Shown here piece after piece: positions 1 to 64,000 of a DNA stretch of 64,000 bases (the stretch's first letter is position 1; every line of letters starts with the position of its first letter). The notes beneath the pieces are model-generated. The model searched no databases. It was not told where the DNA came from and saw nothing but the letters and a program-made list of their open reading frames with translations. The stretch is from Streptomyces humicola (GTDB taxonomy: Bacteria; Actinomycetota; Actinomycetes; Streptomycetales; Streptomycetaceae). A program made the position numbers and the translations under genes. The stretch spans positions 62,001 to 126,000 of the forward strand of contig NZ_JANFNG010000015.1 in assembly GCF_024436035.1 (NCBI RefSeq), in the 5' to 3' direction.

Positions 1-663
1 GGCCTGCGGGTGACCACGCCGGAGACGATGGACGTGGTCCGGATGGTGCTCGCCGGCCAGGTGCAGCGGGAGCTCGTTGGACTGCTCAACCAGCACGGAC
101 CGCTTGCCGTCGGCATGACCGGCGAGGACGCGCACACCATGACCGCCGTGAAACGGTACGCCGAGATCGGCGGCGAGAGCGTGGACATCGGCCGCGTCGG
201 AGAGATCACCGAGATCGACGCCGGCGCCATCCAGGCGCTGCTCGACGACGGCCGCATCCCCGTCGTCTCCTCGATCGCCCGCAGCGCCGACGACGGTCAT
301 GTCTACAACATCAACGCCGACACCGCGGCAGCAGCACTCGCGGCCGCGCTCGGCGCCGAGACGCTGATGGTCCTCACCGACGTCGAGGGCCTGTACGCGG
401 ACTGGCCCAACAATGACGACGTCATCAGCCAACTCACCGCGAGCGAGCTGGACAAGCTGCTGCCCGAGCTGGCCAGCGGCATGGTGCCGAAGATGGAGGG
501 CTGCCTGTACGCGGTGCGCAATGGCGTGCACACCGCCCGCGTGATCGACGGGCGGGTGCAGCACTCGATCCTGCTGGAGATCTTCACCGACGAGGGCATC
601 GGGACGATGGTCGTTCCCGATGCGCAATCCGATGCGAACGAGGCCGAAGGGGGCCGGCGATGA
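1..663 (+). CDS. argB: Acetylglutamate kinase, C-terminal part (5' end outside window)
   Basis: The reading frame is open from base 1, so only about 220 C-terminal residues are visible. The enzyme phosphorylates N-acetyl-L-glutamate with ATP, the second step of arginine synthesis, in the cytosol. Visible family features are the substrate/ATP region containing [20 protein letters not shown] and the following [14 protein letters not shown] strand, both characteristic of the amino-acid kinase fold of ArgB. The stop codon overlaps the argD start by 4 bp (ATGA at 660-663), implying translational coupling in an arg operon whose upstream genes (argC, argJ expected) lie outside. Identification is secure; the start cannot be seen. 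Confidence 0.95.
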
Positions 664-1841
664 CGAACGCGAACGCGGCGCTGACCGGGCGGTGGCAGGA
701 CGCCCTGATGGACAACTACGGCACCCCGCGCCTGCCGCTGGTCCGCGGTGAGGGCGCCCGGCTTTGGGACGCCGACGGCAACGAGTACCTCGACTACATC
801 GGCGGCATCGCCGTCAACGCGCTCGGCCATGCGCACCCGGCGGTCGTCGAGGCGGTCTCCGGCCAGATCTCCCGGCTCGGCCACGTCTCCAACCTGTTCA
901 TCGCCGAGCCCCCGGTCGCCCTTGCCGAACGGCTGCTGCGGCTGTCCGGCCGCCCCGGCCGGGTGTACTTCTCCAACTCCGGTGCGGAGGCGATCGAGGC
1001 CGCCTTCAAGATCGGCCGGCGCACCGGGCGTCCGCACATGGTCGCGACCACCGGGGGCTTCCACGGCCGCACCATGGGCGCCCTCGCCCTGACCGGCCAG
1101 CCCGCCAAGCAGGAGCCGTTCCGGCCGCTGCCCGGTGACGTCACGCATGTGCCGTTCGGGGACATCGAAGCCCTGCGGGACGCCGTCACCCATCACACCG
1201 CCGCCGTCTTCATCGAGCCGATCCAGGGCGAGAACGGCGTCGTCGTACCGCCCGAGGGATATCTGCGCGCCGTCCGTGAGATCACCCGGGCCACCGGCAC
1301 CCTGCTCGTCCTCGACGAGATCCAGACTGGCGTCGGGCGCACCGGCCACTGGTTCGCCCACCAGGCCGAGGGTGTCGAGCCCGACATCGTCACTCTCGCC
1401 AAGGCGCTCGGCGGCGGGCTGCCGATCGGCGCCACCGTGGCCTTCGGCGACGCCGCCGGGCTGCTGACGCCCGGTCAGCACGGCTCGACGTTCGGCGGCA
1501 ACCCCGTCGCCTGCGCCGCCGCACTCGCCGTCCTCGACACGATCGAGAACGAGGGGCTGCTGGAGCGGGTCAAGCGCACGGGGGAGCGGCTGCGCAGCGG
1601 GACCGAGGCGATCGGGCACCCGTTGGTCGACCATGTGCGCGGCGCGGGGCTGTTGCTGGGTATCGTGCTCACCGAGCCGCTGGCACCGAAGGTGCAGCAG
1701 GCGGCTCAGGACGCTGGATTCCTGGTGAACGCTCCCGCACCCGACGTGGTGCGGCTCGCCCCTCCGCTGATCCTCGGCGACGACGAGGCGGACGCGTTCG
1801 TCCGGGCGCTTCCCGGCGTCCTCGACGCGGCCCGCGGCTGA
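660..1841 (+). CDS. argD: Acetylornithine aminotransferase
   Basis: PLP-dependent class III aminotransferase of 393 residues, the usual length. It converts N-acetylglutamate semialdehyde and glutamate to N-acetylornithine, and in many bacteria also works in lysine synthesis. Visible motifs are the phosphate-binding [11 protein letters not shown] segment near residue 105, the [11 protein letters not shown] region that holds the cofactor aspartate, and TLAKALGGG with the likely PLP lysine near residue 247. The ATG overlaps the argB stop by 4 bp. It is followed 38 bp later by the argR regulator, so argB-argD-argR look co-transcribed. Confidence 0.96.
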
Positions 1842-1879
1842 CCGGGCCACGGGGAACGACGATCCGGAGACTGACGACG

Positions 1880-2410
1880 ATGACCGAGGCGCACCCAGGC
1901 GGCGGCCAGGCCGTACCGCAGACCCGCACCGCGCGACACCGCCGGATCGTGGACATCCTCAACCGGGAGCCGGTGCGGTCGCAGAGCCAGCTCGCCAAGA
2001 TGCTGGCCGACGACGGGCTGAACGTCACGCAGGCGACGCTCTCGCGCGACCTGGACGAGCTGGGCGCGGTCAAGATCCGCAACTCGGGGGGCGAGCTGAT
2101 CTACGCGGTGCCGTCGGAGGGCGGATTCCGCACCCCGATGGCACCGCTGGGGGAGTCGGTCAAGGAACAGCGGATGGCGCGTCTCGCCGGGGAGCTGCTG
2201 ATCTCCGCCGAGGCGTCGGCGAACCTCGTGGTGCTGCGCACGCCGCCCGGCGCCGCCCAGTTCCTCGCCTCGGCGATCGACCAGGCGGAGGTGCACGACA
2301 TCCTCGGCACGATCGCGGGCGACGACACCGTGATGCTGATCAGCCGCGACCCGGACGGCGGCCAGCCGCTCGCCGACCATCTGCTGCGGCTCGCTGAGAG
2401 CCACCGCTGA
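1880..2410 (+). CDS. argR: Arginine repressor ArgR
   Basis: Arginine-responsive regulator of 176 residues, normal for the family. The N-terminal winged helix-turn-helix (about residues 15-75) includes [20 protein letters not shown] and [13 protein letters not shown]. The C-terminal oligomerisation and arginine-binding domain ends with the conserved [15 protein letters not shown] segment. ArgR hexamers bind ARG boxes in front of arg genes when arginine is abundant. Its place directly after argD means the operon encodes its own repressor. A candidate ARG box lies in front of argG, 60-80 bp after this gene. Start chosen at the ATG preceded by GGAGACTGACGACG. Confidence 0.96.
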
Positions 2411-2454
2411 GTAGCCCGTTCGCGGGCACTTGCAGCCGGATCTCTCCGGAGACT

Positions 2455-2488
2455 TTGATTTCCATACGGACTCATGCATACTTATACC
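2455..2488 (+). promoter_or_regulatory. argG promoter with overlapping candidate ARG box
   Basis: TTGATT (2455-2460) and CATACT (2477-2482) stand 16 bp apart as a plausible -35/-10 pair. The -10 lies inside CATGCATACTTATACC (2473-2488), which resembles the T/A-rich ARG box half-sites (TGCATA... TTAT) bound by ArgR in Streptomyces. This is the only clearly AT-richer patch in the argR-argG gap. The assignment rests on consensus similarity only. Confidence 0.5.
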
Positions 2489-2551
2489 CAGCACCGCATG
2501 GATCCCCATGGATGCCCGCCCACCCCGCACGCACTGTGAATGGAGAAAGCC

Positions 2552-5169
<2,618 letters not shown>

Positions 5170-5186
5170 GCCCGGCAGTTCCGCAC

Positions 5187-5222
5187 AGGGCCCGGTCACC
5201 CGTCGATGGGTGACCGGGCCCT
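5187..5222 (+). terminator. Terminator hairpin after argH
   Basis: Perfect 15-bp stem (AGGGCCCGGTCACCC pairing with GGGTGACCGGGCCCT) around a 6-nt loop, 18 bp after the argH stop. No U-tract, as is common in Streptomyces. Confidence 0.8.
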
Positions 5223-5258
5223 GGCGCATGCACGTCGGGCTGCGGTGCGGGATTCGAT

Positions 5259-5276
5259 TGAGACATTCCCGTCTCA
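5259..5276 (+). promoter_or_regulatory. Inverted repeat, probable TetR-type operator
   Basis: TGAGAC-N6-GTCTCA, a perfect 6-bp inverted repeat 20 bp before the regulator's ATG. A third GTCTCA half-site (5291-5296) overlaps the start codon. TANNNT-like hexamers lie at 5277-5282 and 5284-5289, so bound repressor would cover the promoter. Likely autoregulatory site of the TetR gene and its efflux pump. Confidence 0.6.
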
Positions 5277-5295
5277 TACGATGTACGCTGGTCTC

Positions 5296-5844
5296 ATGAG
5301 CCTCGACCGGGACCAGGTGCTGCGGGAGGCCGCCGCGTTGCTCGCCCGCCGGCCGACCGCCTCGATGGACGAGATCGCCAGGGCGGCCGGGATCAGCCGC
5401 GCCACCCTGCACCGGCACTTTCCGGGACGCGACGCCCTGGTGCGGGCGCTCGGCGAGCTGGGCATCGCCCAGGTGGAGGAGCGCCTGGACGCCGCACGAA
5501 TCGAGGAGGGCGACCCGGTGGCCGCGGTACAGCGGCTGATCGAGGAAGCGATGCCCGTGTCCGGCTTCCTCGCCTTCCTCTACGGCGAGAATCAGCTCTA
5601 CGACCTGCCCGGCATCACCGAGGGCTGGTCGCGCGTCGACCGGCGGGTCGGCGCGCTGTTCCGGCGCGGCCAGGAGGAGGGCGTCTTCCGCTTCGACCTG
5701 ACGCCCGCCTGGCTCGGCGAGGCGATGTATGCGCTGATCGCCGCCTCCGGCTGGTGCGTCCAGGACGGCACGGTGGCGCGCAACGACTCCGCGCGCATGG
5801 TCAGCGAGCTGCTGCTCGGCGGGATGCTGCGGAGGCCGTCATGA
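5296..5844 (+). CDS. TetR-family transcriptional regulator
   Basis: A 182-residue repressor. The N-terminal helix-turn-helix (about residues 10-50) reads ASMDEIARAAGISRATLHRH, characteristic of TetR proteins. The C-terminal half is a variable ligand-binding domain and gives no hint of the inducer. Start chosen at ATG 5296; an in-frame ATG at 5206 would place coding sequence through the argH terminator and the operator. Its stop overlaps the start of the MFS transporter (ATGA at 5841), so regulator and pump form one transcript, the classical arrangement of a self-regulated drug-resistance pair. A TANNNT box (TACGCT) 6 bp before the ATG suggests the mRNA may be leaderless. Confidence 0.9.
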   Translation: MSLDRDQVLREAAALLARRPTASMDEIARAAGISRATLHRHFPGRDALVRALGELGIAQVEERLDAARIEEGDPVAAVQRLIEEAMPVSGFLAFLYGENQLYDLPGITEGWSRVDRRVGALFRRGQEEGVFRFDLTPAWLGEAMYALIAASGWCVQDGTVARNDSARMVSELLLGGMLRRPS

Positions 5845-7403
5845 CCTCACCTGCGCTGCGCGAACCCGTCGTCGCTCACGGCTCAGCTGCCGGGCGCCCC
5901 GATCCCGCCCGCTGGTGGGCGTTGGGCGTGCTCGGCCTCGCCCTGCTCGTCGTCGCCGTGGACGCGACCGTGCTCGGCCTGGCCATGCCGTTCCTCAGCG
6001 ACGAGCTCAAGCCGTCGCCCACCCAGATGCTCTGGATCGGCGACGTCTACTCCTTCGTCATCGCCGGGTTCCTGGTCTCCATGGGCAGCCTCGGCGACCG
6101 GATCGGCCGCAAGAAACTGCTGCTCACCGGCGCAGCCGCGTTCGGCGTCCTGTCGTTGCTCGCCGCCTACGCCGCCACCCCTGCGATGCTGATCGCCGCT
6201 CGCGCGCTGATGGGCGTCGCGGGGGCGACTCTGATGCCCTCGACGCTCGCGCTGATCCGCAACCTGTTCGAGGACCCGCGCGAGCGCAGCCTCGCGCTCG
6301 GCACCTGGGGCTCGGCGTCGATGGCGGGAGCCGCGCTCGGGCCGGTCCTGGGCGGCTTTCTCCTCGAACACTTCTGGTGGGGCTCGGTCTTCCTCATCAA
6401 CATCCCGGTGATGGGCGCGCTGATCGTCGTCGGCGCCAGGCTGCTGCCCGAATCGCGCAATCCGGCCCCCGGCCCGTGGGACACCGTCAGCGTCCTGCTG
6501 TCGCTGGTGGGGATGATCGGCGTCGTGTTCGCGATCAAGGAGACGGCGGCGTACGGATTCGGCGCGGCCCGCACCGCCGCGGGCGTCCTGGGCCTCGGCT
6601 GCCTGGCCGCGTTCGTCCGGCGCCAACTCACCATCCCCGAACCGCTGCTGAACATGCGGCTCTTCCGCAACCGCGGCTTCACCGCCTCCGTCCTCGCCGA
6701 CCTGCTCACCGTGGTGGGCCTGTCCGGGCTGGTCTTCTTCCTCTCCCAGTTCCTGCAGATGGTGCAGGAGCGCTCGGCGCTGCAGGCCGGGCTCGCCGAG
6801 ATTCCGGCAAGCGTGGGCGCCGTCGTGACCGGACTGCTCGCCGGACACGCGGCCAGGCGCTACTCGGTGCGTGGCGTCGTCGCCGGTTCGCTCGCCGCGA
6901 TCGGGGTCTGTCTCGCGGCGCTGGTGACGGTCGCACCGCACACCGGATATCCGCTGCTGGGGGCGGTGTTGCTGGTGGTCGGCATGGGCGCGGGGTTCTC
7001 CTTCACCGTCACCGCCGACGTGATTCTCTCCGCCGTCCCGCAGGAGAACGCGGGCGCCGCGTCCGCGGTCTCGGAGACGGCCTACGAGCTCGGAACGGCG
7101 CTCGGCATCGCCGTGCTCGGCTCGATCGTCACGGGCCTGTACTCGGGATTCGCCGTTCCGCACGGTGTCCCCGGCGCCTTGGCGGCGCAGGCCGAGCAGT
7201 CGCTGCCCGGTGCCGTCGAGGCCGCGGCGCGCCTGCCCGGCCCCACTGGCGACGCACTACTCACCGCCGCGCAGGGCGCCTTCAGCGACGGGCTGCGGGT
7301 CGCCTGCGGCGTGGGTGCGGTCCTGCTGCTGGTGGCGGCGGCATGGGCGTGGCGGATGCTGCGCGGTCAGGAGCTGGCCGGACAGGTCCCGTCCGGGCGG
7401 TGA
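5841..7403 (+). CDS. MFS transporter, DHA2-type drug:proton antiporter
   Basis: Integral membrane exporter of 520 residues with about 14 hydrophobic segments, the length and topology of the DHA2 (EmrB/QacA) subfamily. Motif A appears as GSLGDRIGRKKLLL between segments 2 and 3, and the motif C-like glycine-rich stretch GSASMAGAALGPVLGG in segment 5 marks an antiporter. Expected to expel a cationic or hydrophobic compound in exchange for protons. Start at ATG 5841 overlaps the stop of the upstream TetR gene, which presumably controls it. The substrate cannot be told from sequence. It ends 12 bp from the convergent acyltransferase gene. Confidence 0.92.
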   Translation: MTSPALREPVVAHGSAAGRPDPARWWALGVLGLALLVVAVDATVLGLAMPFLSDELKPSPTQMLWIGDVYSFVIAGFLVSMGSLGDRIGRKKLLLTGAAAFGVLSLLAAYAATPAMLIAARALMGVAGATLMPSTLALIRNLFEDPRERSLALGTWGSASMAGAALGPVLGGFLLEHFWWGSVFLINIPVMGALIVVGARLLPESRNPAPGPWDTVSVLLSLVGMIGVVFAIKETAAYGFGAARTAAGVLGLGCLAAFVRRQLTIPEPLLNMRLFRNRGFTASVLADLLTVVGLSGLVFFLSQFLQMVQERSALQAGLAEIPASVGAVVTGLLAGHAARRYSVRGVVAGSLAAIGVCLAALVTVAPHTGYPLLGAVLLVVGMGAGFSFTVTADVILSAVPQENAGAASAVSETAYELGTALGIAVLGSIVTGLYSGFAVPHGVPGALAAQAEQSLPGAVEAAARLPGPTGDALLTAAQGAFSDGLRVACGVGAVLLLVAAAWAWRMLRGQELAGQVPSGR

Positions 7404-7415
7404 CGAGTTCGGTGA

Positions 7416-8141
7416 CTAGGCCGCCTTGCGGTGGTCGGAGGCGGAAGCCTTCGCCTTGGTGGCGTAGACGTCCACGTACTCCTGGCCGGAGAGCCGCATC
7501 ACGTGGCTCATCACCTCGTCCGTGACCGCCCGCAGCACATAGCGGTCGCGGCCCATCCCCTCGTACCGCGCGAAGCGGAGCGGCTCGGCGAAGCGGACGG
7601 TCACCTGGCTGATCCGCGGCAGTCCCGCGCCGGACGGCTGCACCCGGTCGGTGCCGATCGTCGCGCACGGCACCACCGGCGCACCGGTCATCAGCGCCAG
7701 TCGGGCGACCCCGGTGCGGCCGCGGTAGAGCCGGCCGTCGGGGGAGCGGGTGCCCTCCGGGTAGATGCCGAAGACCTTGCCCTCCTCCAGCAGCCGCTGG
7801 CCGGTCATCAGTGCGGCGACGCCTCCGTGCCCGCCGTCCCGGTCCACCGGCACCATGCCGCCGATCTCGCCGAAGAACCACGCCATCAGCCGCCCCTTGA
7901 TGCCGCGGCCCGTGACGTACTCGTTCTTGCCGACGAAGAAGACCTGCCGCTTTACCACGAGCGACAGGAAGATCGAGTCGATGAAGGTGAGATGGTTGCA
8001 GGCCAGGATCACCGGCCCGCTGTCGGGGATGTTCTCCGCTCCCTCTACCCGTGGGCGGAACAGGACGCGCATGAGCAGTCCGAGCAGCGCCTTGAGCAAG
8101 ATGCGGAACAACGGGCCCTCCGGTCGTGGTCGGCCGATCAC
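7416..8141 (-). CDS. 1-acyl-sn-glycerol-3-phosphate acyltransferase (PlsC family)
   Basis: Membrane-associated acyltransferase of 241 residues. The HX4D catalytic motif is NHLTFID (His50, Asp55), and the YPEGTRSPDG glycerophosphate-binding motif follows near residue 125. The family transfers a fatty acyl group to lysophosphatidic acid in phospholipid synthesis. Streptomyces carry several paralogues, so the exact acceptor is uncertain. The GTG start has only a weak ribosome site. Divergent from the sigma-like gene, with about 170 bp of shared upstream DNA. Confidence 0.85.
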   Translation of the reverse strand: MIGRPRPEGPLFRILLKALLGLLMRVLFRPRVEGAENIPDSGPVILACNHLTFIDSIFLSLVVKRQVFFVGKNEYVTGRGIKGRLMAWFFGEIGGMVPVDRDGGHGGVAALMTGQRLLEEGKVFGIYPEGTRSPDGRLYRGRTGVARLALMTGAPVVPCATIGTDRVQPSGAGLPRISQVTVRFAEPLRFARYEGMGRDRYVLRAVTDEVMSHVMRLSGQEYVDVYATKAKASASDHRKAA

Positions 8142-8312
8142 AAGTGATCACAGGTGACGGGACGTGGAACGTAATCCGATCCCCCGTCGCCCCAGGTGAG
8201 GACCATACTCGCGGCTACGGGCGAGTTCCACGCGGGGTTCGTACGGACGATACACAGAGTTGACACAGGCGGGTGACCGGCGGCCCGAATCCGCACCGCC
8301 AGGTAACCCGCC

Positions 8313-8879
8313 GTGCACAGGATTCCCGTTATGACGCCCGGTATGACATCGCGCACCCTCCCGGCGCGCCTCGCCAGGCTGGGACCGCTGCTGGCCGCGG
8401 AGGCCGCGGCCGAAGCCGGGCCTGCCGGCGCCGATCCGCGTGACCTCGAACAGGCCGTGTGGCTGCGGCTCTTGGAATGCGGCGGCCCTCCCTCCGAGTC
8501 GCCAGCGCGATGGCTGAGGGACGCCGTCCGCGCCGAGGCGCGCGGATTCCGCCGTCGCGGGCGCCGTGAGGTCCCGTACGACGACCGGTCCCCCCGCGTA
8601 CGGGCGGCTGCGGCGGTGGCGCCGTCGGCCGAAGGGGAGGTGATCGCCGCCGAGACCAGGGAACTGCTGCGGGCCGCCGTCCGCCGCCTCCCGGGCCGCT
8701 GCCCGCAGCTGATATCTGCGCTGTTGTCCCGTTCCGACCCCACGTACCACCAAATTTCCCGGGAGTTGGGAATCTCACAGGGCAGCCTCGGGCCGCTGCG
8801 CTCGCGATGCCTCGGCTGTCTGCGTGCACTGCTCCGGACGGAGGTTGAACTGCCGCAACTACGGGGTACACAGGGGTAA
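8313..8879 (+). CDS. Short sigma-70-family-like protein
   Basis: A 188-residue protein with an ECF sigma-like layout but a shortened N-terminal domain. The stretch DPRDLEQAVWLRLLE followed by WLRDAVRAEARGFRRR resembles a reduced region 2. The C-terminal LPGRCPQLISALLSR plus YHQISRELGISQGSLGPLR is a convincing region 4 helix-turn-helix for -35 recognition. It is located next to a GNAT gene, as I recall for its S. coelicolor counterpart. Whether it works as a true sigma factor or only as a DNA-binding relative is open. Starts at ATG 8313; internal ATGs at 8331 and 8343 are possible. Confidence 0.75.
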   Translation: MHRIPVMTPGMTSRTLPARLARLGPLLAAEAAAEAGPAGADPRDLEQAVWLRLLECGGPPSESPARWLRDAVRAEARGFRRRGRREVPYDDRSPRVRAAAAVAPSAEGEVIAAETRELLRAAVRRLPGRCPQLISALLSRSDPTYHQISRELGISQGSLGPLRSRCLGCLRALLRTEVELPQLRGTQG

Positions 8880-9086
8880 ACAGTCGGCGACAGGGCGCTC
8901 TTGACGTGTCCGGACCGATTCGGAAGCGGGCACGTCAGCCGCGGCCGTCGCCCGGACGACTGTGCGATCATCGGCGCCACGGAATCGGTGTGAACCCACC
9001 CCGACTCCGGTCAAGGGCACACATCCCGGGCGCACACCCTCACCTTCCGCGTCCGGGAGGACTCACAAGGGGAGGCCTGCGCACAC

Positions 9087-9635
9087 ATGGGCATGAGCGT
9101 GACCATCTCTACGGCGACCGACGACGACGCCGAGAAGATCCTCAAACTGCAGTACCTCTGCTACCAGCGGGAAGCCGAGCTGTACGGCGACTACAGCATC
9201 GAACCCCTCACCCAGACCCTCGATGCGCTCCGTGAGGAGCTGGCCAGGGGATGCGTGCTGGTGGCCCGGCTCGGCGAGGAGGTCGTCGGCTCGGTGCGCG
9301 GCGTCGTCGACGAGGACGGGACGGCACGCATCGCCAAGCTGATCGTCCACCCCCGCATGCAGCGCCACGGCCTCGGCGGGCGGCTGCTGCGCGCCATCGA
9401 GGAACGGCTCGCCGTCGAGCGCGAGGCCAAGCGGTACCGGCTGTTCACTGGTCATCGCAGCGAGGGCAACCTCCGGCTGTACCGCAGGCTCGGTTACGCC
9501 CAGACCGGCACCGAGCAGGTCAACCGGAAGCTCAGCCTGGTCACCCTGGAAAAGCCCGTCGGCGACGGCCGCGCCGTGACAACTGGCCGCTCCGCGGCGG
9601 GGGCCGCCGCCACGTCATTCGCCGCCAGCGCCTAG
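9087..9635 (+). CDS. GNAT-family N-acetyltransferase
   Basis: A 182-residue acetyltransferase. The acetyl-CoA pyrophosphate-binding motif A is visible as VHPRMQRHGLGGRLLRAIEE (about residues 88-107), and the motif B region as LYRRLGYAQTG. The acceptor, small molecule or protein, is unknown. GGGGAGG lies 11 nt before the chosen ATG; the second ATG at 9093 is an alternative. The last 30 residues are Ala/Gly-rich and probably disordered. Confidence 0.85.
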   Translation: MGMSVTISTATDDDAEKILKLQYLCYQREAELYGDYSIEPLTQTLDALREELARGCVLVARLGEEVVGSVRGVVDEDGTARIAKLIVHPRMQRHGLGGRLLRAIEERLAVEREAKRYRLFTGHRSEGNLRLYRRLGYAQTGTEQVNRKLSLVTLEKPVGDGRAVTTGRSAAGAAATSFAASA

Positions 9636-9659
9636 CCCCTGCGGTGTTGCAGCGCCCTG

Positions 9660-9697
9660 GGCCGGCTCCGCGGCGCTCCCGCGCCTCGGAGCCGGCC
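9660..9697 (+). terminator. Hairpin after the GNAT gene
   Basis: An 11-bp perfect stem (GGCCGGCTCCG / CGGAGCCGGCC) with a 16-nt loop, 25 bp after the GNAT stop. The rest of the 9636-9902 gap also carries the GGGGGCACC-type inverted repeats common between Streptomyces genes (about 9733-9800) and no credible gene. Confidence 0.6.
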
Positions 9698-9902
9698 CGG
9701 AGGTCGCGCGGACAGGGCCCGCGGCGTCGCGTGCCAGGGGGCACCTCCCTGCGCAGGCAGGCGGAGGCTCTCGCCCCCTGGCCTTCGGCCGGGGGCACCC
9801 ACGGGCCGCACCGCGCTCTCCACTGCAGCTGTGCGCGGGAGATGCCCCCTCGCATGCAGCGCCGCTGCGCCGCCGACGGAGTCGGCTGAGGTGGCACAGC
9901 CT

Positions 9903-10379
9903 TCACGCAGCAGGCCCAGGCCCCTGGCCTTCCGGGCACGGGGAACCCCCGGCCCTGGCCCCCCTCCTTGACCCGCGCTCCCTGTCCGCGCGACCAGTGC
10001 GCAGCCACAGCATGCCCGTCACCGGGAGCACCAGCGGGATGAACAGGTAGCCCATCCCGTAGTACGACCACACCGTCTGGTCCGGGAAGTCGGACGGCAT
10101 GACGATGGTCAGCGTCCCCACGATCAGCACCCCGGCCAGCTCCGCACCGCAGCACACCAGCGCGAGACGCCGCGCCGACTCGCCGCCGCGCACCAGCGTC
10201 ACCAGGATGAAGGCGTACACCACCGCCGCGACGGCGGACAGGATGTACGCCAGCGGCGCCTCGTGGAACTGCGCGATCAGCTGGTAGAGCGAGCGCGACC
10301 CGGCAGCCACGGTGAACAGCCCGTAAAGGCTCACCAGCAGCCGCCCCGGCCCCTCGCCGATCTTTCGCGCGTCAGCCAT
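9903..10379 (-). CDS. Small integral membrane protein, function unknown
   Basis: A 158-residue protein with about four hydrophobic segments (GRLLVSLYGLFTVAAGSRSL, AYILSAVAAVVYAFILVTLV, LALVCCGAELAGVLIVGTL, YYGMGYLFIPLVLPVTGML) and a basic tail rich in Gly, Arg and Pro. I recognise no enzymatic motif. Its ATG lies 8 bp inside the end of the upstream membrane-protein gene, so the two are translationally coupled and may form one complex. Similar paired proteins occur in Streptomyces without assigned function. Confidence 0.75.
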   Translation of the reverse strand: MADARKIGEGPGRLLVSLYGLFTVAAGSRSLYQLIAQFHEAPLAYILSAVAAVVYAFILVTLVRGGESARRLALVCCGAELAGVLIVGTLTIVMPSDFPDQTVWSYYGMGYLFIPLVLPVTGMLWLRTGRADRERGSRRGARAGGSPCPEGQGPGPAA

Positions 10380-10740
10380 GCCCGCCTCCCCAGATGTCGA
10401 ACAGCCGTACTTCGAGCACGGCGAGGACCAGCCCGCCGGCCGTCACGATCGCCGAGCCCCAACGGGTGCGCTCCATCAGCGACATGAAGCCGGCCGCCGG
10501 CACGGCGAGAAGCGCGCCCGCCAGATAGGCGACGAACATGACCGTCCCGCCGACGGGCTTGCGGCCCTGCGTCAACTCGACGATCCCCACCACCAGCTGG
10601 GCGAGCGCCAGCACGCTCACCACGGCCATGCCGATGAAGTGCCAGTCCTTGGTGGACTGGTCCCGTGCGGTGGCGTATCCGCACCACGCGGCCAGGAGCA
10701 GCGAGGCGGCCGAGACGGCGACGGTGAGCCAGGTGATCAC
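10372..10740 (-). CDS. Small integral membrane protein, partner of the next gene
   Basis: About 122 residues and four hydrophobic helices, starting with VITWLTVAVSAASLLLAAW. I start it at GTG 10740, which has GGAG six bases upstream. A GTG one codon earlier is too close to that site, and the longer frame to 10824 would run into the opposite gene's promoter. It overlaps the downstream membrane gene by 8 bp. No functional motif is visible; the conserved pairing suggests a two-subunit membrane protein. Confidence 0.72.
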   Translation of the reverse strand: MITWLTVAVSAASLLLAAWCGYATARDQSTKDWHFIGMAVVSVLALAQLVVGIVELTQGRKPVGGTVMFVAYLAGALLAVPAAGFMSLMERTRWGSAIVTAGGLVLAVLEVRLFDIWGGGHG

Positions 10741-10856
10741 CACGCGCTCCGCAAATCGGCAGGGAACGGACAGGGGTGTACGAGCATGCCGTGACTCTAT
10801 TACGGGCCTTTGGCCCCGATGCACGGGCCCCGCCCGGCCGCGTAGGGTCGGGGATC

Positions 10857-11510
10857 ATGATGCTTCGCACCGACGCCCTGTTGTTCGACATGGACGGGAC
10901 CCTGCTCTCCTCGATGGACTCCGTGGTCCGGTGCTGGGCCCGGTGGGCCGAGGAGTACGGGATCAGCGCGGAGCGCTTCGCGCAGGTGCAACTGCACGGC
11001 CGGCTCGCGGCCGACATCGTCGCCGAGCTGCTGCCCGCGGAGCAGGTGATCGGCGCGCTGGCGCGCATCGAGGAGCTCGAAGTGCAGGACGCGGACGGCG
11101 TGATGATCCTTCCGGGCACGAAGGCGCTGCTCGCGTCGCTCCCGGGCGACCGCTGGGCGGTGGTCACCTCCGCCACCCGAAGGCTCGCCGAGGCGCGGCT
11201 CGCCGTCGCGGGGATCTCGCCAGGACTGCTCATCAGCGGCGGTGACGTGCGGCGCGGCAAGCCGGACCCCGAGCCGTTCCTGCTCGCGGCGGGCAAGCTG
11301 GGCTTCGCCGCGGGCCGCTGCACCGTCTTCGAGGATGCCCCGGCCGGACTCACCGCGGGCCGCGCCGCCGGGATGACCACCGTGGCACTGGCCACCACGC
11401 ACCACCGCTCCGAGCTCGTCGCCGACGTCGTCGTCCGCGACCTCTCCGAGGTATCGGCGCGCGTCCGCGCCGGGGGTGCAGACTCCATCGAACTCGTCTG
11501 CGGCGCGTAA
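10857..11510 (+). CDS. HAD-family phosphatase, sugar-phosphatase type
   Basis: A 217-residue haloacid dehalogenase superfamily hydrolase. Motif I is LLFDMDGTLL with the catalytic aspartates near residues 10-12, motif II is VVTSATRR, and motifs III/IV include GKPDPEPFLLAA and CTVFEDAPAG. The helical cap lies between motifs I and II, as in subfamily I beta-phosphoglucomutase-like and sugar phosphatases. It dephosphorylates a small phosphorylated metabolite; the substrate is unknown. TAGGGT 8 bp before the ATG suggests a possibly leaderless transcript. Divergent from the membrane pair. Confidence 0.88.
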   Translation: MMLRTDALLFDMDGTLLSSMDSVVRCWARWAEEYGISAERFAQVQLHGRLAADIVAELLPAEQVIGALARIEELEVQDADGVMILPGTKALLASLPGDRWAVVTSATRRLAEARLAVAGISPGLLISGGDVRRGKPDPEPFLLAAGKLGFAAGRCTVFEDAPAGLTAGRAAGMTTVALATTHHRSELVADVVVRDLSEVSARVRAGGADSIELVCGA

Positions 11511-11583
11511 GGCAGCTGTCCGCGATGCGGACACGGTGACCGGAATGCGAAACCCGACGGGCGCTTCTGGTTTACTGGTGCGC

Positions 11584-11682
11584 ATGACCGAGACGAACAA
11601 CCGCAGCCGTGCGACCGAGGCGACCATGCCCGGTGTTCGTCCCATGTGTCGAATGCGTCCGTGTCGAATGTGCGCACTCTGA
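11584..11682 (+). CDS. Met/Cys-rich short ORF, candidate leader peptide for metNIQ
   Basis: A 32-codon ORF 223 bp ahead of metN, too short for routine gene calling. The last 13 residues (MCRMRPCRMCAL and the preceding Pro) hold three Met and three Cys codons, an extreme density. A TTTACT hexamer (11571-11576) ends 7 nt before the ATG, the spacing of leaderless Streptomyces mRNAs. Translation of a peptide that stalls when methionine or cysteine is short could control the downstream methionine importer by attenuation. Cys-containing leader peptides before sulfur genes are known in actinobacteria. I see no clear terminator/antiterminator pair after it, so the role is inferred. Confidence 0.45.
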   Translation: MTETNNRSRATEATMPGVRPMCRMRPCRMCAL

Positions 11683-11905
11683 GGGCCCGAGCCTGAGTCC
11701 CGCGCTCACGCCCCGCACAACGGACACTCCATGACATCCCTGCAGCGCGCCGACGTGCGTTCCGGCGTTCTCGCGCCAGCCGTCCCGCGCTGCCGCTGAG
11801 CCTCCAAGGGCCGCCCCTCCCGGGGCCGAGCCATGCCGAAATCCGAGACGAATGCCCCGTACGCGTGCCGACACCGGCCGCGTACTCGACAGTGACGGAC
11901 ATCCA

Positions 11906-12940
11906 GTGATCACCACAACGGGCCTGAGGAAGGTCTACCACTCGCGAGGCCGCGAGACCGCCGCGCTCGACGGCGTCGATCTGCACGTACGCGAAGGCGA
12001 GGTGTACGGAGTCCTCGGCCGCAGCGGCGCCGGCAAGAGCACGCTCATCCGCTGCGTCAACATGCTGGAACGGCCCACCTCCGGCACGGTCGAGGTCGAC
12101 GGACAGGACCTCACCGCTCTCGCCGGCCGTGGCCGGCGGTCCCGGGCCGAACTGCGCGCCGCGCGCAGCCGGATCGGGATGGTTTTCCAGCACTTCAACC
12201 TGCTCTCCTCGCGCACGGTCCAGGGCAACGTGGAACTGCCCCTGGAGATCCTCGGCGTGACCGGCCAGGAACGCGCCCGCAAGGCGCGCGAGCTGCTCGA
12301 TCTGGTCGGCCTCACCGACAAGGCGAAGGCGTACCCGGCGCAGCTCTCCGGCGGGCAGAAGCAACGCGTCGGCATCGCCCGGGCGCTGGCCGGCGACCCC
12401 AAGGTGCTGCTCTCGGACGAGGCCACCTCGGCGCTCGACCCGGAGACCACCCGCTCGATCCTCCAGCTGCTACGGGACCTGGGCCGCCACCTCGGCCTGA
12501 CCGTCCTGCTGATCACCCACGAGATGGACGTCGTCAAGGCCGTCTGCGACTCGGCGGCGCTGATGAAGGCCGGACGCATCGTGGAATCGGGCACCGTCAC
12601 CGAGCTGCTGGCGACCCCTGGCTCCGAACTCGCGCAGGAGCTCTTCCCCGTGGGCGGCGAACCGTCCGGTGAGGGCCGCACCGTCGTCGACCTCACGTTC
12701 CACGGCGAGGCGGCGACCGAGCCGGTCATCTCCCGGCTCTCGCGCACCTACAACGTCGAGGTGTCGATCCTCGGCGCGGCCATCGAGACGTTCGGCGGGC
12801 GGCAGGTCGGCCGGATGCGCATCGAACTGCCCGGCCGCTTCGAGGAGAACGTGGTGCCGATCGGCTTCCTGCGCGAGCAGGGGCCGCAGGTCGACGTCGC
12901 GGACGTGGCCGCCGACGCGCGGAAGGAGCTCGTGAAGTGA
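11906..12940 (+). CDS. metN: Methionine ABC transporter, ATP-binding protein
   Basis: ATPase of the MetNIQ importer, 344 residues. Walker A GRSGAGKST, Q-loop FQHFNLLSS, ABC signature LSGGQKQRVGIARAL and Walker B VLLSDEATSALD are all intact. The C-terminal ~90 residues form a NIL domain (starting near DLTFHGEAATEPVISRLSRT), which binds methionine and inhibits transport when internal methionine is high. I favour GTG 11906 (VITTTGLRKVY), matching related proteins; ATG 11852 would add 18 residues of poor quality. The stop overlaps the permease start (GTGA). Confidence 0.93.
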   Translation: MITTTGLRKVYHSRGRETAALDGVDLHVREGEVYGVLGRSGAGKSTLIRCVNMLERPTSGTVEVDGQDLTALAGRGRRSRAELRAARSRIGMVFQHFNLLSSRTVQGNVELPLEILGVTGQERARKARELLDLVGLTDKAKAYPAQLSGGQKQRVGIARALAGDPKVLLSDEATSALDPETTRSILQLLRDLGRHLGLTVLLITHEMDVVKAVCDSAALMKAGRIVESGTVTELLATPGSELAQELFPVGGEPSGEGRTVVDLTFHGEAATEPVISRLSRTYNVEVSILGAAIETFGGRQVGRMRIELPGRFEENVVPIGFLREQGPQVDVADVAADARKELVK

Positions 12941-13611
12941 GCTGGGACGACATACAGCCGCTGCTCGTACAGGCCTGTCAGGACACCCTGTTCATGGTGG
13001 GCTGGTCGGCTTTGATCGCCGTACTCGGCGGACTGCCGCTCGGGGTGCTGCTCGTGCTCACCGACCGCGGGGGCCTGGTGCAGAACGCCACGGTGAACAA
13101 GGGCATCGGCGTGATCGTGAACATAGGCCGTTCGGTGCCCTTCATCATCCTCATGGTCGCCCTCATCCCCTTCACCCGCTTCGTCGTCGGCACCAGCATC
13201 GGAGCCGAGGCGGCCATCGTGCCGCTCGCGGTCGGCGCGATCCCGTTCTTCGCGCGGCTCGTCGAGACCTCCGTACGCGAGGTCGACGGTGGTCTGGTGG
13301 AGGCCGTCCAGGCGATGGGCGGCTCCACCTGGACCGTCGTACGCAAGGTGCTGCTGCCCGAATCCCTGCCCTCGCTGGTGTCGGGCCTGACGACCACGGT
13401 GGTGGCACTCATCGGCTACTCCGCGATGGCGGGCGCCGTCGGTGCCGGAGGACTCGGCAGCCTCGCCGTGACCTACGGATACATGCGATTCGACACCGGG
13501 GTCATGCTCATCACCCTCGCTGTGCTGGTGGCCGTCGTCAGCGCCGTCCAGCTCATCGGCGACCTCGCCGTACGCGCCCTGGCCGGCCGCAGCCGCTCAC
13601 AGACCATCTGA
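12937..13611 (+). CDS. metI: Methionine ABC transporter, permease
   Basis: Inner-membrane subunit of the methionine importer, 224 residues with five hydrophobic helices. The EAA coupling loop that docks to MetN is visible as EVDGGLVEAVQAMGGSTW followed by VLLPESLPSLV, close to the family consensus. It starts at GTG overlapping the metN stop and is followed 43 bp later by the substrate-binding lipoprotein gene, the standard metN-I-Q order. Confidence 0.94.
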   Translation: MSWDDIQPLLVQACQDTLFMVGWSALIAVLGGLPLGVLLVLTDRGGLVQNATVNKGIGVIVNIGRSVPFIILMVALIPFTRFVVGTSIGAEAAIVPLAVGAIPFFARLVETSVREVDGGLVEAVQAMGGSTWTVVRKVLLPESLPSLVSGLTTTVVALIGYSAMAGAVGAGGLGSLAVTYGYMRFDTGVMLITLAVLVAVVSAVQLIGDLAVRALAGRSRSQTI

Positions 13612-13654
13612 CCGCATCACCGCATCAGCAACACCCGGGAAAGAGGCACTTTTC

Positions 13655-14497
13655 GTGCGTAACGCCATAAAGATCACCACGTCCGTCCTCGCGGCAGGAG
13701 CGCTCGCCCTCGGCCTTGGCGCCTGCGGCTCATCAGGCGCCAAGAAGGAGAGCGCCGACGCGCCGCTCGTCGTCGCCGCCAGCCCCACACCGCAAGCCCA
13801 GATCCTCGACTACGTCCGCGACCGCCTCGCCGCCTCGGCCGGACTCAAGCTGGAGGTCAAGGAGTTCAGCGACTACGTCACGCCCAACACCGCGACCGAG
13901 GACGGCAGCGTCGACGCCAACTTCTTCCAGCACAAGCCGTACCTCGACGACTTCAACAAGAAGAACGGCACCCACATCGTGCCCGTCGTCGACGTCGAAC
14001 TCGAACCGCTCGGCGTCTACTCGCACAAGATCAAGGACTTGAAGCAGCTCAGGGACGGCGCGACCATCGCCGTGCCCAACGACACCACCAACGAAGGCCG
14101 TGCCTTCACGCTGCTCCAGGCCGCCGGCCTGCTCACCCTCAAGCCCGGCACCGGCGATGCCGCCACCCCTGCCGACGTGGCGGCCAACCCCAGGCACCTG
14201 AAGTTCCAGGAGCTCGACGCCGCCCAGACCCCCCGCTCCCTCGACGACGTGGACGCGGCCGTGATCAACGGCAACTACGCCATCGAGGACCACCTCGACC
14301 CGCAGAAGGACGCCCTCACGCTGGAGAAGGCGGCTGGCAACCCCTACGCCAACTTCCTCGCGGTCAAGGACGGCAATCAGAATGACCCGCGGGTGCAGAA
14401 GCTGGCCAAGCTGCTCAATTCCCCTCAGGTCAAGCAGTTCATCGAGTCGACCTTCCACGGCGCCGTGATCCCGGCGTTCGGCAAGGTCGCGTCGTAA
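13655..14497 (+). CDS. metQ: Methionine-binding lipoprotein
   Basis: Substrate-binding component, 280 residues. The N-terminus has a lipoprotein signal, with a hydrophobic segment and a GLGACGSSG lipobox placing the modified Cys near residue 25, so the mature protein is anchored outside the membrane. The NlpA/MetQ core follows, with the family's NFFQHKPYLDDFN and PNDTTNEGRAFTLLQ segments. GTG start with GGGAAAGAGG upstream. It ends the metNIQ operon, which faces a convergent methyltransferase gene across a short G+C hairpin (14508-14522). Confidence 0.95.
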   Translation: MRNAIKITTSVLAAGALALGLGACGSSGAKKESADAPLVVAASPTPQAQILDYVRDRLAASAGLKLEVKEFSDYVTPNTATEDGSVDANFFQHKPYLDDFNKKNGTHIVPVVDVELEPLGVYSHKIKDLKQLRDGATIAVPNDTTNEGRAFTLLQAAGLLTLKPGTGDAATPADVAANPRHLKFQELDAAQTPRSLDDVDAAVINGNYAIEDHLDPQKDALTLEKAAGNPYANFLAVKDGNQNDPRVQKLAKLLNSPQVKQFIESTFHGAVIPAFGKVAS

Positions 14498-14528
14498 GCG
14501 CGTCGCGGCCCCCGGCGGGGGCGGCCGC

Positions 14529-15311
14529 TCAACCGCCCTCGCCGGGCCGCCAGTGCAGCCAGTACACGTCCGTCGTGTACGGCATCTCCAAGCGTTCGCG
14601 TCCGCGCGTCGCCTCGTGCCGTTCCAGCACCTCCACCGCCTGTGCCCGTACCCGTTCCTGCTCAGCAGCGCCCAGCACGAGGATGTGGCTGGAGGACATC
14701 ATCCGTTCCACCACGTCCGCGACGGTCGTCGAGTGCGGGTTGGGCCAGTGGTTCTCGGACACCGGTGACCAGCCCGGACGGTCCCGGAACGCGTCACGCC
14801 ACCCGTCGTCCAGCGGGCTGGGCAGGTCGCGCTGCGCGAGACGGAAGTAGATGTCCTGGAAGTCCCGCACCCACTCCACCGAGGTGTCATAGCGGTTCCA
14901 CACCAGTCCGAGCGCGCCGCCGGGGCGCAGCAGCCGCTCCACCTCCGTGAGCGCCTGGCCGCCCGCGAACCAGTGCCAAGACTGCGCCGCCACCACGGCG
15001 TCCGCACAGCCGTCCGGCAGGCCGGTGGACTCCGCCGTGCCCGCCGTCACCGCGACCCCCGGCAGCAGCTCCGCAAGTCTGGCGCGCATCTCCGCGACCG
15101 GCTCCACGGCGATCACCTCGGCCCCGGTCAGGGCGAGCAACCGGGTGAACTTCCCTGTACCCGCGCCGAGATCGACGACTGTGCGCCCGGCTTCCAGCGG
15201 CAAGGCGTCCGCTAGCTGGGCGAGTGCCGCCATGGGGTACGAGGGCCGGGAGCGCTCGTAGCCCCCCGCCGCACGCTGGAATCCGACTCCTGCTGCGTGG
15301 TGGATGGTCAC
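14529..15311 (-). CDS. Class I SAM-dependent methyltransferase
   Basis: A 260-residue protein with the SAM-binding motif I VVDLGAGTGKFTRLL near residue 43, motif II as VIAVEPVAEMRARL, and a later AQSWHWF segment typical of the UbiE/SmtA-like group. The substrate is unknown. I start it at GTG 15311 (VTIHHAAGVGFQRAA), where similarity to related Streptomyces proteins begins; the frame extends 22 codons further to an ATG at 15377. It faces the metQ gene convergently, so any link to methionine supply is only suggestive. Confidence 0.85.
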   Translation of the reverse strand: MTIHHAAGVGFQRAAGGYERSRPSYPMAALAQLADALPLEAGRTVVDLGAGTGKFTRLLALTGAEVIAVEPVAEMRARLAELLPGVAVTAGTAESTGLPDGCADAVVAAQSWHWFAGGQALTEVERLLRPGGALGLVWNRYDTSVEWVRDFQDIYFRLAQRDLPSPLDDGWRDAFRDRPGWSPVSENHWPNPHSTTVADVVERMMSSSHILVLGAAEQERVRAQAVEVLERHEATRGRERLEMPYTTDVYWLHWRPGEGG

Positions 15312-15523
15312 GCGGGCAGACGGTAGCAGGACCGGGTGACAATGAGGGGAACAATCAGTGCCCTCCGTGCTCGTCAACTGCGGTACGTACCAATGCTGTT
15401 CGCCCTGTCCAGCACCTGTGTGCGTACGACACCCGATCCCACCCTGCGCTGCACGCGGGGCCCCCGATGCTGCATGCTGTGCTCTTCACGGCTCTTTACA
15501 CGGGGCTCGGCGAGGAGCGGCGC

Positions 15524-16162
15524 ATGACATCCACCTTCCCGGACATCTCCATCAGCACGGAGCGGCTCGTGCTGCGTGCGTACGAGGAAGAGGACATCCC
15601 GGCGCTGACGGAGATGATGAACGACGAGCTGGTCACCGCCTGGACCTCCGCACCGCACCCGTACACCGAGGACGACGCCCGTGGCTGGATCACCGGTCGC
15701 GCGCCCGCGGAGCGGAGCGAGGGCCGCGGCATCGTGCTGGCCGTCGGCGAGTTCCTCACCCAACGGCTCGTCGGCACCGTCCACCTGCGCAACACGGACT
15801 GGCGGTGCCGCAGCGCCGAGGTCGGCTATCTGATCGCGCCCTGGGCGCGCGGCGAGGGATATGCCTCGGAAGCGGTGCTCGCCGCCGCCCAATGGCTCTT
15901 CGCCGACCAGAAGTTCGAGCGTCTCGAGCTGCGCACGGCCGCGGACAACACCGCGGCACAGCAGGTCGCGCAGAAGATCGGCTGCATCAGCGAAGGGGTG
16001 CTGCGCAACGCCGGCATAGTGCGCTCGCAGAACGAGGACGGCAGCTGGCTGCAGGTCCGCACCGATCTGATCGTCTGGAGCCTGCTCCCCGAGGACCTCG
16101 ACGGCGTCACCGGCCGCGTCTCGGACGACGCCGGGTACGCCGCCTACCCCGACTGGCGCTGA
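15524..16162 (+). CDS. GNAT N-acetyltransferase, RimJ/RimL type
   Basis: A 212-residue acetyltransferase of the RimJ/RimL subgroup, recognised by the ISTERLVLRAYEEEDIPAL start, the central VGYLIAPWARGEGYASEAVL acetyl-CoA motif, and the following RLELRTAADNTAAQQVAQKI segment. Such proteins acetylate ribosomal-protein N-termini or small amines and antibiotics; the target is not evident. The ATG follows GAGGAG at optimal spacing. The frame stays open 300 bp further upstream but with unrelated, low-quality sequence. Monocistronic by spacing. Confidence 0.88.
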   Translation: MTSTFPDISISTERLVLRAYEEEDIPALTEMMNDELVTAWTSAPHPYTEDDARGWITGRAPAERSEGRGIVLAVGEFLTQRLVGTVHLRNTDWRCRSAEVGYLIAPWARGEGYASEAVLAAAQWLFADQKFERLELRTAADNTAAQQVAQKIGCISEGVLRNAGIVRSQNEDGSWLQVRTDLIVWSLLPEDLDGVTGRVSDDAGYAAYPDWR

Positions 16163-16267
16163 CCGGCCGGGTTAGTGTGTCCCCGCAGGTCTGCGCCCGG
16201 GTGACGGACGAGACCCCGTAAGGCACGACAACGGACACACACGACCGAAGGACGACGAAGGACGACG

Positions 16268-17461
16268 ATGGCCGACCGCGTCACGGTGATCGGGTGGGAC
16301 GGCACGCCGCCGACCGACGCGGCACGCTCAGCGATCGGCGCGGCCACCTTGGTGGCGGGCGCACGCCATCTGCTGGCGCTGCCCGACGTGCCGGCCGATG
16401 CCGAACGGGTGCTCCTCGGCAGCATCGACCTGGCCGCCCGCAGGATCGCCTCCCATCGCGGCACGGCGGTCGTGCTCGCCGACGGCGACCCGGGCTTCTT
16501 CGGCGTCGTACGGGCGCTGCGCAAGCCGGAGCACGGGCTGGAGGTCGAGGTCGTGCCCGGGGTCTCCTCGGTCGCGAGGGCCTTCGCACGCGTCGGCATG
16601 CCCTGGGAGGACGCGAGGATCGTCGTCGCGCACCACCGCACACTGCGGCGGGCCGTCAACGTCATCAGGGCTTACCCGAAGGTCGCGGTGCTGACCGCGC
16701 CGGGTGCGGGCCCTGCCGAACTCGCTCTCATGCTCGGCGGCGTGCACCGCACCTTCGTGATCTGCGAGGCCCTCGACACCCCGCGCGAGGAGGTCTCCGT
16801 CCTCACCTCCGACAAGGTCGCCGACCACAGCTGGCGCGATCCGAACGTCGTGCTCGTCATCGGCGGAGCGTCCGCGGCGGAGGGCACCGGCTGGATCGCC
16901 GGGCAAGAGCCGGGCTATCCGGGCCCGTTGCGCGGCTGGGCGCTGTCCGCGGAGGAGTACGGCACACGCACGGACTCATCCGCCCAATTGCGGGCACTTC
17001 AACTGGCCCGGCTCGGCCCGCGCACCGGGGATCTGATGTGGGACATCGGTGCCGGCAGCGGGGCGGCCGCGGTGGAGGCGGCCAGGTTGGGGGCCGCTGT
17101 CATCGCCGTCGACCGCGACGCCGACGCCTGCGGACTGATCACCGCCAACGCCCGCCGTCACGGCGTGCAGCCGCAGGTCGTGCACGGCACCGCCCCGCAC
17201 GTCCTGGAGGACCTGCCGGAGCCGGACATCGTACGGATCGGGGGCGGTTCTGCCGCGGTCGTCGCCGCCTGCGCCGCGCGCCGTCCGGAACGGATCGTCA
17301 CCAGTGCGACAACGCGGGACGAGGCGGAATCATGCGGGCGCGCGCTGGCGGAGGGCGGATACGCCGTCGAGCGGTCACTGCTGCAATCGGTCGAACTGGA
17401 CGACGAGTGGGCCGAAAGCGAGCGGACGACCGTGTTTCTCCTCTGCGGCCGCCGCATGTGA
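16268..17461 (+). CDS. cobL: Precorrin-6Y C5,15-methyltransferase (decarboxylating), CbiE-CbiT fusion
   Basis: Bifunctional cobalamin-pathway enzyme of 397 residues. It methylates C-5 and C-15 of the corrin ring and removes the ring C acetate carboxyl. Residues 1 to about 205 form the CbiE domain (ADGDPGFFGVVRAL, VVPGVSSVARAFARVGMPW). Residues from about 215 form the CbiT SAM methyltransferase (MWDIGAGSGAAAVEAARLG, IVTSATTRDEAE). The fusion is the normal form in actinobacteria. It lies upstream of cobT on the same strand, but 464 bp separate them and no riboswitch-like element is evident. Confidence 0.94.
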   Translation: MADRVTVIGWDGTPPTDAARSAIGAATLVAGARHLLALPDVPADAERVLLGSIDLAARRIASHRGTAVVLADGDPGFFGVVRALRKPEHGLEVEVVPGVSSVARAFARVGMPWEDARIVVAHHRTLRRAVNVIRAYPKVAVLTAPGAGPAELALMLGGVHRTFVICEALDTPREEVSVLTSDKVADHSWRDPNVVLVIGGASAAEGTGWIAGQEPGYPGPLRGWALSAEEYGTRTDSSAQLRALQLARLGPRTGDLMWDIGAGSGAAAVEAARLGAAVIAVDRDADACGLITANARRHGVQPQVVHGTAPHVLEDLPEPDIVRIGGGSAAVVAACAARRPERIVTSATTRDEAESCGRALAEGGYAVERSLLQSVELDDEWAESERTTVFLLCGRRM

Positions 17462-17925
17462 CGGTCGCTCCCTGTACGGCGCCGCCCCTTGGCGGCGATG
17501 TGCTGCGATCGCGCGGTAGGCTGGCGGACCGTTGTGCCACCTCACGGTGTCGATGTGTCGATCTGTCGACGTGTGGATTGGTTGACGCGCGCCTTGGTTG
17601 ACCGACGTGGTTGACGAAGCGTCGGACCATCACGCGTCGAGCAGCCGCGCCCTTCGCCGCCGGAGGCGAGCGCGGCGTCGGTGACGGGCTCTGCGGGCCG
17701 CAGTGACATCAGCCGCTCCCGCGGCGGACCGGGGGAGTGGCGTAGTCCACATCGCTCAGGGCGTGAGTTGGGTGCCGCGGCGCGCGAACGGCCGGGACAA
17801 TGGTCGTCCCGTGGTGGTCGTGCCGCTTGTCGCATGCGCTCGTTCTTGTTTCGGGTGGCTTTGCGCCGCGGCCGTCGGCGCACTACGGGGCTGGAAGGAG
17901 CGATACCGATGGGCGAGGGGCACGC
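17462..17925 (+). other. 464-bp gap before bluB-cobT
   Basis: No convincing gene. Around 17545-17620 lies a cluster of short repeats of TGTCGA and GTTGAC (for example gtcgatgtgtcgatctgtcg), which may be regulator sites. A frame open from 17800 runs into cobT but starts in sequence unlike the protein. I searched by eye for a cobalamin-riboswitch B12 box and saw none. Confidence 0.6.
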
Positions 17926-20900
17926 ATGACTGACACCGGCCCGGTCCCCGGCGAGGGACTGCCGGGGAACGCTGGGGCAGAAGCGGTTCGGCAACCGCAC
18001 GCCGGACAGCCGGCGGACAGTGGCGCCGGGCAGCGAGCAGCCGCTCCCGGCTGGGGCACCGAACCGTACGAGGCCCCGGCGGCTCCCGCGTACACCTTTC
18101 TCGACCAGCCGGAGGGCGCCGACACGCTCGCGGGCGCCGAGGACGACGACGATCTGCTGCTGATGCCCGGCCCGCAGGGCTCGTGGAGCGATCCGCAGCC
18201 GGTACCGGCGCAGCCCGGGCCCGTACAGAGCGCCACCGTGCAGCCCGCTCAGCCCGCGCAGCCGGCGGACGTGACACCGAAGGCCCCGGCACCTGCCGCG
18301 TCCGTCACACCTGACGCACCGTCGGCTCCCTCGGCTACCGCGGCCGCCGAGGAGTCCGTGGCCGTGCCCGTGCCTGGGACCGGCACCCCCGCGGCTGGCG
18401 TGCCGGCGGCGCAGGCGCAGCCGGAGGCCACGGTCCCGCCGTCGCCCGCTGCCGCTGAGACCGGGGCACACGAGGCCGGCGGGCGCGACTCGGGGTCGAT
18501 CGACCTCGGGGAGGTGCGCGTACCGCCGCCCGCACCGGCCGCGCCGCCCACGCCGGCGGCGCCCGCCCCTGCGTCCGGGCAAGCCGCGCCCGTCCGGCGC
18601 CCGTTGAACTTGGGGCCGCCCGTCGCGGAGCCGACCGGCGGCGTCTCGGTCCGTTCGCTCGCCGACCGCGGCCCGACCCCTGTCCCCGTACGGCAGCCCG
18701 GCCCGCCCACCGCCGGGCCCGAGTACCTCGATGTGCCCTCGCCCTCCGAGGGAGTGTCGATCCCGGCCCAGCAGACCGGCGAGGGCCCCGATGCTGCCGC
18801 CGCCCCCGCATGGAACGGCGAGCCTCCCGCGGCCCCGGCACCCGTGCCCGCCCCCGAACCGCAGTCCGGGGAACCGCAGTCGGCCGAACCCGCACCGGCC
18901 GAGCCCGAAGCCGCCGCAGCACCCGCGCAGCCGGCCGGAGAGGTGGTTGCGGAGACGGCCGCCGAGGTGGTGGCCAAGGCGCCGGAAGCGCCCGCAGCCG
19001 GCCCCGCCGTCCCGGCCGGCCCCGCCGTCCCGGCCCAGGGCGGGCCCGTGCCGCCCTCCGGGGCGCTGCCCGCAGCGGTCGACGAGCCCGGCGGTCTCGC
19101 CGATCTCGACCGCCAACCGGTCATGCACCAGCAGCAGCCGGTTCCGATCGTGCCGGAGCCGCCGGCTCCCGCCGCCGTCCCGGTCCCGCAGGAGCAGCCC
19201 CAGGCCGACACGCCCATGGGCGAGGTCGTCGCCGAAGCCGAGGCCGCCCCCGAGGCGGTGGTGGCCGCGCAGCCCGCCTCCGCAGCGCCGCAGGCCGAGC
19301 CGGAGCCTGTGCCCGATCCGCAGCCCCGGGCGCAGTCGCTGCCGGAGCCGCCCGCCGCGCAGGGCGATGCCGCTGCCGATGCCACCGAAGTCCCAGACCG
19401 CCCCGAGCTGCCCGAGGAGGCAGCCGGCCCGCACCCGGCCGAGGCCGAGGCACTGCCCGCCGAGGCCCTGCCCCTCGCCGGTGCCGGCACCGCCGCCGGG
19501 TACGACGCGGCCGTTCGCGACGCCGTGCACCGCGTCATCCGGGAGCGCCGCGACATCCGCAACGGCTTCCGCCAGGACCCGATCCCGCACGACGTGCTGA
19601 TCCGCGTCCTGGAGGCCGCGCACACCGCGCCCAGCGTGGGCCACTCCCAGCCCTGGGACTTCGTCGTCATCCGCTCCGCCAAGACCCGGGAGAAGATGCA
19701 CGAGCTGGCGATGCGGCAGCGCGACGCATACGCCAAGTCGTTGCCGAAGGCCCGCGCCAAACAGTTCCGCGAGCTGAAGATCGAGGCAATCCTCGACACG
19801 CCGGTCAACATCGTGGTGACCGCAGACCCGACACGCGGAGGCCGCCACACCCTCGGCCGCTACACCCAGCCGCAGATGGCGCCCTACAGCTCCGCGCTCG
19901 CGGTGGAGAACCTCTGGCTCGCGGCGCGCGCCGAAGGCCTGGGCGTAGGCTGGGTGAGCTTCTTCGACGAGCGCGAGATGGTCCGCGAACTCGGCCTGCC
20001 CGAGCACCTGGAGGTCGTCGCCTACCTGTGCATCGGGTACGTCGACGAGTTCCCCGAGGAGCCCGAGCTGATGCAGGCGGGCTGGTCCAAGCGGCGCCCG
20101 CTCTCCTGGGTGGTGCACGAGGAGGAGTACGGCCGGCGCGCCCTGCCCGGCGAGGAACCGCACGACCTGCTCGACGAAACCCTGCGCGGCATCCGCCCGT
20201 TGGACGCCAAGGCGCTCGGCGAGGCGTGGGAGCGGCAGAAGCGGATGACCAAGCCGTCCGGCGCGCTCGGCATGCTGGAGATCATCTCCGCACAGCTGAG
20301 CGGCCTTTCGCGGCAGTGCCCGCCGCCGATCCCGGAGCCCGCCGCCGTCGCGATCTTCGCCGGCGATCACGGGGTGCATGCCCAGGGCGTCACCGCCTGG
20401 CCGCAGGAGGTCACCGCGCAGATGGTGGCCAACTTCCTCGGCGGGGGAGCGGTCTGCAACGCCTTTGCCAACCAGGTGGGCGCCGAGGTGTGCGTCGTCG
20501 ACGTGGGCGTGGCGGCCGAACTGCCCACCACGCCCGGGCTGCTGCCGCGCAAGGTCAGGCACGGCACCGGCGACTTCACCACCGGTCCCGCGATGGCGCG
20601 TGAGGACGTGCTGCGGGCTATCGAGGTGGGCATCGACACGGCCAGGGACCTGGTGGCGGCGGGGAACAAGGCCCTGCTCACCGGTGAGATGGGCATCGCC
20701 AACACCACCGCTTCCGCCGCGCTCATCGCCGTCTACACCGGAGCAGACCCGGCCGAGGTGACCGGCCGCGGCACCGGCATCAACGACGAGATGCACGCCC
20801 GCAAGGTCGACGTCGTGCGCCGCGCCCTCGAACTGCACAAGCCCGATCCGGCCGACCCGATCGGGGTGCTCTGCGCGATCGGCGGGCTGGAGCACGCGGC

Positions 20901-21219
20901 GATGGTCGGTCTCGTGCTCGGCGGCGCGTCGCTGCGCACGCCGGTGATCCTGGACGGGGTGAGCGCCGGAGCCGCCGCCCTCGTCGCCCGTGCCATCGCT
21001 CCCGAGGCGCTGGCCGCGTGTATCGCAGGACACCGCAGCGCCGAGCCCGGCCACGTCGCGGCCCTCACCAAGCTAGGGCTGCGCCCGCTGGTCGACCTCG
21101 ACCTGCGGCTCGGTGAGGGCACCGGGGCGCTGCTCGCGCTGCCCCTGGTGCAGAGCGCCGCGCGTGTCATGCACGAGGTCGCCACCTTCGACTCCGCCGG
21201 AGTCACCGAGAAGGAGTGA
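17926..21219 (+). CDS. cobT: BluB-CobT fusion: 5,6-dimethylbenzimidazole synthase and NaMN:DMB phosphoribosyltransferase
   Basis: A 1097-residue multidomain protein that should make and activate the lower ligand of cobalamin. Residues 1 to about 530 are Ala/Pro/Glu-rich low complexity and probably disordered. Residues about 530-745 match BluB, the flavin destructase that turns FMNH2 into DMB (RRDIRNGF, TAPSVGHSQPWDFVVIRS, LGVGWVSFFDERE, LCIGYVDEFPEEPEL). Residues about 745-1097 match CobT, which joins DMB and nicotinate mononucleotide (FAGDHGVHAQGVTAWPQEVT, TGEMGIANTTASAAL, GAAALVARAIAP). Fusion would channel DMB directly. ATG 17926 is preceded by GCGAGGGG. The long N-terminal region is the uncertain part. 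Confidence 0.92.
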   Translation: MTDTGPVPGEGLPGNAGAEAVRQPHAGQPADSGAGQRAAAPGWGTEPYEAPAAPAYTFLDQPEGADTLAGAEDDDDLLLMPGPQGSWSDPQPVPAQPGPVQSATVQPAQPAQPADVTPKAPAPAASVTPDAPSAPSATAAAEESVAVPVPGTGTPAAGVPAAQAQPEATVPPSPAAAETGAHEAGGRDSGSIDLGEVRVPPPAPAAPPTPAAPAPASGQAAPVRRPLNLGPPVAEPTGGVSVRSLADRGPTPVPVRQPGPPTAGPEYLDVPSPSEGVSIPAQQTGEGPDAAAAPAWNGEPPAAPAPVPAPEPQSGEPQSAEPAPAEPEAAAAPAQPAGEVVAETAAEVVAKAPEAPAAGPAVPAGPAVPAQGGPVPPSGALPAAVDEPGGLADLDRQPVMHQQQPVPIVPEPPAPAAVPVPQEQPQADTPMGEVVAEAEAAPEAVVAAQPASAAPQAEPEPVPDPQPRAQSLPEPPAAQGDAAADATEVPDRPELPEEAAGPHPAEAEALPAEALPLAGAGTAAGYDAAVRDAVHRVIRERRDIRNGFRQDPIPHDVLIRVLEAAHTAPSVGHSQPWDFVVIRSAKTREKMHELAMRQRDAYAKSLPKARAKQFRELKIEAILDTPVNIVVTADPTRGGRHTLGRYTQPQMAPYSSALAVENLWLAARAEGLGVGWVSFFDEREMVRELGLPEHLEVVAYLCIGYVDEFPEEPELMQAGWSKRRPLSWVVHEEEYGRRALPGEEPHDLLDETLRGIRPLDAKALGEAWERQKRMTKPSGALGMLEIISAQLSGLSRQCPPPIPEPAAVAIFAGDHGVHAQGVTAWPQEVTAQMVANFLGGGAVCNAFANQVGAEVCVVDVGVAAELPTTPGLLPRKVRHGTGDFTTGPAMAREDVLRAIEVGIDTARDLVAAGNKALLTGEMGIANTTASAALIAVYTGADPAEVTGRGTGINDEMHARKVDVVRRALELHKPDPADPIGVLCAIGGLEHAAMVGLVLGGASLRTPVILDGVSAGAAALVARAIAPEALAACIAGHRSAEPGHVAALTKLGLRPLVDLDLRLGEGTGALLALPLVQSAARVMHEVATFDSAGVTEKE

Positions 21220-21237
21220 CCGAGACGCCGTCCGCCC

Positions 21238-21262
21238 GCGCCGGGGCCGTCCGCCCCGGCGC
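21238..21262 (+). terminator. Hairpin after cobT
   Basis: A 10-bp stem GCGCCGGGGC / GCCCCGGCGC with a 5-nt loop, 18 bp after the cobT stop. Likely terminator, leaving cysG with its own start signal. Confidence 0.6.
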
Positions 21263-21341
21263 GGCAGGCTGCGCGCCCGTAGGGTTGGGCACGGACCCGT
21301 CTCGTACTCATGTCACACATCGCACGAGGAGTCTCACCGTC

Positions 21342-22583
21342 ATGGACCGAACCGACACGCCCGCCTACCCGGTCGGACTGCGGCTGGCCGGACGGCGTGT
21401 CGTCGTCGTCGGGGGAGGCCAGGTGGCGCAGCGCAGGCTTCCCGCGCTGGTCGCGGCCGGAGCGGACGTCCTCGTCGTCTCGCCATCCGCCACCGCCTCC
21501 GTCGAGGCGATGGCCGACGCCGGCGAGGTGCGCTGGGAGCGGCGCGCCTACCGGCCCGGCGATCTCGAAGGCGCCTGGTACGCCGTGGTCGCCACCGACG
21601 ACCCGCGGGCCAACGCCGCCGCCTCCGCCGAGGCCGAGGAGCGCCGCGTGTGGTGTGTGCGCAGTGACGACGCCGAGGCCGCCACCGCCTGGACCCCGGC
21701 CACCGGACGAAGCGAGGGAGTCACCGTCGCCGTGCTCACCGGTCGCGACCCGCGCCGCTCCGCGGCCGTGCGCGACGCGGTCGTCGAGGGGCTGCGGGAC
21801 GGCACTCTCGCCGCCCCGCACCACCGCGCCCGCACCGCCGGTGTGGCGCTGGTCGGCGGCGGCCCCGGCGACCCGGACCTGATCACCGTGCGTGGACGCC
21901 GGCTGCTCGCCGAGGCCGACGTGGTCATCGCCGACCGGCTCGGCCCGCGTGATCTGCTCGACGAACTGCCGCCGCACGTCGAGGTGATCGACGCCGCCAA
22001 GATCCCTTACGGGCGGGCGATGGCCCAGGAGGCGATCAACAACGCGCTGATCGAGCACGCCAAGGCGGGCAAGGCCGTGGTGCGGCTCAAGGGCGGCGAC
22101 CCGTTCGTCTTCGGCCGCGGCATGGAGGAGGCCGAGGCGCTCGCGGAGGCCGGCATCCCCTGCACCGTCGTGCCCGGGATCTCCAGCTCCATCAGTGTGC
22201 CGGGCGCCGCCGGGATCCCGGTCACGCACCGCGGCGTGGCACATGAGTTCACCGTCGTCAGCGGGCATGTCGCGCCCGACGACCCGCGTTCGCTCGTCGA
22301 CTGGGCGGCGCTCGCCCGCCTGCGCGGCACGCTCGTGCTGATGATGGCCGTCGAGCGGATCGGCGCGATCGCGGCCACGCTCATCGCGCACGGCAGGGCG
22401 CCCGACACGCCCGTCGCGATAGTCCAGGAGGGCACGACGGCGGCGCAGCGGCGCGTGGACGCGACGCTGGCCACGGTCGCCGAGACCGCGGCCGCCGAGG
22501 GGGTCCGTCCGCCCGCGGTGATCGTGGTCGGCGAGGTCGTGGCCGTAGGACGGCGCGTGCGCGGCGAAGGTAACCACGGGTAA
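21342..22583 (+). CDS. cysG: Siroheme synthase-type fusion: precorrin-2 dehydrogenase and uroporphyrinogen-III C-methyltransferase
   Basis: A 413-residue protein joining two tetrapyrrole activities. Residues about 8-160 hold the NAD-dependent precorrin-2 dehydrogenase domain (RRVVVVGGGQVAQRRLPALV). From about residue 165 comes the SUMT methyltransferase that makes precorrin-2 (VALVGGGPGDPDLITVRGRR, VRLKGGDPFVFGRGMEEAE, VPGISSSISVPGAAGIPVTH). Precorrin-2 feeds both siroheme, used by sulfite and nitrite reductases, and cobalamin, fitting the neighbouring cobT and cobL. I did not test for ferrochelatase residues. ATG 21342 follows CGAGGAG; the frame opens further upstream in sequence overlapping the cobT terminator. 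Confidence 0.93.
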   Translation: MDRTDTPAYPVGLRLAGRRVVVVGGGQVAQRRLPALVAAGADVLVVSPSATASVEAMADAGEVRWERRAYRPGDLEGAWYAVVATDDPRANAAASAEAEERRVWCVRSDDAEAATAWTPATGRSEGVTVAVLTGRDPRRSAAVRDAVVEGLRDGTLAAPHHRARTAGVALVGGGPGDPDLITVRGRRLLAEADVVIADRLGPRDLLDELPPHVEVIDAAKIPYGRAMAQEAINNALIEHAKAGKAVVRLKGGDPFVFGRGMEEAEALAEAGIPCTVVPGISSSISVPGAAGIPVTHRGVAHEFTVVSGHVAPDDPRSLVDWAALARLRGTLVLMMAVERIGAIAATLIAHGRAPDTPVAIVQEGTTAAQRRVDATLATVAETAAAEGVRPPAVIVVGEVVAVGRRVRGEGNHG

Positions 22584-22636
22584 CCCATTGCGTCACCGCC
22601 GTTGGCACCACGGTCCGAAGAAGGCAGTATCACCCT

Positions 22637-23443
22637 GTGGCTGAGCTCATCACGATCGATGACCCCGATGACGCACGTCTGCACGACTACACCTCGCTGA
22701 CCGACGTCGAGCTTCGGCGCCGCCGCGAGCCCGCCGAGGGCCTGTTCATCGCCGAGGGCGAGAAGGTGATCCGGCGTGCCCGGCACGCCGGTTACCGGAT
22801 GCGGTCGATGCTGCTGTCGGCGAAGTGGGTCGACACCATGCGTGACGTCATCGATGAGGTGCCCGCACCGGTCTACGCGGTCAGCCCCGACCTCGCCGAG
22901 CAGGTGACGGGCTACCACGTCCACCGCGGGGCGCTCGCCTCGATGCAGCGCAAGCCGCTGCCGGACGCGCGGGAACTGGTGCGCACCGCGCGACGCATCG
23001 TGGTGATGGAAGCAGTCAACGACCACACCAACATCGGAGCGATCTTCCGCAGCGCCGCGGCCCTGGGCATGGACGCCGTACTGCTCTCGCCGGACTGCGC
23101 CGACCCTCTCTACCGGCGCTCGGTGAAGGTGTCGATGGGCGCGGTCTTCGCCGTCCCGTACGCCCGGCTGGAACGCTGGCCCCGCGACCTGGAGACCGTG
23201 CGGGAAGGCGGATTCCGCCTGCTTGCGCTGACGCCGGACGAGAAGGCCGCCGTGATCGACGAGGTCGCCGCCCGCGGTCTCGAACGGGTCGCGCTGATGG
23301 TCGGCGCGGAGGGCGACGGCCTGTCCACGAGAGCGCTGGTCGCCGCGGACGAGTGGGTGCGCATCCCCATGGCGCACGGGGTCGACTCGCTCAACGTCGG
23401 CGCCGCGGCCGCAGTGGCCTTCTACGCGGTCGCCACCGGCTGA
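22637..23443 (+). CDS. TrmH/SpoU-family RNA 2'-O-methyltransferase
   Basis: A 268-residue SPOUT enzyme. The three motifs of the knotted domain are clear: NHTNIGAIFRSAAALGM-like NIGAIFRSAAALGM, LMVGAEGDGLS, and IPMAHGVDSLNVGAAAAVAF. An N-terminal substrate-binding domain (about residues 20-110, YTSLTDVELRRRREPAEGLF) is present, as in rRNA 2'-O-methyltransferases. It uses SAM to methylate a ribose in rRNA or tRNA; the exact nucleotide is unknown. GTG start. Followed by a strong hairpin that separates it from the convergent acyl-CoA dehydrogenase genes. Confidence 0.9.
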   Translation: MAELITIDDPDDARLHDYTSLTDVELRRRREPAEGLFIAEGEKVIRRARHAGYRMRSMLLSAKWVDTMRDVIDEVPAPVYAVSPDLAEQVTGYHVHRGALASMQRKPLPDARELVRTARRIVVMEAVNDHTNIGAIFRSAAALGMDAVLLSPDCADPLYRRSVKVSMGAVFAVPYARLERWPRDLETVREGGFRLLALTPDEKAAVIDEVAARGLERVALMVGAEGDGLSTRALVAADEWVRIPMAHGVDSLNVGAAAAVAFYAVATG

Positions 23444-23468
23444 TCCCGGGCGCGTCGCGCGCCCGGGA
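23444..23468 (+). terminator. Bidirectional-type terminator
   Basis: A perfect 11-bp stem TCCCGGGCGCG / CGCGCCCGGGA with a TCG loop, starting right after the stop of the RNA methyltransferase and 38 bp beyond the stop of the convergent dehydrogenase. It may serve both genes. Confidence 0.75.
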
Positions 23469-23506
23469 CGCCACGCCGAGAAGCCACGCCGGGCCCGCGC
23501 CGCCGC

Positions 23507-24673
23507 TCAGCCCGCCGCGGGCAGGTCCACCGCAGCGGCGAGCGCCGTGCGGTGGTGGCCCGGCGTGCCGAGTGCCGCCTCGTCCGCCTTGGCCCGCTTC
23601 AGGAACAGATGCGCCGGGTGCTCCCAGGTCATGCCGATGCCGCCGTGCAACTGCACGCACTCCTCCGCAGCGTGCACCGCCACGCCCGCGCAGTACGCCT
23701 GAGCCACGGCCACCGCAACCCGCGTGTCGTCGCTCCCGGAAGCCAGCGCATCGGCCGCCGCGCGCGCCGCCGCCCGTGCCGAGACCACTTCGAGCCACAG
23801 GTCCGCCAAGCGGTGCTTGACTGCCTGGAAGGACCCCACCGGACGGCCGAACTGGTGCCGTTCGGCCAGGTGTTGGACGGTGGTCTCCAGGCACCACTGG
23901 GCGATGCCGAGTTGCTCGGAGGCGAGCAGCCCCGCCCCGGCCCGCAGCGCCCCGTCGAGCGCGGCCGCGGCATCCGGCGCCTCCAACCGCCGCGCGGGGG
24001 CGCCCGCGAGGCCGACGTCGGCGATCGGGCGTGTCAGGTCCAGCGGCACGGGTGCGGTGATGCGCGCCGCCGCGGCTTCGACGGCATACAGCCCCGGCCC
24101 CTCGGGGCCGACGGCCGGAACGACGAGCACACCCGCGGCGGTCGCATCGGCGACACTGGTCAGCGTGCCGGTCAACTCGCCGTCGGACGAGGCCCGTACG
24201 GCCCGGGGGAACGGCACGCCGGGCGCCGCGGTGAACGGGACGGCGAGCGCCGCCACTGTCTCACCGGACGCGAGCTGCTGGAGCAGCGCCGCGACCGCCT
24301 CGTCCTTGGTGTCGCACCCGAGCAAGGCGCAGGTGGCGAGCACCGCGCTGGTCAGGAACGGTACGGGCGTCACGGCGGCGCCCAGCTCCTCCAGGACGAC
24401 GGCCGCCTCGCGCGCCGACGCCCCCTGGCCACCGAGCCGTTCGGGCACCAGCAGCCCCGCAGTGCCGAGCGCGCCTGCGAGGGTGCGCCAGAGCTCCGGG
24501 TCGTACGGCGTGTCGCTCTCGCAGCGGGCCAGCACCGCCGAGGGCGGGCAGCGGTCGGAGAGCAGTGCGCGCACCGAGGCCCGCAGCTCGTCCTCCACGT
24601 CCGAGTAGAGCAGATCGGGGGATGCGGGCGTCGTCTGCGAAGTCGACAAAGTCTGCGGAGTCGGCGTGGTCAT
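23507..24673 (-). CDS. Acyl-CoA dehydrogenase (second gene of a pair)
   Basis: A 388-residue FAD flavoenzyme that introduces the alpha-beta double bond into an acyl-CoA. The C-terminal helical domain carries HLAERHQFGRPVGSFQAVKH and VQLHGGIGMTWEHPAHLFLK, where the Glu after Trp lies at the usual catalytic-base position. The central domain is diverged and Ala-rich. The start overlaps the upstream dehydrogenase stop by 4 bp (ATGA). Adjacent, coupled, unequal acyl-CoA dehydrogenases often form alpha2-beta2 heterotetramers in actinobacteria, for steroid or branched-acyl degradation. That arrangement is inferred here; the substrate is unknown. Confidence 0.88.
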   Translation of the reverse strand: MTTPTPQTLSTSQTTPASPDLLYSDVEDELRASVRALLSDRCPPSAVLARCESDTPYDPELWRTLAGALGTAGLLVPERLGGQGASAREAAVVLEELGAAVTPVPFLTSAVLATCALLGCDTKDEAVAALLQQLASGETVAALAVPFTAAPGVPFPRAVRASSDGELTGTLTSVADATAAGVLVVPAVGPEGPGLYAVEAAAARITAPVPLDLTRPIADVGLAGAPARRLEAPDAAAALDGALRAGAGLLASEQLGIAQWCLETTVQHLAERHQFGRPVGSFQAVKHRLADLWLEVVSARAAARAAADALASGSDDTRVAVAVAQAYCAGVAVHAAEECVQLHGGIGMTWEHPAHLFLKRAKADEAALGTPGHHRTALAAAVDLPAAG

Positions 24674-25878
24674 CGGGGCAGGTCCTTCCAGGCGACGTCC
24701 TTGTCGGTGCGCGGCTCGGCGGGCAGGCCGAGCACCCGCTCGGCGATGATGGTGCGCAGGATCTCCGAGGTGCCGCCCTCGATGGAGTTGCCCTTGGCCC
24801 GCAGATAGCGGTAACCGGCGTCGCGGCCGTAGAAGTCCACAATCTGCGGGCGGGTCATCGACCAGTCGCTGTACCGCAGCCCTTCCTCGCCGAGCAGTTC
24901 GAGTTCGAGTCCGCTGATCTGCTGGTTGAGACGGGCGAAGGCCAGCTTCACGCCCGAGCCCTCGGGGCCGGGTGCGCCGGCAGCCAGCTGCTGGCGCACC
25001 CGCTCGGCGGTGAGGCGTGCCACCTCGGAGTCCACCCACAGCCGCAGCAGGCGGTCGTGGAGCGCGGGGGTGCGCAGCTCCGGCCGCGCGCGCCAGGTCG
25101 CCGCTGCTGCGCCGATCATCCCGCCCTCGCGTGGCACACGCGTGCCGCCGATGGCGACCCGCTCGTTCATGAGCGTGGTCTGTGCGACACGCCAGCCCTC
25201 GCCGATGTCACCGAGCCGGTACGCGTCGGGGATGCGCACGCCGGTGAGGAAGACCTCGTTGAACTCGGCCTCGCCGGTGATCTGCCGCAGCGGGCGGACT
25301 TCGACGCCCGGATCGGTCATGTCGCAGACGAAGTAGGTGATTCCGCGGTGCTTGGGCATCTCCGGGTCGGTCCGGGCGATGAGGATTGCCCAGCGGGCGT
25401 TGTGGGCGTTGGACGTCCACACCTTCTGGCCGGTGACCACCCAGTCGTCGCCGTCGCGCACCGCCCGGGTGCGCAGCGACGCCAGGTCCGAGCCGGCGTC
25501 CGGCTCGCTGAACAGCTGGCACCAGACCTCTTCGCCGGTCCACAGCGGGCGCAGGAAGCGGCCCCGCTGCTCCTCGGTCCCGTACCGCAGGATGGTCGGA
25601 GCCGCCATGCCGAGGCCGATGCCGATCCGGCGCGGGTCGTTGTCCGGCGCCCCCGCCGCCGCCAACTCCGCCTCCGCGACGGCCTGCAGGGCGCGCGGTG
25701 CGCCGAGACCGCCCAGGCCCTCGGGGAAGTGCACCCAGGCAAGGCCCGCGTCGAATCTGGCGCGCAGGAAACCGAGCCGGTCGGTCGTTGCCGGGTCGTG
25801 GGCCGCGAGCAGCTCACGGACGCGGCGTCGCACCTCCTCGGCGTCCAGGCCAGGCTCGTCCGTGCCGGTGGTCGTCAT
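24670..25878 (-). CDS. Acyl-CoA dehydrogenase (first gene of a pair)
   Basis: A 402-residue acyl-CoA dehydrogenase. The FAD/substrate-binding middle domain is well conserved (QLFSEPDAGSDLASLRTRAV, VVTGQKVWTSNAHNARWAIL), and the C-terminal helix bundle ends with NSIEGGTSEILRTIIAERVL, typical of the FadE group. It is more conserved than its downstream partner, with which it overlaps by 4 bp. A palindrome resembling TetR-family fatty-acid regulator sites stands 32 bp upstream of the start, so induction by an acyl-CoA or related ligand is plausible. Confidence 0.9.
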   Translation of the reverse strand: MTTTGTDEPGLDAEEVRRRVRELLAAHDPATTDRLGFLRARFDAGLAWVHFPEGLGGLGAPRALQAVAEAELAAAGAPDNDPRRIGIGLGMAAPTILRYGTEEQRGRFLRPLWTGEEVWCQLFSEPDAGSDLASLRTRAVRDGDDWVVTGQKVWTSNAHNARWAILIARTDPEMPKHRGITYFVCDMTDPGVEVRPLRQITGEAEFNEVFLTGVRIPDAYRLGDIGEGWRVAQTTLMNERVAIGGTRVPREGGMIGAAAATWRARPELRTPALHDRLLRLWVDSEVARLTAERVRQQLAAGAPGPEGSGVKLAFARLNQQISGLELELLGEEGLRYSDWSMTRPQIVDFYGRDAGYRYLRAKGNSIEGGTSEILRTIIAERVLGLPAEPRTDKDVAWKDLPR

Positions 25879-25909
25879 GCGTCACGTCCTCTCCGGTGCG
25901 CTCATGCGC

Positions 25910-25925
25910 TAAGCAAGCGCTTAGA
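25910..25925 (-). promoter_or_regulatory. CTAAGC-N4-GCTTAG palindrome, probable operator of the dehydrogenase operon
   Basis: Two 6-bp arms around AAGC, giving CTAAGCAAGCGCTTAG, lying 32-47 bp upstream of the first dehydrogenase start. Sites of this shape are bound by TetR-family regulators of acyl-CoA and lipid catabolism genes in actinobacteria. No candidate regulator is adjacent, so it must be encoded elsewhere. Confidence 0.6.
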
Positions 25926-26003
25926 AACGTAACCGACCCAACGACCGGTACGCCACCCCCTTGCGACGTTCGCCTCGCGGAGACATCAGGGCGAGCGGGG
26001 ACA

Positions 26004-27308
26004 TCAGGGAGCGGGTGAGGCCGGCGCGGTCACCGTGGAACCGGTCGGGCCCAGGCCGCGGGCCGGGCCCTGGCACCCCTGCGCCGTCGCGATGCCCAGC
26101 GCGACCAGCAAGGTGACCGTGAAGAAGACGATCAGCCGCTGGCGCAGAAGCCCGCGGTCGGGGCCGCCCGCACCGCCGGGACGGCGCGCGGGCGCCGAGC
26201 GTGCCGGTGCCGTGCGCGAGCCCGGCGGGCCGTGCCGCGCCGACGTGCGCGGGCTGCTCTGCCGGGCGCCGCCCTGACGCGCCGATGCGGCGCGTGCCGC
26301 GTTGCCGTGCGGCGGTGTGCGCACGGGGCCACCGCTCGCGGCGCGGGAGGACTGATCGGCGCCCGGGGCCCTGCGATGGGTCTGCTGCTGCGTGTACTCC
26401 TCGGCGCGCCGCCCCGTCGGACGCTCCACGCGAGGTGCCGTCGGTTTCGCGGCCGGGAGCGTCTCACGGCGCACCACGTCGAGGCCGCGGGCCTCACGCG
26501 CTGCGATCTCCGCCAGGCGCTCGGCCAGGCGCGATGTGCTCGGCCGGTCCTCCGGCTCCTTGGCGAGACAGGCATGGATCAGCGGTGCGAGCGAGTCCGG
26601 CACGCCGCTCAGATCCGGTTCCTCGTGCACCACCCGGTACAGCATCACCTCGGAACTGCCCTGTCCGAAGGGCGAGTCGCCGGCCGCCGCGTACGACAGC
26701 GTCGCGCCGAAGGCGAAGACGTCGGTGGCGGGTGTGACGGCGGCGCCCCGCACCTGCTCGGGCGCGAGGAAGCCCGGGGAGCCGACGGCCGTGCCGACGT
26801 GGGTGAGGGTGGAGGCGCCCGTCGCCCAGGCGATGCCGAAGTCGATGATGCGCGGGCCCTTGGGGGAGAGCAGGATGTTCGACGGTTTCAGGTCCCGGTG
26901 CACCACGCCCGCGTCGTGCACCGCCACCAGGCCCTCGGCGAGCGCCGCGCCGATCGCCGCGACCTCCGCCGGGGGCAGCGGGCCGCCCGCGCCCACCTTG
27001 TCGTAGAGGGAGGGACCGGGTACGTACTGCGTCGCGAACCACGGCCGTTCCGCTTCGAGATCGGCCGCGACCAGACGCGCGGTGCAGCCGCCGCGGATGC
27101 GCCGGGCCGCGGAGACCTCGCGTGCGAACCGGTGACGGAACTCCTGATCCTCCGCCAGCTCGGGCCGGATCACCTTCAACGCCACCCGCTGACCGCGCTT
27201 GTCCGAGCCCAGGTAGACCACGCCCATGCCGCCGGCGCCCAGCCGCCTGTGCAGCTTGAACGTGCCGACGACACGCGGATCCTCGCGCCGGAGCCGCATC
27301 ATCGCCAT
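26004..27308 (-). CDS. Membrane-anchored serine/threonine protein kinase
   Basis: A 434-residue Hanks-type kinase. The cytoplasmic kinase domain spans about residues 15-270: glycine loop LGAGGMGVVY, catalytic Lys in VALKVIRPEL, HRDLKPSNIL catalytic loop and IIDFGIAWA magnesium loop, followed by GTAVGSPGFLAPEQV. Next comes a Pro/Arg/Ser-rich basic linker of about 110 residues, one transmembrane helix (LIVFFTVTLLVALGIAT) and only about 20 external residues. It therefore lacks a PASTA or other sensor domain. Start at ATG 27308, preceded by AGGGG; the frame runs 29 codons further upstream. Substrates are unknown. No phosphatase gene is adjacent. Confidence 0.92.
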   Translation of the reverse strand: MAMMRLRREDPRVVGTFKLHRRLGAGGMGVVYLGSDKRGQRVALKVIRPELAEDQEFRHRFAREVSAARRIRGGCTARLVAADLEAERPWFATQYVPGPSLYDKVGAGGPLPPAEVAAIGAALAEGLVAVHDAGVVHRDLKPSNILLSPKGPRIIDFGIAWATGASTLTHVGTAVGSPGFLAPEQVRGAAVTPATDVFAFGATLSYAAAGDSPFGQGSSEVMLYRVVHEEPDLSGVPDSLAPLIHACLAKEPEDRPSTSRLAERLAEIAAREARGLDVVRRETLPAAKPTAPRVERPTGRRAEEYTQQQTHRRAPGADQSSRAASGGPVRTPPHGNAARAASARQGGARQSSPRTSARHGPPGSRTAPARSAPARRPGGAGGPDRGLLRQRLIVFFTVTLLVALGIATAQGCQGPARGLGPTGSTVTAPASPAP

Positions 27309-27562
27309 GTAGTCCCCTGCCTCCGGTGGGGAGGCCCCACTCCGCTGCCCGTCTGTCGGTCTGTCGGTTGCCAGTCTGCCGTTCTGACGTGGCACAGCTT
27401 ACGGACTGACCGGCCGGTGCGCGTGTAAGGCGCCGCCAGCGCCAACGGTGGGAATGTCAGTGGGCGGTGGGATCCTGGGGTCATGGGGAACGGTCCGCCG
27501 AGGCGCCGGGGCGGAGCTTGCCCCCGCCATCAACAGTCCGCCCATGAAGGGGGATTGACGGC

Positions 27563-27859
27563 ATGAAAGGTGACCGCGTGGAGATAGTCGTCGATGCCGG
27601 TGACACGATACGTACATATGACGTAGTGGCCACTCGTGCGGGACGGCGGGTGGAGACGGCGGTATGGCGTGGTGTGGTCGAGGTGAGCGAAGTCACCAGG
27701 AGCGGTTCCGTGGTACGCACGGCACGGTTCATGTCCAGCCGTGTCCTCGCCCTGGTCGAGCAACCGGTGGAGCGCGACGACGAGCAGGCGGACGCGGAGT
27801 CGGCGCGCCCGCGGCGCCGTGCGGCGGCCCTCCCCTCCGGGATCACCCCGGAACCCTGA
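27563..27859 (+). CDS. Conserved small protein of unknown function
   Basis: A 98-residue soluble protein. The first 70 residues look like a compact all-beta domain (EIVVDAGDTIRTYDVVATRA, ETAVWRGVVEVSEVTRSGSV), and the tail is charged and disordered. AGGGGG precedes the ATG. I do not recognise a family; related proteins seem restricted to streptomycetes. It stands alone between the kinase gene (divergent) and the next small gene. Confidence 0.7.
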   Translation: MKGDRVEIVVDAGDTIRTYDVVATRAGRRVETAVWRGVVEVSEVTRSGSVVRTARFMSSRVLALVEQPVERDDEQADAESARPRRRAAALPSGITPEP

Positions 27860-28047
27860 GAGGCGCCTCCACCCAGCGGAGTATGCCGCCGCCTACGGAG
27901 TCATCCTCCGGGAGGCCAGGCAAGCGGTACGACGGCATGACGACCCTGGCTTGGCGCGCGCCTACTGTTGAGGCCAAGCGGCGGGCGCAGCACTCGTCCC
28001 CCGAGGCCAGACGCCCGTCGCTCCACGTTGAGGACCACGGGGAGAGC

Positions 28048-28260
28048 ATGATGACGGACACGGCGATACGTGCGGTCAGGCGCGCCCGCGACCTGACCTC
28101 TGCGGCCCTGTCCGGGGAGCGCCGCGCCTCGGGGACCCGCCACCCGCTGGCGGCCGCCGCGATGGCGGTGCCGCCGGCCGTGCTGCTCGTCGTCGCGTTC
28201 GGCGGCTGGCACGCCGTGGTCATACAGGCGTCGTCCGTAGCCGGGTTGATGGGGCGCTGA
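28048..28260 (+). CDS. Small single-pass membrane protein, unknown function
   Basis: A 70-residue protein starting MMTDTAIRAVRRARDL, with a basic Arg-rich N-terminus and one strong hydrophobic helix (PLAAAAMAVPPAVLLVVAFGG). It probably inserts in the cytoplasmic membrane with the basic end inside. GGGGAGAGC precedes the ATG. The frame is open much further upstream, but that part overlaps another gene and has no coding quality. No known family. Confidence 0.6.
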   Translation: MMTDTAIRAVRRARDLTSAALSGERRASGTRHPLAAAAMAVPPAVLLVVAFGGWHAVVIQASSVAGLMGR

Positions 28261-28346
28261 GCGGCGCCCCGGGGTCCGGGAGAGCGGCCCGGACGGGGAC
28301 ACCGGCGAAAACCCCGTGGGGACGGGGGCGAGCGGACGGCAGGAGA

Positions 28347-28375
28347 GCCCGGACACCTGGGGGAGGTGTCCGGGC
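28347..28375 (+). terminator. Terminator of the small membrane-protein gene
   Basis: A perfect 12-bp stem GCCCGGACACCT / AGGTGTCCGGGC with a GGGGG loop, 86 bp after the stop codon. Confidence 0.75.
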
Positions 28376-28449
28376 CTCACATTCTGCAGAGCAGAGGTGC
28401 TTCCGGCGTGTCCGGCGCAGGGATGCAGAACCGGAAGAGGGACGCAAAA

Positions 28450-28483
28450 GGCGGAGGCCGGGGCTGTGGCCCCGGCCTCCGCC
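28450..28483 (-). terminator. Terminator beyond left tRNA-Val
   Basis: A perfect 14-bp stem GGCGGAGGCCGGGG / CCCCGGCCTCCGCC with a 6-nt loop, 8 bp past the 3' end of the left tRNA-Val copy (minus strand). Confidence 0.8.
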
Positions 28484-28489
28484 GTGCGG

Positions 28490-28563
28490 TGTGGACGATA
28501 CTGGGATTGAACCAGTGACCTCTTCCGTGTCAGGGAAGCGCTCTCCCGCTGAGCTAATCGTCC
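28490..28563. repeat. Left 74-bp direct repeat (attachment site candidate)
   Basis: Identical base for base to 31781-31854. It contains the complete 72-nt tRNA-Val plus two bases beyond its 3' end, and similarity stops abruptly at both edges. Read as one att site of the element at 28.5-31.9 kb. Confidence 0.8.
28492..28563 (-). tRNA. tRNA-Val (anticodon GAC), left copy
   Basis: A 72-nt cloverleaf on the minus strand: acceptor GGACGAT/ATCGTCC, D-arm GCTCAGCGGGAGAGC, anticodon arm CTTCC-CTGACAC-GGAAG giving anticodon GAC, and T-arm with GGTTCAATCC. CCA is not encoded. It is sequence-identical to the copy at 31783. A TTGGCG-N19-TACTGT promoter-like pair (28587-28617, minus) lies upstream, so it may be expressed separately. 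Confidence 0.95.
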
Positions 28564-28670
28564 TCGTCGCCCTGGCGACGTGGAAGACAGTAGCGCATCC
28601 GCCGCCACCTGCGCCAATTCGGCTCCGGGGTCCGGGTCCGTCCGTCGTCGTCCGTGAGCGTCTGCCTCGG

Positions 28671-28703
28671 GTGGCTCCCTGAGTGGCTCCCCCGGTGGCT
28701 CCC
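28671..28703. repeat. Three GTGGCTCCC direct repeats, candidate integrase arm sites
   Basis: GTGGCTCCC begins at 28671, 28683 and 28695, exactly 12 bp apart, about 110 bp inside the left att copy. The same word recurs inside the right end at 31711. Confidence 0.6.
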
Positions 28704-28719
28704 TGGCCTACGCGAGGAA

Positions 28720-28750
28720 GGCTCCTCCGCTCGATCGAGACGGAGGAGCC
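28720..28750 (-). terminator. Terminator of the STAS gene
   Basis: A 10-bp stem GGCTCCTCCG / CGGAGGAGCC with an 11-nt loop that contains TCGATCGA, 12 bp past the STAS stop. Confidence 0.65.
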
Positions 28751-28762
28751 CGATCAAGGAAG

Positions 28763-29152
28763 CTACCCTCCTGGTGCGATTGCTTCAGCCAGCGTGTTGT
28801 GGACCGACGGAGTGAGGCCATGGGTACCGCCCATGATCCGGAAGAGCCGTTCCACGCGGCCCGGGGAGACCACGAAGCGAACCGTGTGCCCTTTCTGCTG
28901 TGCCTTGCGGTGGACCGCATTGAGCATGCCCAACCCGTAGGCGTCGCAAAAGCTGACATCGGTCAGGTCCACGATGACCTGGGTCGGCTTGCCGTGGTCG
29001 GCCAGGAGATCGTTGACGTATCCGCGGAGCTGTGAGGCTGTGGCCAGGTCGATTTGGCCTGCCACGATAGCGACCGTCCAGCCGTCGACGCGGCTCGACG
29101 ACAGGTCCAGGTGTGCCGCTACTCCCTTCCCATTCGTTGATTGGCCGGCCAT
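28763..29152 (-). CDS. STAS-domain protein, anti-sigma-factor antagonist type
   Basis: A 129-residue single STAS domain (about residues 12-125) of the SpoIIAA/BldG type: VDGWTVAIVAGQIDLATASQ, then VIVDLTDVSFCDAYGLGML, then the C-terminal helices. In classical antagonists the loop reads D-S-S/T-G-L-G, and the serine is phosphorylated by the anti-sigma kinase to switch the protein off. Here it reads D-A-Y-G-L-G, so the phosphosite is missing. The protein could be permanently active or work by binding alone. No kinase or sigma gene is adjacent. ATG 29152 has GGAG at 7-nt spacing. It lies inside the tRNA-bounded element. Confidence 0.88.
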   Translation of the reverse strand: MAGQSTNGKGVAAHLDLSSSRVDGWTVAIVAGQIDLATASQLRGYVNDLLADHGKPTQVIVDLTDVSFCDAYGLGMLNAVHRKAQQKGHTVRFVVSPGRVERLFRIMGGTHGLTPSVHNTLAEAIAPGG

Positions 29153-29345
29153 AGGTATCTCCGCTGGTGGTCATTGCCCCCCTCACTTTGATCATCATTC
29201 CGCCGGGAGGATGCAGATAGAGTCGTCCGGCCTCTGGCGAATGCACCATTCGTCACGTAGCCGGGGGTGGTTGAGGCCCGACGGGCCCATGCCATTGAGA
29301 CCATCCATCTGGCCAGACACGCGGGCGGGTTCGGCACGTGCCCGA

Positions 29346-29419
29346 GAGGTCGGCGTAGCGGCTTTGGGCTGCCATGGGGCTAGAGATCATGGGGCCTCAC
29401 GCTGGTTCGCGAATCGGGC
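29346..29419. repeat. Imperfect direct repeat, copy A
   Basis: Resembles 30199-30276: both contain GAGGTCGG, AGCGGCTTTGGGCT, GCCATGGGGC and AGAGATC in order. Copy A lacks a 6-bp GGAGCT present in copy B. It lies 194 bp upstream of the STAS start. Confidence 0.7.
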
Positions 29420-29600
29420 TGGTGGCGCCTTGCCCATCGGCAGTAGCCCGTCTACTGATCAGCCGCCCGGCTGACCAGCGAGACAGAACAAGCCCACGAC
29501 TCTGACCAGTTCAGATGCCCGTCGGCTTCTGTCAACGTTGGCCGACCTCACACGGCCCAGAGAAGCCCCGGACTTGGCGTCCCGGCCGTCGCTGTGGGAC

Positions 29601-29628
29601 GAGGCCCCATCCGCACGGATGGGGCCTC
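29601..29628 (-). terminator. Terminator of the secreted-protein gene
   Basis: A perfect 13-bp stem GAGGCCCCATCCG / CGGATGGGGCCTC with a 2-nt loop, about 70 bp past the stop of the His-rich gene. Confidence 0.75.
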
Positions 29629-29700
29629 TGGACGGACGCGTGATCCGGCTCGACGGCACGCGGCAGGAGCTGATGGATGGCCCACCTGTTCGCTTCGTGA

Positions 29701-30048
29701 TCAGTGCTCGTCGCGACGGTGTTGGCGATGGTTGTCGCGACGGTGTTGGCGATGGTGGTGGCCGTTGATCTCGATCTTGTTGATGGTCTTGATCGTGATG
29801 ATGAATACCTCGCACCGACGATGACGTTGCTTGTGTTCCTTCTGCGGCTTGCGCTCCTTCTTCGAAACGCCGATACCGTTTTCCTTGTGCTCAGGGTGCA
29901 CCTTGACGCACTTGACCACGCGCGTGGCTTTCGGGTGCTTGTCGTGGTGCCTTGCCGGGGAGTGGCCGGCGGCGAGTGCCGTCGGGGTGCTGAGGGCGAG
30001 AACCGCTACGCCGCTGAGGGCTGTGGTCGCTATTCGTGTGAGGCGCAT
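29701..30048 (-). CDS. Small secreted His/Arg-rich protein, unknown function
   Basis: A 115-residue protein. It starts with a Sec signal peptide (MRLTRIATTALSGVAVLALS, cleavage likely after ALAA near residue 28). The mature part is very basic, with two cysteines (KCVKVH, RRCEVF) that could form a disulfide. The C-terminus has a repeated HRQHRRD unit, from a 24-bp tandem duplication at about 29710-29757, giving a His-rich tail that may bind metal. GGAGG lies 7 nt before ATG 30048. I know of no family. Its lower GC and location suggest it is cargo of the tRNA-bounded element. Confidence 0.6.
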   Translation of the reverse strand: MRLTRIATTALSGVAVLALSTPTALAAGHSPARHHDKHPKATRVVKCVKVHPEHKENGIGVSKKERKPQKEHKQRHRRCEVFIITIKTINKIEINGHHHRQHRRDNHRQHRRDEH

Positions 30049-30580
30049 GGGAGAACCTCCGCCTTCTGAGCGCAGCGCCGGGCCTTTACGCGCCGAAGTC
30101 AATTAACTGCGCTCTGTGCGTGACCGACGCTAGGTAACCCCCATCGCCCCTGCCATCCAGATAATCCATTAGAGGTACTACGCGCGCAGCCATGGACTGA
30201 GGTCGGTGGAGCGGCTTTGGGCTGGAGCTGCCATGGGGCGAGAGATCGGGGCCCGTAAGCTGTTGGCGACTCGGGCGGTCTGTGGACCTGCCCGCTAAGG
30301 CCCGATGTGGGCCCCGATCTTCGAGGCTCGCCTCAGTGTGAGCCTGGTTGTGGCCTGGTCGTCTTGATAGGCGCAGGGTCGGTCGTAGTCGGTGGGTGGC
30401 TCGGAGGCTCGCTGCTCTGCTGAGGGGCTTGCTTGGGATTTGTCCCCGCCGGCTGCGGCTCGGGCTGACCGGATGTGGCTTGATAGGAGAGTGGCAGCAG
30501 CCTTGCCCGGCGGAGCCGGGGCCGGAGCGGGGCGAAGGCAGGAGCGTCGGCCCCGGCGGTGAGCCGGGGCGCGTGCCGCC
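30049..30580. other. 532-bp gap before the integrase
   Basis: Contains the upstream region of the secreted-protein gene, copy B of the diverged repeat (30199-30276) and GC-rich sequence ahead of the integrase. An excisionase gene would be expected here in a typical actinomycete element; none is apparent. Short plus-strand frames (for example 30348-30584) have no recognisable protein. Confidence 0.55.
30199..30276. repeat. Imperfect direct repeat, copy B
   Basis: Partner of 29346-29419 and in the same orientation, 151 bp upstream of the secreted-protein start. The similarity extends over about 75 bp, including a distal GCGAnTCGGGC end. Confidence 0.7.
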
Positions 30581-31699
30581 TTGATCTACTGGGACGAGTC
30601 GAAACAGCGCTGGGTCGGGGCGATTTCGCTCGGTTACACGCCGTCAGGACGACGTCGCCGTCCCAAGGTCTATGGCAAGACCAAGACCGAGGTGCGCGGC
30701 AAGCTTCGTGAGCTGCGGAAGGAGTTGGAGGTTGGCGACCGTACGCCAGCGAACTACGCCGTGGCGGACGCCGTGAACGACTGGCTGGCTAGGGGGCTCA
30801 AGGGCCGTGACCCGGCGACCGTGAGCAAGAACCGCATCCTGGCCGAGAAACATGTCTTGCCCCTGCTGGGCCGTGCGAAGTTGCGGGAGCTGACCGCCGA
30901 CGATGTGGACGACTGGTTGGATGATCGTGCTGAGGTGCTGGCCACGTCGTCGCTCCGTGTTGTGCTGTCGATCTTGCGGCGGTCGATCGATCACGCGATG
31001 CGGCGGGACAAGGTACGGCGCAACGTCACGTTGCTTGTCGAGGTGCCCGAAGGACAGGCCGGACGGCCGAGCAAGTCACTGACCTTGGACCAAGCCCGAG
31101 CGGTGCTGGCTGCGGCGCGGTGGTCTCGGCTCTATGCGTACGTGGTGCTCTCGTTGCTGGTTGGCGTGCGGACCGAGGAGGCACGGTCGATGACCTGGAA
31201 GCACGTTCACTTGCGCCCGGCTGGCGACGTGCCCCCGCATGCGGAGGTCTGGCGTTCGGTGCGGCGGCATGGGGACACCAAGACCCGCAAGAGCCGTCGG
31301 ACGCTCAAGCTGCCCGCGCTGGTTGTCGCAGCCCTGGTAGAGCATCGCTACCGACAGCAAGATGAACGGATCGCCTACGGGCTGCTGTGGGACGCCTCCG
31401 ACTTGGTGTTCGCCACGACCACCGGTCAGGTGCTCGATGCTGCCAACGTGCGCCGGGCGTTTCGTTCGATCGTCAAGGCGGCGGGGTTGGCGCCGGAGTG
31501 GACGCCTCGGGAGTTGCGGCACAGCTTCGTGTCGCTGATGTCCGATCACGGCATCCCGGTGGAGAAGATCGCCCGCGTGGTCGGCCACGGCAGCACGACC
31601 ACGACGGAGGTCGTCTACCGGAAGCAGATCCGACCGGTGATCACCGAGGGGGCCGACACCATGGATGTGATCTTCGGCGAGCCGGCTCACGAGGCTTGA
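30581..31699 (+). CDS. int: Tyrosine recombinase (phage-type integrase)
   Basis: A 372-residue site-specific recombinase. An AP2-like arm-binding start (YWDESKQRWVGAISLGYTPS) is followed by a SAM-like core-binding domain (VADAVNDWLARGLKGRDPAT) and the catalytic domain. Catalytic residues: Arg197 (GVRTEEA), Arg313 (ELRHSF), His336 (VVGHGST) and Tyr346 (VVYRKQ). The box II position that is usually His is Arg310. The only possible in-frame start is TTG 30581, because TGA lies at 30560; related integrases begin 10-15 residues earlier with a basic stretch, and RRQERRPRR is encoded in the same frame just before that TGA. The N-terminus may thus be damaged or misread. It should act on the tRNA-Val att sites. 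Confidence 0.9.
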   Translation: MIYWDESKQRWVGAISLGYTPSGRRRRPKVYGKTKTEVRGKLRELRKELEVGDRTPANYAVADAVNDWLARGLKGRDPATVSKNRILAEKHVLPLLGRAKLRELTADDVDDWLDDRAEVLATSSLRVVLSILRRSIDHAMRRDKVRRNVTLLVEVPEGQAGRPSKSLTLDQARAVLAAARWSRLYAYVVLSLLVGVRTEEARSMTWKHVHLRPAGDVPPHAEVWRSVRRHGDTKTRKSRRTLKLPALVVAALVEHRYRQQDERIAYGLLWDASDLVFATTTGQVLDAANVRRAFRSIVKAAGLAPEWTPRELRHSFVSLMSDHGIPVEKIARVVGHGSTTTTEVVYRKQIRPVITEGADTMDVIFGEPAHEA

Positions 31700-31710
31700 T
31701 CAATCCGCCG

Positions 31711-31732
31711 GTGGCTCCCCGGTTTGGCTCCC
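31711..31732. repeat. GTGGCTCCC repeat pair near right end
   Basis: GTGGCTCCC at 31711 and the variant TTGGCTCCC at 31724, directly after the integrase stop and about 50 bp inside the right tRNA copy. They match the left-end triplet at 28671-28703 in sequence and orientation. Confidence 0.6.
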
Positions 31733-31742
31733 CGCACACCAC

Positions 31743-31775
31743 AAGGGCCTGATCCAACGAGTGGATCAGGCCCTT
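31743..31775. terminator. Terminator between integrase and right tRNA-Val
   Basis: A perfect 14-bp stem AAGGGCCTGATCCA / TGGATCAGGCCCTT with an ACGAG loop. It can end the integrase transcript (plus) and the tRNA operon (minus). Confidence 0.8.
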
Positions 31776-31780
31776 GACCT

Positions 31781-31854
31781 TGTGGACGATACTGGGATTG
31801 AACCAGTGACCTCTTCCGTGTCAGGGAAGCGCTCTCCCGCTGAGCTAATCGTCC
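31781..31854. repeat. Right 74-bp direct repeat (attachment site candidate)
   Basis: Identical to 28490-28563. This copy belongs to the tRNA-Gly-Cys-Val operon and is probably the original chromosomal tRNA gene. Confidence 0.8.
31783..31854 (-). tRNA. tRNA-Val (anticodon GAC), right copy
   Basis: The same 72-nt cloverleaf as the left copy, anticodon GAC. It is the last gene of a minus-strand tRNA operon (Gly, Cys, Val), one base from tRNA-Cys. It probably regained an intact 3' end when the element inserted. Confidence 0.96.
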
Positions 31855-31855
31855 G

Positions 31856-31926
31856 AGGTGGAGACGGGATTTGAACCCGTGTAGACGGCTTTGCAGGCCG
31901 TTGCCTCGCCTCTCGGCCACTCCACC
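31856..31926 (-). tRNA. tRNA-Cys (anticodon GCA)
   Basis: A 71-nt cloverleaf: acceptor GGTGGAG/CTCCACC, anticodon arm around CTGCAAA giving GCA, and T-arm GGTTCAAATCC. Middle gene of the Gly-Cys-Val operon. Confidence 0.96.
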
Positions 31927-31952
31927 AGTGTGGGGGCCAACGACCCCCATCG

Positions 31953-32025
31953 AGCGGACGACGGGATTCGAACCCGCGACCCTCACCTTGGCAAGGTGAT
32001 GCTCTACCAACTGAGCCACGTCCGC
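31953..32025 (-). tRNA. tRNA-Gly (anticodon GCC)
   Basis: A 73-nt cloverleaf: acceptor GCGGACG/CGTCCGC, anticodon loop TTGCCAA giving GCC, T-arm GGTTCGAATCC. First gene of the operon, about 45 nt downstream of the promoter. Confidence 0.96.
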
Positions 32026-32070
32026 GTGCGTCGTGATCCCGGGGCGCTCCGCGTCCCGGCGACGTGTTGA

Positions 32071-32098
32071 ACTCTAGCGGATTCCCGCGTCAGCTCAA
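32071..32098 (-). promoter_or_regulatory. Promoter of the tRNA-Gly-Cys-Val operon
   Basis: On the minus strand TTGAGC (32093-32098) and TAGAGT (32071-32076) are 16 bp apart, a good vegetative promoter in the right position for the tRNA operon. Confidence 0.65.
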
Positions 32099-32211
32099 AT
32101 TCCGTTTGCGCTGCGTGCCGCGCGGATGACCAGCACTTCTCCTACGGCGCCTCTTCCGGCCTCCCGGTACTGTCACCGGTTGAGAGCTGCTGCACGCACC
32201 AGGGAGATACC

Positions 32212-33264
32212 GTGTCCGACCTCTCGCCGATGGCCAGATTCGGCGATCTGCTCGCCTGTGACCTGCGCGATGTCACCACCGACCTCGGCGCTCTCGACTC
32301 CCGTGGGTTCTGGGTGGTGGCCGCCGGTTTCGAGGGGCGGACGGTGTGCGCGCGCTTCGGACGGGTGATCACCGCGCCCGGGGCCGCCGGGCACGACTGG
32401 CACGGTCCCGACCGCGGCGCGTGGACCTCGTCGCTCGGACGCCAGGAGTACATGGCCGGGGTGCGCCGCATCCGCGAGTACATCGCGGCCGGCGACGTCT
32501 ACCAGGCCAATCTCTGCCGCGTGCTCACCGCACCGCTGCCGCGGCCCCAGGACGCCGACATCGCCTCCCTCGCGGCCGTGCTGGAGCGCGGCAACCCCGC
32601 CCCCTACGCCGGGGTGATACGCCTGCCCGCACACGGGGTCGAGATCGCCACCGCCTCCCCCGAGCTCTTCCTGCGGCGTGACGGCCGCACCGTGGAATCG
32701 GGACCGATCAAGGGCACCGGCCGCAGCGCTGCCGACCTGCTGGACAAGGACCACGCCGAGAACGTGATGATCGTCGATCTGGTCCGCAACGACCTGGGAC
32801 GCGTCTGCGCACCCGGCTCGGTCACCGTGCCGTCGCTCTGCGCCGTCGAGCCCCATCCGGGCCTGGTGCACCTGGTCTCGACGGTCCGCGGCGAGCTGCG
32901 CGACGGCGCCGGATGGCCCGAGCTGTTCGAGGCCACCTTCCCGCCCGGGTCGGTCACCGGCGCGCCGAAGTCCAGCGCCCTGCGGATCATCCACGCGCTG
33001 GAGGCGTCCCCGCGCGGGCCGTACTGCGGCGGTATCGGCTGGGTGGACGCCGACCGCCGCACCGCCGCCGTCGCGGTCGGGATCCGCACCTTCTGGATCG
33101 AGCGCACAGCCCCGGGCGGCCCCGTCCTGCGATTCGGCACGGGCGCCGGCATCACCTGGGGCTCGGATCCCGAGCGGGAATGGGACGAGACCGAACTGAA
33201 GGCCGCACGGCTGCTGGCGGTAGCGTCGGGTGTACACGAGACGATCGGAGGTGCAGGGCGTTGA
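32212..33264 (+). CDS. pabB: Aminodeoxychorismate synthase component I-type chorismate-binding enzyme
   Basis: A 350-residue chorismate-utilising enzyme. It has the family's DVYQANLCRVL segment, the PELFLRR strand, GPIKGTGRS, the magnesium-binding AENVMIVDLVRNDLGRVC and the FPPGSVTGAPKSSAL helix. With a glutamine amidotransferase it would make 4-amino-4-deoxychorismate for folate; no amidotransferase is adjacent. The N-terminal domain is short compared with anthranilate synthase TrpE. The next gene, coupled by a TTGA overlap, is the matching lyase, which supports PabB over TrpE. GTG start with AGGGAG upstream. Confidence 0.88.
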   Translation: MSDLSPMARFGDLLACDLRDVTTDLGALDSRGFWVVAAGFEGRTVCARFGRVITAPGAAGHDWHGPDRGAWTSSLGRQEYMAGVRRIREYIAAGDVYQANLCRVLTAPLPRPQDADIASLAAVLERGNPAPYAGVIRLPAHGVEIATASPELFLRRDGRTVESGPIKGTGRSAADLLDKDHAENVMIVDLVRNDLGRVCAPGSVTVPSLCAVEPHPGLVHLVSTVRGELRDGAGWPELFEATFPPGSVTGAPKSSALRIIHALEASPRGPYCGGIGWVDADRRTAAVAVGIRTFWIERTAPGGPVLRFGTGAGITWGSDPEREWDETELKAARLLAVASGVHETIGGAGR

Positions 33265-34088
33265 CGCAGCAGATCTGGGTGGACGGCGGGCTCAAGGACG
33301 CCGACGGCGCGACGGTGTCCGTCTTCGACCACGGACTGACCGTCGGGGACGGCGTTTTCGAGACGCTCAAGGCGGTCGACGGCATCGCGTTCGCGATGGA
33401 CCGGCATGTCGCCCGGCTCGCCCGCTCCGCGCGCGGACTGGGACTGCCCGAGCCGGACGCGGACGAGGTCCGGCGCGCGTGCGCCGCCGTGCTCGAAGCC
33501 AACCCGATGCCCTGTGGGCGGCTGCGCGTCACCTACACCGGCGGAGTCTCCCCGCTCGGCTCCGACCGGGGCCACAGCGGCCCGACCCTCGTTGTCGCAC
33601 TCGGCGAGAGTTCGCCCCGCCCGGACACCACGGCCGTTGTCACCGTCCCCTGGGCGCGCAACGAGAAGGGCGCGCTCGCCGGGTTGAAGTCCACCTCGTA
33701 CGCCGAGAACGTCGTTGCGCTCGCGCGCGCCCACGAACACGGCGCCACCGAGGCGCTCTTCGCCAACACCCAGGGCAGGCTGTGCGAGGGCACCGGCTCC
33801 AACGTCTTCGTCGTCGTCGACGGCGAGCTGCTCACCCCGCCCCTCGCCGCCGGATGCCTCGCAGGGATCACCCGCGAGCTGGTCGTCGAGTGGGTCGGCG
33901 CGCGCGAGGCGGATCTGCCGTTCGAGATCCTCGCCGAGGCCGACGAGATCTTTCTGACCTCGTCCCTGCGCGACGTGCAGGCCGTGCACCGGGTGGACGA
34001 TCGCGAACTGCCGGGCGCGCCGGGACCCGTCACCGCCAAGGCGATGCGCGTCTTCGCCGAGCGCTCGGCCGCCGATCCGAACCCGTGA
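33261..34088 (+). CDS. pabC: Aminotransferase class IV, probable 4-amino-4-deoxychorismate lyase
   Basis: A 275-residue fold-type IV PLP enzyme. The FDHGLTVGDGVFETLKAV start, a lysine in AGLKSTSYAENVVAL (about residue 143) and the phosphate-binding CEGTGSNVFVVVDG loop are typical of the branched-chain aminotransferase/PabC group. Next to pabB it most likely releases pyruvate from aminodeoxychorismate to give p-aminobenzoate. TTG start with GGAGGTG upstream, overlapping the pabB stop by 4 bp. A D-amino-acid or branched-chain aminotransferase role cannot be excluded from sequence. Confidence 0.85.
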   Translation: MTQQIWVDGGLKDADGATVSVFDHGLTVGDGVFETLKAVDGIAFAMDRHVARLARSARGLGLPEPDADEVRRACAAVLEANPMPCGRLRVTYTGGVSPLGSDRGHSGPTLVVALGESSPRPDTTAVVTVPWARNEKGALAGLKSTSYAENVVALARAHEHGATEALFANTQGRLCEGTGSNVFVVVDGELLTPPLAAGCLAGITRELVVEWVGAREADLPFEILAEADEIFLTSSLRDVQAVHRVDDRELPGAPGPVTAKAMRVFAERSAADPNP

Positions 34089-34130
34089 ACCGGTGACGTG
34101 GCGGGGGAGGACACAGCGGGGAGTGACACG

Positions 34131-34970
34131 ATGACCACCACCTTGCGCCCCGTCGGACCGGAAAGGCTCGGCGACGACGGAGCACGCTCGCGGCGCTTCG
34201 CCGTGTGCGTCAACGGCCGCCCCGTCGGCGCGGTCGAACTCGCCACCGACACGCGCCTTGGCGCCTACGAAGGGCGGATCGTTTCACTCGCCGTCGACGA
34301 GCCGGACCGGCGGCGCGGACGCGGTACGGTCGCCGCCCTCGCCGCGGAGGAGGTGCTGCGCGGCTGGGGCTGCCGCCGGATCGAGGCGGCCGTCCCCGAG
34401 AGCGCCGGCGCGGCGCTGCGCCTCGCTACGGCGCTTGGCTACACCGAGCGCAACCGCACCATGCTCAAGCAGCTGGACGCCACCCCGCCCGAGCTCCCCG
34501 ACGGCTGCTCGGTACGGCCGATGGGGGAAGACGAGTACGCCCGCTGGCACGTCGACGAGCGCGACCGCTTCATCCGCAGCCTGGCGGAGCACGGCGTGCC
34601 GTACGAGCGCGCGGTGGCGAAGGCCGACGCCACCTACCACAGAACGCTTCCGGACGGTGTGCACACCGCCGATACGGCCCTGCGCCTGCTCGCTCACCAC
34701 GGCACCGACGTCGGCCGGCTGTGGCTGCGGCTGCGCGACCCGGCCGACGCTCAGGTCCCGGCGCGGGTCTACGACGTCGAGGTGGACGAGCAGCACCGCG
34801 GCCGCGGACACGGGCGGACGCTGATGCTGGCCGCCGAGCGGGAGTGCCTGGCCGCCGGGGTGCGCAGCCTCGGACTCAACGTCTCCGCCGGCAACGCCCC
34901 TGCACTGCGCCTGTACACCTCGCTGGGCTACCGCACCACGACCCGCTTCATGGCCAAGGAGCTGTTCTAG
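34131..34970 (+). CDS. GNAT acetyltransferase with two GNAT domains
   Basis: A 279-residue protein. The first GNAT-like half (about residues 1-115) contains VSLAVDEPDRRRGRGTVAAL; the second (about 135-279) contains YDVEVDEQHRGRGHGRTLML and ends ALRLYTSLGYRTTTRFM. Both halves keep the Arg/Gly acetyl-CoA loop, so both might bind cofactor, though in such tandem proteins usually one is active. The substrate is unknown; mycothiol synthase MshD has a similar two-domain plan, but I cannot assign it. I chose ATG 34131 with GGGGAG upstream over GTG 34098. Confidence 0.85.
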   Translation: MTTTLRPVGPERLGDDGARSRRFAVCVNGRPVGAVELATDTRLGAYEGRIVSLAVDEPDRRRGRGTVAALAAEEVLRGWGCRRIEAAVPESAGAALRLATALGYTERNRTMLKQLDATPPELPDGCSVRPMGEDEYARWHVDERDRFIRSLAEHGVPYERAVAKADATYHRTLPDGVHTADTALRLLAHHGTDVGRLWLRLRDPADAQVPARVYDVEVDEQHRGRGHGRTLMLAAERECLAAGVRSLGLNVSAGNAPALRLYTSLGYRTTTRFMAKELF

Positions 34971-34990
34971 CCTGATCCAGCCCGTCTGAT

Positions 34991-35533
34991 CTAGCCCGCG
35001 GCGCCCTCGCCGGCGAGCAGTTCGTCGGCGATCCGCTCGATCCGCTCCCGCAGCCCCTCCTGGCTCTTGCCGCCGTCGAGCCGCACTCCGCCGATGACGT
35101 ACGACGGTGTGCCGGTGATCCCGATCGCCTTGCCCTCGGCCTGGTCGGCGTCGACGGTGAGGGTGTGACGGCCGTCGATCAGCGCGGTGTCCACCTCCTC
35201 GGCGTCGAGTCCGAGCTCGTCCGCGATCTCCACCAGGAGCCGCTCGCCCCGCGAGCCCAGCTCTTCGGCGCGCCCCAGCACCGCTTCCACGTACGGCCAG
35301 CCGCGTCCCTGCGCGAAAGCTTCCTCGGCGGCCTGAGCGGCGGCGAAGGAGTGCTGGTGCTTGTCCAAGGGGAAGTGGCGCAGCTCGATCCGCAGTGCGT
35401 CGCCGTACCGGGCGCGCAGGACGTGCAGATCCTGCAGGGCGGTGCGGCAGTCGGGGCACTGCAGCTCGCACCAGACTTCCAGTACCGGGGGCAGTGCCGA
35501 GGGCCGGGCGGATGGGGGCGGGGCATCGTTCAT
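34991..35533 (-). CDS. DsbA-family thioredoxin-fold protein
   Basis: A 180-residue thioredoxin-fold protein with a CPDC active site (CELQCPDCRTAL, about residues 27-30 of the motif region) and the cis-proline loop GTPSYVIGG. The helical insertion between them is that of DsbA/FrnE. It has no signal peptide, so it probably acts in the cytosol as an oxidoreductase. The start is ATG 35533; the longer open frame upstream covers other genes. Convergent with the double GNAT gene. Confidence 0.87.
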   Translation of the reverse strand: MNDAPPPSARPSALPPVLEVWCELQCPDCRTALQDLHVLRARYGDALRIELRHFPLDKHQHSFAAAQAAEEAFAQGRGWPYVEAVLGRAEELGSRGERLLVEIADELGLDAEEVDTALIDGRHTLTVDADQAEGKAIGITGTPSYVIGGVRLDGGKSQEGLRERIERIADELLAGEGAAG

Positions 35534-35701
35534 GCACTCAGTCTCCCAGTGCCGTCGGGCAGTACCCGCGCCCGCCCCTCGCACCTGGGGAGGAGCCGCA
35601 CCCCGAGATGTCCCTGAAGACCGGTCGCCGCACGGTCCGCAGGACCGTCGGGCGGTGCACGATGGGAGTGGACGCACATCCCGGCGTGTAAGGAGCGGAC
35701 G

Positions 35702-36178
35702 ATGCTGACCGAGACCGTGTGCGTGGCGCTGTCGGGCGCGGGACTCGCGGTCGCGCTGCTGACGGCGTGGCGGCGCCGCTTCCTGCGCGCCACGCGGATC
35801 GCGGCGGTGGCGCTGCTGCCCGTGGGTCTGTACATGACCGGGCTGATCACCCTCGGCAGCAGGGTCGGCGAGGCGATCGGCAGCTGGGGCGCGGGCCTGG
35901 TGCTCAAGCCGACGGTGTGGGCGGGGTTCGCCGTGCTCGCGGTCGCCGTGGTGCTGTACGTGGTGACGCGCTTCGCCGCCGCTCGCGGTGGCGGGAAAGC
36001 GGTCGAGGGCGGGGCGGCCAGCCGTGCGGTGGCGCCCACCACCTCCGCGCCGGCGATCGGAGCGGGCGGCAAGGCCGTCGAGCGGCAGCCGAAGGAACGG
36101 AAGGGCAGCGGTGCGGCCGACGACGGCCTGTCCGACCTCGGGGACATCGAGGAAATCCTCCGAAAGCACGGTATCTGA
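35702..36178 (+). CDS. Membrane protein of unknown function
   Basis: A 158-residue protein with three hydrophobic helices (TVCVALSGAGLAVALLTAW, IAAVALLPVGLYMTGLITLG, AGFAVLAVAVVLYVVTRFA), then a flexible Ala/Gly/Lys linker and a short conserved-looking tail, LSDLGDIEEILRKHGI, that may bind a cytoplasmic partner. AAGGAGCGGACG precedes the ATG. I do not recognise the family. A set of 11-bp repeats begins 12 bp after its stop. Confidence 0.75.
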   Translation: MLTETVCVALSGAGLAVALLTAWRRRFLRATRIAAVALLPVGLYMTGLITLGSRVGEAIGSWGAGLVLKPTVWAGFAVLAVAVVLYVVTRFAAARGGGKAVEGGAASRAVAPTTSAPAIGAGGKAVERQPKERKGSGAADDGLSDLGDIEEILRKHGI

Positions 36179-36189
36179 GCGGGACACCA

Positions 36190-36244
36190 GCGGCATTCGA
36201 GCGGCGTTCGGGCGGCATCGGAGCGGCATCGGAGCGGCATCGGA
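36190..36244. repeat. Five tandem 11-bp repeats
   Basis: GCGGCATCGGA three times in a row (36212-36244), preceded by two diverged units (GCGGCATTCGA, GCGGCGTTCGG). The period matches one helical turn. Located just after a membrane-protein gene; no dyad symmetry, so not a simple terminator. Confidence 0.85.
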
Positions 36245-36410
36245 GCGACGCGGGCGTGTTGCCTCCAACCGCGGCACGGCGCTGCGCGATGATCGTCCCG
36301 GCTGTGACCAACTCCCGCTCGTGGACAGCGACTTGAGCCTCACGAGGGCGTACGGTTGTGCGAGCAAGCCCCCTGTCGAGTGACCTACGATCTGTTGAGG
36401 CCACGCTCCG

Positions 36411-36524
36411 ATGAATGACGAGCCCCGTGGGTGCCTTTTCGCTCTCTCCCAGCCGCCGCTGATGCTCTTTCTCGCCGTGATCGGCACCCTGCTGCTGTTC
36501 GGTGCCTGTTACGACCTGTGGTGA
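36411..36524 (+). CDS. 37-residue membrane microprotein
   Basis: Short ORF starting MNDEPRGCLFALSQPPLML with one hydrophobic helix (LMLFLAVIGTLLLFGACY) and ending DLW. The composition is clearly protein-like: a charged N-terminus, a single transmembrane segment and an aromatic end. I believe very similar small proteins occur in other streptomycetes at this place, but that is from memory. No ribosome site is strong; CACGCTCCG precedes the ATG. Function unknown. Confidence 0.55.
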   Translation: MNDEPRGCLFALSQPPLMLFLAVIGTLLLFGACYDLW

Positions 36525-36571
36525 GTACGACGTGCGGTGAGCGCGACCAGAAGTGAGCCGGCCGCGGGCGG

Positions 36572-37129
36572 TCAGCCCGCGGCCTCGCGCTGCCGTGCCC
36601 GGTAGGCGGCGACGTGGAGGCGGTTGCCGCAGGTGCGGCTGTCGCAGTAGCGGCGTGAACGGTTGCGGGACAGGTCGACGAAGGCGCGACGGCAGTCGGG
36701 CGCGGCGCAGCGCCGCAGTCGTTCCCGTTCCCCGGCGACCACCAGGAACGCCAGCGCCATGCCGCCGTCGGCCGCGAGATGGTGCGCGAGCGAGGCGCCC
36801 GGCGCGAAGTAGTGGACGTGCCAGTCGTAGCCGTCGTGGTCGGTCAGCCGCGGCGTGGTGCCCGCCTCGGCGACGAGCGTGTTGATCAGTTCGGCGGCGG
36901 TGCGGTCACCGGAGGAGCCGAAGACCTCGGTGAATCGGTCGCGCACCCCGCGCACGGCCGTGAGGTCGGACTCGCCGAGCCGCCCCACGTCGCTGACCCG
37001 GTTGCGCGCCACGAAATCGTGCAGCGCCTCCAGATCGAACAGTCCTTCGCTTCCCTCGCTCTCGGGCGCGGTGTTGATCAGATCCACCACGCAGTCGAGG
37101 GCGCACCGGGTGTCGTGATTGATCAGCAC
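36572..37129 (-). CDS. CGNR zinc-finger protein, probable transcription regulator
   Basis: A 185-residue protein. The N-terminal ~130 residues form the helical stress-response-type domain of this family. The C-terminus is a CGNR zinc finger, with ligands in RRCAAPDCRRAFVD and RRYCDSRTCGNRLHVA (four cysteines). These proteins are thought to bind DNA through the finger. GTG start at 37129 with AGGGAGCGAGACC upstream. Target genes are unknown. Confidence 0.88.
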   Translation of the reverse strand: MLINHDTRCALDCVVDLINTAPESEGSEGLFDLEALHDFVARNRVSDVGRLGESDLTAVRGVRDRFTEVFGSSGDRTAAELINTLVAEAGTTPRLTDHDGYDWHVHYFAPGASLAHHLAADGGMALAFLVVAGERERLRRCAAPDCRRAFVDLSRNRSRRYCDSRTCGNRLHVAAYRARQREAAG

Positions 37130-37230
37130 GGTCTCGCTCCCTGCGCTCCCTGGCCGGAGATCTGTCGGGTGACTCTAGCGCGCAGGGGCGCTGTGCGAAG
37201 CGCCGTACGGCCGTCCGCGGCCACATGCAC

Positions 37231-37269
37231 GTATGCCGCCGGCGCAGGGGGACTGCGCCGGCGGCATAC
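37231..37269 (-). terminator. Strong terminator hairpin after ssgB
   Basis: A perfect 17-bp stem GTATGCCGCCGGCGCAG / CTGCGCCGGCGGCATAC with a 5-nt loop, in the 233-bp gap between ssgB and the CGNR gene (both minus strand). Confidence 0.8.
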
Positions 37270-37362
37270 GCGTGGTGACCCTGGTGCCACCGGTGCGTGC
37301 AGGGCGTGATTCGGGTCCGCGCCGTCCCCCCGAGTCAGGACGGCCGCGGATGGTGCGCGGTC

Positions 37363-37776
37363 TCAGCTCTCCGCGAGGATGTGGGACAACTCCGTATCCA
37401 GGTCGAAGTGGCGGTGCTCCGTGCCGGGCGGCACTGCGGCATCGGTTCGCTTCAGGAACGACTCCAGAGCCCGCGCGGGGGCCTCCAGCAGGGCCTCGCC
37501 CTCCGGGGAGCTGAGGGCGATGCATACGACGCCCTGCCCGTGGCTCCGGGAGGGCCAGACGCGGACGTCGCCGGTGCCGGTGGGCCGGTGGAGGCCCTCG
37601 GCGAGTAGGTCGCGGGCGAAAACCCATTCGACCGTCTCTTCGGCGCCGGTGTGGAAGGTGGCGTGCACGGCATAGGGGTCGGCCGTGTCGTACCGCAGGC
37701 CCGCGGGTACGGGCAGTGAGGATTCGCTCGACACAACGAGGCGCAGGTGCAGCTCGCAGCTGACCGTGGTGTTCAT
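37363..37776 (-). CDS. ssgB: Sporulation and cell-division protein SsgB
   Basis: A 137-residue SsgA-like protein matching SsgB over its full length (MNTTVSCELHLRLVVSSESS, YDTADPYAVHATFHTGAEET, HFDLDTELSHILAES). In Streptomyces SsgB is brought by SsgA to future septum sites in aerial hyphae and in turn recruits FtsZ, starting sporulation septation. The family is confined to sporulating actinomycetes, so it identifies the host group. The 291-bp upstream gap is AT-richer; literature ties ssgB to SigH-type control, and GTTT-N14-GGTGGC upstream is a weak candidate. Start at ATG 37776; the frame extends 22 codons further without similarity. Confidence 0.97.
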   Translation of the reverse strand: MNTTVSCELHLRLVVSSESSLPVPAGLRYDTADPYAVHATFHTGAEETVEWVFARDLLAEGLHRPTGTGDVRVWPSRSHGQGVVCIALSSPEGEALLEAPARALESFLKRTDAAVPPGTEHRHFDLDTELSHILAES

Positions 37777-38067
37777 AAGCGCCAGGGCCTTTCGCTCAGT
37801 GTGCGCTCGGGGATTCGCACGTCGGCGAAATCGACATGCCACCTGCGGGGACGTTGTAAACCCCTCTGACTGGTTTGTGCGGCTTCTGGTACTTCGTTCG
37901 GACCATTTCCAGCCTCCCTCGGTGGGCCGACCTGGTGACCTTGCGGGACCCCGAGTGTGTGCCCATTGAACTACGGAGAGTGATGAATGTTCGGGAGGTG
38001 GGCGCTCCTGTCGTCCGGAGGTGGTCAGGAGCAGCCGCTGACATGCGGTAATGTTGCTCCCGCGCCG

Positions 38068-38139
38068 GGGCGATTAGCTCAGCGGGAGAGCGCTTCGTTC
38101 ACACCGAAGAGGTCACTGGTTCGATCCCAGTATCGCCCA
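38068..38139 (+). tRNA. tRNA-Val (anticodon CAC), first copy
   Basis: A 72-nt cloverleaf: acceptor GGGCGAT/ATCGCCC, anticodon arm CTTCG-TTCACAC-CGAAG giving CAC, T-arm GGTTCGATCC. A T-tailed terminator follows. It differs from the copy at 38775 by a few bases in the D- and T-arms. Confidence 0.96.
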
Positions 38140-38151
38140 CCCGGAACCCGG

Positions 38152-38185
38152 AAGCCCGAAAGTCGTGATGACTTCCGGGCTTTTT
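38152..38185 (+). terminator. Terminator after tRNA-Val with T-tract
   Basis: AAGCCCGAAAGTC pairs with GACTTCCGGGCTT (one mismatch) and is followed by TTTTT, the only classical U-tailed terminator I see in the window. Confidence 0.85.
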
Positions 38186-38221
38186 GGCATGCACGCGCTG
38201 CGTCTGCAGGATGCTGGATCC

Positions 38222-38704
38222 ATGGACTGGTGCCGCTATCGCTTTCGCAGCGTCTGGCCGCTCGACCCGGCGCCGGAGCGCGTCTACGCGGTCCTGGAGC
38301 GGGCCGAGGAGTATCCGCGCTGGTGGCCTCAGGTGCGCGAGGTCTCCCGCGTCGACGACCGGGTGGGCGTCGTCCGGATGCGTTCCGCCCTTCCCTACGA
38401 GCTGTGCGTCACGGCTCGCGAAGCGCGCCGGGACCCCGCGGCGCGGATACTGGAGATCACCATGACCGGCGATCTCGACGGGTGGGCCCGCTGGAGGCTG
38501 ATTCCGGGTCCGCGCGGGACGGGGACACAGGCGGTCTTCGAGCAGGACGTGATCGTCCGCAAACGGCTGATGCGCGTGCTCGCGGTGCCGGCCCGCCCGC
38601 TGTTCCGTGCCAACCACGCGGCGATGATGCGCGGCGGGCGGCGCGGGCTGACCGAGCTGCTCGCCGCCGGCGACGGCGCGGCAGACCACCGGGATGCCGT
38701 TTGA
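38222..38704 (+). CDS. SRPBCC (START-like) superfamily protein
   Basis: A 160-residue protein with the polyketide-cyclase/SRPBCC pattern: an N-terminal strand with FRSVWPLDPAPERVYAVLER, then EEYPRWWPQVREVSRVDD and alternating strands up to TQAVFEQDV, closing with a long C-terminal helix. It should form a hydrophobic cavity that binds a lipid or aromatic ligand. No cyclase cluster is present, so a specific role is not assignable. It lies between two near-identical tRNA-Val genes. Start at ATG 38222; an upstream ATG would overlap the tRNA terminator. Confidence 0.82.
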   Translation: MDWCRYRFRSVWPLDPAPERVYAVLERAEEYPRWWPQVREVSRVDDRVGVVRMRSALPYELCVTAREARRDPAARILEITMTGDLDGWARWRLIPGPRGTGTQAVFEQDVIVRKRLMRVLAVPARPLFRANHAAMMRGGRRGLTELLAAGDGAADHRDAV

Positions 38705-38730
38705 ACGCGGGGTCCCGCGCGCTGTATTGT
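38701..38730 (+). promoter_or_regulatory. Promoter of the second tRNA-Val(CAC)
   Basis: TTGAAC (38701-38706) and TATTGT (38725-38730) are 18 bp apart, about 45 bp before the tRNA. The -35 overlaps the SRPBCC stop codon. Confidence 0.65.
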
Positions 38731-38774
38731 TCAGGGCGTGCCGCGGCGGCCAAGGCCCCGCGAGCAGATGATCA

Positions 38775-38846
38775 GGGCGATTAGCTCAGTGGAAGAGCGC
38801 TTCGTTCACACCGAAGAGGTCACTGGTTCGAACCCAGTATCGCCCA
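38775..38846 (+). tRNA. tRNA-Val (anticodon CAC), second copy
   Basis: A 72-nt cloverleaf, anticodon CAC, T-arm GGTTCGAACC. Near-duplicate of 38068-38139 with changes in the D-arm (CGGGAG to TGGAAG) and the T-loop. Convergent with the exonuclease gene. Confidence 0.96.
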
Positions 38847-38878
38847 CACCGAATTCACCCGTGCGGCCGTCACCTTGC

Positions 38879-39607
38879 TCACGCAGCCTCCGGAAGCTCG
38901 GGACGCAACGGCCACGCCGGGTCGCACGCCTCCTGCGAACCGTTCCTCGCAAACCACGCCTGCAGTCCGCGCGCCTGCGCCGCATGCCACAGCGCCTGCC
39001 GTACGTGCAGCTCGGCAACCGACATCGACCCCACGCCACGGTCGCGGAAGCGCCGTCCTATCGCGCGCACCAGTGACAGCGCCGCAAGCGCGTCCGCCCC
39101 CGCGTCGTGCGCATCGGTCAGCTCCACCCCGTAGTGCGCGCACAGATCCGTCAGCGTGCGACGGCCCTTGCGGTAGCGGTCCGCGTACTTGTCCAGCACC
39201 CGCGGATCCAGCACGCACAGAGGGCTGTGCTCCAGGTACACGGCGAGCGGTGTCGCACGGTGACGCTTCAACTCCCGGTCGAGCAGCGTCAGATCGAACG
39301 GCGCGTTCATCACCACCAGCGGAACGCCCGCCGCCGACTGCGCGGCAAGCGCCCGCGCCAGCTCCTCGACGACCGGCCCCGGCGGCCTGCCGTGGAGGCT
39401 GAGGAACGCGTCCGTCAGCCCGTGCACCGCGGTCGCCGAGGCGGGCACCGGCACACCCGGATCGACCAGCCACCGCGACGTGCGCGGCTGGCCCCCCTCG
39501 GCGTCCTGGACGACGAGCGCCGCAGACACGATGCGATCGCGCTCCACGTCCACGCCCGTGGTCTCCGTGTCGAACGAGGCGAGAGGTCCCTCGTACCAGC
39601 GCGCCAT
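38879..39607 (-). CDS. DnaQ-like 3'-5' exonuclease
   Basis: A 242-residue DEDD exonuclease. ExoI is SFDTETTGVDVERDRI with the Asp-Glu metal pair, ExoII includes VVMNAPFDLTLLDREL, and ExoIII is LTDAHDAGADALAALSLV with the catalytic His-Asp. The closing region is family-specific. It resembles the proofreading epsilon subunit of DNA polymerase III but is free-standing, as often in actinobacteria, and may act in proofreading, repair or RNA processing. Start at ATG 39607 with AAGGAG upstream. Confidence 0.9.
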   Translation of the reverse strand: MARWYEGPLASFDTETTGVDVERDRIVSAALVVQDAEGGQPRTSRWLVDPGVPVPASATAVHGLTDAFLSLHGRPPGPVVEELARALAAQSAAGVPLVVMNAPFDLTLLDRELKRHRATPLAVYLEHSPLCVLDPRVLDKYADRYRKGRRTLTDLCAHYGVELTDAHDAGADALAALSLVRAIGRRFRDRGVGSMSVAELHVRQALWHAAQARGLQAWFARNGSQEACDPAWPLRPELPEAA

Positions 39608-39867
39608 GGCCGGCTCCTTGCGTGGGTGACCGAAGGTGACGAGAGGGTGAACCCCGAGCGGCTGCACGGCGGTTGCGGCCTGCGCGGACGTCCGTCTGTC
39701 CGTATTTCTACCCGTGACGGCGTGTCAATGAACCGTACCCGTTTGCGGATCATTTCCGGCGGAGAAGACAGAGTTGACGGACCGTTCGAATTCGGGCGCT
39801 CCGGCGGGGAAATGCAACGCAAGCGGGGAACGAACCAACGCAAAGCCCGGAAGGCACGGCAGCAGCC

Positions 39868-40434
39868 ATGGCGCTCGCGCAGCCAGAACCGGGCGGGCTG
39901 CTTCCCGAGCGGACCGCACCGCTACGGGGAGGGCTCGCCGTCACCAGCTGTATGGAGACCCTGCAGGTGGGGTATCTGCACGCGGTCGCCGCGGCCGCGG
40001 GCTGCACACTGGCCCAGCCATTTCCGGACAACGGCATCGACTGGCACATCAGTCACAGCTCGCGCGGCCATGCCGTCGACGACGAGGTCACCATCAAGGT
40101 GCAGCTCAAGTGCACCTACCAGGTGGCACCGCGCCCAGCGGGCCCGTTCTTCTCCTTCACCCTGGAGAACGAGCATCTGGTCAAGCTCGCCCGCTCGCCG
40201 GTCTCGGTCCACAAGATCCTCGTCGTGATGCTCGTGCCGCGCAGCCAGGAGCAGTGGCTGCGCGCCGGTCACGACCGCATGGAGCTGCGGCACTGCTGCT
40301 ACTGGACCAACCTCGCCGGCCATGCCGTGACCGGCAAACACAAGACGACCGTACGCATCCCCACCGCGCGCATCTTCGACGACCGGGCACTGTGCGAGAT
40401 CATGACGCGGGTCGGGGCTGGAGGGAGACCGTGA
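39868..40434 (+). CDS. DUF4365 protein, nuclease-like fold
   Basis: A 188-residue protein of the DUF4365 type. The core includes FPDNGIDWHI and, after a loop, VTIKVQLKCT. The spaced Asp and Gln-x-Lys resemble the D...(E/Q)xK catalytic layout of PD-(D/E)XK nucleases, to which this domain family is thought to be related. The target is unknown. Its last bases overlap the next gene's start, so the two are translationally coupled. ATG 39868 is used; the conserved part begins about 25 residues later, so an internal start is possible. Confidence 0.75.
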   Translation: MALAQPEPGGLLPERTAPLRGGLAVTSCMETLQVGYLHAVAAAAGCTLAQPFPDNGIDWHISHSSRGHAVDDEVTIKVQLKCTYQVAPRPAGPFFSFTLENEHLVKLARSPVSVHKILVVMLVPRSQEQWLRAGHDRMELRHCCYWTNLAGHAVTGKHKTTVRIPTARIFDDRALCEIMTRVGAGGRP

Positions 40435-41618
40435 TGCGCCGCACCGCGGAAGGCCGCGCCACCGCAGGCCCCACCCCCGGGGAGCCCGAGCTGCCCGACC
40501 CCGAGCGCGTCGACCCCGAGGTGCTCACCGCGCTTTTGGTGCGCCATGGATGGGAGCGCCGAGGAGGCGAGAGCGGGCGCTACACCCGCTGGACCCCACC
40601 GGGCGCATCCGGCACCCGGTACGGGACGGGCACCAGCCTGCTGGTGCCCGCCGCTCATGGTTACGGCGACTACTCCGACCTGCTGGGCGAGGCGCTCACC
40701 GCCCTCGCCCGCTCCGGCGCACCCTCCGCCCGCGATGTGCTGCTCGAGCTCGCCGTGCCGGGCGACGAGATCTGCTGGCGGCGGGAGGTTCCGCAGATCG
40801 CGGGCGCGGTGCCCTGGACCGCCGCCGACCAGCTGCGCGGCGCGGCGCGCGCCATGCTCACCTCCGCGGCGCGGGCCGCGCGGGGCACCGCCGCGTACTT
40901 CGGCCAGCGCCACGGCCGGTACGCCGACACCTACCTCGACCAAGTGCTCATCGGGCCCGCCAACGGCGGCCATCTGCTGACGGCGTACGCACCCGCGCCG
41001 GACGGCCGTGCCGTCACCGGCACGCTGCTGCGGGCGCTGCAGGCCACTCGCGACGCGATCGACTACCAGCGCGCCACCGGCGGCATGGAGGCCTTCGACG
41101 CGGCCGTGGGCCTCGGCGTATGCCATGAACTCGTGGAGTCGGTGGTGCACTTGGTGCGCGACACCGAAGGCGTGGAGATAGCCCTGTCCTGGTCCCCATC
41201 GGCGGGGCTGCCCACAGGCATGGCCGCGCATCCCGAGCCCGTGGACTTCTCGCCGGGCGACCTGCCCGCCCTCCAGCGCGCCTCCGCGCGCTTCGTACGG
41301 GCCGAGCCCCCCGTGCCCGTCCAGGTGACCGGCACCGTCGTCCGGCTGCGCAGCACCCGGCCGGCCGGCGGCGGCACGGTGCGGCTGCGGGTGCTGGCCG
41401 GCGCCGACGTGCGCCACATCCGCGTCCGCCTCACCGAGGACGCCTACCGCGTCGCCGTCCACGCTCACCTCGCCGGGCTGCCGCTGCGGGTGAGCGGCAA
41501 GCTGGAGAGCCGCGGCGGGTTCCGTCGCATGACCGGGGCCACCGGCGTCGCGCCCGTGCCCGTCGAGGAGGAGGAGCGCGAGGCGCTGCTGAAGTCGCTG
41601 CACGAGGGTGAGGCATAG
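40434..41618 (+). CDS. Unknown protein coupled to the DUF4365 gene
   Basis: A 394-residue protein. The first two-thirds look alpha-helical with conserved-seeming segments such as EICWRREVPQIAGAVPW and RYADTYLDQVLIGPANGG. The last ~100 residues are strand-rich (VPVQVTGTVVRLRST, LRVSGKLESRGGFRRMTG) and could be a beta-barrel, perhaps an OB-like fold; this is pattern inference only. The ATG shares its first base with the DUF4365 stop, and GGAGG stands 9 nt upstream; GTG 40431 is an alternative start. I recognise no family, so its role must be judged with its partner. Confidence 0.7.
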   Translation: MRRTAEGRATAGPTPGEPELPDPERVDPEVLTALLVRHGWERRGGESGRYTRWTPPGASGTRYGTGTSLLVPAAHGYGDYSDLLGEALTALARSGAPSARDVLLELAVPGDEICWRREVPQIAGAVPWTAADQLRGAARAMLTSAARAARGTAAYFGQRHGRYADTYLDQVLIGPANGGHLLTAYAPAPDGRAVTGTLLRALQATRDAIDYQRATGGMEAFDAAVGLGVCHELVESVVHLVRDTEGVEIALSWSPSAGLPTGMAAHPEPVDFSPGDLPALQRASARFVRAEPPVPVQVTGTVVRLRSTRPAGGGTVRLRVLAGADVRHIRVRLTEDAYRVAVHAHLAGLPLRVSGKLESRGGFRRMTGATGVAPVPVEEEEREALLKSLHEGEA

Positions 41619-41767
41619 GTCCGCCGAGGGCTGGAGCCGCCCCGGAGCCCCGCCCGCACCGCCCATCCGGCGTCCGTATCACTTCGCGCGCACGGCCTGC
41701 GGCTCGGTACGATTCAGCGGTGCAGCTATCGCTGCCCTGAAGCGAAACCGCGAGGCAGGAGAAACCG

Positions 41768-43765
41768 GTGTCCGACGTCCGTGTGATCATCAAACGCGAT
41801 TCCGCTGAACGGGAAGAGCGGGTGGTCACGACGGGCACAACCGCCGCGGAGCTTTTCGACGGCGACCGCACCGTGGTCGCCGCTCGGGTCGCCTCCTCCG
41901 GCCGCGCAGCGGTGCTGAAGGACCTCGCCTACCCGCTCGCCGACGGCGACGAGGTGGAGCCGGTCGCCATCGACAGCCAGGACGGGCTCGACATCCTGCG
42001 CCACTCGACCGCGCACGTCATGGCCCAGGCCGTCCAGGAGCTCTTCCCCGAGGCGAAGCTGGGCATCGGCCCGCCGATCCGGGACGGCTTCTACTACGAC
42101 TTCGATGTCGACAAGCCGTTCCACCCGGACGACCTCAAGGCCGTCGAGAAGAAGATGCAGGAGATCATCAAGCGTGGGCAGCGGTTCTCGCGCCGCGTGG
42201 TCTCCGACGAGGCCGCCCGCGAGGAGCTGGCGGGCGAGCCGTACAAGCTCGAACTGATCGGTCTGAAGGGGTCGGCCGCCGAAGCGGCCGAGGGCGCCTC
42301 CGCTGAGGTCGGAGGCGGCGAGCTGACCATCTACGACAACCTCGACGCCAAGACCGGCGAGCTGTGCTGGAAGGACCTGTGCCGGGGCCCCCACCTGCCC
42401 TCCACCCGCGTCATCCCGGCGTTCAAGCTGATGCGCAGCGCCGCGGCCTACTGGCGCGGCAGCGAGAAGAACCCGCAGCTGCAGCGGATCTACGGCACCG
42501 CGTGGCCGTCGAAGGACCAGCTCAAGGCGCACCTGGACTTCCTCGCCGAGGCCGAGAAGCGTGACCACCGCAAGCTCGGCAGCGAGCTCGACCTGTTCTC
42601 CATCCCGGAAGAGATCGGCTCCGGCCTGGCCGTCTTCCACCCCAAGGGCGGGGTCGTCCGCCGCGCCATGGAGGACTACTCGCGCAGGCGCCACGAGCAG
42701 GCCGGGTACGAGTTCGTCTACACCCCGCACGCGACCAAGTCGACCCTGTTCGAGAAGTCCGGCCACCTGGACTGGTACGCCGACGGCATGTACCCGCCCA
42801 TGCAGCTGGACGAGGGCCACGACTACTACCTCAAGCCCATGAACTGCCCCATGCACAACCTGATCTTCGGGGCGAGGGGCCGGTCCTATCGCGAACTGCC
42901 GCTGCGGCTGTTCGAGTTCGGCACCGTCTACCGCTACGAGAAGTCCGGCGTGGTGCACGGCCTGACCCGGGCCCGCGGGTTCACCCAGGACGACGCGCAC
43001 ATCTACTGCACCAAGGAGCAGATGGCCGACGAGCTCGACTCACTGCTCACCTTTGTGCTCGACCTGCTGCGCGACTACGGCCTGGAGGACTTCTACCTGG
43101 AGCTGTCCACCAAGGACCCGGAGAAGTTCATCGGGTCGGACGAGAACTGGGAAGAGGCCACCGAGACGCTGCGCAAGGCCGCCGAGAAGCAGGGCCTGGA
43201 GCTGGTCCTGGACCCGGCCGGCGCCGCCTTCTACGGCCCGAAGATCTCGGTGCAGGCGAAGGACGCCATCGGCCGCACCTGGCAGATGTCGACCATCCAG
43301 GTCGACTTCAACCTGCCTGAGCGGTTCGACCTGCAGTACACCGCCGCCGACGGCTCCCGCCAGCGCCCGGTGATGATCCACCGCGCGCTCTTCGGCTCGA
43401 TCGAGCGGTTCTTCGCAGTCCTGCTGGAGCACTACGCGGGCGCCTTCCCGGCATGGCTCGCCCCCGTGCAGGCGGTGGGGATCCCGATCGGCGACGCGCA
43501 CGTGCCGTACCTGGAGGAGTTCGCCGCCCAGGCCAAGGCCAAGGGAGTGCGCATCGAGGTGGACTCGTCGACGGACCGCATGCAGAAGAAGATCCGCAAC
43601 GCGCAGAAGTCGAAAATCCCGTACATGGTGATCGCGGGCGACGACGACATGGCCAACGGAGCGGTGAGCTTCCGCTACCGGGACGGCTCGCAGAAGAACG
43701 GCATCCCGCGCGACGAGGCGATCGCGGAGATCGTCGACGCCGTGGAGAGCCGGATCCAGGTGTGA
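41768..43765 (+). CDS. thrS: Threonyl-tRNA synthetase
   Basis: A 665-residue class II synthetase that charges tRNA-Thr. Domain order is normal: an N-terminal TGS-like domain, the HxxxH second editing domain ([20 protein letters not shown]), the catalytic core with zinc-binding and class II motifs ([54 protein letters not shown]) and the C-terminal anticodon-binding domain. GTG start after CAGGAG. No T-box leader is evident in the 149-bp upstream gap. A perfect palindromic hairpin follows the stop. Confidence 0.97.
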
Positions 43766-43790
43766 CGCGAGACCCGCGCGAGCGGGTCGT

Positions 43791-43818
43791 CAGGGGCGGA
43801 CCGATCGGTCCGCCCCTG
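43791..43818 (+). terminator. Terminator between thrS and the HIT gene
   Basis: A perfect 28-bp palindrome with 14-bp arms (CAGGGGCGGACCGA / TCGGTCCGCCCCTG) and no spacer, 25 bp after the thrS stop. As RNA a few central bases would open into the loop. Confidence 0.7.
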
Positions 43819-43846
43819 GCCACGTCGCGGCCCGCAAGAGGCGAAT

Positions 43847-44407
43847 ATGCTGGCCCGCATGACGAGTGAGCCGGAGCAGCAGATCGGGGTGGGGACGCCG
43901 GACGCGTTCCAGCGCCTGTGGACCCCGCACCGGATGGCGTACATCCAGGGCGAGAACAAGCCGAGCGGTCCCGGGGCCCAGGACGGCTGTCCCTTCTGCA
44001 CGATTCCGGCCAAGTCCGACGAGGACGGGCTGATCCTCGCCCGGGGTGAACACGTCTACGCGGTGCTCAACCTCTACCCGTACAACGGCGGGCACCTCAT
44101 GGTCGTCCCGTACCGGCACGTCGCCGAATACACCGAGCTCGACGCGGACGAGACCGCGGAGCTCGCCGAGTTCACCAAGCAGGCGATGAGGGCGCTGCGC
44201 GCGGCCTCCGGCGCACACGGGTTCAACATCGGGATGAACCAGGGGACGGTGGCGGGCGCGGGCATCGCCGCCCACCTGCACCAGCACGTCGTGCCGCGGT
44301 GGGGCGGCGACACCAACTTCATGCCCGTCGTCGGCCACACCAAGGTGCTGCCTCAGCTCCTCGCCGAAACCCGGACCATGCTCGCGCAGGCCTGGCCGCA
44401 GGGCTGA
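43847..44407 (+). CDS. HIT-family nucleotide phosphorylase/hydrolase (Ap4A-phosphorylase-like)
   Basis: A 186-residue histidine-triad protein. The triad reads AAHLHQHVVPR, and a CPFC pair near residue 45 with the first triad His forms the zinc site of this subgroup. Actinobacterial relatives cleave diadenosine tetraphosphate. A location right after thrS is apt, since aminoacyl-tRNA synthetases make Ap4A as a by-product. I start at ATG 43847 (AAGAGG at 5 nt); ATG 43859 (MTSEPEQQIG) is possible. Confidence 0.9.
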   Translation: MLARMTSEPEQQIGVGTPDAFQRLWTPHRMAYIQGENKPSGPGAQDGCPFCTIPAKSDEDGLILARGEHVYAVLNLYPYNGGHLMVVPYRHVAEYTELDADETAELAEFTKQAMRALRAASGAHGFNIGMNQGTVAGAGIAAHLHQHVVPRWGGDTNFMPVVGHTKVLPQLLAETRTMLAQAWPQG

Positions 44408-44441
44408 CCGGCCGTCCGGTCAGCCCTGCCCGAGGGCCGGG

Positions 44442-46103
44442 TCACGCATCGTAAGCGTCCGCCCGCCGCGGTTCCACGCCCTGGACGACGTTGCTGAGGA
44501 ACAGCGACCTCGTCCCGAACCGCTCGGTGTCCACGCCGTTCTCCTCCAGCACCGACAGCGCCGCTGCGTGCACCGCACGCAGCACCGGTGTCGCGGCGCG
44601 CAGCGCGTCGTCGGACATGAAGCGGTGCTTCCACGGCTTGTCCGCCCACGCCGAGCGCAGCCCGAACGGCTCGGGAAGCGTCAACTGGCCGCCGAAGAAG
44701 TCCAGTACGGGCGGGAACCAGGTCAACGGCGCCCGTGCCGCCAGCCGCACCACCTCGCCGGGCTCCACCAGCGGCAGCTGCACCGTCTTGGTCTCCCAGA
44801 ACTTGACGGACTTGGAGACCTCTTTCTCCTTCGGCGCGGGCTTGGCGGTGAAAAGCGAGTGGACCGGCCCGAGCGCGTGCCCGGTCACCTCGATGCGCAA
44901 GGTCGCGTGCAGCACGGTCACCGTGATCAGCAAGGTGATGACCAACTGCCCGTCCCACAGCACGAACTGCACACCGAGGTAGTGCCGGTTGCCGCTGCCG
45001 AACTGCTGCTCGTTGCATATCCGCTGCAGCTCGAAGTCCTTGACGGTGAACGCCTCCACCTCGGCGCCGGTGGGCCTGCTGATCTCCGTGGCATTCTCCC
45101 CGAGCGGTGCGACGATCCAGTGCCGTATCGACGGCTTGGGGAAGCCACCGGTGTGCAGCGGTCCGCGTTCCAGCTCGCCGAGCTTGGCCTGGATGGCCTT
45201 GATCACGTCCCAGCTGCGGAACGGGTGGATCTCCGGCATGCCCTGCGGCACGAGCTCCTCGGCCAGCTGCCAGCTGCCCCAGCGCGGGCCCATGCCGAGT
45301 ATCCCCTTGGGGCCGGCGTAGAAGACCACATTGCTGTTCTGCTCCGCGGCGAGCGCAACGAACGACTGGCGCATCCGCTCGGCACGCTCGTCGTTGGGGT
45401 GCTGCGGCACCGCCTCCGGGATCTGGGCGCCGACACCCGACCCGGACAACAGCCCCGACCAGCGATCCCGCAGATCCACCGCGGTGCGCTCGCAGATGCG
45501 CCGCGCGATGATCCATCCGATCACCGGCACCACCATCATCGCCCGCAGGTACCACGCGCCCAGGCCATGCAGCGGCGGCCGCCAGATCAGCAGCAGCGTC
45601 CCGAGGCCCGCGACCGCGATGACGAGACCGCCGAGGGCTCCGGCGCGAGCCCCCTCCGCCTTCGCCAGCCACCTGCGCAGCTGGAAGGCGATCAGCCAGA
45701 TGAGCACACCCGGCAGGAACAGCAGGCCGCAGACTGCCATCACCACGGTGAGACGGGCATCGCGGGCCTGCCGGATGCGGTTGGCGGCGAGGCAGTGCTC
45801 GACGACGGTCTGCGGATCCGTGCCGAAGGACTGCACGGTCTCCTTGCGCGCCCCGCCGAGCATTCGCACCTGCACCGCCCGTGCGAACGCCTCACCCAGA
45901 TTGGGTTCGAAGATCGACAACCTCGGTGGTCTGACGCCCGTCGCCGGGTTCGCCTTCACCAGCGCGTCCACCCGGCCGTCGCGGTAGGCGGCGGACGACA
46001 GGGCCTGCGTTGCGGCCGTCTGTCCGTCCATGCCGATGAGCGGGACCTGAGCGCCCGGGCTGAAGTCGAACTCCACGCCGGAGAATCCCGAAAGTGCAGA
46101 CAC
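44442..46103 (-). CDS. Large membrane protein of unknown function
   Basis: A 553-residue protein conserved in streptomycetes. An N-terminal soluble part (about 1-115) is followed by three or four transmembrane helices between residues 115 and 205 (VVMAVCGLLFLPGVLIWLIA, GALGGLVIAVAGLGTLLLIW, YLRAMMVVPVIGWIIARRI). A further helix-like stretch near residue 380 (LVITLLITVTVLHATL) lies in the large C-terminal part. I recognise no catalytic motif. GTG start. A hairpin separates it from the EF-G-like gene upstream on the same strand. Confidence 0.8.
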   Translation of the reverse strand: MSALSGFSGVEFDFSPGAQVPLIGMDGQTAATQALSSAAYRDGRVDALVKANPATGVRPPRLSIFEPNLGEAFARAVQVRMLGGARKETVQSFGTDPQTVVEHCLAANRIRQARDARLTVVMAVCGLLFLPGVLIWLIAFQLRRWLAKAEGARAGALGGLVIAVAGLGTLLLIWRPPLHGLGAWYLRAMMVVPVIGWIIARRICERTAVDLRDRWSGLLSGSGVGAQIPEAVPQHPNDERAERMRQSFVALAAEQNSNVVFYAGPKGILGMGPRWGSWQLAEELVPQGMPEIHPFRSWDVIKAIQAKLGELERGPLHTGGFPKPSIRHWIVAPLGENATEISRPTGAEVEAFTVKDFELQRICNEQQFGSGNRHYLGVQFVLWDGQLVITLLITVTVLHATLRIEVTGHALGPVHSLFTAKPAPKEKEVSKSVKFWETKTVQLPLVEPGEVVRLAARAPLTWFPPVLDFFGGQLTLPEPFGLRSAWADKPWKHRFMSDDALRAATPVLRAVHAAALSVLEENGVDTERFGTRSLFLSNVVQGVEPRRADAYDA

Positions 46104-46149
46104 CCAACGCCCCCATCCCGCAGTACGACCACCCGATCACAGCGTATCG

Positions 46150-46180
46150 GCCCGATGCCCCGCACGTCAGGGCATCGGGC
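46150..46180 (-). terminator. Terminator of the EF-G-like gene
   Basis: An 11-bp stem GCCCGATGCCC / GGGCATCGGGC with a 9-nt loop, 16 bp past the stop. Confidence 0.7.
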
Positions 46181-46195
46181 TCCCAAGGGCGGGCG

Positions 46196-48385
46196 CTACG
46201 AGCGCTCTTCCCTGAGCTTCGCGGAGAGTTGAGGCGGCATCGGTTCGTGACGGGCGTACGAGCGGCTGAAGCGCCCGGTGCCGTGGGAGAGCGAGCGCAG
46301 GTCGATCGCGTAGCGTCCGATCTCGATCTCGGGCACCTCCGCGCGCACCAACGTCCGCCCGGGACCGGCCGGTTCGGTGCCGAGCACCCGGCCCCTGCGC
46401 CCGGCGAGATCGCTCATCACCGGACCCACATACTCGTCCGAGACCAGCACTTTGACCTCATGGACCGGCTCCAGCAGATGGATCCGGGCATCGCCGGCCG
46501 CCTCCCGCAGCGCCAGCGCGCCCGCGGTCTGGAAGGCGGCGTCGGAGGAGTCCACCGAGTGCGCCTTGCCGTCGAGCAGCGTCACCCGGATGTCGACGAC
46601 CGGGTAGCCGGCGGCGACGCCTTTCGCCGCCTGAGCCCGCACCCCCTTCTCCACCGAAGGGATGAACTGGCGCGGCACCGCACCGCCGACCACCTTGTCG
46701 ACGAACTCGATCCCGGAGCCGACCGGAAGCGGCTCGACCTCGATCTCGCAGATTGCGAACTGCCCATGCCCGCCGGACTGCTTGACGTGCCGCCCGCGCC
46801 CAGCGGCCTTCTCACCGAACGTCTCGCGCAGTGACACCTTGTACGGGACGCCGTCCACCTGCACCCCGTACCGGCCGCGCAGCCGCTCCAGCGCCACGTC
46901 CACATGCGCCTCGCCCAGGCACCACAGCACCACCTGGTGGGTGTCCTGGTTCTGCTCCAGGCGCATCGTGGGGTCCTCGGCCACCAGACGCGCGAGGCCC
47001 TGCGAGAGCTTGTCCTCGTCCGCCTTGCTGTGCGCCTCGATCGCCACCGGCAGCAGCGGGTCCGGCATCACCCACGGCTCCATCAGCAGCGGGTCGTCCT
47101 TGGAGGACAGGGTGTCGCCGGTCTCGGCACGGGTCAGCTTCGCCACGCACACCAGATCACCGGCGACGGCCTTCGGCACCGGGCGCTGGACCTTGCCGAA
47201 CGGGCAGGACAGCGCACCGATGCGCTCATCGACGTCGTGGTCCTCGTGGCCGCGGTCCTCCATGCCGTGTCCGGAGACGTGTACCGTCTCGTCGGGCCGG
47301 ATCGTCCCGGAGAAGACACGCACCAGGCTGATCCGTCCCACGTACGGGTCGGAGGAGGTCTTGACCACCTCGGCGGCGAGCGGGCCGTCCGGGTCGCAGG
47401 ACAGCGGCTGCCGCGGCCCGCCGTCCGGCGTGGTCACCGGGGGCACCTCGCGCTCCGCGGGCGTCGGGAAGCCGCCGGTGATCAGCTCCAGCAGCTCCAG
47501 AGTGCCCAGGCCGTGGCGCGCGCCCTCGGCCGGCGGGGCGGCGGCGAGCACCGGGTAGAAGGTGCCGCGGGCCACGGCGCGTTCCAGATCCTCGATGAGC
47601 GTCTTGAAGTCGACCTCCTCGCCGCCGAGGTAGCGGTCCATCAGAGTCTCGTCCTCGCTCTCGGCGATGATCCCCTCGATGAGCCGGCCGCGCGCCTCCT
47701 CGATCAGCGGCAGGTGTTCCGGATCCGGGTCGCGCTCGACGCGCTCGCCGGAGGAGTAGTCGTAGACCCGCTGCGAGAGCAGGCCGATGAGACCGGCCAC
47801 GGGGGTGTGGCCGTCGGGCCCCTCTTCGCCGTGCAGCGGCAGGTAGAGCGGAAGCACCGCGTCCGGGTCGTCGCCGCCGAAGGCCCGGCCGCAGATGGCC
47901 GTCATCTCCTCGAAGTCGGCGCGCGCGTTCTCCAGATGCGTGATGACCACCGCGCGCGGCATCCCGACCGCGGCGCACTCCTCCCACACCATCCGCGTTG
48001 CGCCGTCGACGCCCTCGGCCGCCGAGACGACGAAAAGGGCCGCATCCGCTGCCCGCAGACCGGCCCTCAGCTCCCCGACGAAATCCGCGTACCCGGGGGT
48101 GTCCAGTAGATTGATCTTGATGCTGCCCCACTCGATCGGGACCAGCGACAGCTGGACCGACCGCTGCTGGCGGTGCTCGATCTCGTCGTAGTCGGAGACC
48201 GACGTGCCGTCCTCGACACGGCCCGCCCGGTTCAGCGCGCCGCCGGCGAGTGCCAGCGCCTCGACCAGGGTCGTCTTCCCCAAACCGCTGTGGCCGACCA
48301 GCACCACGTTGCGCAGCCCCTCGGGCCGGTCGGCCGTCGGCGCCCCTCCGGCGGCTCCTGCGTGTACATCTCGCCTGTCGCCCAT
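46196..48385 (-). CDS. Elongation factor G-like protein (EF-G2 type)
   Basis: A 729-residue translational GTPase paralogue with EF-G domain order: G domain, domain II, and domains III-V (RLEQNQDTHQVVLWCLGEAH, GRGRHVKQSGGHGQFAICEI, HGTGRFSRSYARHE). G1 is GHSGLGKTT and G3 DTPGYADF, but the switch I RGITI motif is missing and the NKxD G4 motif reads THLE. Proteins of this kind in mycobacteria bind GTP yet do not support translocation. The true role is unknown, possibly ribosome-related. ATG start with GGGAGG at 7 nt. Confidence 0.88.
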   Translation of the reverse strand: MGDRRDVHAGAAGGAPTADRPEGLRNVVLVGHSGLGKTTLVEALALAGGALNRAGRVEDGTSVSDYDEIEHRQQRSVQLSLVPIEWGSIKINLLDTPGYADFVGELRAGLRAADAALFVVSAAEGVDGATRMVWEECAAVGMPRAVVITHLENARADFEEMTAICGRAFGGDDPDAVLPLYLPLHGEEGPDGHTPVAGLIGLLSQRVYDYSSGERVERDPDPEHLPLIEEARGRLIEGIIAESEDETLMDRYLGGEEVDFKTLIEDLERAVARGTFYPVLAAAPPAEGARHGLGTLELLELITGGFPTPAEREVPPVTTPDGGPRQPLSCDPDGPLAAEVVKTSSDPYVGRISLVRVFSGTIRPDETVHVSGHGMEDRGHEDHDVDERIGALSCPFGKVQRPVPKAVAGDLVCVAKLTRAETGDTLSSKDDPLLMEPWVMPDPLLPVAIEAHSKADEDKLSQGLARLVAEDPTMRLEQNQDTHQVVLWCLGEAHVDVALERLRGRYGVQVDGVPYKVSLRETFGEKAAGRGRHVKQSGGHGQFAICEIEVEPLPVGSGIEFVDKVVGGAVPRQFIPSVEKGVRAQAAKGVAAGYPVVDIRVTLLDGKAHSVDSSDAAFQTAGALALREAAGDARIHLLEPVHEVKVLVSDEYVGPVMSDLAGRRGRVLGTEPAGPGRTLVRAEVPEIEIGRYAIDLRSLSHGTGRFSRSYARHEPMPPQLSAKLREERS

Positions 48386-48753
48386 GTCGATGCCTCCCGC
48401 TCATGCCTCACTGCACGGTGACTGCCCTCATGCTGCTGCCGACGAGGGCAGGGATGCTCTGAGTCCGGCTCCTATGTGCGCAGGCAAGGACGCCAAGGCC
48501 ACGCGAATCCTCAGGCGGCTGCGGCGACGCCCGCGGTACCTTCGACCTTCCCACGCTCGTCACGCTGCGTCCATACGTCGTACGGGCGGTGGTACCCATC
48601 CCGTACCCGGCCGGTCACCTCGGGTGTCCGCGCCCGGGACCGGTGCAGGTTCTGGCCGGGTGACTGCGGGACGTGGCGACGGGCTCGCGTGACTACGATG
48701 GGGCGGCCGGTGGCCACAGGGGCCACACTGCACCCACAACCCCCGGGAAGGCC
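48386..48753. other. 368-bp divergent promoter region
   Basis: Lies between the EF-G-like gene (minus) and the lipid operon (plus). TACGAT at 48694-48699 is a candidate -10 for the operon. Short frames in this gap have no recognisable protein, and I see no RNA gene. Confidence 0.6.
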
Positions 48754-49410
48754 ATGCTGAACAAGTACGCGCGTGCGTTCTTCACGCGTGTTCTGACACC
48801 GTTCGCCGCGCTGCTGCTGCGCTTGGGCGTCAGTCCGGACACGGTGACTCTCATCGGTACCGGGGGCGTCGTGGCGGGCGCGCTGGCCTTCTATCCCAGG
48901 GGTGAATTCTTCTGGGGCACAGTCGTCATCACGCTGTTCGTCTTCTCCGACCTCGTCGACGGCAACATGGCCCGGCAGATGGGCCGCTCCAGCCGGTGGG
49001 GCGCCTTCCTCGACTCCACCCTCGACCGCGTCGCCGACGCGGCGATCTTCGGCGGGCTCGCGCTGTGGTATGCCGGAGGTGGCAAGAACCTCGTTCTGTG
49101 CGCCGTGACCCTCTTCTGCCTGGCCAGCGGCCAGGTCGTGTCGTACACCAAGGCACGCGGCGAGGCCATCGGCCTGCCGGTGAACGTCAACGGGCTCGTC
49201 GAGCGTGCCGAGCGCCTGGTGATCTCACTCGTCGCCTGCGGCCTGTCCGGACTGCACGCGTTCGGCGTGCCGTACATCGAGGTGCTGCTGCCGATCGCAT
49301 TGTGGATCGTCGCCGCGGGCAGTCTCGTGACGCTGATCCAACGGGTGGTGACGGTGCGCCGCGAGGCCGCGGAGGCCGACGCGGCCCAGGGGGGAGGGGA
49401 GACCGCATGA
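48754..49410 (+). CDS. pgsA: Phosphatidylinositol phosphate synthase (CDP-alcohol phosphotransferase)
   Basis: A 218-residue membrane enzyme with about six helices. The full CDP-alcohol phosphotransferase signature is present: DLVDGNMARQ, then GAFLDSTLDRVAD, supplying the metal-binding aspartates. In actinobacteria this enzyme joins CDP-diacylglycerol and inositol-1-phosphate to give phosphatidylinositol phosphate, the first step towards PI mannosides. It is followed by overlapping acyltransferase and mannosyltransferase genes, confirming the pathway. ATG 48754 with GGGAAGG. Confidence 0.92.
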   Translation: MLNKYARAFFTRVLTPFAALLLRLGVSPDTVTLIGTGGVVAGALAFYPRGEFFWGTVVITLFVFSDLVDGNMARQMGRSSRWGAFLDSTLDRVADAAIFGGLALWYAGGGKNLVLCAVTLFCLASGQVVSYTKARGEAIGLPVNVNGLVERAERLVISLVACGLSGLHAFGVPYIEVLLPIALWIVAAGSLVTLIQRVVTVRREAAEADAAQGGGETA

Positions 49411-50381
49411 ACGACCGACTCAACGACGCGCTCTACGGAGCCGGGTGGGCCGCCGTCAAGCGGCTGCCCGAGCCGGTCGCGAACGCCCTCGGCCGGACGA
49501 TGGCCGACATCGTCTGGCGGCAGCGGGGCAAGGGCGTGCGCAGGCTGGAGTCCAACCTGGCGCGCGTCGTCCCCGACGCCACCCCCGAGCAGCTGTCTGC
49601 CCTCGCGCGCGCCGGCATGCGCTCCTACCTGCGCTACTGGATGGAGTCGTTCCGGCTGCCCGCCTGGAGCAAGGAGCGCATCCGCACCGGCTTCGAGCCC
49701 AAGGACCTGCACCACCTGGAGGAGGGCCTGGCGGCCGGCAAGGGCGTGGTCCTCGCCCTGCCGCACATGGGCAACTACGACCTGGCCGGCGCCTGGGTCA
49801 CCACCAAGCTCGGCGTGCCCTTCACCACCGTCGCCGAGCGCCTCAAGCCCGAGACGCTCTACGACCGGTTCGTCGCCTACCGCGAGGGCCTCGGCATGGA
49901 GGTGCTGCCGCACACCGGCGGCGCCGCCTTCGGCACCCTCGCCCGGCGACTGCGCTCCGGCGGTCTCGTGTGCCTCGTCGCCGACCGGGACCTGTCCGCC
50001 TCCGGGATCGAGGTGAAGTTCTTCGGCGAGGCCACCCGGATGCCCGCGGGGCCTGCGATGCTGGCCGTACAGACCGGAGCGCGGCTGCTCCCGGTCACCC
50101 TCTGGTACGACGAGACTGCGGTGCTGCGAGGCCGGGTGCACCCGCCCGTCGACCCCCCGCAGATCGGCACCCGCGCCGAGAAGGCGGCCGCGATGACCCA
50201 GGCCATGGCCGACGAATTCGCCTCCGGCATCGCCGAGCACCCCGAGCACTGGCACATGCTGCAGCGACTGTGGCTCGCCGACCTCGTGAGCGACGCGCGA
50301 GTGGGCGGAGAAGCGAGCGGAGAAGCTGACGCGCGCCCGGACAGCGGGGCGCCGGACGGCCCCGGAACGGAGAAGAGTTGA
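49407..50381 (+). CDS. Phosphatidylinositol mannoside acyltransferase (LpxL/HtrB-like)
   Basis: A 324-residue membrane-associated acyltransferase of the lauroyl-transferase fold, with the HX4D motif as PHMGNYDLAGAW and the later VADRDLSASGIEVKFFGE segment. The mycobacterial counterpart PatA adds a palmitoyl group to the mannose of PIM1/PIM2. The ATG overlaps the upstream stop by 4 bp, and its own stop overlaps the next start. The last 40 residues are acidic and Gly-rich, probably disordered. Confidence 0.9.
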   Translation: MNDRLNDALYGAGWAAVKRLPEPVANALGRTMADIVWRQRGKGVRRLESNLARVVPDATPEQLSALARAGMRSYLRYWMESFRLPAWSKERIRTGFEPKDLHHLEEGLAAGKGVVLALPHMGNYDLAGAWVTTKLGVPFTTVAERLKPETLYDRFVAYREGLGMEVLPHTGGAAFGTLARRLRSGGLVCLVADRDLSASGIEVKFFGEATRMPAGPAMLAVQTGARLLPVTLWYDETAVLRGRVHPPVDPPQIGTRAEKAAAMTQAMADEFASGIAEHPEHWHMLQRLWLADLVSDARVGGEASGEADARPDSGAPDGPGTEKS

Positions 50382-51538
50382 GGATCGGGATCGTCTGCCC
50401 GTACTCCTGGGATGTCCCCGGCGGCGTGCAGTTCCACATCCGTGACCTCGCCGGACACCTGATCGCACTCGGCCACGAGGTGTCGGTGCTCGCCCCCGCC
50501 GACGACGACACTCCGCTGCCCCCGTACGTCGTCTCCGCCGGACGCGCCGTTCCCGTCCCGTACAACGGCTCGGTGGCCCGGCTCAACTTCGGTTTCCTCT
50601 CCGCCGCGCGGGTGCGCCGCTGGCTGCACGACGGCGCATTCGACGTCCTCCACATCCACGAGCCCGCTTCGCCCTCGCTCGGGCTGCTCGCCTGCTGGGC
50701 CGCCTCCGGGCCCATCGTGGCCACCTTCCACACCTCCAACCCCCGCTCCCGGGCCATGATCGCCGCCTATCCGATCCTGCAGCCGGCACTGGAGAAGATC
50801 AGCGCCCGCATTGCGGTGAGCGAGTACGCCCGACGCACCCTCGTCGAGCACCTCGGCGGCGACGCGGTCGTGATCCCCAACGGCGTCGACGTCGACTTCT
50901 TCCGCAGCGCTGAGCCGAAGCAGGAGTGGCAAGGGGGGACGATCGGCTTCATCGGCCGCATCGACGAGCCGCGCAAGGGCCTGCCCACCCTGATCCGGGC
51001 CCTGCCCGAGATCCTGCGCCGCAGGCCCGGCACCCGGCTTCTCGTCGCAGGACGCGGCGACGAGCAGGAGGCCGTCGACGGGCTCGACGAACAAGCCCGC
51101 GGCCAGGTCGAGTTCCTCGGCATGGTCAGCGACGAGGACAAGGCGCGGTTGTTGCGCAGCGTCGATGTGTACGCGGCCCCCAACACCGGCGGAGAGAGCT
51201 TCGGGATCATCCTGGTGGAGGCGATGTCGGCGGGCGCCCCCGTGCTCGCCAGCGACCTCGACGCGTTCCGCCAGGTGCTCGACGGGGGAGCGGCGGGCGA
51301 GCTCTTCCCGGTCGAGGACGCCGACGCCCTCGCCGATGCGGCGGTACGGCTGCTGGACGACCCGGAGCGACTCGCCCGGCTGCGCTCGCTCGGCTCCAAG
51401 CACGTGCGCCGCTTCGACTGGAGCACGGTCGGCCGCGACATCCTCGCCGTGTACGAGACGGTCACCGACGGAGCGGCGTCGGTCGCCGCCGACGAGCGGA
51501 CCGGGCTGCGCGCCCGGTTCGGCCTCGCCCGCGACTGA
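50378..51538 (+). CDS. pimA: Phosphatidylinositol alpha-mannosyltransferase
   Basis: A 386-residue GT4 glycosyltransferase. The start IGIVCPYSWDVPGGVQFHIR is characteristic of PimA, which transfers the first mannose from GDP-mannose to phosphatidylinositol on the inner membrane face. The C-terminal nucleotide-binding domain has GFIGRIDEPRKGLPTLI and the EX7E motif region ESFGIILVEAMSAGAPV. TTG start overlapping the acyltransferase stop (TTGA). With the two genes before it, it completes a compact PIM operon. Confidence 0.92.
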   Translation: MRIGIVCPYSWDVPGGVQFHIRDLAGHLIALGHEVSVLAPADDDTPLPPYVVSAGRAVPVPYNGSVARLNFGFLSAARVRRWLHDGAFDVLHIHEPASPSLGLLACWAASGPIVATFHTSNPRSRAMIAAYPILQPALEKISARIAVSEYARRTLVEHLGGDAVVIPNGVDVDFFRSAEPKQEWQGGTIGFIGRIDEPRKGLPTLIRALPEILRRRPGTRLLVAGRGDEQEAVDGLDEQARGQVEFLGMVSDEDKARLLRSVDVYAAPNTGGESFGIILVEAMSAGAPVLASDLDAFRQVLDGGAAGELFPVEDADALADAAVRLLDDPERLARLRSLGSKHVRRFDWSTVGRDILAVYETVTDGAASVAADERTGLRARFGLARD

Positions 51539-51553
51539 GTAGCCTTGCCGCCC

Positions 51554-52147
51554 GTGACCACCACGTTGATCTGGATCGCCGCGGCGGGCGTCGCCGTCGT
51601 CCTGCTGGGGCTCTACCTCAGCTGGACCGCGGGACGCCTGGACCGGCTGCATGCGCGCATCGACGCCGCACGCGCCGCGCTCGACGCCCAGCTGCTGCGC
51701 CGCGCCTCGGTCGCGCAGGAGCTCGCCACCGCCGGCGTGCTCGACCCCGCCGCGTCCATCCTGCTCTACCAGACGGCGCACGCCGCACGGCAGGCCGAGG
51801 ACGAGCACCGCGAAGTGGCCGAGAGCGAGCTCAGCCAGGCGCTGCGCGCCGTGTTCGCTGAAGCGGACGCCGTGCAGGCTGTGCGGGACGCCCCCGGCGG
51901 CCCCGAGGCGGCGAGCGAGCTGACCGCGGCGGTGCGCAGGACGCCGATGGCGCGGCGGTTCCACAACGACGCGGTGCGCGCGGCGCGGGCCGTGCGGCGC
52001 CACTACGTGGTCCGCTGGTTGCGGCTCGCCGGGCACGCACCGTTCCCGCTGGCGTTCGAGATGGACGACGAGCCGCCGCCGGAGCTGCTGGCCGACGGTA
52101 GCGACGACGACGGTGGCACCTCAGACGCCGGCAGCGCGGGCCACTGA
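51554..52147 (+). CDS. Membrane-anchored helical protein, LemA-like
   Basis: A 197-residue protein with one N-terminal transmembrane helix (TTLIWIAAAGVAVVLLGLYL). A long helical region follows, with the LemA-like pattern LDRLHARIDAARAALDAQLL and FHNDAVRAARAVRRH; the C-terminus is acidic. It is 15 bp after pimA and probably in the same operon. GTG 51554 gives a start matching relatives in my memory; TTG 51545 is possible. Function unknown. Confidence 0.75.
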   Translation: MTTTLIWIAAAGVAVVLLGLYLSWTAGRLDRLHARIDAARAALDAQLLRRASVAQELATAGVLDPAASILLYQTAHAARQAEDEHREVAESELSQALRAVFAEADAVQAVRDAPGGPEAASELTAAVRRTPMARRFHNDAVRAARAVRRHYVVRWLRLAGHAPFPLAFEMDDEPPPELLADGSDDDGGTSDAGSAGH

Positions 52148-52201
52148 CCTCGGATTGGCCCTTGAACCGGTCCCGTGCATCCGGTTTTGTCAGCTGTGCA
52201 G

Positions 52202-52241
52202 CGGCGGACCGGCCGAAGTGGACCTGACGGCAGGTCCGCCG
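52202..52241 (+). terminator. Possible terminator after the lipid operon
   Basis: A 9-bp stem CGGCGGACC / GGTCCGCCG with a 22-nt loop, about 55 bp past the last gene of the operon. The long loop makes this weaker than the others. Confidence 0.4.
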
Positions 52242-52326
52242 TGACAATCAGCCGACTCCGTCGCGGGCGTTTCGCACAGCCCTACGATGGGTTCGTAGCA
52301 CTTATCGCATCGAGTGAGGTCAATCC

Positions 52327-53256
<930 letters not shown>

Positions 53257-53271
53257 ACGCTGTACTCACCC

Positions 53272-53300
53272 GGTGGGCAGGCCCGCAGGGCCTGCCCACC
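53272..53300 (+). terminator. Hairpin between pdxS and pdxT
   Basis: A perfect 13-bp stem GGTGGGCAGGCCC / GGGCCTGCCCACC with a GCA loop, 15 bp after pdxS and 44 bp before pdxT. It may partly terminate or stabilise the pdxS mRNA so that synthase and glutaminase levels differ. Confidence 0.65.
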
Positions 53301-53343
53301 TGCCGTGAACCGCTTCATTCCCAGAGGTATTCGAGGTACTCCG

Positions 53344-53952
53344 TTGTCGACGCTGTCGTCCGCCCAACCCACCGTCGGTGTGCTCGCTCTGCAGGGCGAT
53401 GTGCGCGAGCACCTGGCCGCGCTCGCCGAGGCCGGCGTCCTGGCCCGTCCGGTCCGCCGCCCCGAGGAACTGGAGGAGATCGACGGCCTGGTGATCCCCG
53501 GCGGGGAGTCCACCACCATGTCCAAGCTCGCCGTCGCCTTCGGCGTGCTCGACCCGATGCGCGCGCGGATAGGGGCCGGCCTGCCCGCCTACGGCTCCTG
53601 CGCCGGCATGATCATGCTTGCCGACAAGATCCTTGACGGCCGGGACGACCAGGAGACGATCGGCGGCATCGACATGACCGTGCGCCGCAACGCCTTCGGG
53701 CGGCAGAACGAGTCGTTCGAGGCCGCGGTCGAGATCACGGGCGTCGACGGCGGCCCCGTCGAGGGCGTCTTCATCCGTGCCCCGTGGGTGGAGTCGGTGG
53801 GGGCCGACGTCGAGGTGCTCTCGCGGCTTGCCGACGAGACCATCGTGGCCGTCCGCCAGGGCAACCTGCTGGCCACCTCGTTCCACCCCGAGCTCACCGG
53901 CGATCACCGGGTCCACCGGCTCTTCGCGGAGATCGTCCGCGACGCTTCGTGA
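53344..53952 (+). CDS. pdxT: Pyridoxal 5'-phosphate synthase glutaminase subunit PdxT
   Basis: A 202-residue class I glutamine amidotransferase that supplies ammonia to PdxS. The nucleophile elbow is [10 protein letters not shown], and the His-Glu of the triad are in [13 protein letters not shown]; the [11 protein letters not shown] start is typical. I choose TTG 53344 after CGAGG; a GTG at 53305 would start inside unrelated sequence just after the hairpin. Confidence 0.95.
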
Positions 53953-54038
53953 GACGCCTGGCGAACGGGGCGGAGATCGGATCCCGGTAGGATCGCAGGT
54001 ATTCGTTAGCAAGTTGGTGACGTGAAGGAGACAGGCGG

Positions 54039-54791
54039 ATGTCCGGCCACTCTAAATGGGCTACGACCAAGCACAAGAAGGCCGTGATCGACGCCAAGCG
54101 CGGCAAGCTCTTCGCGAAGCTGATCAAGAACATCGAGGTCGCGGCGCGTACCGGCGGCGCCGACCCCGACGGCAACCCGACGCTGTACGACGCCATCCAG
54201 AAGGCGAAGAAGAGCTCGGTCCCCAACGACAACATCAACCGTGCGGTCAAGCGCGGTGCGGGACTCGAAGCCGGTGGCGTCGAATACCAGACGATCATGT
54301 ACGAGGGCTACGGTCCGAACGGCGTCGCGGTGCTCGTCGAGTGCCTCACCGACAACCGCAACCGCGCCGCATCGGAGGTGCGCGTCGCGATGACCCGCAA
54401 CGGCGGCTCGATGGCCGACCCGGGTTCGGTGTCGTACCTGTTCAACCGCAAGGGTGTCGTGATCGTGCCGAAGAACGGGCTGAGCGAGGACGACGTGCTC
54501 GGCGCGGTCCTCGACGCGGGCGCCGAGGAGGTCAACGACCTCGGCGAGGCCTTCGAGGTGCTGAGCGAGGCCACCGACCTGGTCGCGGTGCGCAGCGCGC
54601 TTCAGGAGGCCGGGATCGACTACGACTCGGCCGACGCCAACTTCGTCCCGACCATGCAGGTCGAGCTGGACGAGGAGGGCGCACGCAAGATCTTCAAGCT
54701 GATCGATGCGCTGGAGGACAGCGACGACGTCCAGAACGTCTTCGCCAACTTCGACGTCCCGGACGAGATCATGGAGAAGGTCGAGGCCTGA
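54039..54791 (+). CDS. YebC/PmpR-family protein
   Basis: A 250-residue protein with the family's [20 protein letters not shown] start and the [14 protein letters not shown] and RNRAASEVR segments. Family members act as DNA-binding regulators or, as shown more recently, help ribosomes through proline stretches. Upstream of ruvCAB the gene is conserved in most bacteria. ATG start with GAAGGAGACAGGCGG. Confidence 0.95.
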
Positions 54792-54828
54792 CGCAGCCTC
54801 AACCACCGTACTGCGGTACTGCGGAACC

Positions 54829-54859
54829 GGGCCGGCAGGGCAACACGCCCTGTCGGCCC
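54829..54859 (+). terminator. Terminator after the yebC-type gene
   Basis: A 13-bp stem GGGCCGGCAGGGC / GCCCTGTCGGCCC (one G-U pair) with an AACAC loop, separating the gene from ruvC. Confidence 0.7.
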
Positions 54860-54949
54860 GTCCCGTTGTCAGTACAGCTGTCAGAGCCGCCCGATAACCT
54901 GCTGGAACAGGTGGACGAGCGGACCAGCGGACGAGAGGGGGTGGAGCGC

Positions 54950-55474
54950 ATGCGGGTACTCGGCGTGGACCCGGGGCTGACCCGGTGCGGTCTCGGGGTG
55001 GTCGACGGCGCCCCTGGACGGCCGCTGCGGATGGCGGCCGTGGGCGTGGTGCGCACTGCCGCGGACGACGGGGTCGGCGCGCGCCTCGTCGCCATCGAAC
55101 GCGGCATAGAGGCATGGCTGGATGAGCACCGCCCCGAAGCGGTAGCGGTGGAAAGGGTGTTCAGCCAGCACAATGTGCGTACGGTGATGGGCACCGCGCA
55201 GGCGAGCGCGGTCGCCATCCTGTGCGCCTCGCGCCGCGGCCTGCCCGTACACCTGCACACCCCCAGCGAGGTGAAGGCCGCCGTCACCGGCAGCGGCCGC
55301 GCCGACAAGGCACAGGTCGGCGCCATGGTGACGCGGCTGCTCCGGCTCGATGCACCGCCGAAGCCCGCCGACGCCGCCGACGCCCTCGCGCTCGCCATCT
55401 GCCACATCTGGCGCGGCACCGCCACCGGCCGCCTCCAGCAGGCGGTCGCCGCACACGCCCACCCCAGGGGCTGA
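54950..55474 (+). CDS. ruvC: Holliday-junction endonuclease RuvC
   Basis: A 174-residue RNase H-fold resolvase that nicks Holliday junctions symmetrically. Catalytic acidic residues are in [12 protein letters not shown] (Asp), [10 protein letters not shown] (Glu) and [14 protein letters not shown] (two Asp). First gene of ruvCAB. Start at ATG 54950 after GAGAGGGGGTGGAG; a GTG three codons earlier is possible. Confidence 0.96.
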
Positions 55475-55498
55475 GGAAAGGACCGAGGAGAGCAGCGC

Positions 55499-56131
55499 AT
55501 GATCGCGTTCGTCAGCGGGCCCGTCGCCGCACTCGCACCCGACACCGCCGTGATCGAGGTGGGCGGAGTAGGCATGGCCGTCCAGTGCACCCCCGGCACC
55601 CTCGCCCGCCTGCGCGTGGGCGAGCGCGCGCGCCTGGCCACCTCCCTCGTCGTCCGTGAGGACTCCCTCACCCTCTACGGCTTCGGCGACGACGACGAAC
55701 GCCAGGTCTTCGAGCTCCTGCAGACGGCAAGCGGCGTCGGTCCCCGGCTTGCGCAGGCCATGCTCGCCGTCCACTCGCCGGACGCGCTGCGGCTGGCGGT
55801 CGCGCGCGACGACGAGAAGGCGCTGACCGCCGTCCCCGGCATCGGCAAGAAGGGCGCCCAGCGCCTCCTGCTCGAACTGAAGGACCGGCTCGGCGCCCCG
55901 GCCGGAGCGCCCGCACCGGTCGGATCCCCGGCGGCCGCCGTCACCGTCCCCGCCCAGTGGAGCGACCAATTGCACTCGGCGCTCGTCGGTCTCGGTTACG
56001 CACCGCGCGAGGCGGAGGAGGCGGTCGCAGCCGTCACGCCCGAAGCGGATGCCTCCGCCGCCGACGGCGCGTCCCCGAACGTGTCGGCCCTGCTGCGCTC
56101 CGCCCTGCGCACCCTGAACCGGACCCGCTGA
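55499..56131 (+). CDS. ruvA: Holliday-junction branch-migration protein RuvA
   Basis: A 210-residue junction-binding protein. The N-terminal OB fold begins [12 protein letters not shown], the helix-hairpin-helix repeats include [17 protein letters not shown] and [18 protein letters not shown], and a flexible linker leads to the RuvB-binding C-terminal domain. It holds the junction in a square-planar form for RuvB. Located 24 bp after ruvC. Confidence 0.96.
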
Positions 56132-56175
56132 CGCCGCCCCGCACCCGCACCACCCCACCTGAGGAACGGAACCGC

Positions 56176-57243
56176 ATGACCTGGGACGAGACCGGCGAAG
56201 CCGTCACCGACCGGCTGGTGGCCGCATCCGCGGACGGCGAGGACCGCGCCGTCGAGGCGGCGCTGCGCCCCAAGGATCTCGGTGAGTTCATCGGCCAGGA
56301 ACGCGTCAGGGAACAGCTCGACCTCGTGCTGCGCGCGGCCCGCGCCCGCGGCGGCACCGCCGACCACGTGCTGCTCTCCGGCGCTCCCGGCCTCGGCAAG
56401 ACCACCCTGTCGATGATCATCGCTGCCGAGATGGGTGCCCCCATCCGCATCACCTCGGGCCCGGCCATCCAGCACGCGGGAGACCTCGCCGCGATCCTGT
56501 CCTCCCTCACCGAAGGGGAGGTGCTCTTCCTCGACGAGATCCACCGCATGTCGCGGCCGGCCGAGGAGATGCTCTACATGGCGATGGAGGACTTCCGCGT
56601 CGATGTCATCGTAGGCAAGGGCCCGGGCGCCACCGCCATCCCGCTCGAACTGCCTCCCTTCACCCTCGTCGGTGCCACCACACGAGCCGGCCTGCTGCCG
56701 CCGCCGCTGCGCGACCGCTTCGGCTTCACCGGTCACATGGAGTTCTACGCCCCCGCCGAGCTGGAGCGCGTCATCCACCGCTCCGCAGGACTGCTGGATG
56801 TCGACATAGAACCGGACGGCGCCGCCGAGATCGCCGGCCGCTCCCGCGGCACCCCGCGCATCGCCAACCGGCTGCTGCGGCGAGTGCGCGACTACGCCCA
56901 GGTCAAGGCCGACGGCTTGATCACCAAGGAGATCGCGGCTCGCGCCCTCGACGTCTACGAGGTCGACCTGCGCGGCCTGGACCGGCTCGACCGCGCCGTG
57001 CTCGACGCGCTGCTGCGGCTCTTCGGCGGCGGCCCGGTCGGCCTGTCCACGCTCGCCGTCGCCGTCGGTGAGGAGCGCGAAACGGTGGAGGAGGTGGCCG
57101 AGCCGTTCCTGGTGCGCGAGGGACTGCTGGCGCGCACGCCGCGTGGCCGTGTCGCCACGCTCGCGGCATGGGCGCACCTCGGCCTCGTCCCCCCGCGGCA
57201 CAACGACGCGGGCGGCTCGCAGCAAGGCCTCTTCGGGCCCTGA
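56176..57243 (+). CDS. ruvB: Holliday-junction helicase RuvB
   Basis: A 355-residue AAA+ motor. Walker A is [10 protein letters not shown], Walker [13 protein letters not shown], and sensor 1 VGATTRAG; the arginine finger region is LRDRFGF, and the C-terminal winged helix binds DNA. It drives branch migration with RuvA. ATG 56176 follows GAGGAACGG, and the gene ends the ruvCAB unit. Confidence 0.97.
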
Positions 57244-57333
57244 CGGTATCCCGGCCCGCGGCGGGCTCACGCCCGGTCGGCGCGGGGATTCGCCGCTTCC
57301 GGAACGCAGGTGTAATGCTGGACGTTGTTTCCG

Positions 57334-57363
57334 TTGTTGTCGGGGTGCGGGTTCGCCTAGACT
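57334..57363 (+). promoter_or_regulatory. Promoter of yajC-secD-secF
   Basis: TTGTTG (57334-57339) and TAGACT (57358-57363) are 18 bp apart, about 88 bp before the yajC start, in the 207-bp gap after ruvB. Confidence 0.5.
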
Positions 57364-57450
57364 CCGCCGATGCCCACCCCTCCCGGGCGGCATCCCCCAT
57401 CCAAACCTAGGCCGCATGCACGTGGCCCCACGAAGGAATCTCCTCAGGCC

Positions 57451-57900
57451 GTGAACATCGCCACGCTCCTCCCTTTCATCCTCATCATCGGCGTCATGCT
57501 CCTCATGACGCGCTCGGCGAAGAACAAGCAGCGCCAGGCCCAGTCGATGCGCGACCAGATGCAGCCCGGCTCGGGCGTGCGGACGATCGGCGGCATTATC
57601 GCCCTCGTCAAGGAGGTCCGTGACACGACGGTCCTGCTGGAAGTCGCTCCCGGCGTGCACTCGATCTACGTCAAGAACGCCATCGCCGCCGTCCTGCCCG
57701 AGGAGGAGTACGACCGCCTCGTCAACAACGACGTCCCGCTGACGTTCGACGACGCGCCGGCCGAGGAGCCCGCCGACGAGCCGGCCGAGGCCGCCGCCGG
57801 CGAGAACGACGAGCACGCCGTCGCCGACGTCGAGGACGCGGCCGAGAACACCGCGGAGACCGCAGAGCCCGCGAAGAACCGCGCGGACGGCGACAAGTAA
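57451..57900 (+). CDS. yajC: Preprotein translocase accessory subunit YajC
   Basis: A 149-residue protein. One N-terminal transmembrane helix (IATLLPFILIIGVMLLMTR) is followed by the YajC domain (RDQMQPGSGVRTIGGIIALV) and a long acidic tail rich in Glu and Ala, longer than in E. coli. It associates with SecDF-SecYEG. GTG start after AAGGA. First gene of yajC-secD-secF. Confidence 0.93.
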   Translation: MNIATLLPFILIIGVMLLMTRSAKNKQRQAQSMRDQMQPGSGVRTIGGIIALVKEVRDTTVLLEVAPGVHSIYVKNAIAAVLPEEEYDRLVNNDVPLTFDDAPAEEPADEPAEAAAGENDEHAVADVEDAAENTAETAEPAKNRADGDK

Positions 57901-58023
57901 CACCAGGCTCCGGGGCTAGGCTCTGGAGTTGCCGTCCGGTACGTCGGCACGTCCTCACAACATTCGTGGCCGTCCCGCGGACAATGACATCCGCGGGGCG
58001 GTTGGACAGGGAGAAACGAGAAG

Positions 58024-59766
58024 GTGGCAGCACCCAAGAAGGGGCGCCGGTCTCCGGGGGCCCATGGGCATCCCGGCCGCGCGCTGGCGGTGATCCTGGT
58101 GGCACTGGCCGCGCTCGTGGGAGGGATGTTCCTCTCCGGCAACACCAAACCGAGGCTCGGCATCGACCTCGCAGGCGGCACCGAGATCACGCTGACGGCG
58201 AAGAGCACGCCGGGCCAGCAGAACGCGGTCAACCCGACCAACATGGACACCGCCAAGAACATCATTCAGCAGCGTGTCAACGGTGTGGGTGTCTCCGAGG
58301 CCACGGCACAGGTCCAGGGGAGCAACAACATCATTGTTGACATCCCCAAGGGCACCAACACCGAGCAGGCCGTCAAGCTGGTCGGCACCACCGCGCAGCT
58401 GTATTTCCGGCCGGTGCTCACCGAGGCCGCCGGCACGCCGGCCTCCGCGCCCAGCCCCTCGTCATCGCCCTCGCCGAGCAGCTCCCCCTCGGCCTCGTCC
58501 GGCGCCAAGGCCCACTCCGGCAGCTCCGCCAAGCCCTCGGCGAGCCCCTCGCCGAGCTCCACCACCCAGGGCCGAGCCGTCACCGGCGCCCTGAAGAGCA
58601 GCGCGTCGAGCTCCCCGTCACCCTCGCCCTCCCCGTCGGCGGGCTCGAGCGGCCTGGACCTGTCCATCCCCGCCAATCTGCAGAGCCAGTTCAACGCACT
58701 GGACTGCTCCAACGCCGCGCAGCGGGCCAACGCAGGCGAGGGCGCCAGGCCCGGTGACAAGACCATCGGCTGCAGCCAGGACGGCAAGACCAAGTACGTG
58801 CTCGGCGCGGCCGCCGTCGCCGGCAAGGACGTCTCCAAGGCACAGGCCGTCTACGACACGCAGACCGGCGCAGGCTGGATCGTCACCCTCAACTTCGACG
58901 GAACCGGTTCCAAGCAGTTCACGGACGTCACCGGCGAGCTCGCCAAGCAGCAGTCGCCGAACAACCAGTTCGCGATCGTCCTGGACAACCAGGTCGTCTC
59001 CTCGCCGGAGGTCTCCTCGGCGATCACCGGCGGCAGCGCCCAGATCTCCGGCAACTTCACGCAGCAGTCCGCCGAGGACCTCGCCAACGTGCTCTCCTAC
59101 GGAGCGCTGCCGCTCACCTTCAACACCTCCGACGTCACCACCGTCACCCCGCAGCTCGGCGGCCAGCAGCTGCAGGGCGGCCTGGTCGCCGGCGCCGTCG
59201 GCCTGGTCATCGTCGTGCTCTACCTGCTCGCCTACTACCGGGGCCTGAGTTTCGTCGCCGTGGTCAGCCTGATGGTCTCCGCCGCGCTGACGTACAGCAT
59301 CATGAGCGTGCTCGGCCCGGCGATCGGGTTCGCGCTGGACCTGCCGGCGGTCTCGGGTGCGATCGTGGCGATCGGTATCACCGCCGACTCCTTCATCGTC
59401 TACTTCGAACGCATCAGGGACGAGCTACGCCACGGACGCAGCCTCGCCCCCGCCGTCGCACGGGCCTGGCCGCGCGCCCGGCGCACCGTCCTGGTGTCCG
59501 ACTTCGTCTCCTTCCTCGCCGCGGCCGTGCTGTTCTTCTTCTCCGTCGGCAAGGTGCAGGGCTTCGCGTTCACCCTGGGCCTGACCACCCTGCTCGATGT
59601 GGTGGTGGTCTTCTTGTTCACCAAGCCGCTGATGACGATCCTGGCGCAGAGGAAGTTCTACGCCAGCGGCCATCCGTGGTCCGGTCTCGACCCGAAGAGC
59701 CTGGGCGTCCAGGCCCCGCTGCGCCGCGTCCGCCGCTCGGCCCGCCCCGAAGTCAAGGAGGCCTGA
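58024..59766 (+). CDS. secD: Protein translocase subunit SecD
   Basis: A 580-residue RND-type membrane protein that uses proton flow to pull exported proteins across the membrane. One N-terminal helix precedes a large external domain, and five helices follow near the end (GLVAGAVGLVIVVLYLLAYY, with IAIGITADSFIVYFERIRDE). The external domain carries an insertion of about 75 residues of almost pure Ser/Pro/Ala (about 140-220), unlike compact SecD. GTG start. It overlaps secF by one base. Confidence 0.95.
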   Translation: MAAPKKGRRSPGAHGHPGRALAVILVALAALVGGMFLSGNTKPRLGIDLAGGTEITLTAKSTPGQQNAVNPTNMDTAKNIIQQRVNGVGVSEATAQVQGSNNIIVDIPKGTNTEQAVKLVGTTAQLYFRPVLTEAAGTPASAPSPSSSPSPSSSPSASSGAKAHSGSSAKPSASPSPSSTTQGRAVTGALKSSASSSPSPSPSPSAGSSGLDLSIPANLQSQFNALDCSNAAQRANAGEGARPGDKTIGCSQDGKTKYVLGAAAVAGKDVSKAQAVYDTQTGAGWIVTLNFDGTGSKQFTDVTGELAKQQSPNNQFAIVLDNQVVSSPEVSSAITGGSAQISGNFTQQSAEDLANVLSYGALPLTFNTSDVTTVTPQLGGQQLQGGLVAGAVGLVIVVLYLLAYYRGLSFVAVVSLMVSAALTYSIMSVLGPAIGFALDLPAVSGAIVAIGITADSFIVYFERIRDELRHGRSLAPAVARAWPRARRTVLVSDFVSFLAAAVLFFFSVGKVQGFAFTLGLTTLLDVVVVFLFTKPLMTILAQRKFYASGHPWSGLDPKSLGVQAPLRRVRRSARPEVKEA

Positions 59767-60914
59767 TGTCCCGGCTCGGTAATCTCAGCCACCGACTGCA
59801 CCGGGGCGAGATCTCGGTCGACTTCGTCGGCAAGCGGAAGTACTGGTACGGGTTCTCGATCCTGGTCACCATCGTCGCCATCGTCGGCCTCGCGGTGAAC
59901 GGCCTGAACAAGTCCATCGACTTCTCCGGCGGCGCGGTCTTCACCACGCCCAGCACCTCGATCTCGGTCTCCGACGCCCAGTCCAAGACGGAGTCGGTCG
60001 CCGGAACCGGTCACGACGTCGTCGTGCAGAAGCTGGGCACCGGCGGCCTGCGGATCCAGATCAGCGGGCTGGACGAGTCGACCGCCGCCCCGATCCAGCA
60101 GAAGCTCGCCACCGATCTGGGGATGCCGACCAACTCCATCAACCCCCAGGTCGTCGGACCGACGTGGGGTGCGGAGATCACCCAGAAGGCCGAGTACGGT
60201 CTCGGCGTCTTCATGGTGCTGGTGGTGGTCTACCTCGCCATCGCCTTCGAGTGGCGGATGGCACTGGCGGCGCTTGTCGCCCTGATCCACGACATCACCA
60301 TCACCGTCGGTGTCTACGCGATCGTCGGCTTCGAGGTCTCGCCCGGCACCGTGATGGGCCTGCTCACCATCCTCGGCTACTCCCTCTACGACACCGTCGT
60401 CGTCTTCGACGGTCTGAAGGAGACGACCAAGGGCATCACTGCGCAGAGCCGCTACACCTACAGCGAGCTCGCCAACCGCAGCCTGAACCAGACGCTGGTG
60501 CGTTCGATCAACACCTCGGTGGTTGCGCTGCTGCCGGTCTCGGCGCTGTTGTTCATCGGCGGCGGGATGCTCGGCGCAGGCATGCTCAACGACATCGCGC
60601 TCGCGCTCTTCGTGGGCCTGACCGCCGGGGCGTACTCCTCGATCTTCATCGCCACCCCGATCGTGGCCGGGTTCAAGGAGCGCACCCCGGAGATGGCCGC
60701 GCTGCGCAAGCGGGTGCTGGCCAAGCGCGCGGCTGCCGCCAGAGGCGAACAGGAATCGCAGGATGCGGAGGCGGAGGCCTCGGAGAGCGCCCTGGAGGAG
60801 GCCGACGGCGAGCCGGTCGACGCCGCCGCCGCGACGGCCGGGGTCGGCGGCCAGCGACGGCAGCCCGCCTCCCGCAACCGCGGCCGCGGCCGCCCGTCCG
60901 GCAAGCGCCGCTGA
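59766..60914 (+). CDS. secF: Protein translocase subunit SecF
   Basis: A 382-residue partner of SecD with six transmembrane helices and one smaller external domain. Markers: IDFSGGAVF near the start, and GLLTILGYSLYDTVVVFDGL plus RSINTSVVALLPVSALL in the core. The C-terminal ~70 residues are charged and low complexity. ATG shares one base with the secD stop (TGATG), ensuring equal synthesis. Confidence 0.95.
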   Translation: MSRLGNLSHRLHRGEISVDFVGKRKYWYGFSILVTIVAIVGLAVNGLNKSIDFSGGAVFTTPSTSISVSDAQSKTESVAGTGHDVVVQKLGTGGLRIQISGLDESTAAPIQQKLATDLGMPTNSINPQVVGPTWGAEITQKAEYGLGVFMVLVVVYLAIAFEWRMALAALVALIHDITITVGVYAIVGFEVSPGTVMGLLTILGYSLYDTVVVFDGLKETTKGITAQSRYTYSELANRSLNQTLVRSINTSVVALLPVSALLFIGGGMLGAGMLNDIALALFVGLTAGAYSSIFIATPIVAGFKERTPEMAALRKRVLAKRAAAARGEQESQDAEAEASESALEEADGEPVDAAAATAGVGGQRRQPASRNRGRGRPSGKRR

Positions 60915-60933
60915 GCGGGACGGGGGGAAGGCC

Positions 60934-61494
60934 ATGACGGCGACGGACATCGCCCATCCCGAGCTGCGCAGCCTGCTGCTCAGCCGGATCCGGGACGTTC
61001 CCGACTACCCGCAGCCGGGTGTGGTGTTCAAGGACATCACCCCGCTGCTCGCGGACGCGGCCGCGTTCGGCGCGCTCACCGAGGCGCTCGCCGCGGTGTG
61101 CGTGCGCCACGGCGCCGACAAGGTCGTCGGGCTCGAAGCGCGCGGCTTCATCCTCGCCGCACCGGCCGCGGCGCGGGCCGGGATCGGCTTCGTCCCGGTC
61201 CGCAAGGCGGGCAAGCTGCCCGGTACGACCCTCACCCAGGTGTACGAGCTGGAATACGGCAGCGCCGAGATCGAGGTGCACCAGGACGCCTTCGCCCCCG
61301 GCGACCGCGTGCTCGTCATCGACGACGTGCTCGCCACCGGGGGCACCGCCGAGGCATCGCTGCAGCTGATCAGGCGCGCCGGAGCCGAGGTCGCGGGCGT
61401 CGTGGTGTTGCTGGAGCTCGGTTTCCTGGGCGGCAGGAGCCGGATCGCGCCCGCCCTCGCCCAGGCGCCGCTGGAGGCCCTCGTCGCCCTGTGA
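60934..61494 (+). CDS. apt: Adenine phosphoribosyltransferase
   Basis: A 186-residue purine-salvage enzyme that converts adenine and PRPP to AMP. The PRPP-binding motif is VLVIDDVLATGGTAEA, and the GLEARGFILAAPAA and PQPGVVFKDITPLL segments are typical. It is 19 bp after secF and upstream of relA, a conserved actinobacterial order linking purine salvage and ppGpp metabolism. ATG 60934 with GGGGGGAAGG. Confidence 0.95.
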   Translation: MTATDIAHPELRSLLLSRIRDVPDYPQPGVVFKDITPLLADAAAFGALTEALAAVCVRHGADKVVGLEARGFILAAPAAARAGIGFVPVRKAGKLPGTTLTQVYELEYGSAEIEVHQDAFAPGDRVLVIDDVLATGGTAEASLQLIRRAGAEVAGVVVLLELGFLGGRSRIAPALAQAPLEALVAL

Positions 61495-61601
61495 CGCCGC
61501 CGGGCCGCCCTGGAGGGCGCGGCACGCGGCAAGCCCCGGCAGATCGATACCATGGGGGTTCCGGCACGTACAGCGCCGGGACCCCCGCTTGAGGAGTGCC
61601 C

Positions 61602-64000
<2,399 letters not shown>

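Follow-up and report, generated by a model that had tools for sequence, protein, structure and literature searches.

A probable decayed pSAM2-type element within the tRNA-Gly-Cys-Val array of Streptomyces humicola

RESULTS

Insertion into a Tandem tRNA-Val Array

The 64,000-nucleotide stretch of Streptomyces humicola DNA analyzed here (the window; its locus lies on contig C6 of G000, a 7.07-Mb streptomycete genome) contains a 3.2-kb integrase-driven insertion at the Gly-Cys-Val tRNA array, which is very probably a decayed actinomycete integrative and conjugative element (AICE) of the pSAM2 type. Two identical 74-bp stretches (28490-28563 and 31781-31854), each a complete tRNA-Val(GAC) gene on the minus strand, flank a 3,217-bp segment with a GC content of 65.5%, compared with 73.6 and 72.1% in the neighboring 5 kb, and a value as low was found in just 3 of 304 element-sized windows. 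A gene for a tyrosine integrase (30581-31699, plus strand, 372 amino acids from a TTG) ends 82 bp from one of the tRNA-Val copies, and the segment also carries genes for a STAS protein of the anti-sigma-factor-antagonist superfamily (28763-29152, minus strand) and a secreted His/Arg/Lys-rich protein (29704-30048, minus strand). No open reading frame between the two copies matches Rep, Tra, or Xis, and the RepSA copies of this genome are all on contigs other than C6. An earlier note had described the locus in these terms, and both its account of the perfect tRNA-Val copies, integrase, and low GC and its account of a STAS and a His-rich secreted protein lacking replication, transfer, and excision genes were confirmed.

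The host tRNA operon begins with tRNA-Gly(GCC) (31952-32025, minus strand), which has a native promoter-like sequence, TTGAGC-16-TAGAGT, upstream, and continues with tRNA-Cys(GCA) (31855-31926, minus strand). The proximal tRNA-Val (31782-31854, minus strand) follows tRNA-Cys without a spacer, in the position of Val1, and forms the integrase-side attachment site. At the other end, the downstream flank of the distal tRNA-Val (28491-28563, minus strand) is the native flank of Val3 and leads into the native terminator of the operon (28450-28483, minus strand). In element-free relatives (L008-L022) the array reads Gly-Cys-Val1-Val2-Val3-terminator, with Val1 and Val3 identical in nearly all of the arrays shown (acceptor stem GGACGAT/ATCGTCC) and Val2 distinguished by the stem GCGCGAT/ATCGCGC. 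The one further genome of the genus included in the comparison (L037) is also free of the element and has all three Val genes. Three are likewise present at 24 of the 30 loci of genus g7, some lineages of which have the GCGCGAT type throughout. Val-Val spacers in element-free relatives reach at most ∼130 bp. Compared with the native array, the window retains the Val beside Cys and the Val before the terminator, and the middle Val is absent. A third tRNA-Val may have been collapsed in the draft assembly; the two other assemblies with the element (L070 and L206) likewise show two Val genes.

Because Val1 and Val3 are natively identical, identical tRNAs would be expected to flank the segment even without duplication of an attachment site. 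The 74-bp repeats, taken earlier as diagnostic of such a duplication, thus reflect the native state; we rejected a definition of the att site by the 74-bp identity, and the exact crossover point is not readable from copies that are the same. Element-free arrays do occur in the genus and the family, with three Val genes rather than the single tRNA-Val that the earlier note had named as evidence of insertion. Host arrays are homogenized toward one or another acceptor-stem type (GGAC, GCGC, or GGGC), and the proximal and distal types differ among the window, L070, and L206.

Several further features of valine tRNA genes were observed. The acceptor stem of tRNA-Val(GAC) arrays shows concerted evolution: most follow a 1-2-1 pattern (GGAC/GCGC/GGAC), and some lineages have GCGC throughout or GGGC throughout (L169-L171, L025, L026, L029, and L028, versus L008-L022). 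One array (L183, on contig C16 of genome G120) includes a fourth tRNA-Val whose acceptor stem is mismatched, GGACGAT..ATCGCGC; it resembles a recombinant of the two types or may be an assembly artefact. The window also contains two tRNA-Val(CAC) genes on the plus strand (38068-38141 and 38775-38847, 633 bp apart), probably native, a similar pair being present in G001 of the same genus (C263:4518 and 4950).

Sister Elements at the Same Site

A scan of ∼85,000 genomes together with a search of 395 family genomes yielded one close relative of the integrase at this array, in Streptomyces sp. PH10-H1 (L070/L041; 86% identical). There, a 5.5-kb element between two tRNA-Val genes encodes Int, Xis (TIGR01764), RepSA (NF041486, 796 bits), a GntR protein, and a GNAT protein. 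A third element, in genus g4 (L206), is further decayed: the 1,458 bp between its two Val genes contain integrase fragments that are 85% identical. A search of the 395 genomes with the element's left end, taken from the window, gave three strong matches in total: the window element itself, L070, and L206.

These three elements, which belong to three different genera, have paired TGGCTCC(C) repeats at both ends, as expected of arm-type integrase sites. In the window, the integrase side has two copies of TGGCTCCC 13 bp apart (31705-31734, plus strand), and the distal side has three copies of GTGGCTCCC 12 bp apart (28666-28706, plus strand). All three also place a hairpin directly after the proximal tRNA; in the window it is a perfect, terminator-like 15-bp stem (31742-31776, not assigned to a strand), and the stem is kept in L070 and L206 despite base changes. 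Insertion at the Gly-Cys-Val array, as proposed in the earlier note, is thus supported both by the element-free arrays in genus and family and by the two related elements that occupy this site, each in another genus. The check suggested in that note, a search for the same integrase with the same cargo, found relatives of the integrase; the sister elements carry other genes.

An Integrase Lacking Its N Terminus

The integrase matches PF00589 (E value of 1.9e-18), and the LRH, GH, and Tyr motifs are conserved in an open integrase domain. In full-length relatives, the sequence IYWD is preceded by a start codon and ∼15 residues, the last of which in most cases read (N/H)G(E/A)D(S/T); this whole N-terminal portion is absent from the window integrase. 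A TTG directly precedes ATC TAC TGG and could serve as a start, with an in-frame TGA seven codons upstream (30560). As judged from the sequence, the integrase is probably inactive. In two of the three elements at this site, int is broken or truncated.

In a phylogenetic tree, the two integrases at Val(GAC) pair as sisters (100/100) inside a 47-row clade (95/97) located mostly at tRNA-Pro(CGG), within which the closer branching is not resolved. The best match among plasmids and phages was 55%, to a Nonomuraea record of 11.9 Mb, and phages reached about 30%. No second integrase of this type is present elsewhere in the genome, so that mobilization in trans by an element using the same att site, as had been suggested, is not supported.

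A Structured Repeat Abuts the Truncated Gene

The DNA that runs up to the integrase gene belongs to a dispersed structured repeat. Its 3′ part, R2 (30505-30579, plus strand), ends at the integrase junction, and its palindromic part, R1 (30199-30335, plus strand), lies upstream; a second copy of R1 (29343-29419, plus strand), partial and diverged, is found across the secreted-protein gene from the first. R1 is 96% identical to copies on contigs C10 and C76; R2 is 93-95% identical to the copies that lie near RepSA elements of those two contigs and to another on C55. A full copy of the repeat (L122:12240-12560) is ∼310 bp long, comprising the long palindrome R1 and R2, with a fold z-score of −5.9. 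Matches occur in 140 of 150 family genomes, many of them weak or partial. No Rfam family corresponds to it, a sub-threshold miRNA match being meaningless. The RepSA elements of this genome are on C10, C76, and C28, with tRNA-Ser or tRNA-Tyr on each contig stretch analyzed.

Each of the three full RepSA genes in this genome has a copy of the repeat 6-7 kb upstream on the same strand, and in the tRNA-Pro AICEs of relatives a copy lies 8-9 kb upstream of int, again on the same strand. In one of these (L158) the order is repeat, NUDIX, GntR, FtsK/SpoIIIE, DUF2637 (Spd), RepSA, Xis, Int, and tRNA-Pro. The repeat is not confined to AICEs: portions of it, chiefly R2, are scattered outside them too, and R2 also occurs by itself elsewhere. 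A role of the repeat as single-strand origin or transfer locus of AICEs is conceivable. In the window, repeat DNA continues to position 30579 and abuts int, so that the backbone is absent in its entirety; by analogy with these relatives, a single deletion of about 7-8 kb would account for its removal as one block.

The Cargo Genes

Phosphorylated anti-sigma antagonists carry a DSSG motif, at the position of which the STAS protein has FCDAYG, replacing the phosphorylatable Ser. The motif is missing from all eight STAS homologues that we aligned, three of them from elsewhere in this genome. FCDA, FCDV, or FCDP takes its place in the majority, and in three of the eight a Ser or Cys-Ser type residue stands next to the Gly (FCDASG in two and FCDCSG in one). 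The closest relatives (L160 and L164) also lack a serine at the phosphosite. The missing motif is thus common in the family of this protein, and the view that it is an unusual cargo is not supported by the alignment. After correction of its start, the secreted protein has 115 residues, 15 of them His, and its gene has a plausible signal peptide and a Shine-Dalgarno sequence. It has no Pfam or NCBIfam match, and beyond two marginal matches no homologue in 395 family genomes. The position of the gene between the partial repeat copies at 29343-29419 and 30199-30335 suggests capture or rearrangement through the repeats.

The earlier note had also envisaged the two genes as a small regulatory or fitness module, in which they would act jointly and maintain the element. 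Both are open and the STAS gene is intact, and the second gene has plausible secretion and translation signals; yet the genes are placed separately, 550 bp apart, the secreted protein is an orphan, and STAS homologues at 40-51% identity occur elsewhere in this genome and genus. Moreover, both genes went undetected in L070, and the 1,458 bp of L206 leave too little room for the two of them intact next to its integrase remnant. With sister elements carrying other genes, we regard joint action as quite unlikely and the cargo as unremarkable.

DISCUSSION

Probable Decay of an AICE

The arrangement is best explained as follows. The integrase would have recombined attP with a tRNA-Val(GAC) of a native Gly-Cys-Val-Val-Val array, and the middle tRNA-Val would have been lost later, most likely by recombination of identical tRNA copies. 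An internal deletion would then have taken the backbone (a KorSA-like regulator, Tra, Spd, RepSA, and Xis) along with the start of int, fusing the upstream structured repeat to about codon 16 of the gene and leaving the cargo, the att arms of both sides, and an integrase that is probably inactive. What points to decay by internal deletion is the 5′ truncation of int and the sharp boundary between int and an AICE repeat; the description of the element as minimal was not borne out. The absence of tra from L070 counts against this loss of a backbone, as the ancestor may already have been small; no complete ancestral element of the lineage was found in the scan of ∼85,000 genomes or among the 395 family genomes.

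Comparison with known systems places the element among the pSAM2-type AICEs at tRNA-Pro(CGG) (L158 and L090), with which it has in common the integrase clade, the location of int beside the tRNA 3′ end, the hairpin between int and att, and paired TGGCYCC arms on both sides. L158 differs in possessing the RepSA, Tra, and Xis backbone, of which the window has nothing. The far end of L090 is a 45-bp 3′ fragment of the tRNA, whereas that of the window is a whole tRNA; such a 45-bp fragment forms the far att in three of the tRNA-Pro relatives where it was found, and one of 57 bp in a fourth. L070 resembles the window in its array, arms, hairpin, promoter-like P′ end, and integrase but keeps Xis and RepSA, adds GntR and GNAT, and lacks the STAS and secreted proteins.

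Decayed AICEs that consist of a partial integrase, cargo, and direct repeats have been published (PMC9513070), and AICE remnants are also named in PMC3218068. In those of the former paper (2022, Figure 4 C-E), as in the window, direct repeats at an established AICE site enclose cargo and a truncated integrase, although the site there is a glycosyltransferase gene and in the window a tandem tRNA array in which identical native genes imitate such repeats. On the side of decay, the window has a partial integrase, and other strains show the site empty (L037 and L008-L022) or occupied by an element that is more complete (L070, which keeps int, xis, and rep). The border repeats in the window are 74 bp long, though the native tRNA copies are identical anyway; the arms speak for true element ends. 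Of the components of a functional AICE, the window has an AICE-family integrase gene beside the tRNA 3′ end, and the RepSA-type initiator, the FtsK/SpoIIIE-like Tra, and Xis are all absent from it, Xis being present in L070. In the strict sense a DAICE retains traB (PMC9513070), and the window, having none, falls outside that definition.

Two other origins for the segment were weighed. It might be a minimal but live integrative element, with the integrase working from the TTG and Xis supplied by a resident AICE to drive excision. The open integrase domain with its conserved motifs, the intact arms on both sides, and the three RepSA elements resident in the genome would suit this proposal, but the loss of the integrase N terminus, the lack of any other integrase of this type in the genome, and the damage to int in two of the three same-site elements make it unlikely. 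Alternatively, there may have been no insertion at all, the segment being an ancestral spacing of tandem tRNA-Val genes into which an integrase fragment drifted. That Val1 and Val3 are natively identical and that spacers vary (117 bp, for example, in the same genus) lend this idea its appeal; however, element-free spacers of at most about 130 bp, the low GC, and the arms, hairpin, and integrase that form one unit common to three genera speak against it, and the sister elements at the same site contradict it, so that we consider it extremely improbable. Decay of a pSAM2-type AICE remains our preferred explanation.

A Possible Promoter for the Severed tRNA

Insertion in the middle of a tRNA operon cuts the downstream tRNAs off from the promoter before tRNA-Gly. 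In the window element, L070, and L206 the distal tRNA is complete, and in all three the motif TTGGC(G/C)-19-TA(A/C)TGT is found ∼13-24 nt upstream of it, in element-conserved DNA. The window version, TTGGCG-19-TACTGT (28587-28617, minus strand), is 23 nt upstream of the tRNA. The motif resembles the promoters of operon-leading tRNAs in this family. A generic sigma-70 scan gave no strict match, and the case for a promoter is therefore made with a looser tRNA-promoter pattern and its controls: 83 of 121 leading tRNAs score, versus 2 of 145 native internal Val spacers, against a background of 0.4-0.9% of positions. As the three elements are related, their motifs do not count as three independent observations.

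We tentatively suggest, from these sequence comparisons, that the distal tRNA receives its promoter from the element; the hairpin behind Val1 could stop read-through. Elements of the Val(GAC) lineage would then perhaps insulate the operon that they split, with a hairpin by the upstream tRNA and a complete, promoter-bearing tRNA-Val at the far end, and the tRNA severed from the operon promoter might, if our somewhat doubtful reading is right, stay expressed. It is also conceivable, at a confidence short of even, that promoter and tRNA outlast the decay of the integrase, the remnant being held in place as part of a host tRNA gene. The apparent end of one tRNA transcript and the restart of the next from the element's own promoter seems to be the only unusual feature of the locus.

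The locus documents the decay of an AICE to a cargo stub inside a tRNA array, and it corrects a common inference, in that identical tRNAs flanking an integrase need not represent an att duplication where the host array is tandem. Ordinary restoration of a tRNA 3′ end leaves the silencing of downstream genes unsolved; if the promoter reading is true, an element of this kind can insert midway along a polycistronic tRNA operon while the genes beyond it escape silencing.
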